From Bacteroidales bacterium (GTDB lineage Bacteria; Bacteroidota; Bacteroidia; Bacteroidales; UBA932), in assembly GCA_015060405.1 (NCBI GenBank), contig SUYN01000002.1, positions 186,001 to 250,000 on the forward strand: a DNA stretch of 64,000 nucleotides, in the 5' to 3' direction. Positions 1 to 64,000 of the stretch are shown piece by piece. Each line of letters opens with the position of its first letter. The stretch's first letter is position 1. A program made the position numbers and the translations under genes. Under the pieces are notes generated by a model. It worked only from the letters and a program-made list of their open reading frames with translations, was not told the origin of the DNA and did no database searches.

Positions 1-1140
1 GTGGATCTTGCTCACATCAAGACAACTGAGGCCGAAGCAAAGCTTTCGCCGATCAGCATTTATGTGGAAAGAGTCGCTTCAAAGGTTCAGACTACTTTTC
101 CTGATGCCCTGCCATCGATAGCAGGTGTACAGATCCAGGTCATGAAGAATGCGACAGATCCTTTCACCATTGACAACGGCTCGGGAACAGAACTGGAAGT
201 TTACGCTACAATCAAGGGCTGGGAAGTTACCAACAATATGGAAGGTTCATACGCTCTAAAGAAGATCGACGCTGTGAACTGGACTGATTCAAAGCTCGGC
301 TTCACATGGAACGATGCTCCATTCTACCGTTGCTACTGGTCGGAGTCAGCACCTTATGACCCTAAGCACAACAAGACATTTGCTGACCTCGCGACCGTTG
401 ACCCTAAGTACTATCACGAGAATACGGTTCCTACTTCAGCTTCCGACAATCACAATGCACCTGATCTTGACGGAGTAGACAACAGCAGCACTGCACACAA
501 CCACCCTGTAATCCTCATCGGAGCAGAATTCATCGATGAGACCGGAAATCATCTGGATATAGTAGAGTGGTATGGTGGAAAGATGCTTCTCCCTCAGTTC
601 AAGACTGCAATCCTCGACTTCATCAAGGATGACATCAGAGTTCAGGAAAGCGTAACAGATCCTGGTACAGGAATAACCACTACTACCACACGTACCTTTA
701 CTGAGTCTGAAATCACCTTCAAGCAGGTTTCCGACCAGCTCGCTGACAACCGTTACCTCAGCCTTGTGACACTTGCAGAATCAGCAAAGTCCCTCACTTT
801 TGTGGACATTGCCAACAATCCTCTTACAACTGAACAGGTGATCGCCAACCTTGAAGCTATCGAGCCGGCACTTATCTGGGGAGCAGGAGGTTACTACTAC
901 TTCGGTGTCCGTCACCTTGCAGCTACATCTGCAGGCATCGGTTACAACGGTATGGTCCGCAACCACGTCTACTCTGCATCAGTGACAGGCATCACAGGTC
1001 TCGGAACTCCGGTTTACGATCCTGAAATGGTCATCACTCCTGAGAAACCGGATGACTCTACTGAGACTTCTTACATCGCTGCAGAAATCAACATTCTCTC
1101 TTGGAGAATCGTAGCTCAGGATAATATTGTCCTCAATTAG
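1..1140 (+). CDS. Fimbria major subunit, Mfa1 family (5' end outside window)
   Basis: This is the C-terminal 379 residues of a protein whose start lies before the window. The polymer-forming major subunits of Bacteroidales type V fimbriae (Mfa1 of Porphyromonas) end with a segment like the one seen here, YIAAEINILSWRIVAQ, preceded by a stretch such as YYYFGVRHLA and NHVYS. In that family the subunit is exported as a lipoprotein, cleaved by a gingipain-like protease and polymerised by strand exchange. The next genes encode a small lipoprotein of the Mfa2/FimB type, an accessory subunit and a large tip-like protein, which fits a complete fimbrial operon. The displayed first codon GTG at base 1 is simply where the window begins. 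The family assignment is by recalled pattern. Confidence 0.8.
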   Translation: MDLAHIKTTEAEAKLSPISIYVERVASKVQTTFPDALPSIAGVQIQVMKNATDPFTIDNGSGTELEVYATIKGWEVTNNMEGSYALKKIDAVNWTDSKLGFTWNDAPFYRCYWSESAPYDPKHNKTFADLATVDPKYYHENTVPTSASDNHNAPDLDGVDNSSTAHNHPVILIGAEFIDETGNHLDIVEWYGGKMLLPQFKTAILDFIKDDIRVQESVTDPGTGITTTTTRTFTESEITFKQVSDQLADNRYLSLVTLAESAKSLTFVDIANNPLTTEQVIANLEAIEPALIWGAGGYYYFGVRHLAATSAGIGYNGMVRNHVYSASVTGITGLGTPVYDPEMVITPEKPDDSTETSYIAAEINILSWRIVAQDNIVLN

Positions 1141-1180
1141 CAAAGAAGATTTTACAACGCTTGATGCGAATAAGCATTTA

Positions 1181-1219
1181 ATCAAGGTCCGGGAGCTCCC
1201 GGCTCCCGGGACCTTTGAT
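1181..1219 (+). terminator. Strong hairpin between major and minor fimbrial genes (attenuator)
   Basis: ATCAAGGTCC-GGGAG pairs with CTCCCGGGACCTTTGAT around a short GC loop. It lies in the 105-bp gap after the major subunit. No long U-tract follows, so it is more likely a partial terminator or 3'-end stabiliser. That would let the major subunit be made in excess over the anchor and tip genes. Confidence 0.6.
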
Positions 1220-1245
1220 AAACCCTTAAAACAATTACAAAGAAA

Positions 1246-2280
1246 ATGGCGACTCTGGTAAAGAAAATACTCATAGCTCTGATGCTTCTCGGCTTGGGCA
1301 CTTTCTTCTCATCTTGCGAGAAGATCTTCGAATACGAGGGCGACTGTTCGATTCACTGTCAGATCCGTTTCAGGTATGACATGAACATGAAGTTTGCCGA
1401 CGCATTCGCCAACTCAGTGTCGCATGTAACCGTTTATGTATATGATGCCGGCACGGGCAAGCTTGTGCTGAAACAGACAGAAAGTGGTCCGGCTCTTTCC
1501 GACCGGAATTATGTGATGGAACTCGAAGGTCTTCAGCCTGGAACATATGACATCGTGGTCTGGGGAGGTGATGGCCTTGAGGAAGGTACATTTACTGCTT
1601 CGGAAGTCACTGCAGGTGTTTCTGAAGTTACTGAAATCCAGTGCATGATGGAGAGGGACAATGTGGATGGAAAGGCACAGGTGACAGAAGATGTCAGACA
1701 GCTGTATCACGGAATCAGACGTGTCACCTTCGATGACACTTATGGAACACAGGTGGAGGAGATCTCACTCGTGAAGAACACGAATGTAGTCCGCATAGTG
1801 CTTCAGCATCTTTATGTGGAGGATGTGGACCCTGACAACTTCATCTTTGAAATACAGGATGACAACGGATACATGGACTATGATAACGATCTGCTTGAAG
1901 ATGATATGATCCATTACTATCCTTGGAGCGTGACTGCCGGTCAGGCCGGAATCGAGGCTGACATCTACACAAAGACCATAACCAATGTCAATGCTGCTGT
2001 GGCAGAACTTACCATCGGGCGTCTTATGGAAGGTGGGAATACAATCCTCAACATCTATAACAGGGAAAAAGGTGAAAAGGTCCTCTCTATTCCTCTTGTA
2101 GATTATGCTCTGCTCGTTAAGGGCAACTATAACAAGGGAATGTCGGATCAGGAATATCTCGACCGCCAGGATGAATATAACCTTACATTCTTCCTCGATG
2201 GTGCAGGCCGCTGGATATCAAGTGAAATCTACATCAATTCGTGGAGAGTGGTTCTTCAGGAAGACAGTGTGTTACAATAA
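1246..2280 (+). CDS. FimB/Mfa2-family fimbrial anchor lipoprotein
   Basis: This 344-residue protein begins with a lipoprotein signal peptide (hydrophobic stretch, then FFSSC). Next comes the pattern of Mfa2/FimB proteins: CSIHCQIRFRYDMNMKFADAF followed by VTVYVYD. The protein ends with INSWRVVLQEDSVLQ, close to the end of the major subunit. In Porphyromonas, Mfa2 sits in the outer membrane, anchors the fimbrial shaft and limits its length. It follows the major subunit by 105 bp, across a GC-rich hairpin, so it is probably co-transcribed at a lower level. The family call is confident. The exact partner subunits are inferred from gene order. Confidence 0.8.
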   Translation: MATLVKKILIALMLLGLGTFFSSCEKIFEYEGDCSIHCQIRFRYDMNMKFADAFANSVSHVTVYVYDAGTGKLVLKQTESGPALSDRNYVMELEGLQPGTYDIVVWGGDGLEEGTFTASEVTAGVSEVTEIQCMMERDNVDGKAQVTEDVRQLYHGIRRVTFDDTYGTQVEEISLVKNTNVVRIVLQHLYVEDVDPDNFIFEIQDDNGYMDYDNDLLEDDMIHYYPWSVTAGQAGIEADIYTKTITNVNAAVAELTIGRLMEGGNTILNIYNREKGEKVLSIPLVDYALLVKGNYNKGMSDQEYLDRQDEYNLTFFLDGAGRWISSEIYINSWRVVLQEDSVLQ

Positions 2281-2291
2281 ACCTTACAACG

Positions 2292-3449
2292 ATGAAATGC
2301 AAACTGACATATCTGATTCTGAGCTTTCTGCTTCCGGTCATGCAGTCCTGCGTCTTTGACAAGGAGGAATGCATCGGGACGGAGCGGACTGACAGCCAGA
2401 TCGAGCTCGCTTTCACTATTGCCATGGAGCATAGGGCATCGACTAAGGCGGATGATCACACCTGGGGAGACAATCTGGATGTAGACAGTTCGAATGATTA
2501 CCCCGACAAGGTCGGCAACTCGTTTGAGAACTATATAGAAGTCAACAGCCTGCGTGTGTTTGCATATGATGCAGCCGGCAATTATCTCGCAGAGGTGAAG
2601 GAGGTTCTGTGCAGGCAGACGAGCCCAAGCACAGAAACGGGGGCAGCGACATACGAATTCCTCGGAATTCTCCAGGACAAGGATTCCGGAATCAATGCGG
2701 ACGTGGATTTCGTCGACGGAACGACATACAGGTATGTGATCCTTGCCAATTGCAGCGAGGTCAGCTACAATGACGGTGTTCCGGATCTTGGAAACCAGAC
2801 TTTCACAAACACCTGGGAATCATTCATAGCTCCCGGCAGCGCAATACCTATGTGGGGAGCGACAGACCAGACGATGGTAGTGGGAAGCCGTCAGGACATT
2901 GGGACCATTTATCTTCTGAGATCTCTTGCAAAAGTTGAGGTGCGGCTTGATGATGCGGTGGCGCAGGATTTCAGAATAAAGGAGGCTTCCATCAACAGGA
3001 CATATACTACAGGTTACTGTGCTCCACATGGCTGGAACAGATTGACGACAGAATCTCTATATCATTTGGGAAGTCCGGCAAACGGAGGATTCCGTCCATA
3101 TGTGGTGGATGATGCAAGAATAAACGCCATCAACATGTCGGCCACGTCGACTTCAGGACAGTCATTCGTCCTCTATCTTCCGGAAACCCCGAACTCACTT
3201 ACCGACCCGTTATATATAGACATCACCGTGTCGGATTCAGAAAAAGACTACACATTTGAGAAGGCTATAGTCTTCTGCAATTACACCTCCGGATCTCCTG
3301 ACCTCCTGCACCCTTATGACATCGTCAGGAACCATTATTACAGATTCGATATCACGGGCGTAAAGACATCCGTTGAGGTGAACTTCAATTTATACTATGA
3401 TGTATGGCCGATGGATGAAGAGACCGTGACAATTCCATCATTTGAATAA
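2292..3449 (+). CDS. Fimbrial accessory/minor subunit lipoprotein
   Basis: The ORF track opens at 2241 inside the previous gene. The ATG at 2292 is the better start because it gives a clean lipoprotein signal (MKCKLTYLILSFLLPVMQSC) and follows the upstream stop by 11 bp. The 385-residue product has the layout of Mfa-like fimbrial subunits: an N-terminal domain with VNSLRVFAYDAAGNYL, a TRA-like region with SLAKVEVRLDD, and a C-terminal domain ending with YRFDITGVKTSVEVNFNLYY and DVWPMDEETVTIPS. Proteins of this kind form the tip adaptors (Mfa3/Mfa4-like) of type V fimbriae. I cannot say which tip subunit it corresponds to. Confidence 0.65.
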   Translation: MKCKLTYLILSFLLPVMQSCVFDKEECIGTERTDSQIELAFTIAMEHRASTKADDHTWGDNLDVDSSNDYPDKVGNSFENYIEVNSLRVFAYDAAGNYLAEVKEVLCRQTSPSTETGAATYEFLGILQDKDSGINADVDFVDGTTYRYVILANCSEVSYNDGVPDLGNQTFTNTWESFIAPGSAIPMWGATDQTMVVGSRQDIGTIYLLRSLAKVEVRLDDAVAQDFRIKEASINRTYTTGYCAPHGWNRLTTESLYHLGSPANGGFRPYVVDDARINAINMSATSTSGQSFVLYLPETPNSLTDPLYIDITVSDSEKDYTFEKAIVFCNYTSGSPDLLHPYDIVRNHYYRFDITGVKTSVEVNFNLYYDVWPMDEETVTIPSFE

Positions 3450-3459
3450 TATACGACTT

Positions 3460-6459
3460 ATGAGAAAGATATACGACATATTGCTGACATTGGTAATCGC
3501 ATCCTGCATCATCTCCTGCTCTCTGGAGGAGATCGGCTCCGTGCAGATTTCAGAAGGAGGTCATCCTGTAACCGTCAATATGAACCTTTCTTTCCCTGAG
3601 TCAATGCAGGTTGCGGTTCAGACCAAGGCCGGAGAGATGAATACCAGGGTGTATGATTTCTATATCTTCGTATTCGACAACGCAGGTAATCTTCAGAATA
3701 AGTACTATTTCCCTTCAAGCACTTCAAATGATGTGACAAACTATTCCGCAGAATACAGCCTTCCTCTTCCGGGCGTATCTACAAGCCTGCGTCGCAACAC
3801 AGACACCAGCGGTGACATACTTACATTGGGAACCTTGTCAGGATCCTGCTACATGATGGGAGTTGCAAACGTCGATATGAAGGTAGGTTATTCCCTTCTT
3901 GATGAATTGAACGATGTCACGAATATGTCGGAACTCAGAGAGGTGCTCGCTGTTGAGCCGACCGTATCTCCTTCTGTCTTTACAATGAGCGGCTTTTACA
4001 GTCCGAGTCAGACTACCATTTCCACAGATGGAGCGATAGTCATTCCTGACGACGGCAACATTACCGGGTACATCCATCTTGAGCCGGTGGACGCCCAGAT
4101 CGATTTCAATGTGAAGGCCGGCAATGGCTCAGGACGCGACTTCGATTTCATCCTCGACAGCTGGCAGGTAGTGAATGTGCCTCGCAACGCATATCTTTTC
4201 CCTTCTTTAACCGAGGCAGTTACGTCATATTATGACTCAAACCTGTCGCATCAGGTGGACAAGGCCCTCACCGGCACAGGTACAAAGAACACATATTCAT
4301 TCAATTTCTTCATCCAGGAACGTCTGGGACAGTCATCTGCAACGATTTCAAGCTATGGCGACCGTGCGGCCTGGAACGGAGAGGATGAGAACGGAAAGAT
4401 ATTCACCAATGCTCCTGCAAATTCAACTTATGTTCTTCTTAACGGAAGATATCTTGGAGAATCGGTGATCCAGAGCAAGACAGATGTGAATTCAGATGGT
4501 GTAGTGGATACGGACGATATATCTGTAGAATATGTGGATGCGAACGTGACATACACTATATTCCTTGGAGAAGGATCCGATGCTTCTCCATATACCAGCT
4601 TCAGGTCCAACAGAAATACGAAATATACCTACAATGTGACCGTCAATGGTGTAAAGGATATATCTGTGGAGGTGAGGCAGGATAATGACAATGGAAACGA
4701 CATCGAGAACCGCGCAGATGCGGAAGGTGATATCATCATGTCCAAGGGCAGTTCATTCTCTGTAGATGCCCACTACTCATCATTGGTGCTCACATTCACC
4801 AAGGCAGAGATCCTTGAGGCAATAGAGAAAGGTATGATAGGCTACACGGCAGTGACGCCGTACGGCAACAGGCTCTATGCATATCGTGATGGTGTTGCGG
4901 ATACGGATCAGGCTCCATATGCGGACTGGGTGAAATTCGCCAGGAAGACCAGCTATACAGGTGGAACACACTATCCGGCAAAATACAACCCGTCTGAAAT
5001 CATGACTGTAAGAGAACTTCTCGAAGAACTCGAGACAGGTTATGTGAAAGGAGATGCAGCCAACGGCTCCATTTATATGGCCGGTGACGTAGTTCGCTAC
5101 ACAGCTTTCGTGCAGGAGTATTACTATGACACGACTCCGGATGGTGACCCGGCATCCTGGAAGGACTTTGTCAACGTCCCTGACAGAAAACTCATGATAC
5201 TTGCCGATACAGAGACAAGTACAGACGAAAAAAGCTCCATCACTTCTGCTGTGTACACCATCACTCAGAAGGCAATCAAGACCATATACAACAAGAATGC
5301 AGATGGTCTTGACCGCGCATGGGGCCTTGAGAGCGTAGAAGAGGACATTGTTGCGGGAAGACATCATCTGAACAATAACAGTACATTGGCTTATTATGGC
5401 GGAAGTTTCCCTGAATCAGAGAAATATGGACGAAAGATAGCTCTTGCGAATGCGGAATCGAACAGCAGCCTTACCTGGAATATGATAGGTAATGACGGCT
5501 ATCTGACCAATGCCTATTCCAACAATGCGTTCGGGGCATGCCTGCTAAGGAACAGGGATCTTGACGGAGACGGCAGAATCGATCCGGAAGAGATAAGATG
5601 GTATATGCCTACACTCTTCCAGTACCAGCAGATGTTCATCGGGATGTATGGAATCGAGGACCTCGATGCAAGACTGTACTACAATGAAGCCGTCGTGGAT
5701 GAGGAATGGATATACAAGCACTATCTTTCTTCAAACAACTATCAGGTGATGTGGGCGGAAGAAGGACTGTCGAACTGTAACTATCAGTCATCGGCAAGCT
5801 GGTATGGCACCAACTTCACCGACGAGTATCTTGTGAGGTGTGTAAGAGATCTGGGAACCCCTGTGACTTCTTCAGACTCGAGAGATTCATTCAATGATGA
5901 GGATTATCAGTTCCAGAACATATTCGTCAAGGAAGGAAGAACCATAAAGATGACCTATCTCAATGAGGCATCTGTGAGGACAACCCTTGAGAACAAGGAA
6001 GTCTCGGCACCAGTAGTAACCTTCTCTGAGAACAACCGTCCGGCGGTGTCTTTCGAATATGCACAGAGTGACCTTGGCGGAGACTATGATTTCAGGACCC
6101 AGAACAATAGGGCCGACAACAATCAGTCTACCGTATGCTCTACGCTTGGAACGGGATGGAGGCTTCCTACCGTTACGGAAATGAGCCTTATACAGCAGTC
6201 AGGTGTGACCCTTTCGCAGAACACCATCACAAGGACGAAGTTCCAGTTCTACATGTGGAACGGCCTGAGAAACACTGATGCTGACTACAATTCAATTCCA
6301 GTAAACTCAAGGAAGCATCAGAATAATCTGCGATATGGACGATATGGTCATGTCTACGGACCGGGATTCTTCACCCTTCCTGACGGAAACTCGATGATGG
6401 CTACTGCCCAGACCACATGGAACGGAAAGGTAAGATGTGTAAGAGACATCTCTGATTAG
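3460..6459 (+). CDS. Large fimbrial tip-type lipoprotein, DUF4906-like
   Basis: The start at 3460 is chosen over the track's 3442 because it gives the signal peptide MRKIYDILLTLVIASCIISC, a lipoprotein signal. The 999-residue protein starts with a fimbrial-subunit-like domain (TRVYDFYIFVFDNAGNL, about residues 55-75). It continues with a long beta-rich region and ends with a lectin-like block (GTGWRLPTVTEMSLIQQSG and VRCVRDISD). The order of a roughly 1000-residue protein last in a fimbrial operon, and its sequence style, match DUF4906 proteins of Bacteroides, which are probable tip adhesins. Ligand unknown. The C-terminal RCVRD end resembles the DGR target protein at 31839, but there is no template-like repeat here. 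A terminator follows. Confidence 0.65.
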   Translation: MRKIYDILLTLVIASCIISCSLEEIGSVQISEGGHPVTVNMNLSFPESMQVAVQTKAGEMNTRVYDFYIFVFDNAGNLQNKYYFPSSTSNDVTNYSAEYSLPLPGVSTSLRRNTDTSGDILTLGTLSGSCYMMGVANVDMKVGYSLLDELNDVTNMSELREVLAVEPTVSPSVFTMSGFYSPSQTTISTDGAIVIPDDGNITGYIHLEPVDAQIDFNVKAGNGSGRDFDFILDSWQVVNVPRNAYLFPSLTEAVTSYYDSNLSHQVDKALTGTGTKNTYSFNFFIQERLGQSSATISSYGDRAAWNGEDENGKIFTNAPANSTYVLLNGRYLGESVIQSKTDVNSDGVVDTDDISVEYVDANVTYTIFLGEGSDASPYTSFRSNRNTKYTYNVTVNGVKDISVEVRQDNDNGNDIENRADAEGDIIMSKGSSFSVDAHYSSLVLTFTKAEILEAIEKGMIGYTAVTPYGNRLYAYRDGVADTDQAPYADWVKFARKTSYTGGTHYPAKYNPSEIMTVRELLEELETGYVKGDAANGSIYMAGDVVRYTAFVQEYYYDTTPDGDPASWKDFVNVPDRKLMILADTETSTDEKSSITSAVYTITQKAIKTIYNKNADGLDRAWGLESVEEDIVAGRHHLNNNSTLAYYGGSFPESEKYGRKIALANAESNSSLTWNMIGNDGYLTNAYSNNAFGACLLRNRDLDGDGRIDPEEIRWYMPTLFQYQQMFIGMYGIEDLDARLYYNEAVVDEEWIYKHYLSSNNYQVMWAEEGLSNCNYQSSASWYGTNFTDEYLVRCVRDLGTPVTSSDSRDSFNDEDYQFQNIFVKEGRTIKMTYLNEASVRTTLENKEVSAPVVTFSENNRPAVSFEYAQSDLGGDYDFRTQNNRADNNQSTVCSTLGTGWRLPTVTEMSLIQQSGVTLSQNTITRTKFQFYMWNGLRNTDADYNSIPVNSRKHQNNLRYGRYGHVYGPGFFTLPDGNSMMATAQTTWNGKVRCVRDISD

Positions 6460-6494
6460 CAGCCTGATTCTTTCTACATACATCGTTCACCATG

Positions 6495-6542
6495 CAACCA
6501 CCCCAAGGCTGAGTCTACGGACAGGGTGGTTGTTTTCTTTTC
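6495..6542 (+). terminator. Rho-independent terminator of the fimbrial operon
   Basis: CAACCACCC pairs with GGGTGGTTG across a 20-nt loop and is followed by TTTTCTTTT. It lies 35 bp after the stop of the tip-type gene. Confidence 0.85.
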
Positions 6543-6558
6543 CCGGACAACAAGCGGC

Positions 6559-6761
6559 TATCCTTGAAAGACAGGTCCGGCTGGATGATACCCGATGACC
6601 AGTTCTTTAAACCATCACAGTCACACCCAATGCACCCGGGTGTCATTTCCTTCTACCCCCGGGTGCGCTCATCGTCATCTCAGACTACTGCAAGGTCACT
6701 TGCCGCACCTAGGGGTGCTACTAAAACACCCCCGGGTGCACTTTTGCGTCGGGGAAACAAA
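6559..6761. repeat. 200-bp direct repeat, left copy, flanking the ParDE module
   Basis: This 203-bp segment matches 7630-7831 at about 97% by eye, with one short indel. It contains four palindromic blocks built on the same core (GCACCCGGGTGT, CCCCCGGGTGCG, GCACCTAGGGGTGC, CACCCCCGGGTGCAC). It therefore looks like a structured element rather than coding DNA. The ORFs called here on both strands are shadows. The type of element is unknown. Confidence 0.85.
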
Positions 6762-6820
6762 TTGCTGGAAGGTTTTCGATAGTGATGCCTCTCCTGCTCG
6801 CTATGGGATCCCCGGTCGAG

Positions 6821-6908
6821 GCCGGGGATGACAGTGGAGCCGGGGATGACGGTGGAGCCGGGGATGACGGTGGAGCTGGGGATGATGGTGGGCTCGGATG
6901 ACGGTGGA
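6821..6908 (+). repeat. Minisatellite of five 17-18-bp units
   Basis: Units read GCCGGGGATGACGGTGGA with small changes, at about 6821, 6839, 6857, 6875 and 6892. The first unit is the right half of a palindromic repeat (GATCCCCGG..GCCGGGGATGAC, 6808-6832). The array looks like slippage expansion from one such element. Confidence 0.85.
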
Positions 6909-6939
6909 GATGGCCGGCGCCGACCGACCATCCCAAACA

Positions 6940-6966
6940 AAATCGGTCTCGCTCATGAAGCCTTTC
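6940..6966 (+). repeat. 27-bp direct repeat, left copy
   Basis: AAATCGGTCTCGCTCATGAA plus GCCTTTC recurs at 7601-7627. The two copies immediately flank the ParD/ParE module and its promoter. The right copy abuts the right 200-bp repeat. Confidence 0.85.
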
Positions 6967-6989
6967 TACGAAATTGTTCAGCTCGATTA

Positions 6990-7019
6990 TTGCAACATTA
7001 CCAAATATTGGTAACTTTG
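6990..7019 (+). promoter_or_regulatory. Promoter and operator of the parDE module
   Basis: A TTG at 6990 and TAACTTTG at 7012-7019 match the Bacteroidetes -33/-7 pattern with a 19-bp spacer. A perfect inverted repeat, TTACCAA-ATA-TTGGTAA (6998-7014), overlaps the -7 box. This is where an autorepressing ParD antitoxin would be expected to bind. Confidence 0.65.
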
Positions 7020-7035
7020 TTAAAAATTTTTAGGT

Positions 7036-7281
7036 ATGAAAACAACATCAGTAGCACTCGGACCATACTTCGAGAACTATATCAAGGCTCAGATTGTGCA
7101 GGGCAGATACAATAATGCAAGCGAAGTAATCAGAGCAGGATTGCGGATGCTTGAAGATAACGATGCCAGAATTGCCGCACTCAAAAGCGCAATAGACGAA
7201 GGACTCAACAGTGGCGAAGCAGCAGACTTTGACCCAGCAGCACACCTCAAATCACTGAAAGCATCGAAGAAGAATGCCTAA
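7036..7281 (+). CDS. parD: ParD-family antitoxin
   Basis: This 81-residue protein has the ParD layout. An N-terminal ribbon-helix-helix DNA-binding part (TTSVALGPYFENYIKAQIVQGRYNNASEVIRAGLRMLE, residues 3-43) leads to a charged, flexible C-terminal tail expected to wrap the toxin. In type II toxin-antitoxin systems it neutralises ParE and represses its own promoter, and a palindrome overlaps the -7 box upstream. It overlaps the toxin gene by 8 bp, indicating coupled translation. The module sits between direct repeats, which suggests it arrived or moved as a cassette. Confidence 0.88.
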   Translation: MKTTSVALGPYFENYIKAQIVQGRYNNASEVIRAGLRMLEDNDARIAALKSAIDEGLNSGEAADFDPAAHLKSLKASKKNA

Positions 7282-7570
7282 AGTACGATATTCCAATAAA
7301 GCAGTTGAAGATCTGTCTTCAATCTGGGAATACACCTTTACCAAATGGTCAGAAAATCAGGCTGATGAGTATTACGCAATGCTCATATCAGCCTGCAACT
7401 GTCTCCTGTATCCATCCGTAATATCAAACAGGTCCTATGAAGAAATCTCAGAAGGACTTCTCGGAGTCAAGGCAGGACATCATCTGATATTCTACAATAT
7501 TCTGGAAAACGACGATGTCATGATCATTCGTATCCTGCATGAAAAAATGGATATAAAGCAACATCTGTAA
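7274..7570 (+). CDS. parE: ParE/RelE-family toxin
   Basis: This 98-residue protein has the RelE/ParE toxin pattern: VRYSNKAVEDLSSIWEYT at the N terminus, ADEYYAMLISACNCL in the middle helix, and a C-terminal strand with GHHLIFYNILENDDVMIIRILH. Members of this family either poison DNA gyrase (ParE) or cleave mRNA (RelE). Pairing with a ParD-type antitoxin favours the ParE branch, but the target cannot be read from sequence. It overlaps parD by 8 bp. Length is normal and no key segment appears missing. Confidence 0.85.
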   Translation: MPKVRYSNKAVEDLSSIWEYTFTKWSENQADEYYAMLISACNCLLYPSVISNRSYEEISEGLLGVKAGHHLIFYNILENDDVMIIRILHEKMDIKQHL

Positions 7571-7600
7571 TACAGACTGTATACGCAGCAGATTCATATT

Positions 7601-7627
7601 AAATCGGTCTCGCTCATGAAGCCTTTC
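7601..7627 (+). repeat. 27-bp direct repeat, right copy
   Basis: This is identical to 6940-6966 and begins 30 bp after the parE stop. It is followed after 2 bp by the right copy of the 200-bp repeat. Confidence 0.85.
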
Positions 7628-7629
7628 GA

Positions 7630-7831
7630 TATCCTTGAAAGGCAGGTCCGGCTGGATGATACCCGATGACCATTATTTAAACCATCACAGTCACACCCAA
7701 TGCACCCGGGTGTCATTTCCTTCTACCCCCGGGTGCGCTCATCGTCATCTCAGACTACTGCAAGGTCACTTGCCGCACCTAGGGGTGCTACTAAAACACA
7801 CCCGGGTGCACTTTTGCGTCGGGGAAACAAA
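7630..7831. repeat. 200-bp direct repeat, right copy
   Basis: This is the second copy of the element at 6559-6761, in the same orientation and with the same four CCCGGG-type palindromic blocks. It differs by a few bases near 7674 and 7798. The rest of the 428-bp gap up to the mutarotase gene holds only a probable promoter. Confidence 0.85.
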
Positions 7832-7960
7832 ATGGGGCCGACGGGCGGAATTTCGTTTCCGGCATGTCGGTGGAAACACTGTCTTGTCTGCGGATGCAAA
7901 GGTTTATGCGGATGGAGAACCTTTTGCCGTTTTCCTGTAGGTTTTTTCTGTTTTTTGTTA

Positions 7961-7968
7961 TAATTTTG
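7961..7968 (+). promoter_or_regulatory. Probable -7 box of the mutarotase gene
   Basis: TAATTTTG matches the Bacteroidetes TAnnTTTG -7 box, 31 bp upstream of the ATG at 7999. No convincing -33 TTG is seen at the right distance. Confidence 0.45.
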
Positions 7969-7998
7969 AGGGTTCTGAAAACATATAAGGCAAAAATC

Positions 7999-9048
7999 AT
8001 GAAGATATTGAAAGAAGTATGGGGCAAGACCTCTTGCGGCAAGGAAATCTGCAGATTCACCATTACCAATGAAAACGGTGCATATGTGGAATTATGTAAC
8101 ATCGGTGCGGCGCTCGTGAGTGCCGTGGTCCCGGACAAGGACGGCAATCTGGCAGACGTGGTGCTCGGCTATGACAGGCCTGAGAGCTATTTCGGTGACG
8201 GCCCTTGCATGGGAAAAGTGCCGGGAAGGTTTGCAAACCGCATAGGAGAAGGACGTTTCACTCTGGACGGTGTGGATCATGTCCTGCCGATAAACAACGG
8301 CCCTAACCATCTTCATGGAGGACCGGATGGCTTCCAGAACAAGGTGTGGGAAAGCCGTGAGTCGGAAGGTGGAGTAGAGTTCCTGTACTATAGCGAGGAT
8401 GGTGAGATGGGCTATCCAGGTGCCTTGAAGGCGGTAGCACGTTATGAGTGGACAGAAGAAAACGAGCTGCGTCTCACTCTTACAGCAGAGTCGGATGCGC
8501 CGACTGTCCTCAACCTTACCAATCATGCATATTTCAACCTCAACGGCGAAGGCAGCGGTTCCATCCTTGCACACACCCTCAAGCTCAATGCTTCGGAATA
8601 TCTCCCGACAACACCTTCGCAGATCCCTCTCGGAGAAAGCGAGCCTGTGGCAGGTACTCCGATGGACTTCGTTACAGAGAAGCCTCTCGGACAGGATATA
8701 AAGGCAGATTTCCCTGCGCTGAACTATGGCAAGGGCTATGACAGCTGCTGGGTGATCGACGGCTTCCAGCCTGGCCAGCTCCAGGCCTGCGCCGAACTCT
8801 ATTCGCCGGAAAGCGGCCTGCTGCTTGAGATCTTCACTACCCAGCCTGGAGTGCAGCTCTACACAGGAAACTGGCTGTCTGGATGCCCTGAAGGCAAGAA
8901 TGGCCATGTCTATAATGACTATGAGGGAGTTGCCATAGAGTGTCAGAACTATCCGGATGCTCCGAACAAGGCTGACTACCCTTGCTGCGTCCTCCGTCCT
9001 GGAGAAACCTATGAACAGGCGATAATATTCGCATTCGGAATCAGATAA
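7999..9048 (+). CDS. galM: Aldose 1-epimerase (galactose mutarotase), cytoplasmic
   Basis: The track starts at 7864, but the first 45 residues lie upstream of the promoter-like box. The ATG at 7999 (MKILKEVWGK) starts the family homology and gives 349 residues, normal for GalM. It interconverts alpha and beta anomers of aldoses. The family landmarks are visible: GRFANRIGEGRF, then NNGPNHLHGG with a catalytic-type His, LTNHAYFNLNGEG with the second His, and a C-terminal VAIECQNYPDAPN carrying the expected catalytic Glu. There is no signal peptide, unlike the second mutarotase at 27998. It appears to be transcribed alone, with a palindromic repeat after the stop. Confidence 0.9.
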   Translation: MKILKEVWGKTSCGKEICRFTITNENGAYVELCNIGAALVSAVVPDKDGNLADVVLGYDRPESYFGDGPCMGKVPGRFANRIGEGRFTLDGVDHVLPINNGPNHLHGGPDGFQNKVWESRESEGGVEFLYYSEDGEMGYPGALKAVARYEWTEENELRLTLTAESDAPTVLNLTNHAYFNLNGEGSGSILAHTLKLNASEYLPTTPSQIPLGESEPVAGTPMDFVTEKPLGQDIKADFPALNYGKGYDSCWVIDGFQPGQLQACAELYSPESGLLLEIFTTQPGVQLYTGNWLSGCPEGKNGHVYNDYEGVAIECQNYPDAPNKADYPCCVLRPGETYEQAIIFAFGIR

Positions 9049-9057
9049 GACTCACCC

Positions 9058-9082
9058 GTCATCCCCGACCTGATCGGGGATC
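9058..9082. repeat. Palindromic repeat, class 1
   Basis: GTCATCCCCGA..TCGGGGATC is an intergenic copy between galM and thyA. It forms a short hairpin and may also serve as a terminator. Confidence 0.85.
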
Positions 9083-9097
9083 CAAAACCAAGACAAT

Positions 9098-9892
9098 ATG
9101 AAGCAATACCTGGACCTCCTCCGCCATATACGTGAAAACGGCACGATGAAATCCGACCGCACCGGCACCGGAACTCAGAGCGTGTTCGGCTATCAGATGC
9201 GTTACGACCTCAGTGAGGGCTTTCCCCTCCTGACCACAAAGAAGGTACACCTCAAATCCATCATCTACGAACTCCTGTGGTTCATTGCGGGTGACACCAA
9301 TGTGAAGTATCTTCAGGACCACGGGGTGACCATATGGGATGAATGGGCGGATGAGAACGGCGACCTCGGCCCTGTCTATGGCCATCAGTGGCGCAGCTGG
9401 CCTACCCCTGACGGAGGTACCATAGACCAGCTTTCGCAGGTTATAGACCAGATAAGGAACAATCCGGATTCGCGTCGTATGATTGTTTCTGCATGGAATG
9501 TGGCTGAAGTCAGCAAGATGGCCCTGCCTCCTTGCCACAGCCTGTTCCAGTTCTATGTGGCAGACGGCAGACTCTCGTGTCAGCTGTATCAGAGAAGTGC
9601 CGATGTTTTCCTAGGTGTCCCTTTCAACATCGCTTCATATGCTCTTCTTACCATGATGATTGCACAGGTGTGCGGCCTTCAGCCGGGCGAATTCATACAT
9701 ACCACCGGAGATACCCACATCTATGTGAATCATTTCGAGCAGGTGGCGACCCAGCTCAGCCGTGAGCCTCGGGCTCTCCCGAAGATGAAGATCAATCCGG
9801 ATGTAAAGGACATATTTGACTTCAAGTATGAGGATTTCGAGCTTGTGGATTATGATCCATACCCTCGCATTCCGGCTCCAGTAGCTGTATAA
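9098..9892 (+). CDS. thyA: Thymidylate synthase
   Basis: This 264-residue protein is the length of E. coli ThyA and is recognisable throughout. It has the substrate-binding [15 protein letters not shown] at the N terminus, the active-site Cys in [13 protein letters not shown], and [16 protein letters not shown] and [10 protein letters not shown] toward the C terminus, ending in PVAV. It methylates dUMP to dTMP using methylene-tetrahydrofolate, which becomes dihydrofolate. The next gene, 43 bp downstream across a palindromic repeat, is dihydrofolate reductase, which regenerates the cofactor. The two form the usual thyA-folA pair. Confidence 0.97.
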
Positions 9893-9896
9893 CCAC

Positions 9897-9922
9897 GTCA
9901 TCCCCGACCTGATCGGGAATCT
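9897..9922. repeat. Palindromic repeat, class 1, between thyA and folA
   Basis: GTCATCCCCGACCTGATCGG followed by GAATCT fills most of the 43-bp gap between thyA and folA. Confidence 0.85.
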
Positions 9923-9935
9923 AATCCGTCATTAA

Positions 9936-10448
9936 ATGGAAAAATGCATAATAGTAGCGATAGCGGACAATAATGCCATAGGAAGGGACAATGCCCTCCT
10001 ATGGCATATTTCCGAAGACCTGAAGTTCTTCAAGCGCACGACTTCGGGATGTCCGGTCATAATGGGACGCAAGACTTTCGAGTCCATAGGGCGTCCGCTC
10101 CCCAAACGTACGAATATCGTCATCTCACGCGGCTTTGATGCTCCAGAAGGGGTTATAGTGGCCGGTTCACTGGCAGAGGCCTATGCGGTTGCCGGATCAT
10201 CCGTCATTTCCGACCCGGTCGGGAATCCCCGCTGCTTCATAATGGGCGGCGGTCAGATATATGCCCAGGCCATGGCTGATGCGGACCGCCTTATCGTGAC
10301 CCATGTCCATACGGCCATCGAAGATGCCGACACATTCTTCCCGGAGATTGCCCCTTCGGAATGGGAGGTGGCCGAGCGTTCGGAGATGCTTCATGACGAG
10401 GAGACAGGATATGATTTTGAATTCGTTACCTACATACGTCACAACTAA
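9936..10448 (+). CDS. folA: Dihydrofolate reductase with an in-frame repeat insertion
   Basis: This 170-residue DHFR has the expected motifs: IVAIADNNAIGRDNALLWHISEDLKFFK, VIMGRKTFESIGRPLPKRTNIVISR and IMGGGQIYAQA. It reduces dihydrofolate to tetrahydrofolate and follows thyA. Residues about 89-98 (SVISDPVGNP), in the segment before the IMGGG strand, are encoded by a copy of the class 1 palindromic repeat that is also found between genes. Most DHFRs have a shorter loop here. The insertion keeps the frame and lies in a surface loop, so the enzyme is probably active. The sodium symporter gene follows 11 bp later and is probably co-transcribed. Confidence 0.96.
   Translation: MEKCIIVAIADNNAIGRDNALLWHISEDLKFFKRTTSGCPVIMGRKTFESIGRPLPKRTNIVISRGFDAPEGVIVAGSLAEAYAVAGSSVISDPVGNPRCFIMGGGQIYAQAMADADRLIVTHVHTAIEDADTFFPEIAPSEWEVAERSEMLHDEETGYDFEFVTYIRHN
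10201..10230. repeat. Palindromic repeat, class 1, inside folA
   Basis: CCGTCATTTCCGACCCGGTC then GGGAATCCCC differs at three bases from the intergenic copy at 30977-31006. It is translated as part of DHFR. Confidence 0.8.
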
Positions 10449-10459
10449 ATCGTTGTTTT

Positions 10460-11803
10460 ATGTCAAGAGATAGTTTCGGCAGCCGTTTCGGCGCTCTTGT
10501 AGCGATGGCCGGCTCAGCAGTGGGACTCGGCAACCTCTGGCGTTTCCCTTATCTGGTAGGAGAAAACGGAGGTGCTGCCTTCATCATAGTGTATATACTC
10601 TTGAGCTTCCTCATATGTCTTCCGATCTTCATTTCTGAATTCGTGGTCGGCAGAAGAAGCCAGAAGAACGCCTACGCCGCCTTCCGTGACCTTTCAGGGG
10701 GCTCTGCGTGGCGCTGGGTAGGACTTTTTACAATCATAGTTCCGCTGATAGTGCTGTCGTATTACAGCGTCATAGGAGGTTGGTCGGTCGACTATCTTCT
10801 CAAGTCATTCACATTCTCGTTTACCGGTGGAGAGTCTCAGAGTGCGATGGCCACCATGTTCTCGGACATGGTTTCATCGACATGGGCTCCTCTCCTTGCC
10901 CATACCGGCTTTCTTCTTACCACTATGCTCATCGTTGTGGTCGGAATCAAGGACGGCATAGAGAAATTCAGCAAGGTGATGATGCCGCTGCTGTTTGTAA
11001 TTGTCATCGCCATTGCTATATATTCGGTGACTCTTCCCGGAGCGAAGGCCGGTCTCGACTATCTCTTCAATCCGGATTTTTCAAAGATCAACGGTGAGGC
11101 GATAGCAGCAGCTCTCGGTCAGGCATTCTTCTCGCTTTCGCTCGGTTTCGGAACCATCATGACCTATGCCTCATATGTCGACAAGAAGGAGAATATAATG
11201 TTCCAGAGTACAGCGACGGCCGTTTCAGACCTCATGTTCGCCCTTATTGCAGGAACAGCGATCATGCCTGCAGTATTTGCTTTCGGCATAAATCCGCAGT
11301 CAGGCCCCGGCCTCGTCTTCGAGACACTTCCATATGTTTTCGGCCAGATGCCGGCAGGTGGTTTTATTGCCATCCTCTTCTTCCTCGCGCTGCTTGTGGC
11401 AGCGCTCACATCGTCTATCTCGATGCTGGAAGTCGCAGTCGCCTATCTTGTTGAAGAAAAGAACCTCTCACGAATCGGTGCCTGTGTAGTCCTGTTCGTC
11501 ATATGTTGGGTGGTCGGTGCTGTATGTTCGCTTTCTTTCGGCCCGCTCTCGCATGTGGAAATAGCAGGAGGTAACATCTTTGATTTCTTCGATGACTTGT
11601 CATCCAATATTCTGATGACCCTCGGAAGTCTCCTGACAGTCCTCTTCGTGGGCTGGAGGCTGAAGAAGACGGATGTATATGATGAGTTCACGAACGGAGG
11701 AGCCATAAGCAGGAATGCAAAGATCTTCGGTGTCCTCTGGATCCTCATCCGCTATGTCTGCCCTCTGGCAATCATTGCAATATTCATTTCCGGCCTCTTG
11801 TAG
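10460..11803 (+). CDS. Sodium-dependent transporter, NSS (SNF) family
   Basis: This 447-residue membrane protein belongs to the neurotransmitter:sodium symporter family. The N-terminal SRFGALVAMAGSAVGLGNLWRFPYLVGENGGAAF is the classic signature of TM1, with the unwound substrate and Na+ site. About eleven to twelve hydrophobic segments follow, including GLGFGTIMTYASYVDKKENI-like sequence near residues 228-250. Bacterial members such as LeuT, MhsT and TnaT import amino acids with Na+. The substrate cannot be read here. It follows folA by 11 bp. Its 3' end overlaps the convergent yfhO-like gene by 20 bp. Confidence 0.9.
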   Translation: MSRDSFGSRFGALVAMAGSAVGLGNLWRFPYLVGENGGAAFIIVYILLSFLICLPIFISEFVVGRRSQKNAYAAFRDLSGGSAWRWVGLFTIIVPLIVLSYYSVIGGWSVDYLLKSFTFSFTGGESQSAMATMFSDMVSSTWAPLLAHTGFLLTTMLIVVVGIKDGIEKFSKVMMPLLFVIVIAIAIYSVTLPGAKAGLDYLFNPDFSKINGEAIAAALGQAFFSLSLGFGTIMTYASYVDKKENIMFQSTATAVSDLMFALIAGTAIMPAVFAFGINPQSGPGLVFETLPYVFGQMPAGGFIAILFFLALLVAALTSSISMLEVAVAYLVEEKNLSRIGACVVLFVICWVVGAVCSLSFGPLSHVEIAGGNIFDFFDDLSSNILMTLGSLLTVLFVGWRLKKTDVYDEFTNGGAISRNAKIFGVLWILIRYVCPLAIIAIFISGLL

Positions 11804-14480
11804 CGACGGCAGATCCTATGACAGATCCTATGAGAAGAAGGATCAGGGCGATCGAGCTGGCGCGGGAAATGTCTTCGCCGAGCTGATATGAATCAGGCTC
11901 GAATCTCATTATGAGCTGACCTTCACCTTCCGGTATGATGGCTCCTCTGAGCATCCAGTCCGCGCGGAAAATCTCTGCCGGACGGCCTTCCGGTGTCGGT
12001 TGGTAGTGACCTCCGCGAACTTCCCCATAGGCTCCTGCAGGCTCGATCCAGGCCTTCCATCCCTTAGGATAATAGATTTCGCTGAACACGGCGGCGCGTT
12101 CACCCTCGGTGCTGAATGAATAGCGGAGTTCGTTAGGTGCATAGTGGTCCAGTCCGATGAAGTCATTTTCCGATCCGTCGTGGGCAATACCTTTCATTGC
12201 ATCCTGTGCCCAGGCGAAGTCATCGCCGATCACTGCTGTCGAGTGCAGATCTGTCGAGGCAAGGAGGGCGATTTCATCATCTGGTGTTGCCGCAGGGACG
12301 TATGAGTCCACGAACCAGCAGTTGCCGTATGCGTATGGATTGACTACAGGTGAATACTCCGCCCCGAGGATGATGTATCTTCCGTTCAGCATTGAGGTCA
12401 CCTTCAGCTCTGGCAGGGCTGCAGAGACATCCTGTACTGTGACCGCATCCTTGGTGACATCAAAGATCTGAAGTATCTCATCTGTTATGTATCTGTCAAT
12501 AAGGTCCTGATAGCGCTGGAGCTTGACAGGGCTGTAGCCTCCGATGCATTTGTGATGATAGCTCTGGATGGCGTCGTTGAAGGTGTTTACGCTGAGGTCA
12601 AGGACACGGTAGTCCGGGTCGGTGTCCAGGTGGATGATCTCGTCCACCGGACGTGGCTCATAATGGGCGGTGAAGTCCTTCGGAGTCACGAAATGGCTCT
12701 TGTTGAGGTACCTCTTGCCGACGCTTGCCAGGTCGAACCATACGAGGAAGATCACTGCAGCTGCAGCAATCACCGTCCTGCCTTTCAGAACGAATGAGCC
12801 TTTCTTGCCCACAGCATCAACCTTCGGAGTCCTGAACGCCCAGATTATGAGCAGAAAGACACATGTGATAAGAGCAAGGGAGCGCAATGCATCCTTTGTC
12901 AGAAGCTCCTGACGGTCAGCAATGAAGGCGTCTATAAGAATCTCGGGCTGTCCTGCATCCGACGCACCGACGAATGATCCGGCAATTCCCGGAAAAAACG
13001 CACATAGGGCACAGAAGCCGGCAGTTATTCCGAATGATGTGTAAAGGGCCTTCATCATCACCTTCTTCTCGTACTTTTCCTTCAGTATTCTGTCAAGCAC
13101 ATAGAATCCAAGCATAGGCATCGTCACCTGCAGCACAGTCAGGGCCATGGAAACCGTCCTGAACTTGTTGTACATAGGCGCATAGTTGAACCAGAGCTTG
13201 GTGAACCACATGAAATGGCTGCCCCATGCAAGGAATACCGCAATCACCGTAGCCGCCACGAGCCACCATTTCTCCCTGCCCTTGCAGAGGATGAGTCCGA
13301 GAACGAAGAGGAATATGGTGATTGCTCCCATGTACATAGGACCTGCCGTGAACGGCTGCGGGCCCCAGTACAGAGGCAGATGCTTCATTGTCTGTCTCAG
13401 ATTGGGCTGGCCTGCTCTTTTGAGAAGCCTGCCTGTCTCCGAATCCATAGGAAGCTCTCCCGATGAGGAACCTCCGTTGAAGTTGGGAATGAGCAGGTTA
13501 GGCATCTCACCTATGCCGTATGACCATGCTGTGGCATAATCAAGGTCAAGTCCCTTGTCATTGTGGCTGTCGCTGTCGGCAGAGAGCTCGGAACCGCCGC
13601 GCATTGTGTAAGGCGTGTATTCATATGTAGGAATGAGCTTGTTGGCATTTGTCGCTATGCCCACGATGCCGATTACAAGCAGGAGGGAGGATGCGGCAAA
13701 GAAGCGCTTCAGACCTTCGCTGCGACGTGCCTTGTCGATGCACAGGCAGATGAAAAGTCCTATCGCATAGGCGAATATCACGATTGCGAGGTAATATGTG
13801 ATCTGAAGGTGATTGGCCTTGATCTGCATGCTCAATGCAAATGCGAAGAGGGTGGCTCCGAGTATGGTCCTTGGCAGCCAGAGCTTGTCCCATCGCCTGT
13901 CATTTGAAGCGCCCCCATTGTCATTCCGGGCACCCCCATTGTCATTCCGGGCACAGCCGAGAAATCTTAACGCCGAGCGATACGTGAATATGACCCCCGC
14001 AAGCACCCACGGGAAGTAAGCGATAGCCTGCATCTTGGTGTTGTGACCGACCTGGATGATCTGCATGTTATATGAACAGAAGGCTATCGCTACGGCTCCG
14101 GCAACGGCGACAAGCCTGCTGCATCCGAGAGAGAGCATCAGCAGGAAGCCTCCTATTAGGGCTATCAGCAGGTAGCTTGCCGGACGACGTCCTGTGAGCA
14201 GGAAGTCATATATCGCATCGGTCCAGTCTCCTTCGAAGCTGTCGATCGTGGCTGTGGTCGGCATGCCGCCGAACATCGAATTGGTCCACGCTGTCGGGTC
14301 ATCCGGATGGGCCGCATTATGCGTGACAGCCTCATTGGCCATTCCCTTCCATGAGGCTATATCGCTCTGGTTCACGATCTTGCCGTCAAGGACCTGTGGG
14401 GTGTAGCCATATGCCAATCCTATGAAAAGCAGGAGGATGCCTGCATATATTCCGATGTTTTTCAATAATCCTTTGTTCAT
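11784..14480 (-). CDS. YfhO-family membrane protein with in-frame repeat insertion
   Basis: This 898-residue polytopic protein has a first TM with LLFIGLAYGYTPQVLDGKIVNQSDIASWKGM, then many hydrophobic segments up to about residue 600, and a large extracytoplasmic C-terminal domain (YRVLDLSVNTFNDAIQSYHHKCIGGYSPVK). A last TM ends in RGRK. This is the layout of the YfhO family, linked in Firmicutes to glycosylation of lipoteichoic acid. The function in Bacteroidales is unknown. Residues about 172-191 (CARNDNGGARNDNGGASND) come from a duplicated palindromic repeat in a loop between membrane segments. The start codon overlaps the stop of the upstream glycosyltransferase gene (ATGA), so the two are translationally coupled. 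Confidence 0.82.
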   Translation of the reverse strand: MNKGLLKNIGIYAGILLLFIGLAYGYTPQVLDGKIVNQSDIASWKGMANEAVTHNAAHPDDPTAWTNSMFGGMPTTATIDSFEGDWTDAIYDFLLTGRRPASYLLIALIGGFLLMLSLGCSRLVAVAGAVAIAFCSYNMQIIQVGHNTKMQAIAYFPWVLAGVIFTYRSALRFLGCARNDNGGARNDNGGASNDRRWDKLWLPRTILGATLFAFALSMQIKANHLQITYYLAIVIFAYAIGLFICLCIDKARRSEGLKRFFAASSLLLVIGIVGIATNANKLIPTYEYTPYTMRGGSELSADSDSHNDKGLDLDYATAWSYGIGEMPNLLIPNFNGGSSSGELPMDSETGRLLKRAGQPNLRQTMKHLPLYWGPQPFTAGPMYMGAITIFLFVLGLILCKGREKWWLVAATVIAVFLAWGSHFMWFTKLWFNYAPMYNKFRTVSMALTVLQVTMPMLGFYVLDRILKEKYEKKVMMKALYTSFGITAGFCALCAFFPGIAGSFVGASDAGQPEILIDAFIADRQELLTKDALRSLALITCVFLLIIWAFRTPKVDAVGKKGSFVLKGRTVIAAAAVIFLVWFDLASVGKRYLNKSHFVTPKDFTAHYEPRPVDEIIHLDTDPDYRVLDLSVNTFNDAIQSYHHKCIGGYSPVKLQRYQDLIDRYITDEILQIFDVTKDAVTVQDVSAALPELKVTSMLNGRYIILGAEYSPVVNPYAYGNCWFVDSYVPAATPDDEIALLASTDLHSTAVIGDDFAWAQDAMKGIAHDGSENDFIGLDHYAPNELRYSFSTEGERAAVFSEIYYPKGWKAWIEPAGAYGEVRGGHYQPTPEGRPAEIFRADWMLRGAIIPEGEGQLIMRFEPDSYQLGEDISRASSIALILLLIGSVIGSAVATRGRK
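13909..13967. repeat. Tandem 21-bp palindromic-repeat units inside the yfhO-like gene
   Basis: Two 21-bp units containing CCCCCATTGTCATTCCGG are followed by GCACAGCCGAGAAATCT, the other half of the class 2 repeat. Because 21 bp is seven codons, the duplication preserves the frame and yields ARNDNGG twice on the minus strand. Confidence 0.85.
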
Positions 14481-15793
14481 ATCGAGTGTCTTTCAAATAA
14501 TTCTACCATGCGGCGGGTGAGGTTGCGTCTTGTGAACCGGGATATGTCCGCACCTGAGGCCTTCAGCTCTCCCTTTATGTGCCTTTCCCAGCATCCGTCG
14601 ATGAAAAGCTCCATCGAAGCCTTGTCCTCCCATTCCAGAACGACGCCCGTTCCCGTGTCATCCATGATCATGGACATAGCCCCGTCCTTCTGACCTATTC
14701 CCAGCACCGGTCTTCCTGATGCGATGTATTCAAAAAGCTTTCCCGGCAGGACTGCCTTATATTCCGGCTCCTTTCTCAAAGGGAGGATAAGAAGAGAAGC
14801 CCTGCGTTGTTCATCGATGGCTGCAGAATGGGGCAGGTAGCCCATGTCCACAAGATTATCCTTCAGACCGGCATCGTGGACTGATCGGATTATCTGCTCG
14901 TCGGTCTTTCCTATGAGCTTGATTTTCAATAGCTTCCTGAACTGTTCATCTTTCCTGCATTTCTCGGACAGGACTTCCCACAGCACGGAAGGGTTTCCGT
15001 CTGCTGCAAACAGTCCTGTGTGTGTGACCGTGAATTCCTGAGATGGTCCTCCGAAGGCTTCTTCGCAGACACCTGCAGGGAAGTCGCATTCGTCAAAACC
15101 ATTGGTGATCAGTTCCACGGGCGTGTGGGTCATCGCCTGGAATTCCTTCTGTACCAGAGGGGACACCGCCACTATGGCATCAGCCTTGTCCAGAACCCTC
15201 CTCTCCATCTTCTCATGCCACCTTTCGGTTGCCCGTGTCATCTGCAGGTGCTTGAAATAGAAGATCTTTGTCCATGGATCCCTGAAATCAGCAATCCACG
15301 GCAGCCCTGTCTCTTCAGCCAGCCGGAGTCCTATCATGTGCATCGACTGGGGAGGGCCGGTGCTTATTATCAAATCTACAGGGTGTTCCTCAAGATACTT
15401 CTTCAGGAACCTTACCGAAGGCCTTATCCACAGGCAGCGCGGATCGGGACGGAAGAGATTGCCTCTTACCCACATAGCCGCCTTCTGGAATACGGACTTC
15501 TTCTGGGCATTGACCGGATTGACCTCCACGGCCTCCTTGCTGTGCCCCGACTTGTGCAGGAACTTCCTGTAAAGCTCATACGGCTCGGTGATATGCGTCT
15601 TTATCACTTCCGCTTCCGCAGGGACCTCCGCTTCCAGGGATGTGTCTACTGCCAGCTGCTCCGGATTTTCCGGAGTATATATCACCGGCTGCCATCCTTC
15701 GGACGGAAGATATCTGGCGAATTTCACCCATCTCTGCACTCCCGAACCACCGGTCGGCGGCCAATAATATGATATGATCAGAACGCGTTTCAT
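14477..15793 (-). CDS. Glycosyltransferase, GT4-like (GT-B fold)
   Basis: The track extends this ORF to 16441 across the mutS promoter and into mutS, which cannot be right. The ATG at 15793 (MKRVLIISYYWPPTGGSGVQRW) gives 438 residues and lies 8 bp below a -7 box. The protein has the GT-B layout: an N-terminal Rossmann part with the acceptor-side GGSGVQRWVKFARYLP, DLIISTGPPQSMHMIG and PWIADFRDPWTK, and a C-terminal nucleotide-sugar half with LILPLRKEPEYKAVLPGKLFEYIASGRPVLGIG. It probably adds a sugar to a cell-surface glycan. It is co-transcribed with the YfhO-like protein, with a 4-bp overlap, so the two may act in one pathway. Confidence 0.85.
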   Translation of the reverse strand: MKRVLIISYYWPPTGGSGVQRWVKFARYLPSEGWQPVIYTPENPEQLAVDTSLEAEVPAEAEVIKTHITEPYELYRKFLHKSGHSKEAVEVNPVNAQKKSVFQKAAMWVRGNLFRPDPRCLWIRPSVRFLKKYLEEHPVDLIISTGPPQSMHMIGLRLAEETGLPWIADFRDPWTKIFYFKHLQMTRATERWHEKMERRVLDKADAIVAVSPLVQKEFQAMTHTPVELITNGFDECDFPAGVCEEAFGGPSQEFTVTHTGLFAADGNPSVLWEVLSEKCRKDEQFRKLLKIKLIGKTDEQIIRSVHDAGLKDNLVDMGYLPHSAAIDEQRRASLLILPLRKEPEYKAVLPGKLFEYIASGRPVLGIGQKDGAMSMIMDDTGTGVVLEWEDKASMELFIDGCWERHIKGELKASGADISRFTRRNLTRRMVELFERHSI

Positions 15794-15800
15794 AATCTTG

Positions 15801-15808
15801 CAAAGATA
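15801..15808 (-). promoter_or_regulatory. -7 box of the glycosyltransferase-yfhO operon
   Basis: TATCTTTG on the minus strand matches TAnnTTTG and lies only 7 bp before the ATG at 15793, so the leader must be very short or absent. Confidence 0.55.
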
Positions 15809-15834
15809 CATAAAATAAGATGAAATATTTTTCG

Positions 15835-15842
15835 TATTTTTG
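15835..15842 (+). promoter_or_regulatory. -7 box of mutS
   Basis: TATTTTTG matches TAnnTTTG, 17 bp before the mutS ATG. It is arranged back to back with the glycosyltransferase promoter in a 66-bp gap. Confidence 0.55.
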
Positions 15843-15859
15843 CCTTGATATAACAACTT

Positions 15860-18511
15860 ATGAAAATGGCAGAGAAAAAACCGACCGAAACACCTATGAT
15901 GAAGCAGTTCTTCGCCGTGAAGGCGGAGCATCCCGAGGCGGTGCTTCTTTTCAGGTGCGGCGATTTCTATGAAACATACGGAGATGATGCACTGACAGCC
16001 AGCAAGGTGCTCGGCATAGTCCTTACAAAGCGTTCCAGCGCCACTCCGGGTGCGATTCCGATGGCCGGCTTCCCATATCATTCCCTTGAAACCTATCTTC
16101 CAAGACTTGTGCGCGCCGGTTACAAGGTGGCCGTCTGTGACCAGCTTGAGGACCCGAAGCTCACGAAGAAGATAGTGAAGAGGGGAATCACCGAACTGGT
16201 CACCCCGGGCATAGCATTCAACGAACAGCTTCTCGAGCAGAAGGAGCACAACTACATAGCGGGACTTACCTTCCACAAGGAAAAATGCGGAGCTGCCTTT
16301 CTGGACGTCTCCACAGGTACTTTCCAGGTCGCGGAAGGCTCCCTTGACTACATCGGAACCCTTCTGAGCTCTTTCGCCCCGAAGGAACTCCTTGTGCCGA
16401 GGGGATATGAGAAGGGTGTCAGAGAAAAATACGGCGACCATTACTACATTTCAACCCTCGAAGAATGGGCCTTTGTATATGAAAGTTCGGTGGAGAAGCT
16501 CAAGAGACAGCTGAGGGTTGACTCTCTCAAGGGATTCGCCATCGACAGTTTCCCGTTGGGAATAACATCGGCCGGAGCCCTGCTCATCTATCTTGAGCAG
16601 ACCCAGCACACGGGCCTTGCCAATATATGCTCGATTTCACGTATTGACGAGGGCGCATTCGTGTGGATGGACCGCTTCACCTTCCGCAATCTTGAGATAT
16701 TCTCTTCTACTGCAGGTAAGGAAGGGACCTCCCTGGTCGAGGTTATGGACAAATGCTCGTCTCCTATGGGTGCAAGGATGCTCAGGACATGGCTCGCCAT
16801 GCCTGTGATGGACCTTCAGGAGCTTGAGCACAGATATGAAGTCGTCCAGCATTTCATAGACAACAGGGATGACCTCGTGCGCCTGCAGACCATGATCGCA
16901 GATGTGGGAGACCTGGAGCGCATCATTTCCCGTGCAGCGGCCGGCAAGATAATGCCCCGCGAGGTGATGCAGCTGCGGCGTGGCCTGAGCCAGACGGCGC
17001 CTATAATGCAGCTTTGCGCCGGGAAGGGAGTGGAAGCGCTGGACGGGCTCATTGCGAAGATGGGTGACTGTGCCGGACTTCTTGACTACCTTGGCAGGAC
17101 CATGCATCCCGAGACTGCGGCCCAGCTTGGAAAGGGAGATGTCATCGCAGAAGGTGTCAACGAGGAGCTTGACGAGCTCCGCAGGATTGCCCGTCACGGC
17201 AAGGAGTACCTGCTTGAAGTGCAGCAGCGCGAGATAGAGCGTACGGGAATATCATCGCTCAAGATTGGTTTCAACAATGTCTTCGGCTACTACCTTGAGG
17301 TACGCAACACCCACAAGGACAGTGTGCCCCAGGAATGGATAAGGAAGCAGACGCTGGTGAATGCGGAAAGATATATCACCGAAGAGCTGAAGGAATACGA
17401 ACAGAAGATCCTGGGAGCGGAGGAACGCATATATGCGCTTGAAGTACAGATATATGCCGAGCTTGTGTCGCGGATACAGGAGAACATATCGATGATCCAG
17501 AACAACTGCCGCATCCTTGCCCGTCTTGACGTGTTGAGCAGCTTCGCAGACCTTGCCATATCCAACAATTACTGCCGTCCGAAGATGAACGACAGCAAGG
17601 TGGTGGACATCAGGCAGGGACGCCATCCGGTGATAGAGACTATGATGCAGGCGGGAGAGGAATTCGTGCCTAATGACATATATCTGGACAACCGCAGTCA
17701 GCAGATTATCATCCTGACCGGACCTAACATGGCCGGTAAGTCGGCCTTGCTCCGTCAGACCGCGCTGATAGTCCTGATGGCACAGGTGGGATCGTTCGTG
17801 CCTGCGGCAGAGGCTACGATAGGATATTGCGACAAGATATTCACCCGTGTGGGAGCATCTGACAACATATCCCGCGGAGAGTCCACATTCATGGTGGAGA
17901 TGCTTGAGACATCCATGATACTTCACAACCTCTCGTCACGTTCGCTTGTGCTTCTGGACGAGATCGGCAGAGGAACCTCCACATATGACGGAATGTCCAT
18001 TGCCCGTGCGATCGTGGAATATATCCACGAATATGGAGACGGTGCCAAGACCCTGTTCGCAACCCATTATCATGAACTAAATGACCTTGAGGACATATAT
18101 AATCGTGTGAAGAACTATCATATCGCCGTCAAGGAGGTGGGCAGGAATGTGATTTTCCTGCGCAAGCTCATGGAAGGCGGTGTGGCCCACAGCTTCGGTC
18201 TTCATGTGGCGAGGATGGCGGGTATGCCTAAGCAGGTGCTGGAGTCGGCGGAAAGAACGTTGGCGGCGCTGGAGAAGGAGAGTACGTCTGTCGTTCCGGG
18301 CGACCGAAGGGAGTCGAGGAATCTGAAGCCGCATAATGTCAGGGAAGGCAGGGTGGAAAGCGACGGATCGCTTCAGCTTTCGTTCTTCCAGCTTGAGGAT
18401 CCCCTCCTTTCTTCCCTCAAGGAAGAGCTGGACAAGGCAGACCTGAACAATATGACTCCGCTTCAGGCATTCGACCTGCTGCGCTCGATGAAGGAACAGT
18501 TAGGAATATAA
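15860..18511 (+). CDS. mutS: DNA mismatch repair ATPase MutS with in-frame repeat
   Basis: This 883-residue MutS binds mismatches and, using ATP, recruits MutL. Domain I carries the mismatch-reading Phe-x-Glu motif in FRCGDFYETYG (about residue 36). The ATPase has Walker A TGPNMAGKSALLRQ (about residue 622), Walker B LVLLDEIGRGTSTYDG and the His of LFATHYHEL. After the ATPase a linker runs from about residue 805 to 830, and the C-terminal LQLSFFQLEDPL segment follows. Within the linker, TSVVPGDRRESRNL is encoded by a class 2 palindromic repeat that also occurs in intergenic DNA. The linker is expected to be flexible, so activity should be kept. Start at 15860 (MKMAEKK) or 15866. Confidence 0.97.
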   Translation: MKMAEKKPTETPMMKQFFAVKAEHPEAVLLFRCGDFYETYGDDALTASKVLGIVLTKRSSATPGAIPMAGFPYHSLETYLPRLVRAGYKVAVCDQLEDPKLTKKIVKRGITELVTPGIAFNEQLLEQKEHNYIAGLTFHKEKCGAAFLDVSTGTFQVAEGSLDYIGTLLSSFAPKELLVPRGYEKGVREKYGDHYYISTLEEWAFVYESSVEKLKRQLRVDSLKGFAIDSFPLGITSAGALLIYLEQTQHTGLANICSISRIDEGAFVWMDRFTFRNLEIFSSTAGKEGTSLVEVMDKCSSPMGARMLRTWLAMPVMDLQELEHRYEVVQHFIDNRDDLVRLQTMIADVGDLERIISRAAAGKIMPREVMQLRRGLSQTAPIMQLCAGKGVEALDGLIAKMGDCAGLLDYLGRTMHPETAAQLGKGDVIAEGVNEELDELRRIARHGKEYLLEVQQREIERTGISSLKIGFNNVFGYYLEVRNTHKDSVPQEWIRKQTLVNAERYITEELKEYEQKILGAEERIYALEVQIYAELVSRIQENISMIQNNCRILARLDVLSSFADLAISNNYCRPKMNDSKVVDIRQGRHPVIETMMQAGEEFVPNDIYLDNRSQQIIILTGPNMAGKSALLRQTALIVLMAQVGSFVPAAEATIGYCDKIFTRVGASDNISRGESTFMVEMLETSMILHNLSSRSLVLLDEIGRGTSTYDGMSIARAIVEYIHEYGDGAKTLFATHYHELNDLEDIYNRVKNYHIAVKEVGRNVIFLRKLMEGGVAHSFGLHVARMAGMPKQVLESAERTLAALEKESTSVVPGDRRESRNLKPHNVREGRVESDGSLQLSFFQLEDPLLSSLKEELDKADLNNMTPLQAFDLLRSMKEQLGI
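18287..18324. repeat. Palindromic repeat, class 2, inside mutS
   Basis: TCTGTCGTTCCGGGCGACCG then AAGGGAGTCGAGGAATCT closely matches the intergenic copy at 31570-31607. It is translated in the linker of MutS. Confidence 0.8.
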
Positions 18512-18523
18512 AATACCATAGAA

Positions 18524-20518
18524 ATGAACAGACTGATAACCGCATTGATGGCTTTGCTCATCACAGCAGCTGCATATGCTGCGCCGAAGAATTATGAACT
18601 TTCATCTCCTGACGGACGCCTTAAGGTGACCGTCCAGGCCGGTGATGGCCTTTCGTACAGCATCGTACACGGGGACGACCAGATAATGAAGGATTCACAT
18701 ATAGGAATGTATATGACCGACGGCACCGTTTTCGGCGGCGTCCAGCCGGTGAGGAAGATAAGCCGCAGAAGCGTCAGCCAGACCATCCCTGCCGTCATGT
18801 ACAAGAAGGCTCAGGTAAAGGACGAGTTCAACGAGATTACGCTGAAGTTCAAGAACTTCTCCCTGATCTTCAGGGCCTATGACGATGGAGCAGCCTACAG
18901 GTTCGTTTCTCATCTCAAGGGTCAGTACAATGTCGAGCTTGAGATGGCAGATTTCGGCTTCCCTCAGGATTGGAACATGTGGGCAGCCTATGTGTGTCAG
19001 CACACTGAAACACTTGAGAGCCAGTATTATAACTCATTTGAGAATCAGTATTCATACACACCGCTTTCTGATTGGAACAAGGACAGGCTCGCCTTTCTTC
19101 CCCTTATGGTGGACGGCCCGTCGGGAAAGAAGATAGTCATCACGGAGGCTGACCTGATGAACTATCCGGGAATGTACCTTTATAACAGGGATGAAGATGC
19201 TTCCCTTGAGGCAAGATTCGCTCCATATCCGAAGGAAGTGAAGCAGGGCGGACACAACAACCTCCAGATGGAAGTACAGAGCCGCGAGCCGTACATCGCA
19301 AGATGCGAGGGCGCCGAGGAATTCCCTTGGAGGGTGATCGCCGTTTCGGAGAATGACGTCCAGATGGCGGACAATGACATGGTCTATCGCCTTGCCGCAC
19401 CGTCGGATCCGGCTGCAGACTGGAGCTGGGTGAAGCCGGGAAAGGTTGCCTGGGACTGGTGGAACGCATGGAACCTCTACGGAGTGGATTTCCGTGCGGG
19501 AATCAACAACGAGACCTATGAATATTACATCGATTTCGCCTCAAGGCATGGCATAGAGTACGTCATCCTGGATGAGGGATGGGCTGTCAACATGCAGGCT
19601 GACCTGTTCCAGGTCATTCCGGAAATAGATCTTGAGAGACTTGTGAAATTTGCTGCAGAGCGTAATGTAGGGCTGATCCTCTGGGCCGGCTACTGGGCCT
19701 TTGACCGCGACATGGAGAAGGTCTGCGAGCATTATTCAAAGATGGGAATAAAGGGATTCAAGATCGATTTCATGGATCGTGACGACCAGATCATGGTGGA
19801 CTTTCATCGTCGTGCGGCTGAAACGGCTGCAAGATACGGCATGATGGTGGATTTCCATGGAACCTACAAGCCTACAGGTCTTCACAGGACTTACCCTAAT
19901 GTCGTAAATTATGAGGGTGTGCACGGCCTCGAGCAGATGAAGTGGTCGGATGAAAGCGTCGATCAGGTTACGTATGATGTGACCGTCCCATACATCCGTA
20001 TGATGGCCGGTCCTATGGACTACACCCAGGGAGCTATGAGGAACGCCGCCCGCGGCAATTACCGTCCGGTGAATTCAGAGGCGATGAGCCAGGGTACGCG
20101 TTGCCGTCAGCTCGCAGAATATGTGATCTTCGATTCACCTCTTAACATGCTCTGCGACTCTCCTTCAAACTACATGAAGGAAAAGGAGTGTACAGACTTC
20201 ATCGCAACTGTGCCGGAGATCTGGGACGAGACACGCGGCCTTGACGGAAAGGTTGGCGAATATGTTGCCATAGCACGCCGCAACGGTCAGGTGTGGTATG
20301 TGGGTGCCATGACTGACTGGTCAGCACGTGAACTCACTCTCGACCTGGGATTCCTCCCTGAAGGGGAATATGTCGTGGAACTGTACAGGGATGGTGTGAA
20401 TGCCGATCGTGCTGCCTGCGACTACAGAAAGGAAACCGTTGACCTTCCGGCAGATAGGAAGATTGCTGTAAAAATGGCTCCGGGCGGAGGATGGGCTGCT
20501 AAAATCGTTAAAAAATAA
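18524..20518 (+). CDS. Glycoside hydrolase family 97, retaining-type alpha-galactosidase candidate
   Basis: This 664-residue secreted enzyme has the signal peptide MNRLITALMALLITAAAYAA. The three GH97 parts are visible: an N-terminal beta-sandwich (SSPDGRLKVTVQ), the catalytic barrel (WDWWNAWNLYGVDFRAGINNETYEYYIDFASRHGIEYVILDEGW), and a C-terminal beta domain. GH97 includes inverting alpha-glucosidases (SusB), which use Glu as base, and retaining alpha-galactosidases, which use Asp as nucleophile. The Asp in GFKIDFMDRDDQ near residue 415, and a Glu in NYEGVHG near 464 as likely acid/base, point to the retaining group. This is an inference from remembered alignments. It starts 12 bp after mutS. 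Confidence 0.88.
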   Translation: MNRLITALMALLITAAAYAAPKNYELSSPDGRLKVTVQAGDGLSYSIVHGDDQIMKDSHIGMYMTDGTVFGGVQPVRKISRRSVSQTIPAVMYKKAQVKDEFNEITLKFKNFSLIFRAYDDGAAYRFVSHLKGQYNVELEMADFGFPQDWNMWAAYVCQHTETLESQYYNSFENQYSYTPLSDWNKDRLAFLPLMVDGPSGKKIVITEADLMNYPGMYLYNRDEDASLEARFAPYPKEVKQGGHNNLQMEVQSREPYIARCEGAEEFPWRVIAVSENDVQMADNDMVYRLAAPSDPAADWSWVKPGKVAWDWWNAWNLYGVDFRAGINNETYEYYIDFASRHGIEYVILDEGWAVNMQADLFQVIPEIDLERLVKFAAERNVGLILWAGYWAFDRDMEKVCEHYSKMGIKGFKIDFMDRDDQIMVDFHRRAAETAARYGMMVDFHGTYKPTGLHRTYPNVVNYEGVHGLEQMKWSDESVDQVTYDVTVPYIRMMAGPMDYTQGAMRNAARGNYRPVNSEAMSQGTRCRQLAEYVIFDSPLNMLCDSPSNYMKEKECTDFIATVPEIWDETRGLDGKVGEYVAIARRNGQVWYVGAMTDWSARELTLDLGFLPEGEYVVELYRDGVNADRAACDYRKETVDLPADRKIAVKMAPGGGWAAKIVKK

Positions 20519-20598
20519 CGGCATTTGATTAAAAATCATTACCTTTATCGGCTGAAATCTGAAAAATTTAATCAATAACATTTAAAATACTGACAATT

Positions 20599-21972
20599 AT
20601 GGAATTACCTTTTGCAGAATCGTACAAGATCAAGATGGTGGAGCCTCTTCGCAAGAGTACCCGCGAGGAGCGCGAACAGTGGATCAAAGAGGCTGACTAC
20701 AACCTCTTCCAGCTTAAGTCAGATCAGGTATATATCGACTGTCTCACAGACTCAGGTACAGGCGCGATGAGCGACCGTCAGTGGGCTGCTATGATGATGG
20801 GTGACGAGAGCTATGCAGGTTCGTCATCATTCTTCCAGCTCAAGGAGACTATCACAAAGATCACAGGTTTTGAGTATGTAATCCCTACTCACCAGGGTCG
20901 TGCTGCTGAGAACGTGCTCTTCAGCCACCTCGTTACTGCAGGTGCAATCGTTCCAGGTAACTCACACTTCGACACCACAAAGGGTCACATCGAGAGCCGC
21001 AAGGCCTTCGCAGTGGACTGCACGGTAGATGAAGCAAAGGACACCCAGCTTGAGGTTCCTTTCAAGGGTAACGTAGACCCTAAGAAGCTTGAGAAGGTAC
21101 TCGCAGAGAGCGCTGACCTCGTTCCTTTCATCATCGTTACAGTTACAAACAACACTGCAGGTGGACAGCCTGTATCAATGCAGAATCTTCGTGAGGTACG
21201 TGCAATCGCTGACAAGTACGGCAAGCGCGTGATCTTCGACTCTGCACGTTTTGTTGAGAACGCTTACTTCATCCGCACTCGTGAGGAGGGTTATGCAGAC
21301 AAGACCATCAAGGAGATCTGCAAGGAGATGTTCTCACTCGCTGACGGTATGACAATGTCATCAAAGAAGGACGGTCTCGTGAATATGGGTGGTTTCATCG
21401 CTACACGTCACGAGGACTGGTACGAGGGTGCAAAGAGATTCTGTATCCCATTCGAGGGCTTCCTTACTTACGGTGGTATGAACGGTCGTGATATGGCTGC
21501 TCTTGCAGTGGGTCTTGACGAGAACACTGAGCTCGAGACCATCGAGACTCGTATCAGACAGGTACAGTATCTTGCCGCAAAGCTGGATGAGTACGGCATT
21601 CCTTATCAGCGTCCGGTCGGCGGTCACGCCCTCTTCGTGGATGCTGACAAGGTTCTTGACCAGATCCCTAAGGAAGAGTTCCCTGCACAGACACTCGCAA
21701 TCGAGCTTTACATCGAGGCTGGTGTACGTGGTTGCGAGATCGGATATATCCTCGCTGACCGTGATCCTGTGACCCGCGAGAACCGCTTCGGAGGTCTTGA
21801 CCTCCTCCGTCTCTGCATCGCACGCCGTGTCTACACAAACAACCATATGGACGTGATCGCAGCTGCTCTCAAGAACGTTTACGACCGTCGTCACGAGATC
21901 ACACGCGGTGTGAAGATCGTATGGGAGACAGAGCTTATGCGCCACTTCACAGTGAAGCTTGAAAGACTCTAA
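20599..21972 (+). CDS. tnaA: Tryptophanase (tryptophan indole-lyase)
   Basis: This 457-residue PLP enzyme of the beta-eliminating lyase family splits tryptophan into indole, pyruvate and ammonia. The cofactor lysine is in MTMSSKKDGLVNMGG, near residue 256. The relative tyrosine phenol-lyase must be excluded. Here the phosphate-side segment reads HFDTTKGH, with Asp where the tyrosine enzyme has Thr. VRGCEIG lacks the tyrosine-specific Arg, and the C terminus is MRHFTVKL, with His as in TnaA. All three favour tryptophanase. It has its own 3' terminator and a strongly biased codon choice, suggesting high expression. No tnaC-like leader or tnaB permease is seen. Confidence 0.88.
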   Translation: MELPFAESYKIKMVEPLRKSTREEREQWIKEADYNLFQLKSDQVYIDCLTDSGTGAMSDRQWAAMMMGDESYAGSSSFFQLKETITKITGFEYVIPTHQGRAAENVLFSHLVTAGAIVPGNSHFDTTKGHIESRKAFAVDCTVDEAKDTQLEVPFKGNVDPKKLEKVLAESADLVPFIIVTVTNNTAGGQPVSMQNLREVRAIADKYGKRVIFDSARFVENAYFIRTREEGYADKTIKEICKEMFSLADGMTMSSKKDGLVNMGGFIATRHEDWYEGAKRFCIPFEGFLTYGGMNGRDMAALAVGLDENTELETIETRIRQVQYLAAKLDEYGIPYQRPVGGHALFVDADKVLDQIPKEEFPAQTLAIELYIEAGVRGCEIGYILADRDPVTRENRFGGLDLLRLCIARRVYTNNHMDVIAAALKNVYDRRHEITRGVKIVWETELMRHFTVKLERL

Positions 21973-21990
21973 CCTTAATACATATCCATA

Positions 21991-22028
21991 TAAAAACAGA
22001 GGCTTTGATAAGTCTCTGTTTTTATTTA
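21991..22028 (+). terminator. Terminator after tnaA
   Basis: AAAAACAGAG pairs with CTCTGTTTTT across a 12-nt loop and is followed by a T-rich run. Confidence 0.85.
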
Positions 22029-22034
22029 TATTTG
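22005..22034 (+). promoter_or_regulatory. Promoter of the arabinose operon
   Basis: TTG at 22005 and TATATTTG at 22027-22034 with a 19-bp spacer match the Bacteroidetes -33/-7 consensus. The -33 element lies within the loop of the tnaA terminator. The leader to the symporter ATG is about 50 nt. Confidence 0.6.
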
Positions 22035-22087
22035 CTTGTCTGTCAAATAGAACGCATAACTATAACTACAACTGATAACCCAAACTT

Positions 22088-24073
22088 ATGAATTTCGTAC
22101 AGAAAATCGGCGAGACGTTGAGGTCCATCGATCTCGGCAGCGCCATCGGTGCGTCAGGATTCAAGACGGTCGACCTGGTCATCCTTGTTGTCTATCTTGT
22201 TGTCCTTGTGGCCCTTGGACTCTTTTTGGGCCGCACAAAGAAAGGTGAACAGAAAAGTGCGAACGACTACTTCCTTGCAGGTAACACCCTTACCTGGTGG
22301 GCCGTCGGTGCTTCTCTGATTGCGGCAAACATCTCAGCAGAGCAGTTCATCGGAATGTCCGGAACAGGATTCCGTGACGGTATCGCAACTGCGGCATATG
22401 AGATTATGGCTGCCGTGACCCTTATCGTCATAGGCAAGTTCCTCCTTCCTGTGATGCTCAAGCAGAAGATATTCACTATTCCTCAGTTCCTCAGGGAAAG
22501 GTACAATGACGGCGTAGGCCTTGCCTTTTCTGTACTGTGGCTCTTCCTTTATATATTCGTAAACCTTACTTCTGTTGCCTGGCTTGGCGCCCTTGCCATC
22601 GAGCAGATTCTCGGCCTTCAGGGAGTGTACATCGCTTTGGGAGAGACTATGATTTCGATGAGGATGGTGATTATCGTGGTGCTCTTCATCGTGGCTGGTA
22701 TATATTCTATTTATGGCGGTCTTGCTTCTGTGGCCTGGACTGACGTTATGCAGGTCTTTTTCCTTGTAGGCGGCGGTCTTGTCACAGCCTGGTTCGCCCT
22801 CAAGGCTGCCGGTGATGGTGCAGCTATGGAAGGTCTCAGGAATGTATACACAACCCTCACTACGGGTGAATATGCCAGGGACACCCACTTCCATCTTGTC
22901 ATCCAGCAGTCGCACAATCCGAGCGCTTTTGCAAATGTGCCTGGTATAGTGGCTGTTGTGGGCGCTGTATGGCTTACAAACCTCGGTTACTGGGGCTTCA
23001 ACCAGTACATCATCCAGAAGGGTCTTGCAGCCAAGAGTGTGGATGAGGCTCAGAAGGGTCTTGTCTTCGCCGGCTTCCTCAAGCTCCTGATTCCTTTCAT
23101 CGTGGTGCTTCCGGGTGTGTGCGCTTACTATATGACTCAGCACGCTGACCAGTTTGCGATGCTCCAGGGTTCCATCAATGTCGCTGACGACGCCTATCCT
23201 TGGCTCATCCGCAACTTCGCTCCACCGATTGTCAAGGGCCTTTCATTCGCCGCCCTTACAGCCGCGATCATTTCGTCGCTGGCGTCGATGTTCAACTCGA
23301 CTTCGACCCTCTTTACGATGGATATATATAAGAAATATATCAATCCTCAGGCGGAAGACAGAAAGCTCGTGAATGTAGGTCGTCTCACTTCGCTTGCTGC
23401 TCTGGTGATCGCTGCTGTTGCTGTGAAGCCTCTCCTCGGAGGCCTCGACCAGGCTTTCCAGTACATCCAGGAGTATTCGGGCTTCATCTATCCGGGAATC
23501 ATTGTGGTCTTCGGCCTCGGCCTTCTGTGGAAGCGTGCCTCTACAAAGGCAGCGATCTGGACAGCCATCGCGACCATCCCTCTGGGAATCCTCTTCAAGA
23601 TCTGTCTTGGCGATGTCGCTTTCCAGCTCAGAGCGGGTTACATCTTTATGATACTCGTCACTATGTTCGTGCTGATCTCTTACCTTGACAAGAAATTCAT
23701 CTCTTGCGAACTTCCTGAGCAGAAGGACAAGGACACTATGATCAAGTGGGCAAAGATAATCGGAGGCACAGGTCTGTTCTTCATCGCTATGGCGGCTGTC
23801 GTGACCATTTGGGGTGCTTTCCTTCCTGAGACTGCAACTCCTGAGAACAACTTCATCGCTTATCTCAATGACATAGGTTTCCAGGCATTCTTCTTCTTCG
23901 GTGTCCTTGTGGGCTGCAATGCTGTGTGGCTCTGGTCAGACGCCAATGACAAGAAGATGGATCCTAAGGGTCTTGTCCTTGACCTGAAGCTCTTCCACAC
24001 AAGCAAGGCTTATGCTTGGGGAACTCTCGCGATAGGCGTCATCACTCTTATCCTCTATATAACTCTTTGGTAA
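22088..24073 (+). CDS. Sodium:solute symporter (SSS family), probable L-arabinose transporter
   Basis: This 661-residue protein has about fourteen hydrophobic segments. It carries SSS/SGLT signatures: [34 protein letters not shown] near residues 58-85, and [34 protein letters not shown] near 382-420, the Na2-site helix. It imports a small solute with Na+. It is the first gene of an operon with araD, araA and araB (5, 21 and 2 bp gaps), so L-arabinose or an arabinose-containing sugar is the likely substrate. That is inferred from context only. Confidence 0.88.
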
Positions 24074-24078
24074 ACACT

Positions 24079-24771
24079 ATGTTGGAAGAACTTAAAGCAA
24101 AGGTCTGCAAGGCCAATCTGGATCTTGTGGGACACGGACTTGTCATCTTCACCTGGGGCAATGTGTCGGCGATTGACCGTGAGACAGGGCTGGTGGTGAT
24201 AAAGCCGAGCGGCGTTTCATATGACAATATGAAGCCATCCGATATGGTGGTAGTCGACCTTGACGGAAACATTGTAGAGGGAGACCTGAACCCTTCGTCT
24301 GACACTCCGACTCATCTTGCCCTGTATCGTGCGTGGCCGGAAATAGGAGGAGTCGTGCACACTCATTCGACTTATGCGACCGCGTGGGCGCAGGCTGGTC
24401 TTGACATACCTAACATAGGTACCACACATTCCGATTACTTCCATAAGGCCATTCCTTGCACTGGGGATATGACAGAGGAAGAGGTCAAGGGTGCATATGA
24501 ACTTGAGACCGGCAATGTGATCGTAAGACGCTTCGTGGGGATGAATCCTTCCCACACTCCGGGTGTTCTCGTGAAGAATCACGGTCCTTTCTCCTGGGGT
24601 AAGGATGCTTCTGACGCGGTTCATAATGCCGTGGTGATGGAGCAGGTCGCTAAGATGGCGTATATCTCCTTCGGCGTCAATCCCGGATTGTCGATGAATG
24701 AACATCTCATAGAGAAGCATTTCAGCCGCAAGCACGGCCCGGATGCGTATTACGGACAGAAAAAGAAATAA
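24079..24771 (+). CDS. araD: L-ribulose-5-phosphate 4-epimerase
   Basis: The track starts at 24016 inside the symporter gene. The ATG at 24079 ([16 protein letters not shown]), 5 bp after the symporter stop, gives 230 residues, the normal AraD length. The class II aldolase fold shows [23 protein letters not shown], the metal-binding His pair in [14 protein letters not shown], and [12 protein letters not shown] with the third His. It converts L-ribulose-5-phosphate into D-xylulose-5-phosphate, the last step before the pentose phosphate pathway. It works with AraA and AraB encoded immediately downstream. Confidence 0.95.
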
Positions 24772-24792
24772 CACTTAAACTTACTTTATATT

Positions 24793-26334
24793 ATGATCAA
24801 GGCATTTGAAAATTACGAAATATGGTTCGTCACAGGAGCGCAGCTTCTGTATGGCGGCGACGCAGTTGTGCAGGTGGACGGCCACTCTTGTGCAATGGTT
24901 GAGGGAATGAACGCTTCCGGCATTCTTCCTGTCAAGGTTGTCTATAAAGGTACAGCCAACTCTTCCAATGAGGTGGCGGACATAATGAGTGCGGCAGAGG
25001 CAGACAAGAAATGCGTCGGTGTGATCACCTGGATGCACACTTTCTCTCCTGCAAAGATGTGGATACACGGAATGCAGAAGCTCCGCAAGCCTCTCCTTCA
25101 TTTCCACACTCAGTACAACGAGGAGATTCCTTGGGAGACTATGGATATGGACTTTATGAACCTCAACCAGAGTGCCCACGGAGACCGTGAGTTCGGTCAC
25201 ATCCTTGCACGTATGCGCAAGAACCACAAGACAGTGGTGGGCTACTGGAAGGATCCTAAGACCTTGGAGCACATAGCAGTGTGGCAGAGGGTTGCAGCTG
25301 CGTGGGCTGACTCTCAGGATATGAGGATAATCCGTTTCGGAGACCAGATGAACAACGTGGCTGTAACCGACGGAGATAAGGTCGAGGCTGAGATGCGCTT
25401 CGGCTATCACGTGGATTATATGCCTTTCAGCGAGGTTATGACCTATTTCGACAAGGTCGAGGATAAGGATGTCGATGACCTCGTGGCTGTGTATTTTTCT
25501 GAATATGACCACGCTCCGGAGCTTGAGGACAAGGCGTCAGAAGGCTATAGGAAAGTGTGGAACTCAGCAAAGGCCGAGCTTACCCTCCGAGCTGTCCTTA
25601 AAGACAAGAAGGCAAAGGCTTTCACTACCAACTTCGATGATCTGGGCGATGTGAATGTCAATGAGACAGGCCGTGGCTTCGACCAGATTCCTGGTCTTGC
25701 TTCTCAGCGACTTATGGTCGAGGGATATGGCTTCGGAGCTGAGGGCGACTGGAAATCGGCAGCGCTTTGCCGTACAGTGTGGTTTATGAGCCAGGGACTT
25801 CCTAAGGGATGTTCGTTCCTTGAGGACTACACCCTCCATTTCGACGGAGAACAGTCGGCTATCCTTCAGGCGCATATGCTTGAAATCTGTCCTCTCATTG
25901 CAGATGCAAGGCCTAAGCTTGAGGTCCATCATCTGGGAATCGGAGTACGCAAGGAGCAGACCGCACGTCTGGTGTTCACCAGCAAGACAGGCGACGGAGT
26001 CGCAGCTACTGTCGTGGATATGGGAGGCCGTTTCCGCCTCATAGTCAATGAGGTGAGATGCATAGAGTCAAAACCTCTTCCAAAACTCCCTGTCGCTTCC
26101 GCTCTGTGGATCCCTAAGCCTAATTTCGAGATCGGTGCAGGCGCGTGGATAATGGCCGGCGGTACTCACCATTCGTGCTTCTCTTACGACCTTACACCGG
26201 AGTACTGGGAGGATTATGCGGAAATCGCAGACATCGAGATGCTCCTGATCAACGATGATACTACCATCCCGAACTTCAAGAGGGATCTCAGGATCAACGA
26301 GATATATTATATGTTGAATAAAGCCCTCAAATAG
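24793..26334 (+). CDS. araA: L-arabinose isomerase
   Basis: This 513-residue protein starts with the AraA signature EIWFVTGAQLLYG. It keeps the catalytic regions LHFHTQYNEEIPW, NFDDLGDVNVNETGRGFDQIPGLASQRLMVEGYGFGAEGDWK (metal-binding Glu) and GTHHSCFSYDLTPEYW. It isomerises L-arabinose to L-ribulose with Mn2+ and is the first catabolic enzyme of the pathway. It lies 21 bp after araD and 2 bp before araB, so the three enzymes are co-expressed. Length and motifs are normal. Confidence 0.96.
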   Translation: MIKAFENYEIWFVTGAQLLYGGDAVVQVDGHSCAMVEGMNASGILPVKVVYKGTANSSNEVADIMSAAEADKKCVGVITWMHTFSPAKMWIHGMQKLRKPLLHFHTQYNEEIPWETMDMDFMNLNQSAHGDREFGHILARMRKNHKTVVGYWKDPKTLEHIAVWQRVAAAWADSQDMRIIRFGDQMNNVAVTDGDKVEAEMRFGYHVDYMPFSEVMTYFDKVEDKDVDDLVAVYFSEYDHAPELEDKASEGYRKVWNSAKAELTLRAVLKDKKAKAFTTNFDDLGDVNVNETGRGFDQIPGLASQRLMVEGYGFGAEGDWKSAALCRTVWFMSQGLPKGCSFLEDYTLHFDGEQSAILQAHMLEICPLIADARPKLEVHHLGIGVRKEQTARLVFTSKTGDGVAATVVDMGGRFRLIVNEVRCIESKPLPKLPVASALWIPKPNFEIGAGAWIMAGGTHHSCFSYDLTPEYWEDYAEIADIEMLLINDDTTIPNFKRDLRINEIYYMLNKALK

Positions 26335-26336
26335 TT

Positions 26337-27986
26337 ATGGATCCGAATAAATATGTGATAGGTCTTGACTATGGAACCGACTCGGCCAGGGCACTCGTGG
26401 TCGAGGTGGCTACCGGCAGGACCGTGGCGACTTCAGTGAAGTACTATCCGCGCTGGAAGAAGGGACTTTACTGCACTCCGCTTGAAAACAAATGGCGTCA
26501 GCATCCACTTGACTACATCGAGGTGCTGGAAGATAGCGTCAAGGAGGCTCTTTCGCTCTGTCCTGCAGGAACTGCAGAGAACGTCATCGGTATATCATTC
26601 GACACTACCGGCTCGACTCCGGCCTTTGTGGATGAGACCGGTGCTCCTCTTGCTCTGAAGCCTGAGTTTGCGGAAAACCCTAATGCGATGTTCGTTCTCT
26701 GGAAGGACCACACTGCAGTCAAGGAGGCTGCGGAGATCAACGAAGCCTGCCATAAGGAAGGCGCCGTTGATTACACAGCCTACGAAGGAGGCATATATTC
26801 TTCAGAATGGTGGTGGGCAAAGATCCTGCACGTTCTTCGTGAGGATGAGGCTGTGCGCAAGGCTGCATATTCAGTGGTAGAGCACTGCGACTGGATGCCT
26901 GCACTCATTACTGGAGTCAAATCTTCTAAGGAGATTGTTCGTGGAAGATGTTCGGCAGGACACAAGATGATGTGGCACGAGAAATGGGGCGGACTTCCTC
27001 CTCAGGAGTTCCTTTCAAGCCTTGATCCTCTTCTTGACGGCTACCGCGACAGACTCTTTACACAGACTCATACAGCAGACAAGGCTGTTGGCAAGCTTTC
27101 ACAGGAATGGGCCGACAGACTTGGACTTACAACAGATGTTGTTGTGGGAGTCGGAGCGTTTGACTGCCATATGGGTGCAATCGGAGCAAACATCAGCGAA
27201 CATACATTCGTGAGAATCATCGGTACCTCTACCTGCGACATTATGGTTGCTTCGAAGGAGGAGATCGGTGACAAGCTCATCAAGGGAATATGCGGACAGG
27301 TGGATGGCTCTGTCATTCCGGGTATGATAGGTCTTGAAGCAGGTCAGTCTGCCTTCGGTGATGTCTATGCCTGGTTCCGCCGCGTGCTTGAATGGCCGAT
27401 CAGGAATGTTTCAGGTCTTGAAGGAGAGGCTCTTGAGAAGGCTTGTGATGCGATTATTCCGGGATTGACCAGGGAGGCGGAGGCGATGAGGCCAGGCGAG
27501 AGCGCAGTTCTTGCGCTCGACTGGATGAATGGCCGCCGTACGCCTGATGCAAACCAGCTTCTGCAGGGTGCGATCTCGGGACTGTCTCTTGGAACATCTG
27601 CTCCTATGATATTCAGAGCACTTGTGGAGGCTACCGCATACGGTTCGAAGGCCATTGTGGAGAGGTTCCGTCGTGAGGGTGTGAGGATAGACAGCATCAT
27701 AGGCATTGGAGGTATAGCTCTCAAGTCTCCTTTTGTAATGCAGACCCTCAGTGATGTCCTCAATATGCCTATCAAGGTCTGCAACACCGACCAGGCCTGT
27801 GCACTTGGTGCAGCGATGTGTGCGGCCACAGCAGCCGGAGCCTATCCGTCTGTCGAGGCGGCAAGAGATGCAATGAACTCAGGCTTCGCACACGAATACC
27901 AGCCGATAGCAGAGAATGTAGCCATATATGAAGAACTCTATAAGGACTATGTCGCTTTCGGTGAATATGTGGAATCTCATATATAA
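26337..27986 (+). CDS. araB: Ribulokinase, FGGY family
   Basis: This 549-residue sugar kinase phosphorylates L-ribulose with ATP. The ASKHA nucleotide-binding motifs are present: VIGLDYGTDSARALVV at the N terminus, SFDTTGSTPAFVDETG, VGVGAFDCHMGAIGA, IGTSTCDIMV, and IIGIGGIALKSPFVMQ near residue 460. The ribulokinase-type CDWMPALITG is also seen. It starts 2 bp after araA, closing the isomerase-kinase-epimerase set. No AraR-type regulator gene is next to the operon in this window. Confidence 0.94.
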   Translation: MDPNKYVIGLDYGTDSARALVVEVATGRTVATSVKYYPRWKKGLYCTPLENKWRQHPLDYIEVLEDSVKEALSLCPAGTAENVIGISFDTTGSTPAFVDETGAPLALKPEFAENPNAMFVLWKDHTAVKEAAEINEACHKEGAVDYTAYEGGIYSSEWWWAKILHVLREDEAVRKAAYSVVEHCDWMPALITGVKSSKEIVRGRCSAGHKMMWHEKWGGLPPQEFLSSLDPLLDGYRDRLFTQTHTADKAVGKLSQEWADRLGLTTDVVVGVGAFDCHMGAIGANISEHTFVRIIGTSTCDIMVASKEEIGDKLIKGICGQVDGSVIPGMIGLEAGQSAFGDVYAWFRRVLEWPIRNVSGLEGEALEKACDAIIPGLTREAEAMRPGESAVLALDWMNGRRTPDANQLLQGAISGLSLGTSAPMIFRALVEATAYGSKAIVERFRREGVRIDSIIGIGGIALKSPFVMQTLSDVLNMPIKVCNTDQACALGAAMCAATAAGAYPSVEAARDAMNSGFAHEYQPIAENVAIYEELYKDYVAFGEYVESHI

Positions 27987-27997
27987 ATGAAACCCTT

Positions 27998-29131
27998 ATG
28001 AAAAGAATATGTAAGACAATGGCAGCTGCCGTTCTTGCGGCCTTCGCCATATCTTGTTCCAGTGATTCTTCATTGACCCTTTCGGGCCTTGATCCTCAGA
28101 ACTTTGTCGCAGAAAAGGACGGTAAGACGACAGCGCTCTACACACTTAAGAATGCAGCCGGAATGGAGGTCTGCGTGACCAACTTCGGTGGCCGACTCGT
28201 GTCTGTGATGGCTCCCGACAAGGACGGAAATATGGTGGATGTCATCCTCGGATTTGACAATATCAACGACTATATGACCAAGCCGAGCGACTTCGGTGCT
28301 TCAATCGGACGTTATGCCAACCGTATAGCCGGAGGTAAGTTCGAACTTGACGGACAGACCGTCACTCTTGATCAGAATGACGGCCCGAACTGTCTCCACG
28401 GCGGTGCCGAGGGCTGGCAGTATCAGGTTTATGAAGCAGAGCAGCTTGATCCTCAGACACTCAAGCTCACTATCTCTGATCCAGACGGGCATATGGGCTT
28501 CCTTGGTAATGTGACAGCGGTCGTGACATATAAACTTACAGATGACAATGCAATCGACATCCTGTTCAGCGGCACCACAGACGCACCGACCGTGCTCAGC
28601 ATGACAAACCATGCCTACTTCAACCTCTCCGGAGACCATTCTCTTGAGGGAACAGACCAGGTGCTTTATGTCAATGCGGACTGTTTCACGCCGGCTGACG
28701 CTCTTCTCATTCCGACCGGAGAATTTGTTCCGGTTGAGGGAACGCCTATGGACTTCCGCACTCCTAAGGCAGTGGCCCAGGACATTGAGGCTGATTACGA
28801 ACAGCTCCGTCTCGGCAACGGATATGACCACAACTGGGTGCTCAACACCGCAGGGGACGACACTGTAGCGGCATTCTCTCTCTATTCGCCGGTTACAGGC
28901 ATTTATATGGAAGGTTTCACCGATCAGCCTGGCGTGCAGGTCTACTCAGGCAATTTCCTTACAGGCAAGGTGGCGGGAAAGCACGGCATCCTCTACCCTC
29001 GCAGGGCATCCGTATGTCTTGAAACCCAGCTCTTCCCTGATTCGCCTAACCATCCGGAATGGCCTTCGGCAACCCTCCGCCCGGGAGAAACCTATACTCA
29101 CCATTGCGTGTACAAGTTTTCAGTGAAATAA
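27998..29131 (+). CDS. Periplasmic/surface aldose 1-epimerase lipoprotein
   Basis: This 377-residue protein has the lipoprotein signal MKRICKTMAAAVLAAFAISC followed by the mutarotase domain: GRYANRIAGGKFELDG, NDGPNCLHGGAEGWQYQ, MTNHAYFNLSGDHS, and the catalytic-type Glu in VCLETQLFPDSPNHPEW. It is exported, whereas the mutarotase at 7999 is cytoplasmic. It would convert arabinose anomers before or during uptake. It follows araB by 11 bp and belongs to the arabinose operon. Confidence 0.92.
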   Translation: MKRICKTMAAAVLAAFAISCSSDSSLTLSGLDPQNFVAEKDGKTTALYTLKNAAGMEVCVTNFGGRLVSVMAPDKDGNMVDVILGFDNINDYMTKPSDFGASIGRYANRIAGGKFELDGQTVTLDQNDGPNCLHGGAEGWQYQVYEAEQLDPQTLKLTISDPDGHMGFLGNVTAVVTYKLTDDNAIDILFSGTTDAPTVLSMTNHAYFNLSGDHSLEGTDQVLYVNADCFTPADALLIPTGEFVPVEGTPMDFRTPKAVAQDIEADYEQLRLGNGYDHNWVLNTAGDDTVAAFSLYSPVTGIYMEGFTDQPGVQVYSGNFLTGKVAGKHGILYPRRASVCLETQLFPDSPNHPEWPSATLRPGETYTHHCVYKFSVK

Positions 29132-29144
29132 GGAGATTGCCGGT

Positions 29145-30878
29145 ATGAAACGATTATTCCCGCTGTCTGCATTTCTTCTATTGTCTTTCTGCCTGATGGC
29201 AGGGGAAAGGCAGACCATATGGCCCAAGGGCAGGATGCCTCACCGTCAGGACCATCAGATCGCTGCCATGACAGATGAATCGGAAAGTCCCGGCTTCAAG
29301 GCAGACAAGCATAGGGTGGCATATATCGAATGGTATGACGCACCGGCTGAGGAAAAGCGCAACGGCGGATGCATGATCCTCATATCCGGCGGAAGCTATG
29401 AATGCTGCTGCGATGTGGGACTCGTCAAGCAATGGAACGAAAGATTCACAGAACTCGGATTCCAGTGTGTGAACTTTGTCTACAGGACTCCGAGGCCGGT
29501 GGGCCTTCCTATATATCAGACTGCATGGGAGGACGGCCAGCGTGCGGTCAGGATGGTCAGAAGCCAGGCAGAGAAAAGAGGTCTGGACCCCGAAAGGATA
29601 GGTGTGATCTCCATGTCGGCCGGCTCCCATCTTGGCCTCCTGCTGGCTACGAGCTCTCAGACTCAGGCCTATGAGAGAGTCGACAAGGTCGATGATGTAC
29701 CATGCCATATAAACTGGGCCATCATCAACGCCCCTGCATATGGCACCACAGATGCCGACAAGGGTACTCCGGCCTTAAGGCAGGGATATGGAAGCGATGT
29801 CTCTCTCAGCGAAGTGTTCAGATTCGATGAAAAGACCTGCCCGATGAGCCTGCATCATGGAGGGGCCGACATCTATGCCCCTCAGACTTCCACTCTGGTG
29901 TACAGGCGTCTGCGCAGCATGGGGATTCCTGCCGAGCTCCATCTGTATTCCGACAAGGGGCACGGTGCTTTCGGACTTGAGAGAGGCGTGGAATTCATGC
30001 GTCAGATGGGCTATATGGGGCAGATTCCGGAAGAAGTGCCTCTCATGGAAAGGTATTCGGGTGAAGGCTGCCCGGTCTCTTACGCGAAGGAAACCATATG
30101 GCCTGAAGGCCGGATTCCGGACCTGCAGGCAGAGCAATGTGTTCCATATATAGAATGGTATATCCCCGACAATCTGACAACCAGGTCCATCCAGATCGTT
30201 TATTCCGGAGGAGCATATGACCGTAACGATCCCGACGGATTCGAGGTTGCCCCGATTAGGAAATACCTCAATGAAAAGGGAATGACGGTGGTGACATTGA
30301 AGTATCGTACTCCGCGCCCTGCCGGAGGTCTTGCAAAGCATACTGCTGCATGGCAGGATTTGCAGAGGGCAATCAGGATAGTGCGCAGTCAGGCGGAATC
30401 CAGAGGTCTGGATCCTGATAACATCGGAATCATGGGAAGTTCGGCAGGAGGCCATCTGACTCTGATGGGAGTGACATCTTCACGTCATCGGTCTTACTGG
30501 CCGGTGGACGAAACAGACAAGGTGTCCTGCAAGGTCCAGTGGGGAGTGGGCATCTATCCTGCCTATGTACTTTCCGACGGTTTTGATGGAGAGAACTCCC
30601 GGGGAGGCAATCCGGATGATGAAATCCTGGCCCCGGAATTCTCTTTCGACCTGGACACGGCCCCAATGGTGTTCATACACGGAGATGCCGACGGCTATTC
30701 GGCCATGGGCTCTGTGAGGGTGTGGGAAAAGATGCTGATGATGGGCATCCAGTCTGACCTGCACACATTGGCGACCAGGCATCATTGCTTCCAGCGCTCC
30801 TCTTCCGAGGGAACCGGAAGCTACACCCACATGGACAGAATCTGGGAATTCCTTACATCCAAAGGATTCAATAAGTAG
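29145..30878 (+). CDS. Two-domain secreted alpha/beta-hydrolase (esterase, tandem duplication)
   Basis: This 577-residue protein has the signal peptide MKRLFPLSAFLLLSFCLMAG and two copies of the same esterase domain, about residues 20-305 and 310-577. Copy 1 has ISGGSYE (oxyanion), the nucleophile GVISMSAGSHLG and the His in SDKGHGAFG. Copy 2 has YSGGAYD, GIMGSSAGGHLTL and the His of LATRHHCF. Each copy starts with a matching linker (IWPKGRMP and IWPEGRIP). The fold is that of small-molecule or acetyl-xylan esterases of the BD-FAE/HSL type. Being last in the arabinose operon, 13 bp after the mutarotase, it probably removes acetyl or feruloyl groups from arabinose-rich hemicellulose. The substrate is inferred. 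Confidence 0.82.
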   Translation: MKRLFPLSAFLLLSFCLMAGERQTIWPKGRMPHRQDHQIAAMTDESESPGFKADKHRVAYIEWYDAPAEEKRNGGCMILISGGSYECCCDVGLVKQWNERFTELGFQCVNFVYRTPRPVGLPIYQTAWEDGQRAVRMVRSQAEKRGLDPERIGVISMSAGSHLGLLLATSSQTQAYERVDKVDDVPCHINWAIINAPAYGTTDADKGTPALRQGYGSDVSLSEVFRFDEKTCPMSLHHGGADIYAPQTSTLVYRRLRSMGIPAELHLYSDKGHGAFGLERGVEFMRQMGYMGQIPEEVPLMERYSGEGCPVSYAKETIWPEGRIPDLQAEQCVPYIEWYIPDNLTTRSIQIVYSGGAYDRNDPDGFEVAPIRKYLNEKGMTVVTLKYRTPRPAGGLAKHTAAWQDLQRAIRIVRSQAESRGLDPDNIGIMGSSAGGHLTLMGVTSSRHRSYWPVDETDKVSCKVQWGVGIYPAYVLSDGFDGENSRGGNPDDEILAPEFSFDLDTAPMVFIHGDADGYSAMGSVRVWEKMLMMGIQSDLHTLATRHHCFQRSSSEGTGSYTHMDRIWEFLTSKGFNK

Positions 30879-30904
30879 TTATCTATTGCCTACGAAGCTC
30901 TTGC

Positions 30905-31041
30905 CGACCCGATCCGTCATTCCCGACTCGATCGGGAATCCTTTCGCCCCCTCGTCCCCGTCATTTCCGCCCCGATCCGTCATTCCCGACTCGATCGGGA
31001 ATCCCCCTTCTGTCACCTCGAGCGAAGTCGAGAGGTCTCCC
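30905..31041. repeat. Cluster of palindromic repeats after the arabinose operon
   Basis: Two class 1 copies (30914-30941 and 30977-31006, with CCGTCATTCCCGACTCGATC), a partial copy between them, and a class 2 copy (31011-31041, CACCTCGAGCGAAGTCGAGA) lie head to tail. Their hairpins may end transcription of the operon. Confidence 0.85.
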
Positions 31042-31054
31042 TTGATCTTATAAA

Positions 31055-31401
31055 CTATTTACTGCTACTGGTTTTAAAACCGATTTTAGAGCGGGGTGTG
31101 TTCTCTGGCTGGTCTTTGATGGACAGGGCGGCAATGGCTTGGTAGATTGTGTCTATTTCTCTGCGTACGTCTTCAGACAGGTCGTTGATTGCTTCAAGGT
31201 TGTCTTCGTCGTTCCTTTCCAAAAGCTCCAGCTTGGCTTTGATGGCTTTGAGTTCGGCTGAGAAGGAGGAGGTAATAGCTGTGGAACTATGTAACACTGA
31301 TGATAACATCGCTACTCCTTGCTCGGTAAATACATATGGTAGCGAACGGGATCCTCCCCAACTTGATATTCCATTTTGGAATTTCAAGTTTTCTTCTACA
31401 T
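31055..31401 (-). pseudogene. 3' remnant of an ORF6N-domain gene
   Basis: The track ORF 31055-31660 is a chimera. Its C-terminal 115 or so residues have the ORF6N pattern (LPYVFTEQGVAMLSSVLHSSTAI) and a coiled-coil tail ending in SKIGFKTSSSK. Upstream of about 31401 it runs into a copy of the mrp 3' end and palindromic repeats, translated out of context. The N-terminal DNA-binding part, seen intact in the homolog at 43309, is missing. The sequence is therefore a truncated gene, cut where the mrp repeat begins. Confidence 0.75.
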
Positions 31402-31562
31402 AAAATCCCCGACCAAGGCCGGGGATGATAAGGTGTTGTGTTAGTATAGGGTTTCTGCTATTTTTTCGGCGAGGGCGAGGAAGGCGAGGCCGTCGGGGCG
31501 GGAGCTGAGAGCGGCGGGTTCGCCGGCGTCGCCGCATTCGCGGATGCTTTGGACGATCGGGA
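31402..31562 (-). repeat. Second copy of the mrp 3' end (left border of the island)
   Basis: These 161 bp match 36099-36259 with four mismatches. On the minus strand they encode the last residues of Mrp (IRECGDAGEPAALSSRPDG through AETLY and a stop), with two conservative changes (LSLAEKV to LALAEKI). They also include the class 1 palindromic repeat that follows the stop. The 5' part of the gene is absent. Confidence 0.9.
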
Positions 31563-31608
31563 ATCCCCCTTCTGTCATCTCTAGCGACCGGAGGGAGTCG
31601 AGAGATCT
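31552..31608. repeat. Palindromic repeats, class 1 fragment plus class 2 copy
   Basis: GATCGGGAATCCCCC is followed by TCTGTCATCTCTAGCGACCG and AGGGAGTCGAGAGATCTCAT. The class 2 copy is the closest intergenic match to the one inside mutS. Confidence 0.75.
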
Positions 31609-31617
31609 CATAAGATT

Positions 31618-31740
31618 GATCCTCGCAGAAAACTAGCGGGATTCTTCTGCAAGGATTCAAAAAACCGCTTCAAAAAGGTCTATTTTGTACAGAAAAAGGA
31701 ATTCTCGCAGAAGAATTGCCGGATTTCTTTGCGAGGATTC
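31618..31740 (+). repeat. Pair of 42-bp imperfect repeats, each an inverted repeat
   Basis: Units at 31618-31659 and 31699-31740 share CCTCGCAGAA, GCGGGATTCTTCTGC-like and GAGGATTC segments. Each can fold on itself. They lie between the island border and the promoter of the target lipoprotein gene. Role unknown. Confidence 0.65.
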
Positions 31741-31783
31741 GTAAAAACTTGCGTCGCGACATTCATATGTTTAGTATTTGTAG

Positions 31784-31791
31784 TAACTTTG
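31784..31791 (+). promoter_or_regulatory. -7 box of the DGR target gene
   Basis: TAACTTTG matches TAnnTTTG, 48 bp before the ATG at 31839. A clear -33 TTG at the right distance is not seen. Confidence 0.45.
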
Positions 31792-31838
31792 GAAGTTTTA
31801 TTACTCTTTTAGGATATTCATTAAGCGTCTTAATCCAT

Positions 31839-34700
31839 ATGAAGAAACTTCACAGCTGCATCGCAGCCCTTTTTACTATATTTTCCCTCGTCTCCTGCCT
31901 CCAGGAAGAACGCTCTCCAGAAGAAATCCTCGTGCCGTCACCGGCGGAGGTAGACTGCTCGGAGTCGTTCTCCCTCACCTCCAAAGTTCCCAAGGGCTCC
32001 GAAAAGCTGGTGGAAGAGTGCGGCTTCCTCGTAGGAACCACAAAAGACCTTGCAGATGCGCTCACGGTTGAAGGTGCAATGACCGAAAACACCTTCAGCG
32101 CCGCCCTCCCTGCCCGCAAATACGGCACGACATATTACATCTGTTCGTATGTAACCAACGGACGAGGCTCCGAGATAAGGTCAGACCTAATCTCATATGA
32201 ACTCAAGTCCTTGGAGGAGTACGTTTCATTCGGCAAGATCAAGTTACTGTCCTATAATCCTCTGACCAAACAGGCCGAGATAACCATACCAGTTGAGATT
32301 CAGTCTGGCGTGAATGTGACTGAAGTCGGTGTCTGCTACGGCTCAAGCGAGTCTCTTTCTGATGAGGATACCTATGTCGAGGGTACAATCAGTGAGGACG
32401 GCACCATCACAGTTTCTCTTGAAGGCTTTAAAGATGGTACCCAGTACTATATGCGTCCGTACATAAAGGAGAATGAATATATTGCATATGCTGAGACATC
32501 TCCATTCTTTATTCAGCCTATTCCAGTGGTTGTCACCTATGCAGCCAAAGACATCACTTCCGAAAGCGCAGTACTTTCCGGAGAGGTGGAAAGAGGCGAA
32601 AACATTACCGAGAGGGGCTTCGTCTGGCTGAACGGTCAGGGCACTCCGACAATCGACTCCTACAAACTGAAGGTGGACGGAACCCTTGGAAAATTTACAG
32701 CCTCGCTCTCCGATCTCGATGCAAATTCAAGGTACGCTTACCGCGCCTATGTTGCAAATGACCAGGGCGTCTTCTATGGCGACATCCTGACTTTCAGCAC
32801 CATGGCCGGTGCCGCATCACTTTCAGCGATAAAGGTCACCAACATCACCACCTCCTCTGCGACCTTCACCTGTACCGTGACAAATCACGGCGGCGAGACC
32901 GTCTCTGAGGTTGGCTTCTACATCGGCAAAGATGAAGAAGTGGATATGGAAACAGCTCAGAAGGTCAGCGAGGCCTATAGCTCAGACAACTTCACCCTCT
33001 CAGCAGAGGACCTTGAAATCGGCCAGGACTACTATGTAAAGGCCTTCGCAAAGAACTCTGTAGGTGAGGCATACAGCGCAATAGTCTCCTTCAAGACCAT
33101 AAGCACCGCTCCAAGTGTCATAACTGTAGGTTCGTCAGAACTTTCAGCCACAAGCGCTGAACTCTCCGGTGAAGTCACCGACGACAACGGCGAAATCATC
33201 ACCGAGCGTGGTTTCGTGTGGATGAAAGGAAGCGGAACTCCTACAACTTCATCGTCTAAGTTGACCGCTGATGGCACCACAGGAGCCTTCACAGCAACCT
33301 TGACAGATGTTACTCCTAATCAGATATATTCATATAGAGCTTATGCAATAAACTCTATGGGTACTTCTTATGGTGAGGTGATGACCTTTGAAATACAGGT
33401 CGATCTGCCAACTGTCACCACAGATGAGGTAACCGACATTACGGACTTCAGCGCAGTTTCAGGAGGAAATGTTACCGCCGACGGTGGCGCAGACATTCTG
33501 GCCAAGGGAATAGTGTGGAGCCGTTCGAAGAATCCTACAGTGGACCTTGAGACCAAGACCGATGAAGGAACCGGCCTTGATTCCTTTACAAGCACAATGT
33601 CCAACCTGACCTCCGGCTCGACTTATTATGTCAGGGCTTACGCCACCAACGTCGTAGGAACAGGATATGGCAAGGAAATGGAATTCAAGACCACTGGCGA
33701 AGCCCCTTACGTCGCCCTTGAAGCTGCCAACTGTTTTATTGTTTCGGAATCTGGCATATATTCGTTCAGTACCGTAAAGGGTAATAGTTCCGAATCAGTT
33801 GGAAACGTAGAATGTGCAGAGGTTTTGTGGGAGTCTTTTGGAACATCGGAAACGCCGAAAGTAGGTTCTTTGGTATCTTCTGTTTCCGTTCAAGGCGACG
33901 CGATTGTCTTCGATGTTGCCGATCCTTACCGCGAGGGTAACGCAGTGATTGCGGCCAAGGATGCTTCTGGCACCATCCTTTGGTCTTGGCACATCTGGCT
34001 GACCGATGAGCCTGGGGAGCAGGTGTATTATAACAATGCGGGCACAATGATGGACCGCAACCTCGGTGCGACATCTGCTACTCCTGGCGATGTGGGTGCT
34101 TTGGGACTTTTGTACCAGTGGGGTCGTAAGGATCCATTCCTCGGTTCATCGTCTATCAGCAGTTCTACAGAGGCAAAATCCACCCTTACTTGGCCGTCAG
34201 CAGTATCGTCAGATTCTTCAACAGGTACAATAGAATATGCCACCGCGAATCCAACTACATTCATCACTTCCAATAGTAGTAATTACGATTGGTATTATAC
34301 TGGTTCAAGCAGTACAGACGACACCCGTTGGCAGTCAGAGAAGACAATATATGATCCTTGTCCTGCAGGTTGGCGTGTTCCCGATGGCGGAAGTGATGGT
34401 GTTTGGTCGAAAGCACTTGGTTCATCTTCATCTTATTCCGGGGCATACGACAGCACCAATGAGGGTATGAACTTCTCCGGCAATTTCGGCGATGCTTCCA
34501 CCATCTGGTATCCTGCTTCGGGTTATCGCATCTACGACGGTGGGGCGCTGCTCAATGTCGGCTACTATGGCTACTATTGGTCAGTTACTCCTGGCGATAG
34601 CTACGCTTACTACCTGTACTTCAGCAGCTCTGGCTACGTCTATCCGTCCTTCAGCTACTATCGAGCGGGCGGGTTTGGCGTCCGTTGCGTCCAAGAGTGA
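31839..34700 (+). CDS. DGR target: surface lipoprotein with FN3-like repeats and variable lectin-like C terminus
   Basis: The track starts at 31716. The ATG at 31839 gives a lipoprotein signal (MKKLHSCIAALFTIFSLVSC) and 953 residues. After a short N-terminal domain come about five to six beta-sandwich repeats with recurring ITERGFVW..GTPT and YSYRAYA..G.SYGEV motifs. A C-terminal domain of the C-type-lectin/FISUMP kind follows (MMDRNLGATS, LLYQWGRKDPF, YDPCPAGWRVPDGG). Its last 62 residues (about 892-953) are encoded by the variable repeat and are rich in Tyr and Ser at the varied positions, ending in VRCVQE. Diversified proteins of this build display a binding face on the cell surface. The ligand is unknown. 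Confidence 0.88.
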   Translation: MKKLHSCIAALFTIFSLVSCLQEERSPEEILVPSPAEVDCSESFSLTSKVPKGSEKLVEECGFLVGTTKDLADALTVEGAMTENTFSAALPARKYGTTYYICSYVTNGRGSEIRSDLISYELKSLEEYVSFGKIKLLSYNPLTKQAEITIPVEIQSGVNVTEVGVCYGSSESLSDEDTYVEGTISEDGTITVSLEGFKDGTQYYMRPYIKENEYIAYAETSPFFIQPIPVVVTYAAKDITSESAVLSGEVERGENITERGFVWLNGQGTPTIDSYKLKVDGTLGKFTASLSDLDANSRYAYRAYVANDQGVFYGDILTFSTMAGAASLSAIKVTNITTSSATFTCTVTNHGGETVSEVGFYIGKDEEVDMETAQKVSEAYSSDNFTLSAEDLEIGQDYYVKAFAKNSVGEAYSAIVSFKTISTAPSVITVGSSELSATSAELSGEVTDDNGEIITERGFVWMKGSGTPTTSSSKLTADGTTGAFTATLTDVTPNQIYSYRAYAINSMGTSYGEVMTFEIQVDLPTVTTDEVTDITDFSAVSGGNVTADGGADILAKGIVWSRSKNPTVDLETKTDEGTGLDSFTSTMSNLTSGSTYYVRAYATNVVGTGYGKEMEFKTTGEAPYVALEAANCFIVSESGIYSFSTVKGNSSESVGNVECAEVLWESFGTSETPKVGSLVSSVSVQGDAIVFDVADPYREGNAVIAAKDASGTILWSWHIWLTDEPGEQVYYNNAGTMMDRNLGATSATPGDVGALGLLYQWGRKDPFLGSSSISSSTEAKSTLTWPSAVSSDSSTGTIEYATANPTTFITSNSSNYDWYYTGSSSTDDTRWQSEKTIYDPCPAGWRVPDGGSDGVWSKALGSSSSYSGAYDSTNEGMNFSGNFGDASTIWYPASGYRIYDGGALLNVGYYGYYWSVTPGDSYAYYLYFSSSGYVYPSFSYYRAGGFGVRCVQE
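34512..34696 (+). repeat. Variable repeat (VR) of a diversity-generating retroelement
   Basis: VR aligns with the template repeat at 35701-35885 with no gap (constant offset 1189). I count 37 differences, and 27 are at TR adenines. The other ten are a T to C and a G to C in the body, and eight in the 3' part from the CGG/CGA codon onward, where VR and TR homing sites usually differ. The last 17 nt before the stop are identical. TAC, TAT and AGC replace AAC/AAT codons. Confidence 0.93.
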
Positions 34701-34712
34701 TTCGGACAGCGG

Positions 34713-34745
34713 TTCATATGAGCCCTGCTCGCGGGCTCATATGAA
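34713..34745 (+). other. DGR target-recognition hairpin downstream of VR
   Basis: TTCATATGAGCCC and GGGCTCATATGAA form a perfect 13-bp stem with a 7-nt loop, 12 bp after the VR stop. DGRs such as that of Bordetella phage BPP-1 need a hairpin or cruciform just after the homing site for retargeting. No such hairpin follows the template repeat. A second small GC palindrome (CTCGCGCCCGGCGCGAG, 34768-34784) lies nearby. Confidence 0.8.
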
Positions 34746-34828
34746 CATGCGTTTTGATGAATTTTTTCTCGCGCCCGGCGCGAGACGGCAGGCGCGAAGC
34801 GCCTCAAATTTCAAATATTCTTATTGTT

Positions 34829-35533
34829 ATGACCTTTAGAGAAATCATAGAAAGAGAGGACCAGAATATTGATTGTATCTGGCTGTACCGAGAAGGAATG
34901 TTTATGAAGGCGTATGAGAGAAGTGCATTTTTTGTCCATACCCTAATTCATGAGTTCAAGCTTTCTAAGAGGTATATCAAAACCATTAATATGGATGTCA
35001 TCTCTCTTGGATTTCCAGAACAGACTGTGCCCAAATGGCTAAATGGTTATGTGTATGAGTATGTTCAAGATGGTTTGATAAGATGTTTCAGCCGTAAGAA
35101 ATACGATGAGGTGGAATTCCATAATTGGAAGGAGGTGGCGAAGGTCAATGTCGGTGATCGCTTTACACCTAATACATCTGTGATAGAAAAGGCACCTGTA
35201 TATAAAACTGCATATGATCTTCTTACTCAGGTTGTTGGCTTTAGTGTACACCTTTCAAGAAATGTTTCTGATCCTATCGGTATACATCTCAAAGAACTTA
35301 CATATAAACTATGTTATACTATCCGTATGATGTACGATGTTAAGGATAAGGAGACACAGATTATTAAGGCCCTTGAATTCTGTGATGAGATCAAGTTTGT
35401 ACTCCAATTGTTCAAAGACTTAAAAGAAATATCAATTAATACTTTTGCGCTTGCAAGTGAACGTGTCGTATCTGTCAGCAAACAGCTCTCTGCACTTCGT
35501 GGAAAGGTTACGGCTGAAATACACGGGGTTTGA
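34829..35533 (+). CDS. avd: DGR accessory protein: MutS-like (MSL) domain fused to Avd
   Basis: The ATG at 34829 (MTFREIIEREDQ) is chosen over 34754, which would read through the GC palindrome. The 234-residue protein has two parts. Residues 1-90 resemble the mismatch-reading domain I of MutS: CIWLYREGMFMKAYERSAFFV parallels FRCGDFYETYGDDAL, and ISLGFPEQTVPKWL parallels MAGFPYHSLETYL. Residues about 120-234 (YKTAYDLLTQVVGFSVHLSRN through VSKQLSALRGK) form a four-helix bundle like bAvd, which binds the DGR reverse transcriptase and template RNA. MSL and Avd are both known DGR accessory types. The gene is richer in A+T than its neighbours, suggesting transfer. It lies between VR and TR, as is usual. 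No RT follows. Confidence 0.82.
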   Translation: MTFREIIEREDQNIDCIWLYREGMFMKAYERSAFFVHTLIHEFKLSKRYIKTINMDVISLGFPEQTVPKWLNGYVYEYVQDGLIRCFSRKKYDEVEFHNWKEVAKVNVGDRFTPNTSVIEKAPVYKTAYDLLTQVVGFSVHLSRNVSDPIGIHLKELTYKLCYTIRMMYDVKDKETQIIKALEFCDEIKFVLQLFKDLKEISINTFALASERVVSVSKQLSALRGKVTAEIHGV

Positions 35534-35700
35534 ATGATTCAGCAGCCCACCGCCACCGGATAATTCTGTCTTTTACAGGATGAAGAATCTATGTCCGACG
35601 GTCATATATACTAGTCTGCTTAGGTGTCAACGTCAAGTTTCCGCTTAGGCATTCATCAAAAGATAGGTTCTACCGACTCTTATAGCGGCTGCTTTAAATG

Positions 35701-35885
35701 CCTGCTTCGGGTTATCGCAACAACGACGATGGGGCGCTGAACAATGTCGGCAACAATGGCAACTATTGGTCAGTTACTCCTAACAATAACAACGCTTACA
35801 ACCTGAACTTCAACAACAATGGCAATGTCAATCCGACGAACAACAACAATCGGGCGTCCGGCTTCTCGGTCCGTTGCGTCCAAGA
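35701..35885 (+). repeat. Template repeat (TR) of a diversity-generating retroelement
   Basis: This 185-bp segment matches the VR and is packed with AAC and AAT codons (for example AACAACAACAAT near 35840). These can be mutated at A without creating stop codons. The track ORF 35698-35895 is its translation and is not a gene. The strand is the same as VR and Avd. A terminator follows 50 bp later. The 5' flank (35534-35700) has no ORF and probably forms the leader of the template RNA. Confidence 0.92.
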
Positions 35886-35936
35886 ATCAGAATAATTCGA
35901 TTAGCGAGTCCGTATGCCCCAGCGTAGCAAGGGCAG

Positions 35937-35988
35937 AGGGACCTCCGACACTTTTTCAGCAATACTGTCGGAGGTCCCTGCTTTTTTT
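35937..35988 (+). terminator. Terminator of the TR transcript
   Basis: AGGGACCTCCGACA pairs exactly with TGTCGGAGGTCCCT across a 15-nt loop and is followed by GCTTTTTTT. Confidence 0.9.
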
Positions 35989-35990
35989 GG

Positions 35991-36031
35991 GGTATCTCCG
36001 ACACAAATCCCGTAAAAGTGTCGGAGGTACC
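35991..36031. repeat. Second hairpin sharing the terminator stem
   Basis: GGTATCTCCGACAC pairs with GTGTCGGAGGTACC. The stem core (CTCCGACA) is the same as in the adjacent terminator, so this looks like a duplicated and drifted copy lacking a T-tract. Confidence 0.7.
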
Positions 36032-36035
36032 CTTA

Positions 36036-36098
36036 GCTTTAATGCATCGCTTTCAAGTTTGATGTCACAGATTGTGACTGCAAGTTTTCGCTTGCACA
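36036..36098 (-). pseudogene. Tiny ORF6N-gene remnant beside mrp
   Basis: On the minus strand this reads ASENLQSQSVTSNLKAMH and then a stop, which resembles the middle of ORF6N proteins (ENLKSQ..TS). It occupies the same place, just after the mrp stop and palindromic repeat, as the longer ORF6N remnant does after the left mrp copy. Confidence 0.45.
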
Positions 36099-36259
36099 AA
36101 AATCCCCGACCAAGGCCGGGGATGATAAGGTGTTGTGTTAGTATAGGGTTTCTGCTACTTTTTCGGCGAGGGAGAGGAAGGCGAGGCCGTCGGGGCGGGA
36201 GCTGAGGGCGGCTGGTTCGCCGGCGTCGCCGCATTCGCGGATGCTTTGGACGATCGGGA
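36099..36259 (-). repeat. mrp 3' end, right copy of the island border repeat
   Basis: This 161-bp segment is repeated at 31402-31562 in the same orientation (4 mismatches). It includes the last 120 or so bp of the intact mrp gene and the class 1 palindromic repeat after its stop (36101-36129). Confidence 0.9.
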
Positions 36260-37205
36260 TCTGGCCCAGGAGCTGGATGCCGTATTTCTCGGCCATTCTT
36301 ACACCGCCTTCTTTTCCGAAGATGTAGTACTTTTCGTCAGGGTGTTCTGCAGGGGTGAACCAGGCCATATTTTCGACAAGTCCGAAGATTGGCTTGTTGA
36401 CGCTTTCGTTGCGGAACATATTGACTCCCTTTTCTACGTCTGCGAGGGCCACGTCCTGTGGGGTGCTGACGATGACTGCTCCTTCCATCGGGATGTCGTG
36501 GACGAGGCTGATATGGATGTCGCCTGTTCCAGGAGGCATATCTATGAGGAGGAAGTCGAGTTCGCCCCAGCGTACCTGCAGAATCATCTGCTTCAGTGCG
36601 TTGCATGCCATAGGACCGCGCCAGATCAGCGCCTGTTCGGGCTTTGCGAAATAGCCTATCGACATCCACTTCACTCCATATTTCTCAAGCGGAAGGATGA
36701 CTTCCTTTTCTCCGTCCATAATGGCGTCCGGCATATCCGTTTCGCTTCCTGTCATCTTCGGAACTGACGGTCCGTAGACGTCGGCATCTGCGAGTCCGAC
36801 CTTGTAGCCTAGGCGTGCCAGCGCTACGGCAAGGTTGACTGCCACTGTTGATTTTCCCACTCCGCCCTTGCCGGAAGCTATGCCTATGATGTGTTTCACA
36901 TTCTCGAGTTCTTCTTCTCCGAGGTCAAGGCCGGGCTTCTTTTTAGGTGCCTCATCCTTGATTATGGTCTTCACCTCCACCTTAGTGCCTTCAGGGGCAT
37001 TTCTTATGACCGCGGCCTTGGTGCTTCCTATGAGGTACTCTGCAAGAGGGTCACGGTGCTTTGAAAAGGCGAGGGTTATGGTGACGGTTCCGTCATTGAT
37101 TCCGATATTCTCTACCATTCCGAGCTCCACGATGTTCTTGTCTCCCTTTGCGGGGTGCTCGACATCGCGGAGCCATGTGCTTATGTCTGCTGTATTCATA
37201 TTCAA
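36138..37205 (-). CDS. mrp: Mrp/NBP35-family Fe-S cluster carrier ATPase
   Basis: This 355-residue protein has an N-terminal MIP18/DUF59-type domain (residues 1-80) and a P-loop ATPase with IGIASGKGGVGKSTVAVNLA near residue 113. The Walker-type LLIDMPPGTGDIHI follows, then MAWFTPAEHPDEKYYIFGKEGG. Mrp (ApbC) proteins bind and deliver iron-sulfur clusters in the cytoplasm. The usual Cys-x-x-Cys of the family is replaced here by a segment ENMAWFTPAEHPDEKYY without cysteines, which is odd. It is last in a minus-strand operon, 4 bp after the S46 peptidase. Its 3' end is duplicated at 31402, marking the far border of the DGR island. Confidence 0.9.
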   Translation of the reverse strand: MNMNTADISTWLRDVEHPAKGDKNIVELGMVENIGINDGTVTITLAFSKHRDPLAEYLIGSTKAAVIRNAPEGTKVEVKTIIKDEAPKKKPGLDLGEEELENVKHIIGIASGKGGVGKSTVAVNLAVALARLGYKVGLADADVYGPSVPKMTGSETDMPDAIMDGEKEVILPLEKYGVKWMSIGYFAKPEQALIWRGPMACNALKQMILQVRWGELDFLLIDMPPGTGDIHISLVHDIPMEGAVIVSTPQDVALADVEKGVNMFRNESVNKPIFGLVENMAWFTPAEHPDEKYYIFGKEGGVRMAEKYGIQLLGQIPIVQSIRECGDAGEPAALSSRPDGLAFLSLAEKVAETLY

Positions 37206-37209
37206 TTAT

Positions 37210-39369
37210 TTATTCAACTATATCCATTTCGTCTATGAGCCATTTTGCTCCACCGAACTTGTCGACAATGAAGAGGACATAACGGATGTCTACATTGATG
37301 CATCGCTGGAGGTCAGGCTCGAACATCACATCGCTGCTCATTGACTCCCAGTTTCCGTCGAATGCCAGGCCTATGAGTTCTCCTCTTGCGTTCAATACCG
37401 GGCTTCCGGAGTTTCCTCCGGTGATGTCGTTGTTGCTGAGGAAGCATGTAGGCATCTTTCCGTCAGGTCTTGCATACCGGCCGAAGTCTTCTGCCTCCCA
37501 GAGGTCCTTCAGCTTTTCAGGAACGACGAACTCCCAGTTGTCCGGATCCTCTTTTTCCATGACTCCGTCAAGAGTCGTGTAATGCTTGTAGATGATTGCG
37601 TCCTGAGGTTCATATCCCTTCACGGTTCCATAGGTAAGTCTCATGGTGAAATTGGCGTCAGGATAGCTCGGTTCTCCCTTTCTCCATTTCAGGAGTCCTT
37701 CCGTGTAGAGCTTTCTCGCTGCAGCCAGTCCGGCTTCAGATTCACTTGCGAGAATCTGTGCGCCGAGGGCTTCGCGGTAAATGGACATGCCTGTCCTGCA
37801 TGCAGGGTCGTCAAAGATTCCCGTGCCTTTCTCCTCTATGGCTGCCTTGAGAGATTCAGCCGTGCAGAAGGCGCTGTTGTCAAACAGATTGTCTACAAAT
37901 GCGTCAATGTCCATAGTCGCGAAATCTTCCGGAAGATCCTTGAGATAATTCTCCGGTTCTGCATTTTCACGGTAGTATTTCATCATGGCCTTGGCCACCT
38001 TCCTGTCTGTCTCAACCGAATAGTCGGCGTACTGAGGTGCGATGATCTCATATGCGCTCTTCAGGGCTTCAAGCGTGTCCTTGCCTGCCCTCAACTGTCT
38101 TGATGTCAGGATGTTAAGAGTGAGTCCGAAGTTTGTGAGCTCTATCCTGTACACCGACTCGAATGCTTTTGTGAAGGCTGCGTTTGCTTCCCTTCCGCCC
38201 TCTACAGCTGTCTCGAGCGCCTTCAGTGCGTCGCCATATCTCTCCTTCAGCTTTGAGTTTGAATTCACCCATTCTGTAAATTCTGCCTCTTCCTTCTCCG
38301 CTCTTCCTATGATGTTGAGCTTTCTGAAGGCAAGCTTCATTCCCTGCCATTTCTTCCATTCGTTGGACGAACTTGAATACTTGCTGGCATACTGGATCTT
38401 CACCTTAGGGTCTGCCAGCATGTCCTCCAGCATTACGTCCTGACGAATGGTACGTGCCGCAATGCGGATGTCGTTCAGCTCGATCTGTGACTTGAGCTCA
38501 GGGGATGTCTGGAAGCGGGTGGTGCGTCCCGGGTAACCCATGATCATTGTGAAGTCACCTTCTTCAACACCCTGGAGGGAAATCTTCAGATGGTTCTTCG
38601 CTTTGAGAGGAACATTTTCCGGAGAGTAGTCTGCCGGGTTGTTGTCCTTGTCTGCATATACACGGAACATGGAGAAGTCACCTGTGTGGCGCGGCCACAT
38701 CCAGTTGTCGGTGTCAGCTCCGAACTTTCCGATCGATGAAGGCGGTGCTCCTACAAACCTCACGTCGCGGTAGATCTTGTAGACGATCACATAGTCCATG
38801 TTCTCATTATAGAAGGTGGTGTGGGTTACAGTGCAGTGCGGGTAATCCTGCTCCATTCCCTTGATGATGCCGTTCAGGGCATCCTCACGTGCCTTCATGG
38901 CAATATCTTCGATGTCTTCCGCTCCTTTTGCAGCCTTGCGTGCCTTGGCTTCCGCCTTGTCCAGAACCGCAGTGACGTCTTCCATCCTTTCGAGGAAGGT
39001 CACTGTGAGGCCTTCGCACGGAAGTTCCTCCGAGCGGTTCATGGCCCAGTAGCCGTCCTTCAGGTAGTCATGCTCCACGCTGCTGAGCTTCTGGATGTTG
39101 CTGTAGCCGCAGTGGTGGTTGGTGACCAGAAGGCCTTCAGAAGAGATTATTTCTCCTGTACAGCCGCCGCCGAACTGTACTATCGCGTCTTTCAGGGATG
39201 TGTCGTTGATGTTGTAGATCTGCTGGGGTGTTATTTCGCAGCCCAGGTTCTTCATAGCCTTCCCGTTCATTTTCTGAAGGAGAGGAAGCATCCACATTCC
39301 TTCGTCTGCCTTTATGCTGCCGCATGCGATTATCGCGAGGGCTGCAATCATAGTGATGACTCTTTTCAT
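37210..39369 (-). CDS. S46-family dipeptidyl-peptidase, DPP7-type
   Basis: This 719-residue protein has a signal peptide (MKRVITMIAALAIIACGSIKA) and the trypsin-like halves of S46 peptidases. Seen are FGGGCTGEIISSEGLLVTNHHCGYS with the catalytic His, a central helical domain, and DITGGNSGSPVLNARGELIGLAFDGNWE with the catalytic Ser. These periplasmic enzymes release dipeptides from peptide N termini. DPP11 has Arg 18 residues after the catalytic Ser and cuts after Asp/Glu. Here that residue is Gly (FDGNWE), as in DPP7, so a preference for hydrophobic P1 residues is expected. It lies between rnhB and mrp with 7- and 4-bp gaps. Confidence 0.9.
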   Translation of the reverse strand: MKRVITMIAALAIIACGSIKADEGMWMLPLLQKMNGKAMKNLGCEITPQQIYNINDTSLKDAIVQFGGGCTGEIISSEGLLVTNHHCGYSNIQKLSSVEHDYLKDGYWAMNRSEELPCEGLTVTFLERMEDVTAVLDKAEAKARKAAKGAEDIEDIAMKAREDALNGIIKGMEQDYPHCTVTHTTFYNENMDYVIVYKIYRDVRFVGAPPSSIGKFGADTDNWMWPRHTGDFSMFRVYADKDNNPADYSPENVPLKAKNHLKISLQGVEEGDFTMIMGYPGRTTRFQTSPELKSQIELNDIRIAARTIRQDVMLEDMLADPKVKIQYASKYSSSSNEWKKWQGMKLAFRKLNIIGRAEKEEAEFTEWVNSNSKLKERYGDALKALETAVEGGREANAAFTKAFESVYRIELTNFGLTLNILTSRQLRAGKDTLEALKSAYEIIAPQYADYSVETDRKVAKAMMKYYRENAEPENYLKDLPEDFATMDIDAFVDNLFDNSAFCTAESLKAAIEEKGTGIFDDPACRTGMSIYREALGAQILASESEAGLAAARKLYTEGLLKWRKGEPSYPDANFTMRLTYGTVKGYEPQDAIIYKHYTTLDGVMEKEDPDNWEFVVPEKLKDLWEAEDFGRYARPDGKMPTCFLSNNDITGGNSGSPVLNARGELIGLAFDGNWESMSSDVMFEPDLQRCINVDIRYVLFIVDKFGGAKWLIDEMDIVE

Positions 39370-39376
39370 ATATATC

Positions 39377-39988
39377 TTAAAATAATGTAGGTTCGAGTTC
39401 CTTTACATTGAAGCTTTTTCTGTGGTGCGGGGTGTAGCCGTGCATCCGGATGGCTTCGATGTGTTCCTTTGTGGGATACCCCATGTTCCTTTCCCAGCCG
39501 TATTGCGGATACTGCTCCGCCAGCCGCCTCATGTGCTCGTCGCGGTATGTCTTGGCCAGGACGGAAGCGGCGGCGATGGACGCGAACTTCGCGTCACCCT
39601 TAACGATGCATTGGTACCGGTAGCCGTCGAAAGGCTTGAACCTGTTGCCGTCTATCAGAAGGAATTCCGGTTTTATGCCCAGCCTGCGTACTGCCCTCTG
39701 CATTCCTGCAATGGAAGCGTTCAAAATGTTTATTGTGTCGATCTCTTCTGCGCTGACTTCCTCCACCGCCCACGCCAAGGCCTCCTGCTCGATGATCGGG
39801 CGGAGTGTCTCTCTTGCTTTTTCGGTCATTTTCTTGGAGTCGTTCAGCAGCGGATGATGGAAATCCTTCGGAAGGATGACTGCAGCTGCGTAGACCGGCC
39901 CGGCCAAAGGGCCGCGTCCGGCTTCGTCACAGCCTGCTTCCACCAGGTCCGGATGCAGATGGCTCAGTAGATGAGTTTCATTGCGCAT
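39377..39988 (-). CDS. rnhB: Ribonuclease HII
   Basis: The ATG at 39988 ([10 protein letters not shown]) is preferred over the track's GTG at 40003. The product is 203 residues. The RNase HII catalytic pattern is present: [25 protein letters not shown] with the Asp-Glu pair, then FLLIDGN, and [24 protein letters not shown] with the later catalytic Asp. It removes ribonucleotides and RNA primers from DNA. It follows the XRE regulator by 18 bp and precedes the S46 peptidase by 7 bp in one minus-strand operon. Confidence 0.94.
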
Positions 39989-40006
39989 TCTGCAAAAATA
40001 CACAAT

Positions 40007-40393
40007 CTATTTGTCCTTATCAAGCGATTTTTTGAGCATCCCTATGATTTCGTTCTTGCTTCTGATTGTCTCTTCAAGGCTGTCTACGAGTTTCTCCAGG
40101 TCGGCGACCCTCTTTTCCATAGTCTCTATACGGATGCCGTATCTTTCCTGGGCGTCTTCCAGTATCTTTTCCGGCATCTGTACCGGACGGTAACCCAGCA
40201 CGAGTTCTTCTGGAGTGGTCTCAAGCAAGTCTGCGATCCTGCCTACATTGGCATTCATCATGGATGTGCTGCCTTTTTCCATGTCCCTGTAAGCGGTCAA
40301 CGATATTCCAAGCCTCAGGGCCATATCTTCCTGTGTGAGCCTGCGGCTTTTTCTGATTCTTCTGATGTTATCCTTGATTGTTGAATTGTCCAT
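40007..40393 (-). CDS. XRE-family helix-turn-helix regulator with coiled coil
   Basis: This 128-residue protein has an HTH_XRE/Cro domain in residues 5-65 (IRKSRRLTQEDMALRLGISLTAYRDMEKG). A coiled-coil tail of about residues 80-125 follows (RIETMEKRVADLEKLVDSLEETIRSKNEIIGMLKKSL) and probably dimerises it. It is first in the operon with rnhB, the peptidase and mrp, so it may control its own transcription. Its targets are unknown. A -7 box lies 26 bp before the start. Confidence 0.85.
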   Translation of the reverse strand: MDNSTIKDNIRRIRKSRRLTQEDMALRLGISLTAYRDMEKGSTSMMNANVGRIADLLETTPEELVLGYRPVQMPEKILEDAQERYGIRIETMEKRVADLEKLVDSLEETIRSKNEIIGMLKKSLDKDK

Positions 40394-40418
40394 ATCCGGA
40401 TTCTCTTGGTAGGAGAGG

Positions 40419-40426
40419 CAAATTTA
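40419..40426 (-). promoter_or_regulatory. -7 box of the XRE-rnhB-S46-mrp operon
   Basis: TAAATTTG on the minus strand matches TAnnTTTG, 25 bp before the XRE start. Confidence 0.5.
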
Positions 40427-40608
40427 TCGGATATGAAAGTGCTCGTTAAACAAGAAAAAGTGACGAATAGCAAGTAAAACTTGTTAAAGAAAAAGAAAAA
40501 CTTTAAAAAAAGAGAAAAATCTGCCGTGATTTCCGTCAAATATACACGGGAACTCTTGGTTTTTCCCTCTCTTAAGACCAGCTTTGCAGATAAAAATAAG
40601 CGGATGAT

Positions 40609-40815
40609 ATGCGAATGGAAAAGATTTATGAAGAATTCGGTGAGATCTTTGCTTCAAAGACAAGCCGGCATGTGAAGGCATTCAGACTTACAAGCCTGTA
40701 CTCCCGGATCGGGACTTCCTCAAAAAGTCTTGATGACATGCTTTACCGGGAGATCGGACTGTCATGTGAGGACATCGTGATGATGCTCCGTAAGGGTAAT
40801 ATGAAGATTTGCTGA
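40609..40815 (+). CDS. Small hypothetical protein
   Basis: This 68-residue ORF (or 66 from ATG 40615, MEKIYEEFGEIFAS) has base and codon use like neighbouring genes, and no overlapping gene competes for the region. It contains a likely helical N terminus and a LYREIGLSCEDIVMMLRKGN helix. I do not recognise a family. It lies alone between the divergent XRE operon and the EF-G-like gene. It may be a real small gene; evidence is limited to composition. Confidence 0.45.
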   Translation: MRMEKIYEEFGEIFASKTSRHVKAFRLTSLYSRIGTSSKSLDDMLYREIGLSCEDIVMMLRKGNMKIC

Positions 40816-40834
40816 TAAAACATCGTGTGTTTTA

Positions 40835-40865
40835 TTGATATTGCGACAATAATTTATTAGATTTG
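40835..40865 (+). promoter_or_regulatory. Promoter of the EF-G2-like gene
   Basis: TTG at 40835 and TAGATTTG at 40858-40865 with a 20-bp spacer match the Bacteroidetes consensus. The leader is about 55 nt. Confidence 0.6.
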
Positions 40866-40927
40866 CGAGGATGTGTCTGTCATGACGCTGAAAAGAACTA
40901 ATAACTAACACAATAACAATAGGACTA

Positions 40928-43081
40928 ATGAAAGCTTATTCAACCAAAAACATCCGTAATGTGGTTCTCCTGGGTAGCACCAAGTCAGGTAAGACCACAT
41001 TGTCTGAAGCGATGCTTTACGAAGGTAAAGTCATTGACCGCAGAGGTACAGTAGAAGGAAAGAATACCGTTTCCGACAACTCTGAAATCGAGCAGATGAA
41101 CCAGAGGTCGATTTATGCGACTCCTCTCTATGCAGAGTTCAAGGATACAAAATTCAATATCGTGGACACTCCGGGTGCCGATGACTTCGTCGGCGGCGCA
41201 GTTTCCGCTTTCAAGGTTTGCGACCAGGGAATCCTCGTCGTCAACGCACAGCAGGGCGTTGAGGTAGGTACACAGATCTTCTCACGCTATGCAGCAGAGT
41301 ATAAGGTTCCGCTTATCGTGGCTGTAAACCAGCTCGATGGCGAAAAGGCATCTTGGGAGACTACCCTCGAGTCCATGAAGGAGTCTTTCGGCAACAAGCC
41401 GGTAATCGTTCAGTATCCTGTCAATGTAGGTACTGGTTTCGACGGTTTCATCGACGTCCTCAAGATGAAATACTATCATTTCACAGATGACAACGGCACA
41501 CGTCAGGATCTTGAGATCCCTGCTGATCAGGTCGATCAGGCAGAGGAGCTCAGAAACGAGCTCATCGAGCGTGCCGCTGAATATGACGACACTTTGATGG
41601 AGACTTTCTTTGACCAGGGAGTCCTTTCAGAGGATGAGATCAGAAAGGGTCTCGGCATCGGTATCCGTGAAGGTGCCGTAATGCCTGTGTTCTGTCTCTC
41701 TGCAAAGAAGGACATCGGTGTGAAGCGTCTTATGGAGTTCACCATCAACACTGCGGCATCTCCTGCAGAGCGCAAGTGTGTCACTGTAGACGGAAAAGAA
41801 CTTGAGTGCAAGGAGGATGCTCCTACATCACTCTTCATATATAAGACATCTGTAGAGCAGCATCTTGGTGAAGTCGCTTACTTCAAGGTGATGACAGGTG
41901 AGCTCACTGAGGGTATGGATCTCGAGAATGCTGAGACAGGCGACAAGGAAAGGATCACAGCGATCTATGCTGTAGCCGGCAAGAAGAAGGAGAAGGTTGC
42001 AAGCCTCAAGGCAGGAGACATCGGATGTACCGTGAAGCTCCGTGCGGCAAAGACCAATGTGACCCTTTGTGCTCCGGGTTCGGACATCACATATCTCCCT
42101 ATCAAGTTCCCTCACTACAAGTATCGTTGTGCTGTCAAGGCCAAGGATGCCAAGGATGAGGAGAAGGTAAGTGATGCAATGGCAAAGATCTCAGCTGAGG
42201 ACCCTACATACATCATCGAATACCACAAGGAGATGAAGCAGACCATCCTCAAGGGTCAGGGAGAGCAGCATGTGAACACCCTCAAGTGGAGACTCCAGAA
42301 TGAGAACAAGCTCGAGATCGAGTTCTCGGCTCCTAAGATCTCTTACCGTGAGACCATCACCAAGGTCGCTTGTGCAGACTATCGTCACAAGAAGCAGTCA
42401 GGTGGTGCAGGCCAGTTCGGAGAAGTACACCTTCTCATCGCTCCTTATCAGGAGGGTGTGGATCCGGGCAACAGATTCAAGGTTGACGGAAAAGAGGTTG
42501 TCCTCAACATCAAGGGTAAAGAGGAATATGATCTTCCATGGGGCGGTAAGCTCGAGTACTACAACTGCGTAGTCGGTGGTGCTATCGATGCACGTTTCAT
42601 GCCTGCTATCCTCAAGGGTATCAACGAGAAGATGAGCGAAGGTCCTCTTACAGGTTCGCTTGCCCGCGACATCCGCGTTTATGTCTATGACGGTAAGATG
42701 CATCCGGTTGACTCAAATGAAATCTCATTCGTGCTTGCGTCACGTAATGCATTCAAGGAGGCTTTCCGCATGGCAGGTCCTAAGATCATGGAGCCTATCT
42801 ACAATGTAGAGGTGCTTACTCCGTCTGAGTACATGGGTGCATGTATGTCAGACCTTCAGAACCGTCGTGCCCTCATCGAGGGTATGGGATCTGAAAAGGG
42901 ATTTGAGATCATCAAGGCGCGCGTTCCGCTCGCAGAGCTCTACCGTTACTCGACAACTCTCAGCTCTCTTTCATCAGGTAGCGCAACATTCACAATGGAC
43001 TTCGCTGACTACCAGCCGGTTCCTGGTGATGTCCAGGAGAAGCTCCTGAAGGCATACCTCGAAGAGGAGAAGGAGGACTAA
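40928..43081 (+). CDS. Non-canonical elongation factor G (EF-G2-like)
   Basis: This 717-residue protein has the five-domain EF-G layout, but its GTPase motifs deviate. G1 is GSTKSGKTT (canonical GHIDAGKTT). G3 is DTPGADDF, where the catalytic His of DTPGHVDF is replaced by Ala. G4 is NQLD rather than NKMD. Domain IV has KKQSGGAGQFGEVHLLIAP and domain V GSEKGFEIIKARVPLAELYRYSTTLSS. Bacteroides thetaiotaomicron carries an EF-G paralog reported to support translocation without GTP hydrolysis and to help survival in the gut under starvation. This gene fits that type by the missing His. A palindromic repeat and a terminator follow. Confidence 0.88.
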   Translation: MKAYSTKNIRNVVLLGSTKSGKTTLSEAMLYEGKVIDRRGTVEGKNTVSDNSEIEQMNQRSIYATPLYAEFKDTKFNIVDTPGADDFVGGAVSAFKVCDQGILVVNAQQGVEVGTQIFSRYAAEYKVPLIVAVNQLDGEKASWETTLESMKESFGNKPVIVQYPVNVGTGFDGFIDVLKMKYYHFTDDNGTRQDLEIPADQVDQAEELRNELIERAAEYDDTLMETFFDQGVLSEDEIRKGLGIGIREGAVMPVFCLSAKKDIGVKRLMEFTINTAASPAERKCVTVDGKELECKEDAPTSLFIYKTSVEQHLGEVAYFKVMTGELTEGMDLENAETGDKERITAIYAVAGKKKEKVASLKAGDIGCTVKLRAAKTNVTLCAPGSDITYLPIKFPHYKYRCAVKAKDAKDEEKVSDAMAKISAEDPTYIIEYHKEMKQTILKGQGEQHVNTLKWRLQNENKLEIEFSAPKISYRETITKVACADYRHKKQSGGAGQFGEVHLLIAPYQEGVDPGNRFKVDGKEVVLNIKGKEEYDLPWGGKLEYYNCVVGGAIDARFMPAILKGINEKMSEGPLTGSLARDIRVYVYDGKMHPVDSNEISFVLASRNAFKEAFRMAGPKIMEPIYNVEVLTPSEYMGACMSDLQNRRALIEGMGSEKGFEIIKARVPLAELYRYSTTLSSLSSGSATFTMDFADYQPVPGDVQEKLLKAYLEEEKED

Positions 43082-43088
43082 TCCAGCA

Positions 43089-43117
43089 ACGTCATCCCCG
43101 GCTTGACCGGGGATCTC
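43089..43117. repeat. Palindromic repeat, class 1
   Basis: GTCATCCCCGGCTTGACCGG then GGATCT is an intergenic copy right after the EF-G2-like gene. Confidence 0.85.
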
Positions 43118-43128
43118 TAACGATAAAT

Positions 43129-43160
43129 CAGAGGCGACCCGTCCGGGCCGCCTCTGTTGT
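43129..43160 (+). terminator. Terminator after the EF-G2-like gene
   Basis: CAGAGGCG pairs with CGCCTCTG across a GC-rich loop, followed by TTGTGT. The U-tract is weak. Confidence 0.6.
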
Positions 43161-43308
43161 GTATATGCTAATGCCTATATTCATAAAAAAAGAGAAATAA
43201 TTTAAAAATTCAGAAAAACTTTGTTAAAGAAAAAACAAAATCTCTCTTTGGGACTTGACGCGAATGACTGTGTGTTCGAAATTTGATGTTGGACAAAATT
43301 GAAGAAAT

Positions 43309-44175
43309 ATGATGGAGTATAATGTGACGGGCGCAGTTTCCCCTGATTTATCCGAAGAGCGGATTATAAAGATAAGAGAGCAATATGTTATTCTTGACAG
43401 GGACTTGGCAGAGTTATATGGTGTTGAGACTAAAAGAATAAATGAACAAGTCAAAAGAAACATTGAACGATTTCCGGATGCTTTCCGGTTTCAATTGACT
43501 GATGATGAACTGCGCGAACTGGTCGCAGTTTGCGACCGGTTCGCTATATTGAAACATTCCTCATCGTTACCATATGCTTTTACAGAGGAAGGTGTGGCTA
43601 TGTTATCAACGGTCCTTCGTAGTAAAACAGCTATACAGGTAAGTATCCATATAATGCAGTCATTCGTTGCTATGAGGCGGTATTTATTCAATAATGCCGG
43701 TATTATACAGAGAATCAGCAGAATTGAAATAAGGCAGAATGAAACGGATAGAAGAATTGACGAGATTTTCAGCAAGTTTCAAGATAAAACAATCCCGGTC
43801 GAAGGAATTTTCTATGACGGTCAGATATTCGATGCTTATATCTTTGTGACTGACCTGGTCAGATCTGCACGCCGGAGGGTTGTCTTAATTGACAACTATG
43901 TTGATGAAAGTGTGCTTTTGATGTTCTCTAAGCGTGCTTCGGGTGTCTCTGCTGAGATCCGTACGGGGAGGTTGTCGTCGCAGTTGCAACTGGATGTCGT
44001 CAAGCATGACAGCCAGTATGAACCAATCGTTATTGTGCAGACACAAAACATCCACGATCGTTTTCTGATCGTGGATGATGATGTCTATCACATCGGAGCT
44101 TCGTTGAAGGATCTTGGCAAAAAGCTCTTTGCTTTTTCAAAGATGAATCTGTCTCCAAGCCTGGTGATTATCTGA
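43309..44175 (+). CDS. ORF6N-domain protein with PLD-like C-terminal part
   Basis: This 288-residue protein has an N-terminal ORF6N DNA-binding domain (IIKIREQYVILDRDLAELYGVETKRINEQVKRN and LPYAFTEEGVAMLSTVLRSKTAI). A helical middle (RIEIRQNETDRRIDEIF) follows, then a C-terminal domain with VVLIDNYVDESVLLMF and IHDRFLIVDDDVYHIGASLKDLGKK, which looks like one half of a phospholipase-D/HKD fold. ORF6N proteins occur in phages and mobile elements and are frequent in Bacteroidales genomes. The gene is richer in A+T than its neighbours. It overlaps the convergent flavoprotein gene by 8 bp. A truncated relative lies at 31055. Function unknown. Confidence 0.75.
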   Translation: MMEYNVTGAVSPDLSEERIIKIREQYVILDRDLAELYGVETKRINEQVKRNIERFPDAFRFQLTDDELRELVAVCDRFAILKHSSSLPYAFTEEGVAMLSTVLRSKTAIQVSIHIMQSFVAMRRYLFNNAGIIQRISRIEIRQNETDRRIDEIFSKFQDKTIPVEGIFYDGQIFDAYIFVTDLVRSARRRVVLIDNYVDESVLLMFSKRASGVSAEIRTGRLSSQLQLDVVKHDSQYEPIVIVQTQNIHDRFLIVDDDVYHIGASLKDLGKKLFAFSKMNLSPSLVII

Positions 44176-44812
44176 TGAAGTTGGTCATTATCGGTTTTTC
44201 CTTGATCGGGTCTGGGATGCCGGCGGCGCGGCCTGCTTCGATGCATTTGAGGAGCCAGGCCATATTGCGGCCGAGTTCGCGCATCACCTGCATTCCCTCT
44301 TCATCCTGAAGGACCTGTTCAGGGGTGCTCCCGTGGACCATGTTCCAGTATTTGGAAGATACTACAGGCATAGACGAGATAGTGAAGTACTTGTTGATCT
44401 GGTCGAAGGCCGCTGTGGTGCCGCCTCTGCGTGCACTGACGATGCCCGCTGCCGGCTTGTAGCGGTAGGTCTTGCCCTTGCCGTAGAATGCGCGGTCCAT
44501 GAATGAAGTGAGGGCGCCAGAAAGGGCCGCATAGTGCACAGGGCTTCCGAAAATGAAGCCGTCGGCCTTTTCCGCCTTGTCGAGGAATTCATTCACGATG
44601 TCGTCCATGAAGCATCTGCCGCTCGCAGGCTCTCCGTTCGGGCCTCTCTTGCAGCATCTGCCGCATCCGAGACATCCTGAAATGGGTTTCACTCCGAGCC
44701 AGATGATCTCTGTCCCGATGCCTTCCGCCAGAAGTTCCTTCTCGACTTCCTTCAAGGCCGTGTATGTGCATCCTTCCTTATGAGGACTGCCGTTTACAAG
44801 TAATACTTTCAT
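44168..44812 (-). CDS. Flavodoxin-like FMN reductase (iron-sulfur flavoprotein type)
   Basis: This 214-residue protein starts with the FMN-binding pattern VLLVNGSPHKEGCTYTAL. It continues with a cysteine-rich insert (GCLGCGRCCKRGPNGEPASGRC, about residues 46-68) of the kind that binds an Fe-S cluster in iron-sulfur flavoproteins. Then come FGSPVHYAALSGALTSFMDRAFYG and SARRGGTTAAFDQINKYF. NADPH-dependent FMN reductases of this kind move electrons to quinones, nitro compounds or oxygen species. The substrate is unknown. It is convergent with the ORF6N gene and 25 bp downstream of rsmA on the same strand. Confidence 0.85.
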   Translation of the reverse strand: MKVLLVNGSPHKEGCTYTALKEVEKELLAEGIGTEIIWLGVKPISGCLGCGRCCKRGPNGEPASGRCFMDDIVNEFLDKAEKADGFIFGSPVHYAALSGALTSFMDRAFYGKGKTYRYKPAAGIVSARRGGTTAAFDQINKYFTISSMPVVSSKYWNMVHGSTPEQVLQDEEGMQVMRELGRNMAWLLKCIEAGRAAGIPDPIKEKPIMTNFIR

Positions 44813-44837
44813 GTTATATCTGTTTCTTCAATCTCTG

Positions 44838-45644
44838 CTATGCCAGCTTCAATGTCAGTCCTATGAAATCCTCGACACCGAGACGTTCAGGACGAAGGTC
44901 GAATACCGGATCGGCGGTGAACTCCGCCAGCTGTTCCTCTGTCCAGCCGCAGCGGTCGGCCTTGGCCCTGATAAGCGGCTTGAGCGAATTGCGGAGCGTC
45001 TTTCTGCGCTGGTTGAAACCGGTCTTCACTACTGTCTTGAACAAAGCCTCGTCACATCCCAATGAAGTGCGTGAATTACGTACAAGCCTTATCACCGCAG
45101 ACTTGACTTTCGGAGGAGGGTTGAATGCTCCCTCTCCTACGGTGAAGAGATACTCTATGTCATACCACGCCTGAAGGAGAACCGAAAGTATGCCGTATGT
45201 CTTGGTGCCCGGTTTTTCGGCTATTCTCTCTGCTACCTCCTTCTGGATCATGCAGACTACCTGCGGAACCTGTTCTTTGTAGTCGAGGATCCTGAAGAAG
45301 ATCTGTGATGAAATGTTATATGGGAAATTTCCGATGACACAGAACCTGTCCGCAAAGAAGTTTTCAAGCTTCAGCTTCAGAAAATCTGCTTCGATGAGCC
45401 TGCCGTTCACCTGCGGGAAATGTACGAGGAGATAGTCGACCGACTCGGTGTCTATTTCTACCATCCTCAGGTCAACCTCCGGCCTCTGCAGGAGATATTG
45501 TGTCAGCACACCCATTCCCGGACCTACTTCCAGAGCCGGCATCACGGTTCCTTCCGGCACCACGAGCGCTTCTGCTATCCTTTGTGCAATCGACAGGTCT
45601 GTCAAGAAATGCTGGCCCAGGGCCTTCTTTGCTCTTACTTCCAT
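44838..45644 (-). CDS. rsmA: 16S rRNA dimethyltransferase RsmA (KsgA)
   Basis: The ATG at 45644 ([16 protein letters not shown]) gives 268 residues. The track's TTG at 45668 lies inside the -7 box. The enzyme dimethylates two adenosines in the 3' hairpin of 16S rRNA. Motifs: [25 protein letters not shown]-binding [37 protein letters not shown] (catalytic NFPY), and [15 protein letters not shown]. Length and motifs are normal. It is probably co-transcribed with the flavoprotein gene downstream. Confidence 0.95.
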
Positions 45645-45665
45645 ATATTCCGGTGTAAATCTTTG

Positions 45666-45673
45666 CAAATATA
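45666..45673 (-). promoter_or_regulatory. -7 box of rsmA
   Basis: TATATTTG on the minus strand, 21 bp before the ATG at 45644. This supports that start over the upstream TTG. Confidence 0.55.
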
Positions 45674-45744
45674 TATAATTTTCAGGTAATGATATATCAG
45701 TTTACACTTTGCTGTCATGTCAGTGTCGGCTCGAGGCGGCAATG

Positions 45745-46653
45745 CTATCTGGTGCCTATCCATATGAATGCCATTCCTGCCAGCAGGAGGGCGAGGTCCC
45801 ATATCTTGGCCTTGATGTTCCTTTCCTTGAATATGATGACTCCGCAGATGAACGAGATAATCACCGAACTGCGGCGTACGAGGGACACAACCGAAATCAT
45901 GGAATCAGGGTCGTTCAGTGAAGTGAAATATGCAAAGTCTCCGAGGCATATGAATATGGATATCAGCGGAATTGCCTGGCTCCAGCGGAAAGGCGTGGTC
46001 TTGTGACGCGAAGGGTACCAGATCAGTCCGCATATCACCGACATTATGACCATCTGATAGAAATTGAACCAGCTCTGGACGAACATCGGGCTGAGCGACT
46101 TCATTATGAACTTGTCATAGAGACCGCTGACAGCTCCAAGGATGGTGGCGAGGCCGACACACCATATCCACCGGTTGCTCCTGAAGTCTATGTCCTCCTT
46201 CCTGCCGGCCCTGCTCATGAGGAAGATCGAGGCCAGGGAGATCAGGACTCCTGTCCACTGGTAAAGATTCAGTCTTTCTCCGAACAGGAGCATCGCTCCG
46301 ACAAGCACGATTACGGGCCTGGTCGCATTGATCGGTCCCACAATGGTCAGCGGGAGATGCTTCAGGCCGAAATACCCGCATATCCACGATGAAAGCACGA
46401 TGAAAGCCTTCAGGATCACCAGCAGATGGGCATGAAGTTCATTGGAAGCGCCGGATGCCGTGTCCGCAAATGTGCCGGAGAACCAGCCGGAGCCGCAGAT
46501 GTAATCCAGAAGGAAAGGGGAAAATATGATGGTTGAAAATATGGTGTTCAGCAGCAGTACCGGAAGTACGGCATTACCCTTGAGCGACGCCTTCTTTGAA
46601 GCGTCGTAAAAGCCGAGCATAGTCGCCGAAACAAATGCAAGAATAAGCCACAT
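45745..46653 (-). CDS. EamA/DMT-family membrane transporter
   Basis: The ATG at 46653 (MWLILAFVSATMLGFYDASKK) is used. The track's TTG at 46674 sits in the -7 box. The 302-residue protein has ten hydrophobic segments in two EamA-type halves, with signatures such as HLPLTIVGPINATRPVIVLVGAMLLFGERLNLYQWTGVLISLASIFLM at the end of half 1 and SVVSLVRRSSVIISFICGVIIFKERNIKAKIWDLALLLAGMAFI at the end of half 2. DMT proteins export or import metabolites. The substrate is not predictable. It is divergent from aspS and 100 bp upstream of rsmA on the same strand. Confidence 0.87.
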   Translation of the reverse strand: MWLILAFVSATMLGFYDASKKASLKGNAVLPVLLLNTIFSTIIFSPFLLDYICGSGWFSGTFADTASGASNELHAHLLVILKAFIVLSSWICGYFGLKHLPLTIVGPINATRPVIVLVGAMLLFGERLNLYQWTGVLISLASIFLMSRAGRKEDIDFRSNRWIWCVGLATILGAVSGLYDKFIMKSLSPMFVQSWFNFYQMVIMSVICGLIWYPSRHKTTPFRWSQAIPLISIFICLGDFAYFTSLNDPDSMISVVSLVRRSSVIISFICGVIIFKERNIKAKIWDLALLLAGMAFIWIGTR

Positions 46654-46671
46654 AAGTACAAAATAAGGGTG

Positions 46672-46679
46672 CAAATATA
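46672..46679 (-). promoter_or_regulatory. -7 box of the EamA transporter gene
   Basis: TATATTTG on the minus strand, 18 bp before the ATG at 46653. Confidence 0.5.
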
Positions 46680-46719
46680 GGATAATTATCCAATCTCACA
46701 TTAATCCGAATAATTTGTT

Positions 46720-46727
46720 TATTTTTG
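46720..46727 (+). promoter_or_regulatory. -7 box of aspS
   Basis: TATTTTTG on the plus strand. The 150-bp leader to aspS contains repeat-like, GC-rich DNA (CACCCCGGCTAGGGGGAGGG and GTCATTCCGGATGAC) but no ORF that I can support. Confidence 0.45.
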
Positions 46728-46876
46728 TAGGATTTTAGTCATCTGGAGATGACTGATGGACGAAATTGGCATTTTGCCACCCCGGCTAGGGGGAGGGGCC
46801 CACGAAGTGTGAGGGGGCCAATGGAGTCCGCAGTCATTCCGGATGACAGGACAAGAAAATATAAATTATCAGATAT

Positions 46877-48649
46877 ATGTACAGAACACACACTTGCGGA
46901 GAACTCCGCATCGAGAATGCAGGCCAGACAGTGACCCTGGCCGGATGGGTGCAGAAGTCAAGAAAACTTGGCGGAATGACATTCGTAGACCTCAGAGACC
47001 GCTATGGCATAACTCAGCTTGTAGTGGACGCACACGCATCACAGGAGCTCCAGGACACAGCTTCAAGCCTCGGTCGTGAATGGGTGCTCCAGGTGACCGG
47101 TGAGGTCATCGAGCGTCAGAGCAAGAACCCGAAGATGCCTACAGGTGACATCGAGATCAGCCTCAGTGCAATCAAGGTCCTCAACAAGGCAAACACTCCT
47201 CCGTTCACAATCGAGGAGGAAAGTGACGGCGGTGAGGAACTCAGGGCGAAGTACCGCTACCTCGACCTTCGTAGAGGCCCTCTTCAGAGAGCCCTCAAGA
47301 TCCGTCACCAGATCGCTCACGAAGTACGCAACTATCTCGATGCCCAGAACTTCCTGGAGATCGAGACCCCATACCTTATCAAGTCAACTCCGGAGGGAGC
47401 TCGTGACTTCGTGGTTCCGTCCCGTATGAACCCAGGTCAGTTCTACGCTCTTCCTCAGTCTCCTCAGACATTCAAGCAGCTTCTGATGGTGGCCGGCTAC
47501 GACCGCTATTTCCAGATCGTACGCTGCTTCCGTGACGAGGACCTCCGCGCAGACCGTCAGCCTGAGTTCACTCAGATCGACTGCGAGATGTCATTCGTAG
47601 AGCAGGAGGATGTGCTCAACACATTCGAAGGAATGATGAGAACCCTCTTCAAGAACGTCCTCAATGTAGAGATTGCAGAACGTATCCCGCGTATGAGCTG
47701 GTATGATGCGATGGATTTCTATGGCTCGGACAAGCCGGATATCCGTTTCGACATGAAGATCCATGAGATCACTGACCTTGTGAAGGGATATGGCTTCTCG
47801 GTGTTCGATGGAGTCGACTACATAGGTGCAATCAACGTGGAAGGCACGGCAAACTACACCCGCAAGCAGATCGACGAACTCACAGAATGGGTCAAGAGGC
47901 CTCAGGTGGGAGCGAAGGGTCTTGTCTACATCAAGCTCAATGAAGACGGTACCATCAAGTCTTCGATCGACAAGTTCTACACTCCTGAGCAACTCCAGGC
48001 TGTCGCAGACCGCCTCGGTGCAAAGAAGGGCGACATGATGCTCGTGCTTTGCGGTGCTAAGAGAAAGACACAGAACATGCTTGGCGTGCTCCGTATCGAG
48101 ATGGGTAACCGCCTCGGCCTCCGTGATCCGTTCAACTTTGCACCTCTCTGGGTTGTTGACTTCCCTCTCGTGGAGTGGGATGACGAGACTCAGCGTTTCT
48201 ATGCGATGCACCATCCGTTCACAGCCCCTAAGCCGGAGCATCTCGACCTCTTCTACAGCGACAGGAAGGAAGACCTTGAGAAGGTGTGCGCCAACGCATA
48301 TGACTTCGTCCTCAACGGTACGGAGCTCGGTGGTGGATCCATCCGTATTCACGAAGCAGCGATGCAGGAGCGTATGTTTGAGGTCCTCGGCATCAGCAAG
48401 GAGGACGCGGAGTACAAGTTCGGCTTCATCATCAACGCATTCAAGTTCGGTGCGCCGCCTCATGGTGGACTCGCATTCGGCTTTGACCGTGTGTGCTCGC
48501 TCTTCGGCGGACAGGAGACCATCCGTGACTACATCGCATTCCCTAAGAACAATCAGGGCCGCGATGTGATGATAGACTCTCCTTCATACATCGACCAGGA
48601 GCAGATGGATGAGCTTTTCCTGAATTCTACAGCATCAACAAGAGAGTAA
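46877..48649 (+). CDS. aspS: Aspartyl-tRNA synthetase
   Basis: This 590-residue class II synthetase charges tRNA-Asp. It has the N-terminal OB-fold anticodon domain ([22 protein letters not shown]) and motif 2 with [21 protein letters not shown], after the flipping-loop [21 protein letters not shown]. The bacterial GAD insertion runs from about residue 280 to 420. The C-terminal motif 3 reads [28 protein letters not shown]. Length is that of bacterial-type enzymes. A sulfatase gene starts 12 bp later and may be read from the same mRNA. Confidence 0.97.
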
Positions 48650-48661
48650 TCCTGGAAGAAT

Positions 48662-50050
48662 ATGGCAAAACTGAATAAGATCGGCCTGCTGGGTTCGGCG
48701 ATGGCAGCTGCGGCTGCCTGCACACCGGCAAAGGAACAGAGGCCGAACATAGTCTTCTTCTTTGCCGATGACATCGGAACAGAGTGCTTCGGCTGCTATG
48801 GCGGAGCGGAATATGAGACCCCTAACATCGATGCGCTGGCACAGCAGGGAATAATGTATTCGAACATGAATGCAATGCCTCTGAGCAGCCCGAGCAGGGT
48901 CCAGGTGATGACAGGTCTCTACAATGACCGGAACTATGTCTGCTTCGGCTACATGAACGACGACGAAAGGACTTTTGCCCATCTGGCCCAGGAAGCCGGG
49001 TATTCTACGGCTGTCGTAGGAAAGTGGCAGATGGGCCGTTCCCGGGAGATGGTTCCGAAGCTCGGTTTCGATGAGTCCTTCCTTGCCCAGGTGGAGCTTT
49101 ACAAGGAATGTCGTGATGTCCATAAGACGGACCGTTTTGCCAACAGCTATTATGACAACAACGGCAAGACCTATGAATACTGTCCGTATGGTCCGGATGC
49201 GATGGAAGACTATGCATTCGATTATATTGACAGGAAAGTCGCAGAGGGAGAGCCCTTCATGCTCTACTTTACGGAACCGTTGGTGCATACGCCTCATGTG
49301 ACCACGCCTGATTCCCACGACTGGGACTGGAACTATGAGAGCCGTTTCACAGCCGCTCAGGACACGTCTTATTTCCGTGACATGGTGAAGTACATGGACA
49401 AGCAGGTGGGAAACATGGTGGCTCATCTCAAGGAAAAGGGCGTGTGGGACAACACCATATTCATCTTCTCGTCGGACAATGGAACCTCCACCCGCATAGT
49501 CTCAAAGCAGAAGGACGGAAGCAGGATCAGAGGTGGAAAGGGAGCTCCTAACTACAGGGGAACCCATGTTCCGCTCATTATAACCTGGGGAGACAGGCTT
49601 GCGGGAAGGACGAGCGACAGGATAGCAGACCTTACAGACATCTTCCCGACTATAGCAGACATCTGCGGAGTGGATGTGCCTCAGGAATGGGATATAGACG
49701 GAGTGAGCTTCTTCCCGGAACTCAACGGTGAGGAACCTCTGGACAAGGATCTCTGTCTTGTGCATTTCAACCCTCTCTGGCCGACAACTCCGGCTCCTTA
49801 TGCATCGCGTTATGCCATGAATGACGACTATGCATATTTCTGGGACGGAAGAATCTATGAATACAAGAAGGATCCTGACTTCACTGATCCTGTGATGTAC
49901 GCGGAAGCATCAGAAGATCTGAAGGAGGCTGTTGCCGACCTCAAGGCAAGGGTCGAGGAAGTCGATTTCTATCCTGACATGCCTGGCCAGCCTCGTAGAA
50001 GCGGCTACGGTACATTCTACGATTTCGCACCACCTCAGAATCCGTTCTGA
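48662..50050 (+). CDS. Secreted Ser-type sulfatase
   Basis: This 462-residue lipoprotein has the signal MAKLNKIGLLGSAMAAAAAC. It hydrolyses sulfate esters, probably on host or algal glycans. The metal site shows RPNIVFFFADDIG, and the active-site motif is PLSSPSRVQVMTG. Here the residue converted to formylglycine is Ser rather than Cys (S-x-P-S-R). GKWQMGRS, LYFTEPLVHTPH and FSSDNGTSTR complete the fold. Ser-type sulfatases need the anaerobic radical-SAM maturase, and exactly such a gene overlaps this one by 1 bp. The specific substrate is unknown. Confidence 0.9.
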   Translation: MAKLNKIGLLGSAMAAAAACTPAKEQRPNIVFFFADDIGTECFGCYGGAEYETPNIDALAQQGIMYSNMNAMPLSSPSRVQVMTGLYNDRNYVCFGYMNDDERTFAHLAQEAGYSTAVVGKWQMGRSREMVPKLGFDESFLAQVELYKECRDVHKTDRFANSYYDNNGKTYEYCPYGPDAMEDYAFDYIDRKVAEGEPFMLYFTEPLVHTPHVTTPDSHDWDWNYESRFTAAQDTSYFRDMVKYMDKQVGNMVAHLKEKGVWDNTIFIFSSDNGTSTRIVSKQKDGSRIRGGKGAPNYRGTHVPLIITWGDRLAGRTSDRIADLTDIFPTIADICGVDVPQEWDIDGVSFFPELNGEEPLDKDLCLVHFNPLWPTTPAPYASRYAMNDDYAYFWDGRIYEYKKDPDFTDPVMYAEASEDLKEAVADLKARVEEVDFYPDMPGQPRRSGYGTFYDFAPPQNPF

Positions 50051-51276
50051 TGGCTGCCCTGAAGGATACTCTTACCCTTCAGGATGCCGTAAAGATTACG
50101 GGCCCGCAGGCTTTCAACATAATGATAAAGCCTGTGGGCTCGCTTTGCAATCTGAGGTGTCACTACTGCTACTACCTCGACAAGGCTGACATCTACGGAG
50201 GGAGGGAACCTAAGATGACAGAGCAGATGCTCGAGCACTTCATTAAGGAATATATTGCCGCAAACGATGTCCCTGACGTATTCTTCAACTGGCACGGAGG
50301 CGAACCCCTGCTTGCCGGACTCGACTTCTACAGAAAGGCGATAGAATTCCAGCGGAGATATGCAGACGGGAAGAGGATACATAACACCCTCCAGACCAAC
50401 GCGACCCTGATAACCCCCGAATGGGCTGATTTCTTCCGCTCCAACGGTTTTCTGATAGGTGTGTCCCTCGACGGGCCGAAGAATGTCCATGACCGTTACC
50501 GTGGCGGGAAGGGAGGCGCTTCCGTCTTCGACCGGGTGGTGAGGGGGATAATGACCCTGTATCGTGCAGGGGTGCAGTATAATGTCATGGCGACAGTCAA
50601 CAGGCAGAGTGAAGGTCGGGGCCTGGAGATATATCAGTTCCTGAAATCTGCCGGTACGCGCTTCATCCAGTTCATGCCTGTGCTGGAGCACGTCAGGGAC
50701 GGGCGCATCGTAAGTCCTGAAACTGACGGTGCCATGATCGCTCCCTGGTCTGTGACCCCAAGGGGGTTCGGACAGTTCCTTTGTGACATATTCGACCATT
50801 GGGTGCGCCATGACGTGGGTAAGGTCTTTGTGAATCAGTTTGATGCCGTCCTTGCATGCTGGTGCGGGACCCAACCGGGCATATGTGCCCTGGCTCAGAC
50901 CTGTGGAGGCAATTCCATCATCGAGCACAACGGAGACCTCTATCCCTGCGATCATTTCGTATATGAGGGAAACAGGATAGGAAATGTCATGGAAACAGAC
51001 CTTCGCACCCTGATGAACTCTTCGAAGCAGGTCCGCTTCGGAATCGACAAGAGAAATTCCCTTCCGGACAGATGTCTCGGCTGCCGGTGGCTGTTCACAT
51101 GTCATGGAGAGTGCCCGAAACACCGTTTCAACACCACAGACAAGGGTGAGCCCGGACTCAACGCGTTGTGTGAAGGCTATCAGATGTTCTTCGGGCATGT
51201 CGCCCCGTATATGGACAAGATGAAACAACTCCTGATGGAGGGCAGGCCTGCATCAGGAGTGATGGATATGATATGA
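50050..51276 (+). CDS. Anaerobic sulfatase-maturating enzyme (radical SAM, anSME)
   Basis: This 408-residue protein converts the active-site Ser/Cys of sulfatases to formylglycine. It has the radical-SAM cysteines in GSLCNLRCHYCYYLDK, then FFNWHGGEPLLAGLDFYRKA and GVSLDGPKNVHDRYR. A C-terminal SPASM region carries further Fe-S cysteines (CWCGTQPGICALAQTC, GDLYPCDHFVY, CLGCRWLFTCHGECPKHRF). The start codon overlaps the sulfatase stop (TGATG), so the two are translationally coupled. Motifs and length match the family. Confidence 0.93.
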   Translation: MAALKDTLTLQDAVKITGPQAFNIMIKPVGSLCNLRCHYCYYLDKADIYGGREPKMTEQMLEHFIKEYIAANDVPDVFFNWHGGEPLLAGLDFYRKAIEFQRRYADGKRIHNTLQTNATLITPEWADFFRSNGFLIGVSLDGPKNVHDRYRGGKGGASVFDRVVRGIMTLYRAGVQYNVMATVNRQSEGRGLEIYQFLKSAGTRFIQFMPVLEHVRDGRIVSPETDGAMIAPWSVTPRGFGQFLCDIFDHWVRHDVGKVFVNQFDAVLACWCGTQPGICALAQTCGGNSIIEHNGDLYPCDHFVYEGNRIGNVMETDLRTLMNSSKQVRFGIDKRNSLPDRCLGCRWLFTCHGECPKHRFNTTDKGEPGLNALCEGYQMFFGHVAPYMDKMKQLLMEGRPASGVMDMI

Positions 51277-51298
51277 TGATATTTTCCCAGTCCGAGTA

Positions 51299-54118
51299 CT
51301 ATCTGACGATTACCTCCTGCAGAACTATGCCGGGATCCAGCATGCTGACCCTGATCTTCTGCTTTCCGGTGCAGCCGGAAGGTATGCGCAGGCTTCGCGA
51401 TGAGTAGCCGTGCAGCACATTGTAGCGCCATTCCGCAGTGAAGTCACCGGCATGAATGGAGAAAACCTCCGTACAGTCTTTCCCTATCTGTACTGCATAT
51501 CTTGCATCTCTTCCCTCATATATGTGCAGGGTAGGGAGAGTGCGGATCTCTATTTCCGTGTCTGTTCCGCACAGGTCGACCTCATATTCCACATACGGTG
51601 CATCTTCTATCGGGTATGACGGCGTGTCGAAAGGAAGTACCAGGACTCCGTCAGTATAGCCGAGTCCTTCTGCTCTGGTAATCTGTCCGTCGTCGGAATG
51701 TCCGCAGCTGTCATATTCCGATGCGGCGATGCGGACGCGAGGCTCTTCATTGAAAGGAGGCCATACCCCAAGGAATATGCGGTATATACGGGCTTCTTCT
51801 TTCAGCTTGCTGATATGCAGGTGATTCTCTCCTTTCTTCAGGCGCAATGTGCCGACCTTGCTCCACATCGGACCTATGAGCGGTGAATGCCATATGTTGT
51901 TTATAGGTGTTGCTGAGGCATCGAAACTGTCGGCTCCGGCCTCCACGTGGCAGAATATGTTGTCCTTTGCGGCCTTGGAGAAATTCTGTACAGGTGAAAT
52001 GGCTTCTATCCAGAGAGGAACTTCTGAATCCTCTTCACATTCTATGACAACTCCTTCTCCGGACAGGGCCTGATCTGCCGGAAGGAATCTCGCCTGAGGT
52101 GAATGGACGGCCATGTCGTGGACCTCAGGAGTGTAGAATGCAGGCTCTATCTTTTCTGAACGGTACCAGTGATAAGGCTGCCAGTTGAAGAATTCGTCCC
52201 ATTTTCCGTTGCATATCTCTTTGTTATAGCGGTCTGTCCAGCTGTTGAGGCCGTCGAACAGCTGTTTTACGCGAGTGGCATCTTCCTCAGCTTCTTCGAA
52301 GTTGCGGAATGTGGCGCGAACCATGCTTCTGCGTGCCAGAAGCTGGTACTCGTTGATCATCGCGGCACCGCATACCGGGTAGCTCACAAGTTCAAAATAT
52401 GCGTCCTGCAGTTCGGAAGGAATGTCTGCCGAGAGTGCTTCAGCCCTTGATGCTATGTCTTTCCAGGCGTGTATGCGTTCCTCGATCTGTTTTTCCGTAT
52501 AGTTTACAAACCATACATGAGAATCCTTTCCGCTTGCCTGCAGTCTGTAGTATTCTGCCTGTATGTCTGCAATCTCATCAGCGAAGTCCTTTCCGAAAGT
52601 CTTTGCAGCCCAGTGCCTTATATAGCCATGGGCTTTTTCCGGACTCCATTTGCGGATGTCCCATGCCAAATCCATGGCGAAGGAGATTTCCTTCTCGGCC
52701 GGCTTGATGTCTCCCACGTTGAACACCCAGATCTTCCTTACACCGAATTCATATGCCTTTGTCAGCTCGGCCGAAATGAATGAAGGCGAAAGAGGACTGA
52801 GCCAGATCCAGCTTGCAGGGTCTCCGTGATAGGAGAGGTGGTAATATATACCCGCACCTCCCTTGCGCTGCTGCTCCTGAGGGTTGGACAGGTTGCGGCA
52901 GTAGCCGTGCTTGTCGTCAGCCCACAGAAGGGTCACGTCCTCAGGTACCTGCAGGCCGTTGTGGTAGGCTTCCAGCACTTCCTCATATGTACACAGCACC
53001 TGCGGGATTTCCTCAAGCGGACGGTCTATGTTGCGGCGCAGGATCTCACGCTGGTCATCGAGTGCCTGCTGCATCAGAAGCACACGTTCCTGCGTGGTCC
53101 GGGCGCCTTCCATGGGATAGTCGTGGATGCCTCTGAGTCCCAATGTATATGTGTTCTCGTATTTTCCGTTGGTGCGGACACGTTCCTCCCAGTAGTCTTT
53201 CATTGTCTGACGGTTGGTGATGTAGTTGAAGTCACCGTAGGTTCCGACATTCTTCCATTCGTCCTCGTTGTTGCGCAGCATCTGTTCGCAGTGGGACGAA
53301 CCCATCACGATCGCATAGTCGTCGGCAAGCCGGGCATTTTCCGGGTCGGAATTGAATGCGGCGCTTCCGTTATGCATGGCCGGCCAGAGATAGTTTCCTT
53401 TCAGACGCAGGAGGAGATCGAAGACCTTTTCGTATGTCTTCGGACCGACTTTCCCGGTCTCCTTGTCGAAAGTCTGTTCCACCCAGCGGGCCCAGCCGCC
53501 GAAGCGCTCGTCGTTGATGAATATGCCTCTGTACTGAACGGAAGGCTCTCCCTGATGGAAGCATCCGGGCTCTACGTAGAGAGCTTCGCGTCTTGTCGGT
53601 GTGACGTCAGCCCACCAGTACCATGGCGAGACTCCCATGGCCTCGCTCAATGTGGTCAGGCCATAGGCCGTACCTCGTCTGTCGCTGCCGATAACGGCAA
53701 GGACAGGTGTCCCGTATTTCGGGTGCTTTGTGGTGGCGATCATGAATGATTCCCATTTCCCCTTCAGCCAGTCTGTATCCAGCCCGTTCTGTCCTGCAAT
53801 CCAGCCGATGATGTCACTCTGTCCCAATGTACCTGCGACTACGGCATTGCCGGCAGGAATCTCGTCGCTGTTGCAGATGACATTCAGACCGGCTTCAATG
53901 CCGGTGACCCTGCAGATGTCATCGGCCAGCATTCCTCCAGCTGTCCTGACGACGGTGAAATCGTCTGAATCCACATATAAGTCAGCTGCGATGCCGTCCG
54001 ACACCAGTGGGAAACAGCCTTTTCGTGCAGTTTCGCTGATGGCCGGCACGGATTCCTGCCAGTCTGCGCATGAAGCTGCACAGACAAAGGCGAGCAATAA
54101 TGGTATGAGTCTTTTCAT
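51299..54118 (-). CDS. GH115 xylan alpha-1,2-glucuronidase
   Basis: The ATG at 54118 (MKRLIPLLLAFVCAASC) gives a lipoprotein signal; the track's 54130 ATG adds four residues. The protein is 939 residues. GH115 features: GTLGQSDII, GTPVLAVIGSDRRGTAYGLTTLSEAMGVSPWYWWADV, PSVQYRGIFINDERFGGWARW, LKGNYLWPAMHN, VMGSSHCEQMLRN and LWADDKHGYCRNL. A C-terminal part after residue 650 completes the GH115 layout. It removes (methyl-)glucuronic acid side chains from glucuronoxylan, including internal ones. It lies 19 bp after the epimerase gene in the same minus-strand operon, beside beta-mannan genes, so the locus handles mixed hemicellulose. Confidence 0.9.
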   Translation of the reverse strand: MKRLIPLLLAFVCAASCADWQESVPAISETARKGCFPLVSDGIAADLYVDSDDFTVVRTAGGMLADDICRVTGIEAGLNVICNSDEIPAGNAVVAGTLGQSDIIGWIAGQNGLDTDWLKGKWESFMIATTKHPKYGTPVLAVIGSDRRGTAYGLTTLSEAMGVSPWYWWADVTPTRREALYVEPGCFHQGEPSVQYRGIFINDERFGGWARWVEQTFDKETGKVGPKTYEKVFDLLLRLKGNYLWPAMHNGSAAFNSDPENARLADDYAIVMGSSHCEQMLRNNEDEWKNVGTYGDFNYITNRQTMKDYWEERVRTNGKYENTYTLGLRGIHDYPMEGARTTQERVLLMQQALDDQREILRRNIDRPLEEIPQVLCTYEEVLEAYHNGLQVPEDVTLLWADDKHGYCRNLSNPQEQQRKGGAGIYYHLSYHGDPASWIWLSPLSPSFISAELTKAYEFGVRKIWVFNVGDIKPAEKEISFAMDLAWDIRKWSPEKAHGYIRHWAAKTFGKDFADEIADIQAEYYRLQASGKDSHVWFVNYTEKQIEERIHAWKDIASRAEALSADIPSELQDAYFELVSYPVCGAAMINEYQLLARRSMVRATFRNFEEAEEDATRVKQLFDGLNSWTDRYNKEICNGKWDEFFNWQPYHWYRSEKIEPAFYTPEVHDMAVHSPQARFLPADQALSGEGVVIECEEDSEVPLWIEAISPVQNFSKAAKDNIFCHVEAGADSFDASATPINNIWHSPLIGPMWSKVGTLRLKKGENHLHISKLKEEARIYRIFLGVWPPFNEEPRVRIAASEYDSCGHSDDGQITRAEGLGYTDGVLVLPFDTPSYPIEDAPYVEYEVDLCGTDTEIEIRTLPTLHIYEGRDARYAVQIGKDCTEVFSIHAGDFTAEWRYNVLHGYSSRSLRIPSGCTGKQKIRVSMLDPGIVLQEVIVR

Positions 54119-54137
54119 GTTGTATCTCATATGGGAA

Positions 54138-55343
54138 TTACTGTCTTGTACGTTCTATGATCTCCATGCACATCCTTCCGTTGTGGTAAGGGCATTTCCA
54201 GAATCCGGCCTTGTCGTCGTCCCGGTTGACGCTTCCGTCTGCCCTGAGGCTCCAGAACCACTCGCCGTTCTGCCGGTCGATGATGTGAGCCTTGATGAAG
54301 TCCCAGCACATCAATGCATTTTCCAGGCCTTCCTGCGAACCGAAATGGTCCCAGAGATTGAAGAATCCCACGACGGTCTCCGCCTGCACCCACCAGTGAC
54401 GGTCCCTGTCCACCTCGTCCGCCACCTTCTCGTATATCATGCCGCCTTCTGCAGAAAAGCCCTCGGCAGCTGCGGCTGCTATCTTCGGAACAAGTTTCTC
54501 TATCCTTTCAAGCACTTCGGAATTTCCCAGCACGAGAGCGGCTTCGTGGATGAGCCATGACGCCTCGATGTCGTGGCCGTAGGAAAATATGTCATAGCTG
54601 CACTGCCAGTCATCATTGAAGAACAGCTTGAGATGGCCGTCAGGGCCAAGGATGTGCCTCTCGAAGATTTCGATCAGTCCGCGGAGGCGTCTTTCCAGAA
54701 GAGGATCCTTCCACACGCGGTAGAGGCAGGTGTAGGCCTCGAGCACGTGGAGATGAGTGTTCATTGTCTTGCTTTCGTTGGCATCCTTGTCGCTCAACCT
54801 CATGTCCTCGATCTGCGCCCATTCGCGGGTGAAAGCCTCGAAATAGCCGTCTTTTTCATTGTCGAAGCTGTGATCCTCTATGTCATTGAAGAGCCTGATG
54901 GCATATTCCAGGGCTTCCTCGTCCCCATTCGCGCGGTGCAGTTCGGCAAGTCCGTAGATAGTGAAGGCTGTCGCATAGATCTGTTTCTTCGTGTCAAGAG
55001 GCGAAAAGTCGGGATTCAGGGACCAGTAGGTTCCTCCGAGCAGGCTGTCATAGAATCTGTCCAGCAGCAACTCTTTGGCCTTCAGTGCCATGTCGAGGTA
55101 TTCCCTGTCCCCCATAAGCCTGTAGGCCGATGCGAATGTCCATAGTATCCTGGCGGTCATGATGTTGCCTACTTCGGCAGCAGTGTCCAGGTTGTCCTTT
55201 CCGTCAATTCTTCCGTAGAATCCGCCTGTAGGATTGCATATCCTTTCCATCCAATACGGAAGAATGTTCTCGGTCAATTCTTTCTTTGCCTGTCCGGCAA
55301 GTGCCTGTGCAGCCAGTAATTCTGCGGAAGTCTTGTTTGTCAT
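54138..55343 (-). CDS. AGE-family epimerase: cellobiose/mannobiose 2-epimerase
   Basis: This 401-residue cytoplasmic protein of the N-acylglucosamine/cellobiose 2-epimerase family forms an (alpha/alpha)6 barrel. It contains ENILPYWMERICNPTGGFYGRID, HLHVLEAYTCLYRVWKD, IFSYGHDIEASWLIHEAA with a catalytic His, and DRHWWVQAETVVGFFNL with a second His. These match cellobiose 2-epimerases, which turn mannobiose into mannosyl-glucose. GH130 enzymes then phosphorolyse that product, and a GH130 gene is present at 61618. The gene is divergent from an AraC regulator and shares an operon with GH115. Confidence 0.88.
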   Translation of the reverse strand: MTNKTSAELLAAQALAGQAKKELTENILPYWMERICNPTGGFYGRIDGKDNLDTAAEVGNIMTARILWTFASAYRLMGDREYLDMALKAKELLLDRFYDSLLGGTYWSLNPDFSPLDTKKQIYATAFTIYGLAELHRANGDEEALEYAIRLFNDIEDHSFDNEKDGYFEAFTREWAQIEDMRLSDKDANESKTMNTHLHVLEAYTCLYRVWKDPLLERRLRGLIEIFERHILGPDGHLKLFFNDDWQCSYDIFSYGHDIEASWLIHEAALVLGNSEVLERIEKLVPKIAAAAAEGFSAEGGMIYEKVADEVDRDRHWWVQAETVVGFFNLWDHFGSQEGLENALMCWDFIKAHIIDRQNGEWFWSLRADGSVNRDDDKAGFWKCPYHNGRMCMEIIERTRQ

Positions 55344-55366
55344 GGTAGTATGGAATTAGTGTGTTA

Positions 55367-55374
55367 CAAATATA
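55367..55374 (-). promoter_or_regulatory. -7 box of the epimerase-GH115 operon
   Basis: TATATTTG on the minus strand, 23 bp before the epimerase ATG. The AraC regulator gene starts 145 bp away on the other strand, so its product may bind in this gap. Confidence 0.5.
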
Positions 55375-55487
55375 ATCAAAAAGATATTTTTACGGCAAAT
55401 GGAGTCAGACAGTGAAAGATAATTGACAGTAAATGTTAAAAAAGTATCATATTTAAGAATAATTGCATATCTTGCGGAAAAAAGAGA

Positions 55488-56366
55488 ATGAACAAGGTCT
55501 TCACTGAGATAACACCTTTGTCTGACAAGGACTGCTTTCACATCGTCGAGAGATATAAGACGGAATTTACCTACCCTCTTCACCAGCATAAGGAATTCGA
55601 GCTGAACTTCATCGAGAAAGGAAAAGGCATGCGCAGGATTGTAGGGGATAGTGTAGAGGAAATATCTGATTATGAGTTAGTTCTGATAGGTGGGGAAAAT
55701 CTTGAACATGTATGGGAGCAAGGCTCCTGCAAGTCTGAAGCCATCCGGGAGATCACCATCCAGTTCTCCGGCGACCTGTTCGGCGAGGAACTTATAGGAA
55801 GGAATCAGTTCACATCCATCCGCCGTATGCTCAAGAGGGCTGAGCATGGACTCTCATTTCCGCTCCGTTCCATCATGAAGATATACTCAGTGCTTGACAA
55901 CATCGCAAAGGAAGGCGAGAGGTTCATACAGTTCCTTCAGTTCATGTATATATTGTACGAACTGTCGGTTTCGGATGAAGCCAGGGTCCTGGCGTCCGGA
56001 TCGTTTGCGCACACAGAGAAGAGCACTGAGAGCCGCCGTGTCCAGAAGGTCAAGCAATATATTAACGATAACTACGCCAAGTCGCTGACTCTTAATGATA
56101 TGGCTGGTCTTGTCGGCATGAGCCCGGTCGCTTTCAGCCGGTTTTTTCGTCAGAGGACCGGAAGGACTCTGTCGGAATATATAGTTGATATACGCCTCGG
56201 CTACGCAGCCAGGGCTCTGGTGGATTCCACAAAGAACATCTCGGAAATCTGCTACGAATGCGGCTTCAACAACCTTTCCAATTTCAACAGGACCTTCAAG
56301 GCCAAGAGGGGTCTCACACCTCGTGACTTCCGTGCTATGTATAAGAAGAATAAGGTTGTGGTTTAG
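55488..56366 (+). CDS. AraC-family transcriptional regulator
   Basis: This 292-residue protein has an N-terminal cupin-like sensor (YKTEFTYPLHQHKEFELNFIEKGKGMRRIVGD). Its C-terminal pair of HTH motifs reads YINDNYAKSLTLNDMAGLVGMSPVAFSRFFRQRTGRTLSEYIVDIRLGYAARALVDSTKNISEICYECGFNNLSNFNRTFKAKRGLTPRDFRAMY. Such proteins sense a small sugar and activate nearby genes. It lies between the divergent epimerase-GH115 operon and the mannanase operon and is the likely regulator of both. The ligand may be a manno- or cello-disaccharide, which is an inference. Confidence 0.92.
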   Translation: MNKVFTEITPLSDKDCFHIVERYKTEFTYPLHQHKEFELNFIEKGKGMRRIVGDSVEEISDYELVLIGGENLEHVWEQGSCKSEAIREITIQFSGDLFGEELIGRNQFTSIRRMLKRAEHGLSFPLRSIMKIYSVLDNIAKEGERFIQFLQFMYILYELSVSDEARVLASGSFAHTEKSTESRRVQKVKQYINDNYAKSLTLNDMAGLVGMSPVAFSRFFRQRTGRTLSEYIVDIRLGYAARALVDSTKNISEICYECGFNNLSNFNRTFKAKRGLTPRDFRAMYKKNKVVV

Positions 56367-56389
56367 AAAGTATCAGAATTTGATAAATA

Positions 56390-56425
56390 TATATTTGTTT
56401 GACCTCTGCGTTTTCAGTAAATTTG
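56390..56425 (+). promoter_or_regulatory. Possible promoter(s) of the mannanase operon
   Basis: Two -7-like boxes, TATATTTG (56390-56397) and TAAATTTG (56418-56425), lie 60 and 33 bp before the mannanase ATG. A palindrome TTAGCGCTAA (56440-56449) sits between them and the ATG and could be an operator. Confidence 0.4.
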
Positions 56426-56457
56426 CGTTACCATAATTTTTAGCGCTAATTACAAAA

Positions 56458-58953
56458 ATGAAAACTCGGATTCTGTCAGTCCTGACGGTCGTTGCAGCTG
56501 CTCTGCTGTGTGCGTGTCAGGCTCAAAAGCCATCTTTCGTGGAAGTGAAAGATGGAAAGTTCGTTTGTGAAGACTACCCTTCACATTACGTCGGTACAAA
56601 TTTCTGGTATGGTGCCATCCTCGGCAGTGAGGGTGAAGGAGGTGACCGTGCACGTCTTGAGGCTGAGCTCGACACGCTCAAGGCCCTCGGTATGACCAAC
56701 CTGCGTGTCCTGGTCGGTGGAGATGGCCCGGACGGCATCCCTACACGTGTCAGTCCCACACTCCAGAAGGAACCTGGCGTCTACAACGACACCATCTTCC
56801 GTGGACTGGACTACCTTCTTGCGGAAATGGCCGAAAGGGGCATGAAGGCTGTCCTTTACATCAACAACTCATGGGAGTGGTCAGGCGGCTATGGAATGTA
56901 TCTCGAGTGGGCAGGAGCCGGCAAGGCCCTGATTCCTGCAGAGGTAGGTTACACCGCATACTGCAATTATGTCTCACAGTTTGTGACGAACGAAAAGGCA
57001 AAGGAATTGTTCTACAATCATGTAAGGCATGTGGTGACCCGTACCAACACGGTGACGGGCAAGCCATACAAGGACGATCCTGCAATCTTCTCATGGCAGA
57101 TCGGCAACGAGCCTCGCTGCTTCAGACCGGACTCTCTCGGCCAGGCTGCTTTTGTCGACTTCATGTGGACTACCGCAGCCCTTATCAAGTCACTTGACCC
57201 TAACCACATGGTTTCATCAGGAAGCGAAGGCCGCCACGGCTGCGAAACAAGCCTTGAGCTCTTCGAGAAGGTACATTCCTGCCCTGACATAGACTACATG
57301 AACATCCACATATGGCCTTACAACTGGAGCTGGGTGCGTGAAAAGACCCTCAAGACAAACCTTCAGAAGGCAATAGCCAATACAGACGAATATATCGACG
57401 AGCATGTCGCGATCGCGGCAAAATACGGCAAGCCTGTAGTGCTTGAGGAGTTCGGCTTCCCTCGCGACGACTTCCAGTTTGCGCAGGGAACGCCTACAAC
57501 AGCCCGTGACGAGTATTACAGACATGTCTTTGGACGTATCGTCGAGTCTGCGAAGACAGGCGGACTGTTCGCCGGTCTTAATTTCTGGGGCTGGGGCGGA
57601 CTTGCCGGCCAGTCCCAGACCAATCTCTACTGGCAGCCTGGTGATGATTATTGCGGCGACCCTGCACAGGAACAGCAGGGACTCAATTCTGTATATGCAT
57701 GCGATGAGTCTACAGTGGCTGTGATCAGGCAGTCTGCCGAGGCAATCGGGAAGGCCCTTCTTCCGAAAGCGAGATTCGTCATTGAAGAGACTGCAGGAAT
57801 CTGCACAGGCAAGGGTCCTCATGCAGTTGACGTGGAGATCACTTCTTCAGATGTGAAAAAGGCGGATCTTCTCCTTGAGGTCTCTACGGATTTCGGTTCT
57901 CCTGTGACGACTGTTGCCAAGACTGTCCGGTTTCAGGACGGAAAGGCACTGGCTGCTTTCGGACTGGATATGGAACCGGGCTTCTATGCAGCAGTGCTCA
58001 ACCTTGTGAATGAGGATGGTACAAAGGTGGAGATCGGCCGTACTAATCTTGGCTTCAATCCTGAGCAGATCGTTTCAGAGCAGGACAAGCAGCCGGACTT
58101 TGATGAATTCTGGGAGCAGACGCTCGCTGAGCTTGCAGCAGTCGCTCCTGATTACAAGCTTACTCTTCTTGAAGACCATTCCAATGATGTCCGCAAGTCA
58201 TATCGCGTTGATATGAAGTCACTTGGCGGAGAACAGATCAGCGGTCTCCTCCTCCTCCCCACAGCTGAGGGCAAGCATCCGGCAGTCATTTCATATATGG
58301 GTTACGGCAGTGATGTCTGGTATGCGGATCCGTCTGCCGATCCAGACAGAATAGAATTCATGCTCTGCGTCCGCAATCAGGCTTTCAACAGAACACCGGG
58401 TGAGAAGGATGACTGGTGCACACGCGGTCTGGGTGACAAGTACAGCTACTATTATCGCGGAGCATTTGCGGATGCAGTCCGTGCGATTGATTTCGTGTGT
58501 TCGCTTCCTCAGACAGACACCGGGCGTGTCGTGGCTCACGGCGAAAGCCAGGGCGGCGCGTTGACCCTGGTGGCAGCTTCGCTTGACCACAGGCTCAAGG
58601 CCATCGCCCCTTCGGCACCTTTCCTCAATGACTACAAGGATTACTTCGTTCTCGCAGACTGGCCCGGCAACTGGTACATCCAGGCTGCCAAGGAGAGAGG
58701 GATCTCTGATGAGGATCTCTACAAGTTCCTGAGCTACTTCGATGTGAAGAACTTTACAGACAGGATCCAGTGTCCTGTGCTGATGGCAATAGGACTTCAG
58801 GACACAGTGTGTCCTCCGCACACTAACTTTGCGGGTTACAACCATATAGGGACAGAGAAGTCATGGATATGCTATCCTGCTGCAGGACACAACGTATGGC
58901 AGCAGGAAGGATGGCCTGTGGCCAAGGAAGACTTCCTCAAGAAATTCTTATAG
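56458..58953 (+). CDS. GH5_7-type beta-mannanase fused to a CE7-type acetylesterase
   Basis: This 831-residue lipoprotein has the signal MKTRILSVLTVVAAALLCAC. Residues about 25-440 form a GH5 mannanase of the GH5_7 type: YVGTNFWYGAILG, TNLRVLVGGDG, SWQIGNEPRCF with the acid/base Glu, DYMNIHIWPYNW, and VVLEEFGFPRDDF with the nucleophile Glu. Residues about 540-831 form a CE7-like acetylesterase: FDEFWEQTLAELA, GLLLLPTAEGKHPAVISYMGYG, the nucleophile motif VAHGESQGGALTLVAASLD, Asp in MAIGLQDTVCPP and His in YPAAGHNVW. One polypeptide would cut beta-mannan and remove its acetyl groups. It heads the mannan operon next to the AraC regulator. The subfamily is inferred. Confidence 0.87.
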   Translation: MKTRILSVLTVVAAALLCACQAQKPSFVEVKDGKFVCEDYPSHYVGTNFWYGAILGSEGEGGDRARLEAELDTLKALGMTNLRVLVGGDGPDGIPTRVSPTLQKEPGVYNDTIFRGLDYLLAEMAERGMKAVLYINNSWEWSGGYGMYLEWAGAGKALIPAEVGYTAYCNYVSQFVTNEKAKELFYNHVRHVVTRTNTVTGKPYKDDPAIFSWQIGNEPRCFRPDSLGQAAFVDFMWTTAALIKSLDPNHMVSSGSEGRHGCETSLELFEKVHSCPDIDYMNIHIWPYNWSWVREKTLKTNLQKAIANTDEYIDEHVAIAAKYGKPVVLEEFGFPRDDFQFAQGTPTTARDEYYRHVFGRIVESAKTGGLFAGLNFWGWGGLAGQSQTNLYWQPGDDYCGDPAQEQQGLNSVYACDESTVAVIRQSAEAIGKALLPKARFVIEETAGICTGKGPHAVDVEITSSDVKKADLLLEVSTDFGSPVTTVAKTVRFQDGKALAAFGLDMEPGFYAAVLNLVNEDGTKVEIGRTNLGFNPEQIVSEQDKQPDFDEFWEQTLAELAAVAPDYKLTLLEDHSNDVRKSYRVDMKSLGGEQISGLLLLPTAEGKHPAVISYMGYGSDVWYADPSADPDRIEFMLCVRNQAFNRTPGEKDDWCTRGLGDKYSYYYRGAFADAVRAIDFVCSLPQTDTGRVVAHGESQGGALTLVAASLDHRLKAIAPSAPFLNDYKDYFVLADWPGNWYIQAAKERGISDEDLYKFLSYFDVKNFTDRIQCPVLMAIGLQDTVCPPHTNFAGYNHIGTEKSWICYPAAGHNVWQQEGWPVAKEDFLKKFL

Positions 58954-58964
58954 ACAAAGACACT

Positions 58965-60455
58965 ATGAAATACTTGCTATATCTGCTTTCTTCCCTGTTC
59001 ATGCTTGCCGGATGCGGACCGGATGACTCACGGTCGTCCCTCCATATGGAGCTGTCTGCGGACAAGACGCAGCTGGAATTCCCTGCTGAAGGCGGAGAAC
59101 AGACATTCATGGTGACTTCTTCGGAGCAGTTCTATCTTGTTCCGGGGGAGAAATGGCTTACCGTGAAGAAGGGAACCAAGGTGGGCGGCTATCAGACGCC
59201 TGTCACCGTTGAGGTGGAGAGACTTACCGTTGCGGAAGACCGTAAGTCCAGGATTTCGGTCGTGTCCGGAGAGGACAAGATCTATGTGGATGTGACGCAG
59301 GTCTTCGATGACGGTGAGGATGACGGCAGCATAGACCTGCCTGCACAGACAATGGGCATGGGCTGGAACCTCGGAAACCATTTCGATGCATATAACAACG
59401 GTGTTTCAGGCGAAACGGCCTGGGGCAATCCGAAGGCTACGCAGACTACTTTCAACAAGGTGAGGTCTGCCGGCTTCAGCACTGTGCGCATCCCTGTGAC
59501 CTGGATGGGACATATAGGCGAGGCTCCGGACTACAAGATAGAGGAAGCATGGCTTGACAGGATCGCTGAAGTTGTCTCATATGCGGAGAATGCAGGATTG
59601 TTCGTTATCCTGAACATGCATCACGACGGTGCCGACAGCAAGCACTGGCTTGACATAAAGACTGCAGCAGTAAATCCCGAAGTGCACAAGCAGATCGAGG
59701 AGCAGATTGCCGCAATGTGGTCGCAGATCGCAGACAAGTTTCAGGATAAGGGCGATTTTCTCATATTCGAAGCCTTCAATGAAATCCATGACGGCGGCTG
59801 GGGCTGGGGAGACAACAGGAAGGACGGCGGCAGGCAGTACAGATGCCTGAACGAATGGAACCAGACGTTTGTGGATGCCGTCAGAGGCTCTGCCGGTGAA
59901 AACAACCGCAACCGTATGCTTGGAATCCCTGCATATTGTACCAATGTCGATATTGCCGTAGAACACTTCGTCATGCCTCAGGATGTGGTGGAAGGCCGCA
60001 TGATGATGTCTGTCCACTGCTATGACCCTTATGAATACACCCTTCCTGCAAACAAGTCCGAATGGGGGCACACGGCGTCTCCGTCAAAGAAGGTTGCCGG
60101 CAATAATGAGGCGGACCTCGAGAAGGTGTTCGTGAAGCTGTATGACAATTTCGTCTCCAAGGGCATCCCGGTATATTTCGGCGAATTCGGCTGTGTCAAC
60201 CGTGCAACCGCGCGCGAACAGGCTTTCCAACAGTACTATTTCAGATATTTCGCGAAGCTTGCCAAGACATACGGAGTCCCGAGCGTACTCTGGGACAATG
60301 GAGCCGAAGGCCATGGAAATGAAAGGCATGCCTTCATAGACCATGGCACAGGACAGTTCTGTTCTAAAGAGGCTGAAGCAGCGATCGAAGCTTTGATAGA
60401 CTCCTACAACAACGACCTTACGCTTGAACAAGTATATAATAACGCACCAAAATAG
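58965..60455 (+). CDS. BACON-GH5 endoglucanase/mannanase lipoprotein
   Basis: The track begins inside the previous gene. The ATG at 58965 (MKYLLYLLSSLFMLAGCGPDD) gives a lipoprotein signal and 496 residues. Residues about 25-125 resemble a BACON beta-sandwich (LSADKTQLEFPAEGGEQTFMVTSSEQF and KSRISVVSGED). Residues about 135-490 are a GH5 barrel of the cellulase-like type: GMGWNLGNHFDAY, TVRIPVTWMGHIG, VILNMHHDG, FEAFNEIHDGGW with the acid/base Glu, and VYFGEFGC with the nucleophile Glu. The substrate may be glucomannan or beta-glucan. It lies 11 bp after the mannanase-esterase and 6 bp before GH26. Confidence 0.88.
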   Translation: MKYLLYLLSSLFMLAGCGPDDSRSSLHMELSADKTQLEFPAEGGEQTFMVTSSEQFYLVPGEKWLTVKKGTKVGGYQTPVTVEVERLTVAEDRKSRISVVSGEDKIYVDVTQVFDDGEDDGSIDLPAQTMGMGWNLGNHFDAYNNGVSGETAWGNPKATQTTFNKVRSAGFSTVRIPVTWMGHIGEAPDYKIEEAWLDRIAEVVSYAENAGLFVILNMHHDGADSKHWLDIKTAAVNPEVHKQIEEQIAAMWSQIADKFQDKGDFLIFEAFNEIHDGGWGWGDNRKDGGRQYRCLNEWNQTFVDAVRGSAGENNRNRMLGIPAYCTNVDIAVEHFVMPQDVVEGRMMMSVHCYDPYEYTLPANKSEWGHTASPSKKVAGNNEADLEKVFVKLYDNFVSKGIPVYFGEFGCVNRATAREQAFQQYYFRYFAKLAKTYGVPSVLWDNGAEGHGNERHAFIDHGTGQFCSKEAEAAIEALIDSYNNDLTLEQVYNNAPK

Positions 60456-60461
60456 AAAATC

Positions 60462-61556
60462 ATGAACCTGAAACCAATCTCAATCATCGCCGCTGTAGCG
60501 GCTCTTATCTCTTGCGGCAATCCTGAAGATGCTGCCCAGACCCCTGCAGAAGCCCTTCTTGACAGACTTGAAGGACTGGTGGAGGAAGGAAAGATCATGT
60601 ACGGTCATCAGGATGACCTTATGTACGGACATTCATGGAAGCTTGCTGAAGACGCTTCGGAATATGTCCAGTCCGATGTCTTTGCAACTGCAGGACAGTA
60701 TCCGGCTGTATACGGCCTTGACCTCGGAGGAATCGAAATGGGTTGGAAGGAGAACCTCGACAAGAACAATTTCGATCATATGCGTGCATCTGCCATCGCT
60801 CACCACAAGCGTGGCGGAATCGTGACATTCTCCTGGCATCCGCGCAACCCTCTCACCGGTGGTGATGCATGGGACGTTTCTTCAGACCAGGTTGTGGCTT
60901 CTGTCCTTCCGGGCGGTGAAAAGCATGAGTATTTCATGACATGGCTCTCAAATGCATCTGATTTCCTCGGTTCTCTCAGGACTGACGACGGTGAACTCAT
61001 CCCCGTCATCTGGAGACCTTGGCATGAGCACACAGGAAGCTGGTTCTGGTGGGGACAGCGTCTCTGTACGACAGAGCAGTACAAGGCCCTCTGGCAGATG
61101 ACTTACGATTATATGGTAAACGAGCGCGGCCTGAACAATCTTGTATGGGCCTATTCTCCTGGAGCAGGCGAACTCACTGTTCCGGAAGTCTTCGCTGAAA
61201 GATATCCTGGTGATGAGATCATCGACCTTGTCGGCTTTGACTGCTATTGCAGCACCAACTATGAGCGTTATGCGGCAAGCATGAAGAATGCTCTTGACAT
61301 CACCAAGGCCTTTGCTGAAGAGCACGGCAAGCTGATGGCCATCACTGAAACGGGTCATGAGGGGCTGAAACATCCAAAATGGTGGACAGAGGTCCTCTAT
61401 CCGATAATGAAGGATTACCCTGTGTCATATGTGCTTACATGGAGAAACGCATGCGACGACAACATGCAGCATCACTTCTATGCTCCGTTCCCTGGACAGG
61501 AGTCTGCAGATGACTTCAAGGCCTTTGCCGCCCTCGACCAGATAATGTTCCTTTAA
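60462..61556 (+). CDS. GH26 beta-mannanase lipoprotein
   Basis: This 364-residue lipoprotein has the signal MNLKPISIIAAVAALISC and a GH26 barrel. It shows GKIMYGHQDDLMYGHSW near the N terminus, YGLDLGGIEMGW, and the catalytic acid/base Glu in WRPWHEHTGSWFWWG. GFDCYC and the nucleophile Glu in MAITETGHEGL follow. GH26 enzymes of this kind cut beta-1,4-mannan, and some release mannobiose from chain ends. With the upstream GH5 and the downstream GH130 it forms the mannan-to-mannobiose-to-phosphorolysis route. It is 6 bp after the GH5 gene. Confidence 0.92.
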   Translation: MNLKPISIIAAVAALISCGNPEDAAQTPAEALLDRLEGLVEEGKIMYGHQDDLMYGHSWKLAEDASEYVQSDVFATAGQYPAVYGLDLGGIEMGWKENLDKNNFDHMRASAIAHHKRGGIVTFSWHPRNPLTGGDAWDVSSDQVVASVLPGGEKHEYFMTWLSNASDFLGSLRTDDGELIPVIWRPWHEHTGSWFWWGQRLCTTEQYKALWQMTYDYMVNERGLNNLVWAYSPGAGELTVPEVFAERYPGDEIIDLVGFDCYCSTNYERYAASMKNALDITKAFAEEHGKLMAITETGHEGLKHPKWWTEVLYPIMKDYPVSYVLTWRNACDDNMQHHFYAPFPGQESADDFKAFAALDQIMFL

Positions 61557-61571
61557 CCACTTACCATTGAC

Positions 61572-61603
61572 CTGAACCGTCTTCTCCGGCCGGTCGGGAA
61601 TCT
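61572..61603. repeat. Decayed palindromic repeat, class 1
   Basis: CCGTCTTCTCCGGCCGGTCG followed by GGAATCT retains most of the class 1 pattern between the GH26 and GH130 genes. Confidence 0.6.
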
Positions 61604-61617
61604 AAATCAAGAAAGCA

Positions 61618-62775
61618 ATGACATTCGAAGAAAGACTTGAGTGGCTCAGATCACAGCACGAAGCCCTCATCACAAAGAAAAACGAGCCTATAGAAGGCAA
61701 CGGCGTGTACGAACGCTATACTAACCCTATCCTTACCGGTGCACATGCCCCTCTCTTCTGGCGCTACGACCTCAACAAGGAGACAAACCCTTATCTGATG
61801 GAGCGTTTTGAAGTGCATGCAGCATTCAATTCCGGTGCTATAAAGTGGAATGGAAAATACGTCCTGGTAGTGCGCGTGGAAGGCGCAGACCGCAAATCAT
61901 TCTTCGCTGTGGCGGAAAGCCCTAACGGTGTTGACAACTTCCGTTTCTGGGACCGTCCTATCACTATGCCTGAATACGGCGAGCCTGCGACAAATGTGTA
62001 TGACATGCGACTTACCGCCCATGAGGACGGATGGATATATGGAATCTTCTGTGTGGAGCGCAAGGACCCTTCTGCAGCTCCGGGCGACCTCTCATCAGCT
62101 GTTGCCGCAGCAGGTGTGGCACGTACGAAGGACCTTGTCAACTGGGAGCGCCTTCCGGACATGGAATCATCGTCACAGCAGCGCAATGTGGTGCTGCATC
62201 CTGAGTTCGTTGATGGAAAATACGCCCTTTACACCCGTCCGCAGGATGGTTTCATCGACGCAGGAAACGGCGGCGGCATAGGCTGGGCCCTTGTCGACAG
62301 CATGGAGAAGGTGGTAATAACAGAAGAGAAGATCATCAACCACCGTTTCTATCACACCATCAAGGAGTGCAAGAACGGAGAAGGTCCTCATCCGATCAAG
62401 ACTGACCGCGGCTGGCTCCATCTGGCCCACGGAGTACGCGGCTGCGCTTCAGGACTCCGCTATGTATTATATATGTATATGACCTCTCTCGAAGATCCTT
62501 CAAAGGTTATCGCAGAGCCTGCGGGATATTTCATGGTCCCTGAAGGCTGGGAATATATCGGTGACGTCATGAACGTCCTCTTCACCAACGGCTGGATTGC
62601 CGATGAGGATGGAAAGGTGTTCATCTACTATGCATCAAGCGACACCCGTATGCATGTCGCGACCTCGACCGTAGACCGCCTTGTGGACTACTGTATGAAC
62701 ACAGAACCAGATGCGTTCACTACCGGCGAGACAGTAAAGCGCCTTAACCGTCTCATTGACAAGAATCTGAAATAA
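61618..62775 (+). CDS. GH130 mannosyl-glucose phosphorylase
   Basis: This 385-residue cytoplasmic enzyme has no signal peptide. It shows GH130 motifs: [67 protein letters not shown] with the proposed catalytic Asp, and [10 protein letters not shown]-like [24 protein letters not shown]130_1 members split 4-O-beta-mannosyl-glucose with phosphate into mannose-1-phosphate and glucose. The partner mannobiose 2-epimerase is encoded at 54138. It is separated from GH26 by 61 bp that include a decayed palindromic repeat. Confidence 0.92.
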
Positions 62776-62780
62776 AACCC

Positions 62781-62811
62781 ATGTCATCCCCGGCCCGACC
62801 GGGGATCGACC
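62781..62811. repeat. Palindromic repeat, class 1
   Basis: GTCATCCCCGGCCCGACCGG then GGATCGAC is an intergenic copy between the GH130 and symporter genes. Confidence 0.85.
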
Positions 62812-62829
62812 CTTAAAAAACAATAACCA

Positions 62830-64000
62830 ATGAAATTGTCAGAAAAAATCGGATATGGCTTCGGTGACATGTCGTCGTCGATGTTCTGGAAGCTCTTTTC
62901 GTACTTCCTTCCGTTCTTCTATTCTAATGTATTCGGTCTCAGCCTCGCAGATGCGGGAGTCCTCATGCTCGTGACACGAATCTGGGACGCTGTGTCTGAC
63001 CCTATGATGGGTATCATCGCCGACCGCACAAAGACCCGCTGGGGAAAGTACCGTCCTTATCTCCTCTTCTTTGCCATCCCGTTTGCGGTGTGCGGCATCC
63101 TGCTCTTCACTACACCGGAAAACGGAAAGGTGGTGTGGGCATATGTGACCTATCTTATGATGATGACCGTATATACCGGCATCAACGTGCCTTACGGCTC
63201 GCTCCTGAACGTGATGACTGCAGACTCGGACGAAAAGTCGGTTCTCTCGTCATATAGAATGTTCTTCGCTTATGGCGGAAGCTTCATAGCCCTTTTCGCA
63301 TGGGAGCCGCTCTGCAACATGTTCGACAAGACCAGGGTTGCTGTTGAAGGCGCAAGCGGCCTTGCAGCAATATCCACAAGCCCTGATGCATGGCAGAAAG
63401 CCATGATAGTGATAGCGACCTGCTGTTTCGTACTCTTCATCCTTTCGTTCCTTCTCACCAAGGAACATGTCAGGAGTGAATCTACTGTTTCTGTCGGAAA
63501 GGACCTCGGACTTCTTGTACGCAACAAGCCATGGTGGCTTCTCATCGGAGCTGCCCTTGCATCCAACCTCTTCAACACGGTCCGTGGAACAACCACAGCA
63601 TATTTCTTCGCAGACTACATCCAGCAGCTTGTTTCCCTTGACGGCAGATGGGCCTTCCTCGTTTCTGCAGGAATCTTCCTTTCTATCGGAGAGATCGCAA
63701 ACATGGTCGGTGTGGTTCTCGCAGTGCCTATGTCCAAGCATCTCGGAAAGAAGAGCACCTACATCATATCAATGGCGGCCCTTGTCGGACTGAGCATCGC
63801 TTTCTTCTTCCTCCCGGCAACAGCAGGCGGTTATTGGGCAATGCTCGCATTCCAGATCATAATCTCTATATTCACAGGAGTGATCTCACCTCTTGTGTGG
63901 AGTATGTATGCTGATGTTGCAGATTATTCGGAGCTCAAGGACGGAACTGCTTCTACCGGTCTTATCTTCTCTTCTGCATCCATGGCACAGAAGTTCGGTG
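62830..64000 (+). CDS. MFS sugar:cation symporter, GPH family (3' end outside window)
   Basis: The track misses this gene because it runs off the window end. The ATG at 62830 begins MKLSEKIGYGFGDMSSSMFWKLFSYFLPFFYSNVFGL, the glycoside-pentoside-hexuronide (MelB-like) start. The family motif RIWDAVSDPMMGIIADRTKTRWGKYRPYLL follows. About 390 residues and ten or so membrane segments are visible, up to SASMAQKFG. It probably imports the mannobiose or mannosyl-glucose used by the GH130 enzyme. It follows GH130 by 54 bp, which hold a class 1 palindromic repeat. Confidence 0.9.
   Translation, partial: MKLSEKIGYGFGDMSSSMFWKLFSYFLPFFYSNVFGLSLADAGVLMLVTRIWDAVSDPMMGIIADRTKTRWGKYRPYLLFFAIPFAVCGILLFTTPENGKVVWAYVTYLMMMTVYTGINVPYGSLLNVMTADSDEKSVLSSYRMFFAYGGSFIALFAWEPLCNMFDKTRVAVEGASGLAAISTSPDAWQKAMIVIATCCFVLFILSFLLTKEHVRSESTVSVGKDLGLLVRNKPWWLLIGAALASNLFNTVRGTTTAYFFADYIQQLVSLDGRWAFLVSAGIFLSIGEIANMVGVVLAVPMSKHLGKKSTYIISMAALVGLSIAFFFLPATAGGYWAMLAFQIIISIFTGVISPLVWSMYADVADYSELKDGTASTGLIFSSASMAQKFG

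Follow-up and report, generated by a model that had tools for sequence, protein, structure and literature searches.

The window analysed here is a stretch of 64,000 nucleotides from a gut-type Bacteroidales bacterium, and all coordinates refer to it; the assembly of the source genome (G000) comprises 2.43 Mb in 30 contigs and is 94.26% complete. An independent repeat search of the window recovered an ungapped 185-bp repeat with 80% identity and a constant offset of 1189, which consists of the VR (34512-34696, forward strand) and TR (35701-35885, forward strand) of the diversity-generating retroelement (DGR) proposed in the original prediction. The VR and TR differ at 37 positions, 27 of which are TR adenines (hypergeometric P = 9.5e-10), two are elsewhere in the body and eight are elsewhere in the last 35 bp, exactly as had been counted by hand. 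Adenine is the differing state of the VR at only one mismatch in the 185 columns, and mismatches at TR adenines were also found for five further VRs (see below).

The VR lies in the C-terminal domain of a 953-aa lipoprotein-like protein (open reading frame 31839-34700, forward strand), the signal sequence of which ends in ...FSLVSC and which has fn3-like repeats (Pfam fn3, E = 7e-6). The C-terminus is a FISUMP/Fib_succ domain according to TIGR02145 Fib_succ_major, with an E-value of 3e-6 that is under the curated cut-off, and a C-type-lectin fold was looked at in the predicted structure of the VR domain, which is unreliable (pLDDT 37). Just 3' of the stop codon of the VR gene, we found a hairpin with a 14-bp stem and a 7-nt loop (34712-34746, forward strand; DNA fold -15.7 kcal/mol, z = -4.6), and the target hairpin/cruciform of BPP-1 sits at the equivalent position (PMC3240598). 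A putative IMH adjacent to the hairpin is suggested by the conserved 3' end of the VR.

The next gene (34829-35533, forward strand) encodes an Avd-type accessory protein of 234 aa, composed of an N-terminal domain of about 115 aa and a C-terminal Avd four-helix bundle. Residues 120-227 match PHROG 3206 ("Avd protein of DGR", E = 1e-4), relatives of the protein match the Avd profile at 3e-8, and the four-helix bundle modelled for the C-terminus can be superposed on Bordetella Avd (4dwl; TM 0.76 on the target, with a Foldseek E-value of only 0.2); the profile matches and the predicted fold thus agree with the assignment of an Avd-type protein between the VR and TR. Among 400 genomes of the genus searched, 18, including that of the window, encode an Avd relative. 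The N-terminal domain (34829-35180) is conserved in the relatives, its fold model has a pLDDT under 50, and a related stretch forms a separate or differently joined open reading frame in G013, G019, and G053. A DGR remnant in another genome (G119, contig C104, L035) retains 26 Avd residues and then leader-like sequence beside a tRNA-like sequence, with the remainder deleted.

A leader (35534-35700, forward strand), which is partly conserved in relatives (CATTCATCAAAAGATAGG) according to the alignment with the loci L071, L072, and L073, precedes the TR. Terminator-like inverted repeats (35938-36031, forward strand), found by repeat search and direct reading, lie between the cassette and the adjoining mrp gene (36138-37205, reverse strand); the Rfam search of the window gave no match. 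A repeat of the mrp 3' end had been said to begin 150 bp past the TR; it actually begins 213 bp past it (36099). Its other copy, of 161 bp (31402-31562, forward strand; repeat search), was inserted with the loss of part of an ORF6N-type gene (31004-31660), and its join to the following sequence falls in a 9-mer common to both, CGATCGGGA (9-bp microhomology). We considered the repeat as a footprint of cassette insertion and rejected this, since a second species (G397, see below) has the cassette without the copy and with an intact ORF6N gene, and since the copy is inside the broken ORF6N gene. From this comparison, the copy is taken to be a separate rearrangement.

Absence of the reverse transcriptase and complete DGRs of relatives

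As had been claimed, no reverse transcriptase (RT) gene follows the TR, and none was found in the whole assembly with the RVT_1 profile; the DGR RT of a relative as a query (E <= 10) matched only 29 residues overlapping the TR/VR. No second Avd or second TR was found in the assembly. In related genomes, a DGR-type RT was found. Full-length Avd has an adjacent RT in three Bacteroidales MAGs, SIG154 (L071, G341), SIG150 (L072, G185), and RGIG1763 (L073, G356), and RT adjoins full-length Avd of about 45% identity in G019, G083, G270, and G280 as well. The RTs of the relatives have the motifs IGNLTSQ and YVDD (direct reading).

The complete DGRs of L071, L072, and L073 have the target VR, hairpin, Avd of 234-235 aa (77-79% identical to that of the window), leader, and TR in the same order as the window, and the predicted likeness of gene order to Bacteroidales DGRs was thus borne out. 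Unlike the window, they have a DGR-type RT directly after the TR, starting about 15 nt past it, and the homology of the window to them stops at the TR end. L072 has a second VR gene after the RT, and its order, on one strand, is VR1-Avd-TR-RT-VR2. In L071 and L072 (9053-9110), the RT frame has no nearby ATG other than one inside the TR, and RT translation may start there; the window (35819-35890) keeps this TR-internal ATG and about 20 codons, after which the RT frame diverges.

No version of the window cassette with an RT was found closer than 79% in Avd among the 400 genomes of the genus, and the dN/dS of Avd since the RT loss is uninformative, because synonymous sites are saturated against the relatives. 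A phage origin of the cassette was rejected, since no Avd relative was found in viral contigs and RT relatives there reach only 41-47%; plasmid matches were all below 60%. VR-like sequences with adenine-biased mismatches against the window TR were observed in G105 (contigs C118 and C109) and G111 (contig C1; L173, L174), where RT and Avd were not found; these are probable remains of lost DGRs.

Chimeric 3' end of the TR

The TR is TR-like to about 35849 and VR-derived beyond, and the switch lies between about 35826 and 35853. In 25-bp bins, identity to the relatives' TRs and to the VR ends changes from 0.92 versus 0.71 to 0.55 versus 0.91, with the switch within 35826-35900 and the passage from one similarity to the other at 35826-35876. 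Where the relatives have IMH*, a spacer, and the RT, the window has the 3' end and flank of a VR gene, including the stop codon TAA (35850-35948, forward strand). This segment is similar to VR-gene ends and flanks of the source genome on C2 near 176250 (86.9% over 99 bp), on C3 near 76259 (89.5% over 86 bp), and on C28 near 3482 (88.2% over 85 bp), and to one on C72 of G397 (86.7% over 98 bp). The best E-value against the VR-gene ends is 1e-28, whereas the flank of the relatives' TRs matches over only 41 bp with 80% identity. The shared sequence covers the end of the window TR and some 60 bases past it, and includes GAATCAGAATAA with the stop codon of the target gene. A decayed hairpin of the VR-gene type (35908-35942, forward strand; DNA fold) is also located 3' of the TR; its 12-bp stem is intact in G397, and no hairpin was found after the TRs of the relatives. 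Furthermore, the TR codon at 157-159 is TCC in the window and AAC in the TRs of the relatives, and TCC is expected of a codon that was once subject to adenine mutagenesis. The VR-derived TR end largely explains why eight mismatches towards the 3' end are not at adenines; the remaining ones may be states peculiar to the tail of the window VR, common to its orthologue in G397.

Thus, the template is not intact as had been supposed, and IMH* and the spacer between TR and RT are gone with the RT. The spacer that follows the TR in BPP-1 is where RT-Avd is recruited and cDNA synthesis is primed (PMC12875486), and the requirement for it is known from this one phage DGR only. The window TR probably does not serve as a template any longer.

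Other VRs of the genome and their templates

Among some twenty related domains in the source genome, six VRs match the window TR with adenine-biased mismatches (P from 1e-7 to 1e-10). Their non-adenine sites do not exactly match the window TR and split them into two template types, each of which departs from it (sites 126/138 or 57/87/96). Three VRs, that of the window, its orthologue in G397, and a further VR of G397, have C at both 126 and 138, in contrast to T at 126 and G at 138 in the window TR. In the five other VRs of the source genome, site 87 is C, site 57 is C in most, and site 96 is A or G, unlike the window VR, which shares 57T, 87T, and 96T with the window TR. Over 97 sites, the VR at C27:27264 departs from its template type at no more than one non-adenine position. 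The two orthologous VRs read GGC/TAC at codon 157-159, as from AAC, and the window TR reads TCC there. The two groups of non-adenine states indicate that at least two templates existed, neither of which is the window TR, and neither inferred template was found in the assembly of the source genome. Gene conversion from other VRs of the genome was rejected as the origin of the VR differences, since both orthologous VRs keep their own non-adenine states.

At 61-86 kb of C3, the source genome has an array of some ten genes for lipoproteins with FISUMP domains, and domains are repeated in several of them (L079, L080); such an array is also present in G397 (C72, L165); most of the genes are no longer TR-like. 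The genes of the array may be old DGR targets.

The same junction in a second species

At the corresponding locus of G397 (L124), ORF6N and the VR gene are followed by a TR remnant of 49 bp, then by the same spacer and by mrp. A deletion there, which joins the equivalent of window position 34834 to that of 35837, has taken Avd together with the 5' three quarters of the TR. No RT was found in this genome (77% complete). G397 has, between an esterase gene and ORF6N, a MATE-type efflux gene (L124, 7944-9299) that the window lacks. Since the RT-less junction between TR and mrp is common to both species, it predates the separation of the two loci. The sequences at window 35850-36100 are 94% identical over 251 bp, and the pS of mrp between the two species is 0.05 in the 3' quarter, which marks a recombination tract, and 0.42-0.58 elsewhere. 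These values make an exchange of the locus between the two species by homologous recombination the most likely course. Identity along the VR gene is patchy.

A comparison of VR sequences among strains had been recommended, and we ran it between the two species. The VRs differ at 30 of 185 sites, and the differences are almost confined to TR-adenine sites (26 of 55, as against four of 130 other sites), whereas the flanks differ at one of 202 sites (Fisher P = 1e-12 for adenine versus non-adenine sites and 3e-19 for adenine sites versus flank). Two of the four non-adenine differences are in codon 157-159 and would be mutable if the ancestral codon was AAC. The contrast with the flanks indicates that the VR was rewritten after the flanks last coalesced. 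Given that both loci lack a cis RT, this rewriting is most simply attributed to a DGR acting in trans, and changes at TR-adenine sites without a cis RT are what is looked for in a degenerate DGR locus served in trans. The RT loss would then have preceded the VR rewriting. The VR alleles may also have been imported from a third lineage with an RT.

Discussion

On the best reading of the locus, its chimeric TR is probably dead, whereas the VR next to it belongs to a dispersed DGR with several targets and is still, or was until recently, live. The ancestor may have been an ordinary Bacteroidales DGR with the order VR1 target, Avd, TR, RT, and VR2 target. If TR and VR2 then underwent homologous recombination, the RT and most of VR2 would be removed, and the resulting TR would derive its last 35 bp or so and its flank, with the IMH, the stop codon, and the target hairpin, from VR2. 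Since the order VR1-Avd-TR-RT-VR2 is found in a relative, such recombination accounts for the RT loss, and, judging from the sequence, it was very probably the cause of the deletion. The loss of IMH* and of the cDNA-priming 3' spacer would disable the TR as a template. The upstream VR, which keeps its IMH and hairpin, would remain a target after the local RT loss and would be rewritten in trans by an unlinked DGR copy with a slightly different TR, which may also serve the five dispersed VR genes. That rewriting in trans followed the RT deletion is favoured, with less confidence than the deletion itself; the locus as a whole, an RT-deleted chimeric TR beside a VR rewritten in trans, seems to us reasonably probable. 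The original prediction proposed either an RT in trans or a recent loss of the RT; the cis RT has been lost and the VR, not the TR, is apparently used in trans, and the intact satellite element that was envisaged is unlikely.

We infer both the trans source of the rewriting and the inactivity of the TR, and several points bear against this reading. A second DGR is unlikely to have been missed by chance in both assemblies, unless TR/VR repeats break the assemblies or the copy sits on a lost replicon. The VR differences could have been imported from a relative with an RT, the region being a mosaic of interspecies recombination. In addition, the window TR could have acquired its non-adenine differences only after it served as a template.

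One possible explanation, which we consider rather unlikely, is that no DGR activity is left in the genome; the RT deletion would be the same, and the VR alleles would have arisen at an earlier time, or in relatives with an RT, and would have been exchanged through recombination. This is consistent with the absence of RT from both genomes, with the loss of Avd and most of the TR in G397, with the mosaic nature of the region (the low pS of mrp at the cassette end and the patchy identity of the VR gene), and with other genomes that carry VRs without RT or Avd, such as G105 (95% complete). However, nearly identical flanks around divergent VRs suggest that the rewriting was very recent; the VR at C27:27264 has kept so close to its template type, despite a divergence of about 40% between the species at synonymous sites of mrp; and the closest RT-bearing cassettes found in the genus are at 79% in Avd.

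Still less probable is a true satellite DGR, in which Avd and the window TR would both work and an RT from elsewhere would copy the window TR into the VR. Although Avd is intact and conserved, the TR is as adenine-rich as those of the relatives, and the window VR departs from it at only two non-adenine sites of the body with 57T, 87T, and 96T in common, a TR whose 3' end comes from a VR gene, in place of IMH* and the spacer, makes an intact template unlikely. The C at 126/138 in three VRs of two species and codon 157-159 also disagree with copying from this TR. Finally, an assembly artefact, in which the assembler fused the repeats (TR and VR) of a locus that was complete and dropped the RT, is conceivable for near-repeats in a genome of 30 contigs that is 94% complete, and long reads found structural variants with an intact RT in Thiohalocapsa (PMC10907252), but it is contradicted by the separately assembled G397, which has the same junction with 6% independent divergence, and is very improbable.

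Incomplete DGR loci and diversification in trans are already known. In Thiohalocapsa PB-PSB1, several DGR loci lack the RT or other parts, their VRs vary and are served in trans, and, as here, VRs were assigned to a TR elsewhere through non-adenine matches (PMC10907252). Duplication and decay are tied to transposons there, whereas the window locus is a directly readable product of recombination of a TR with a VR, with no intact master locus assembled. Treponema denticola has dispersed lipoprotein targets, and isolates keep VR genes after the loss of RT and TR (PMC4891356); those isolates kept the targets only, whereas the window locus retains Avd and the chimeric TR. The Bordetella phage BPP-1 resembles the window in the Avd fold, the adenine-specific transfer from TR to VR, and the hairpin 3' of the target IMH (PMC3240598, PMC12875486), but it is phage-borne and complete, with a single target and the RT after the TR. 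In the literature searched, which was mostly open-access, we found no earlier description of a DGR that had lost its RT when a TR recombined with a VR.

Counts of mismatches between a VR and the nearest TR can mislead when that TR is chimeric, and such counts should be read with caution. Because the TR and VR are direct repeats, a DGR with two targets risks deleting its own RT by recombination. The window locus resembles such a deletion product, the breakpoint of which is legible from the hairpin, the stop codon, and the adenine-derived TR codon. Together with the match in G397, it provides a natural experiment on whether a target diversifies after the loss of its own RT, which is seldom available outside long-read population data. 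As a tentative proposal, the RT-deleted locus may have spread between species by recombination, while an unlinked and unassembled master DGR with its own TRs still rewrites the target and maintains at least six variable lipoproteins genome-wide; recombination between TR and VR would thus recurrently make cis loci dependent on a DGR in trans.
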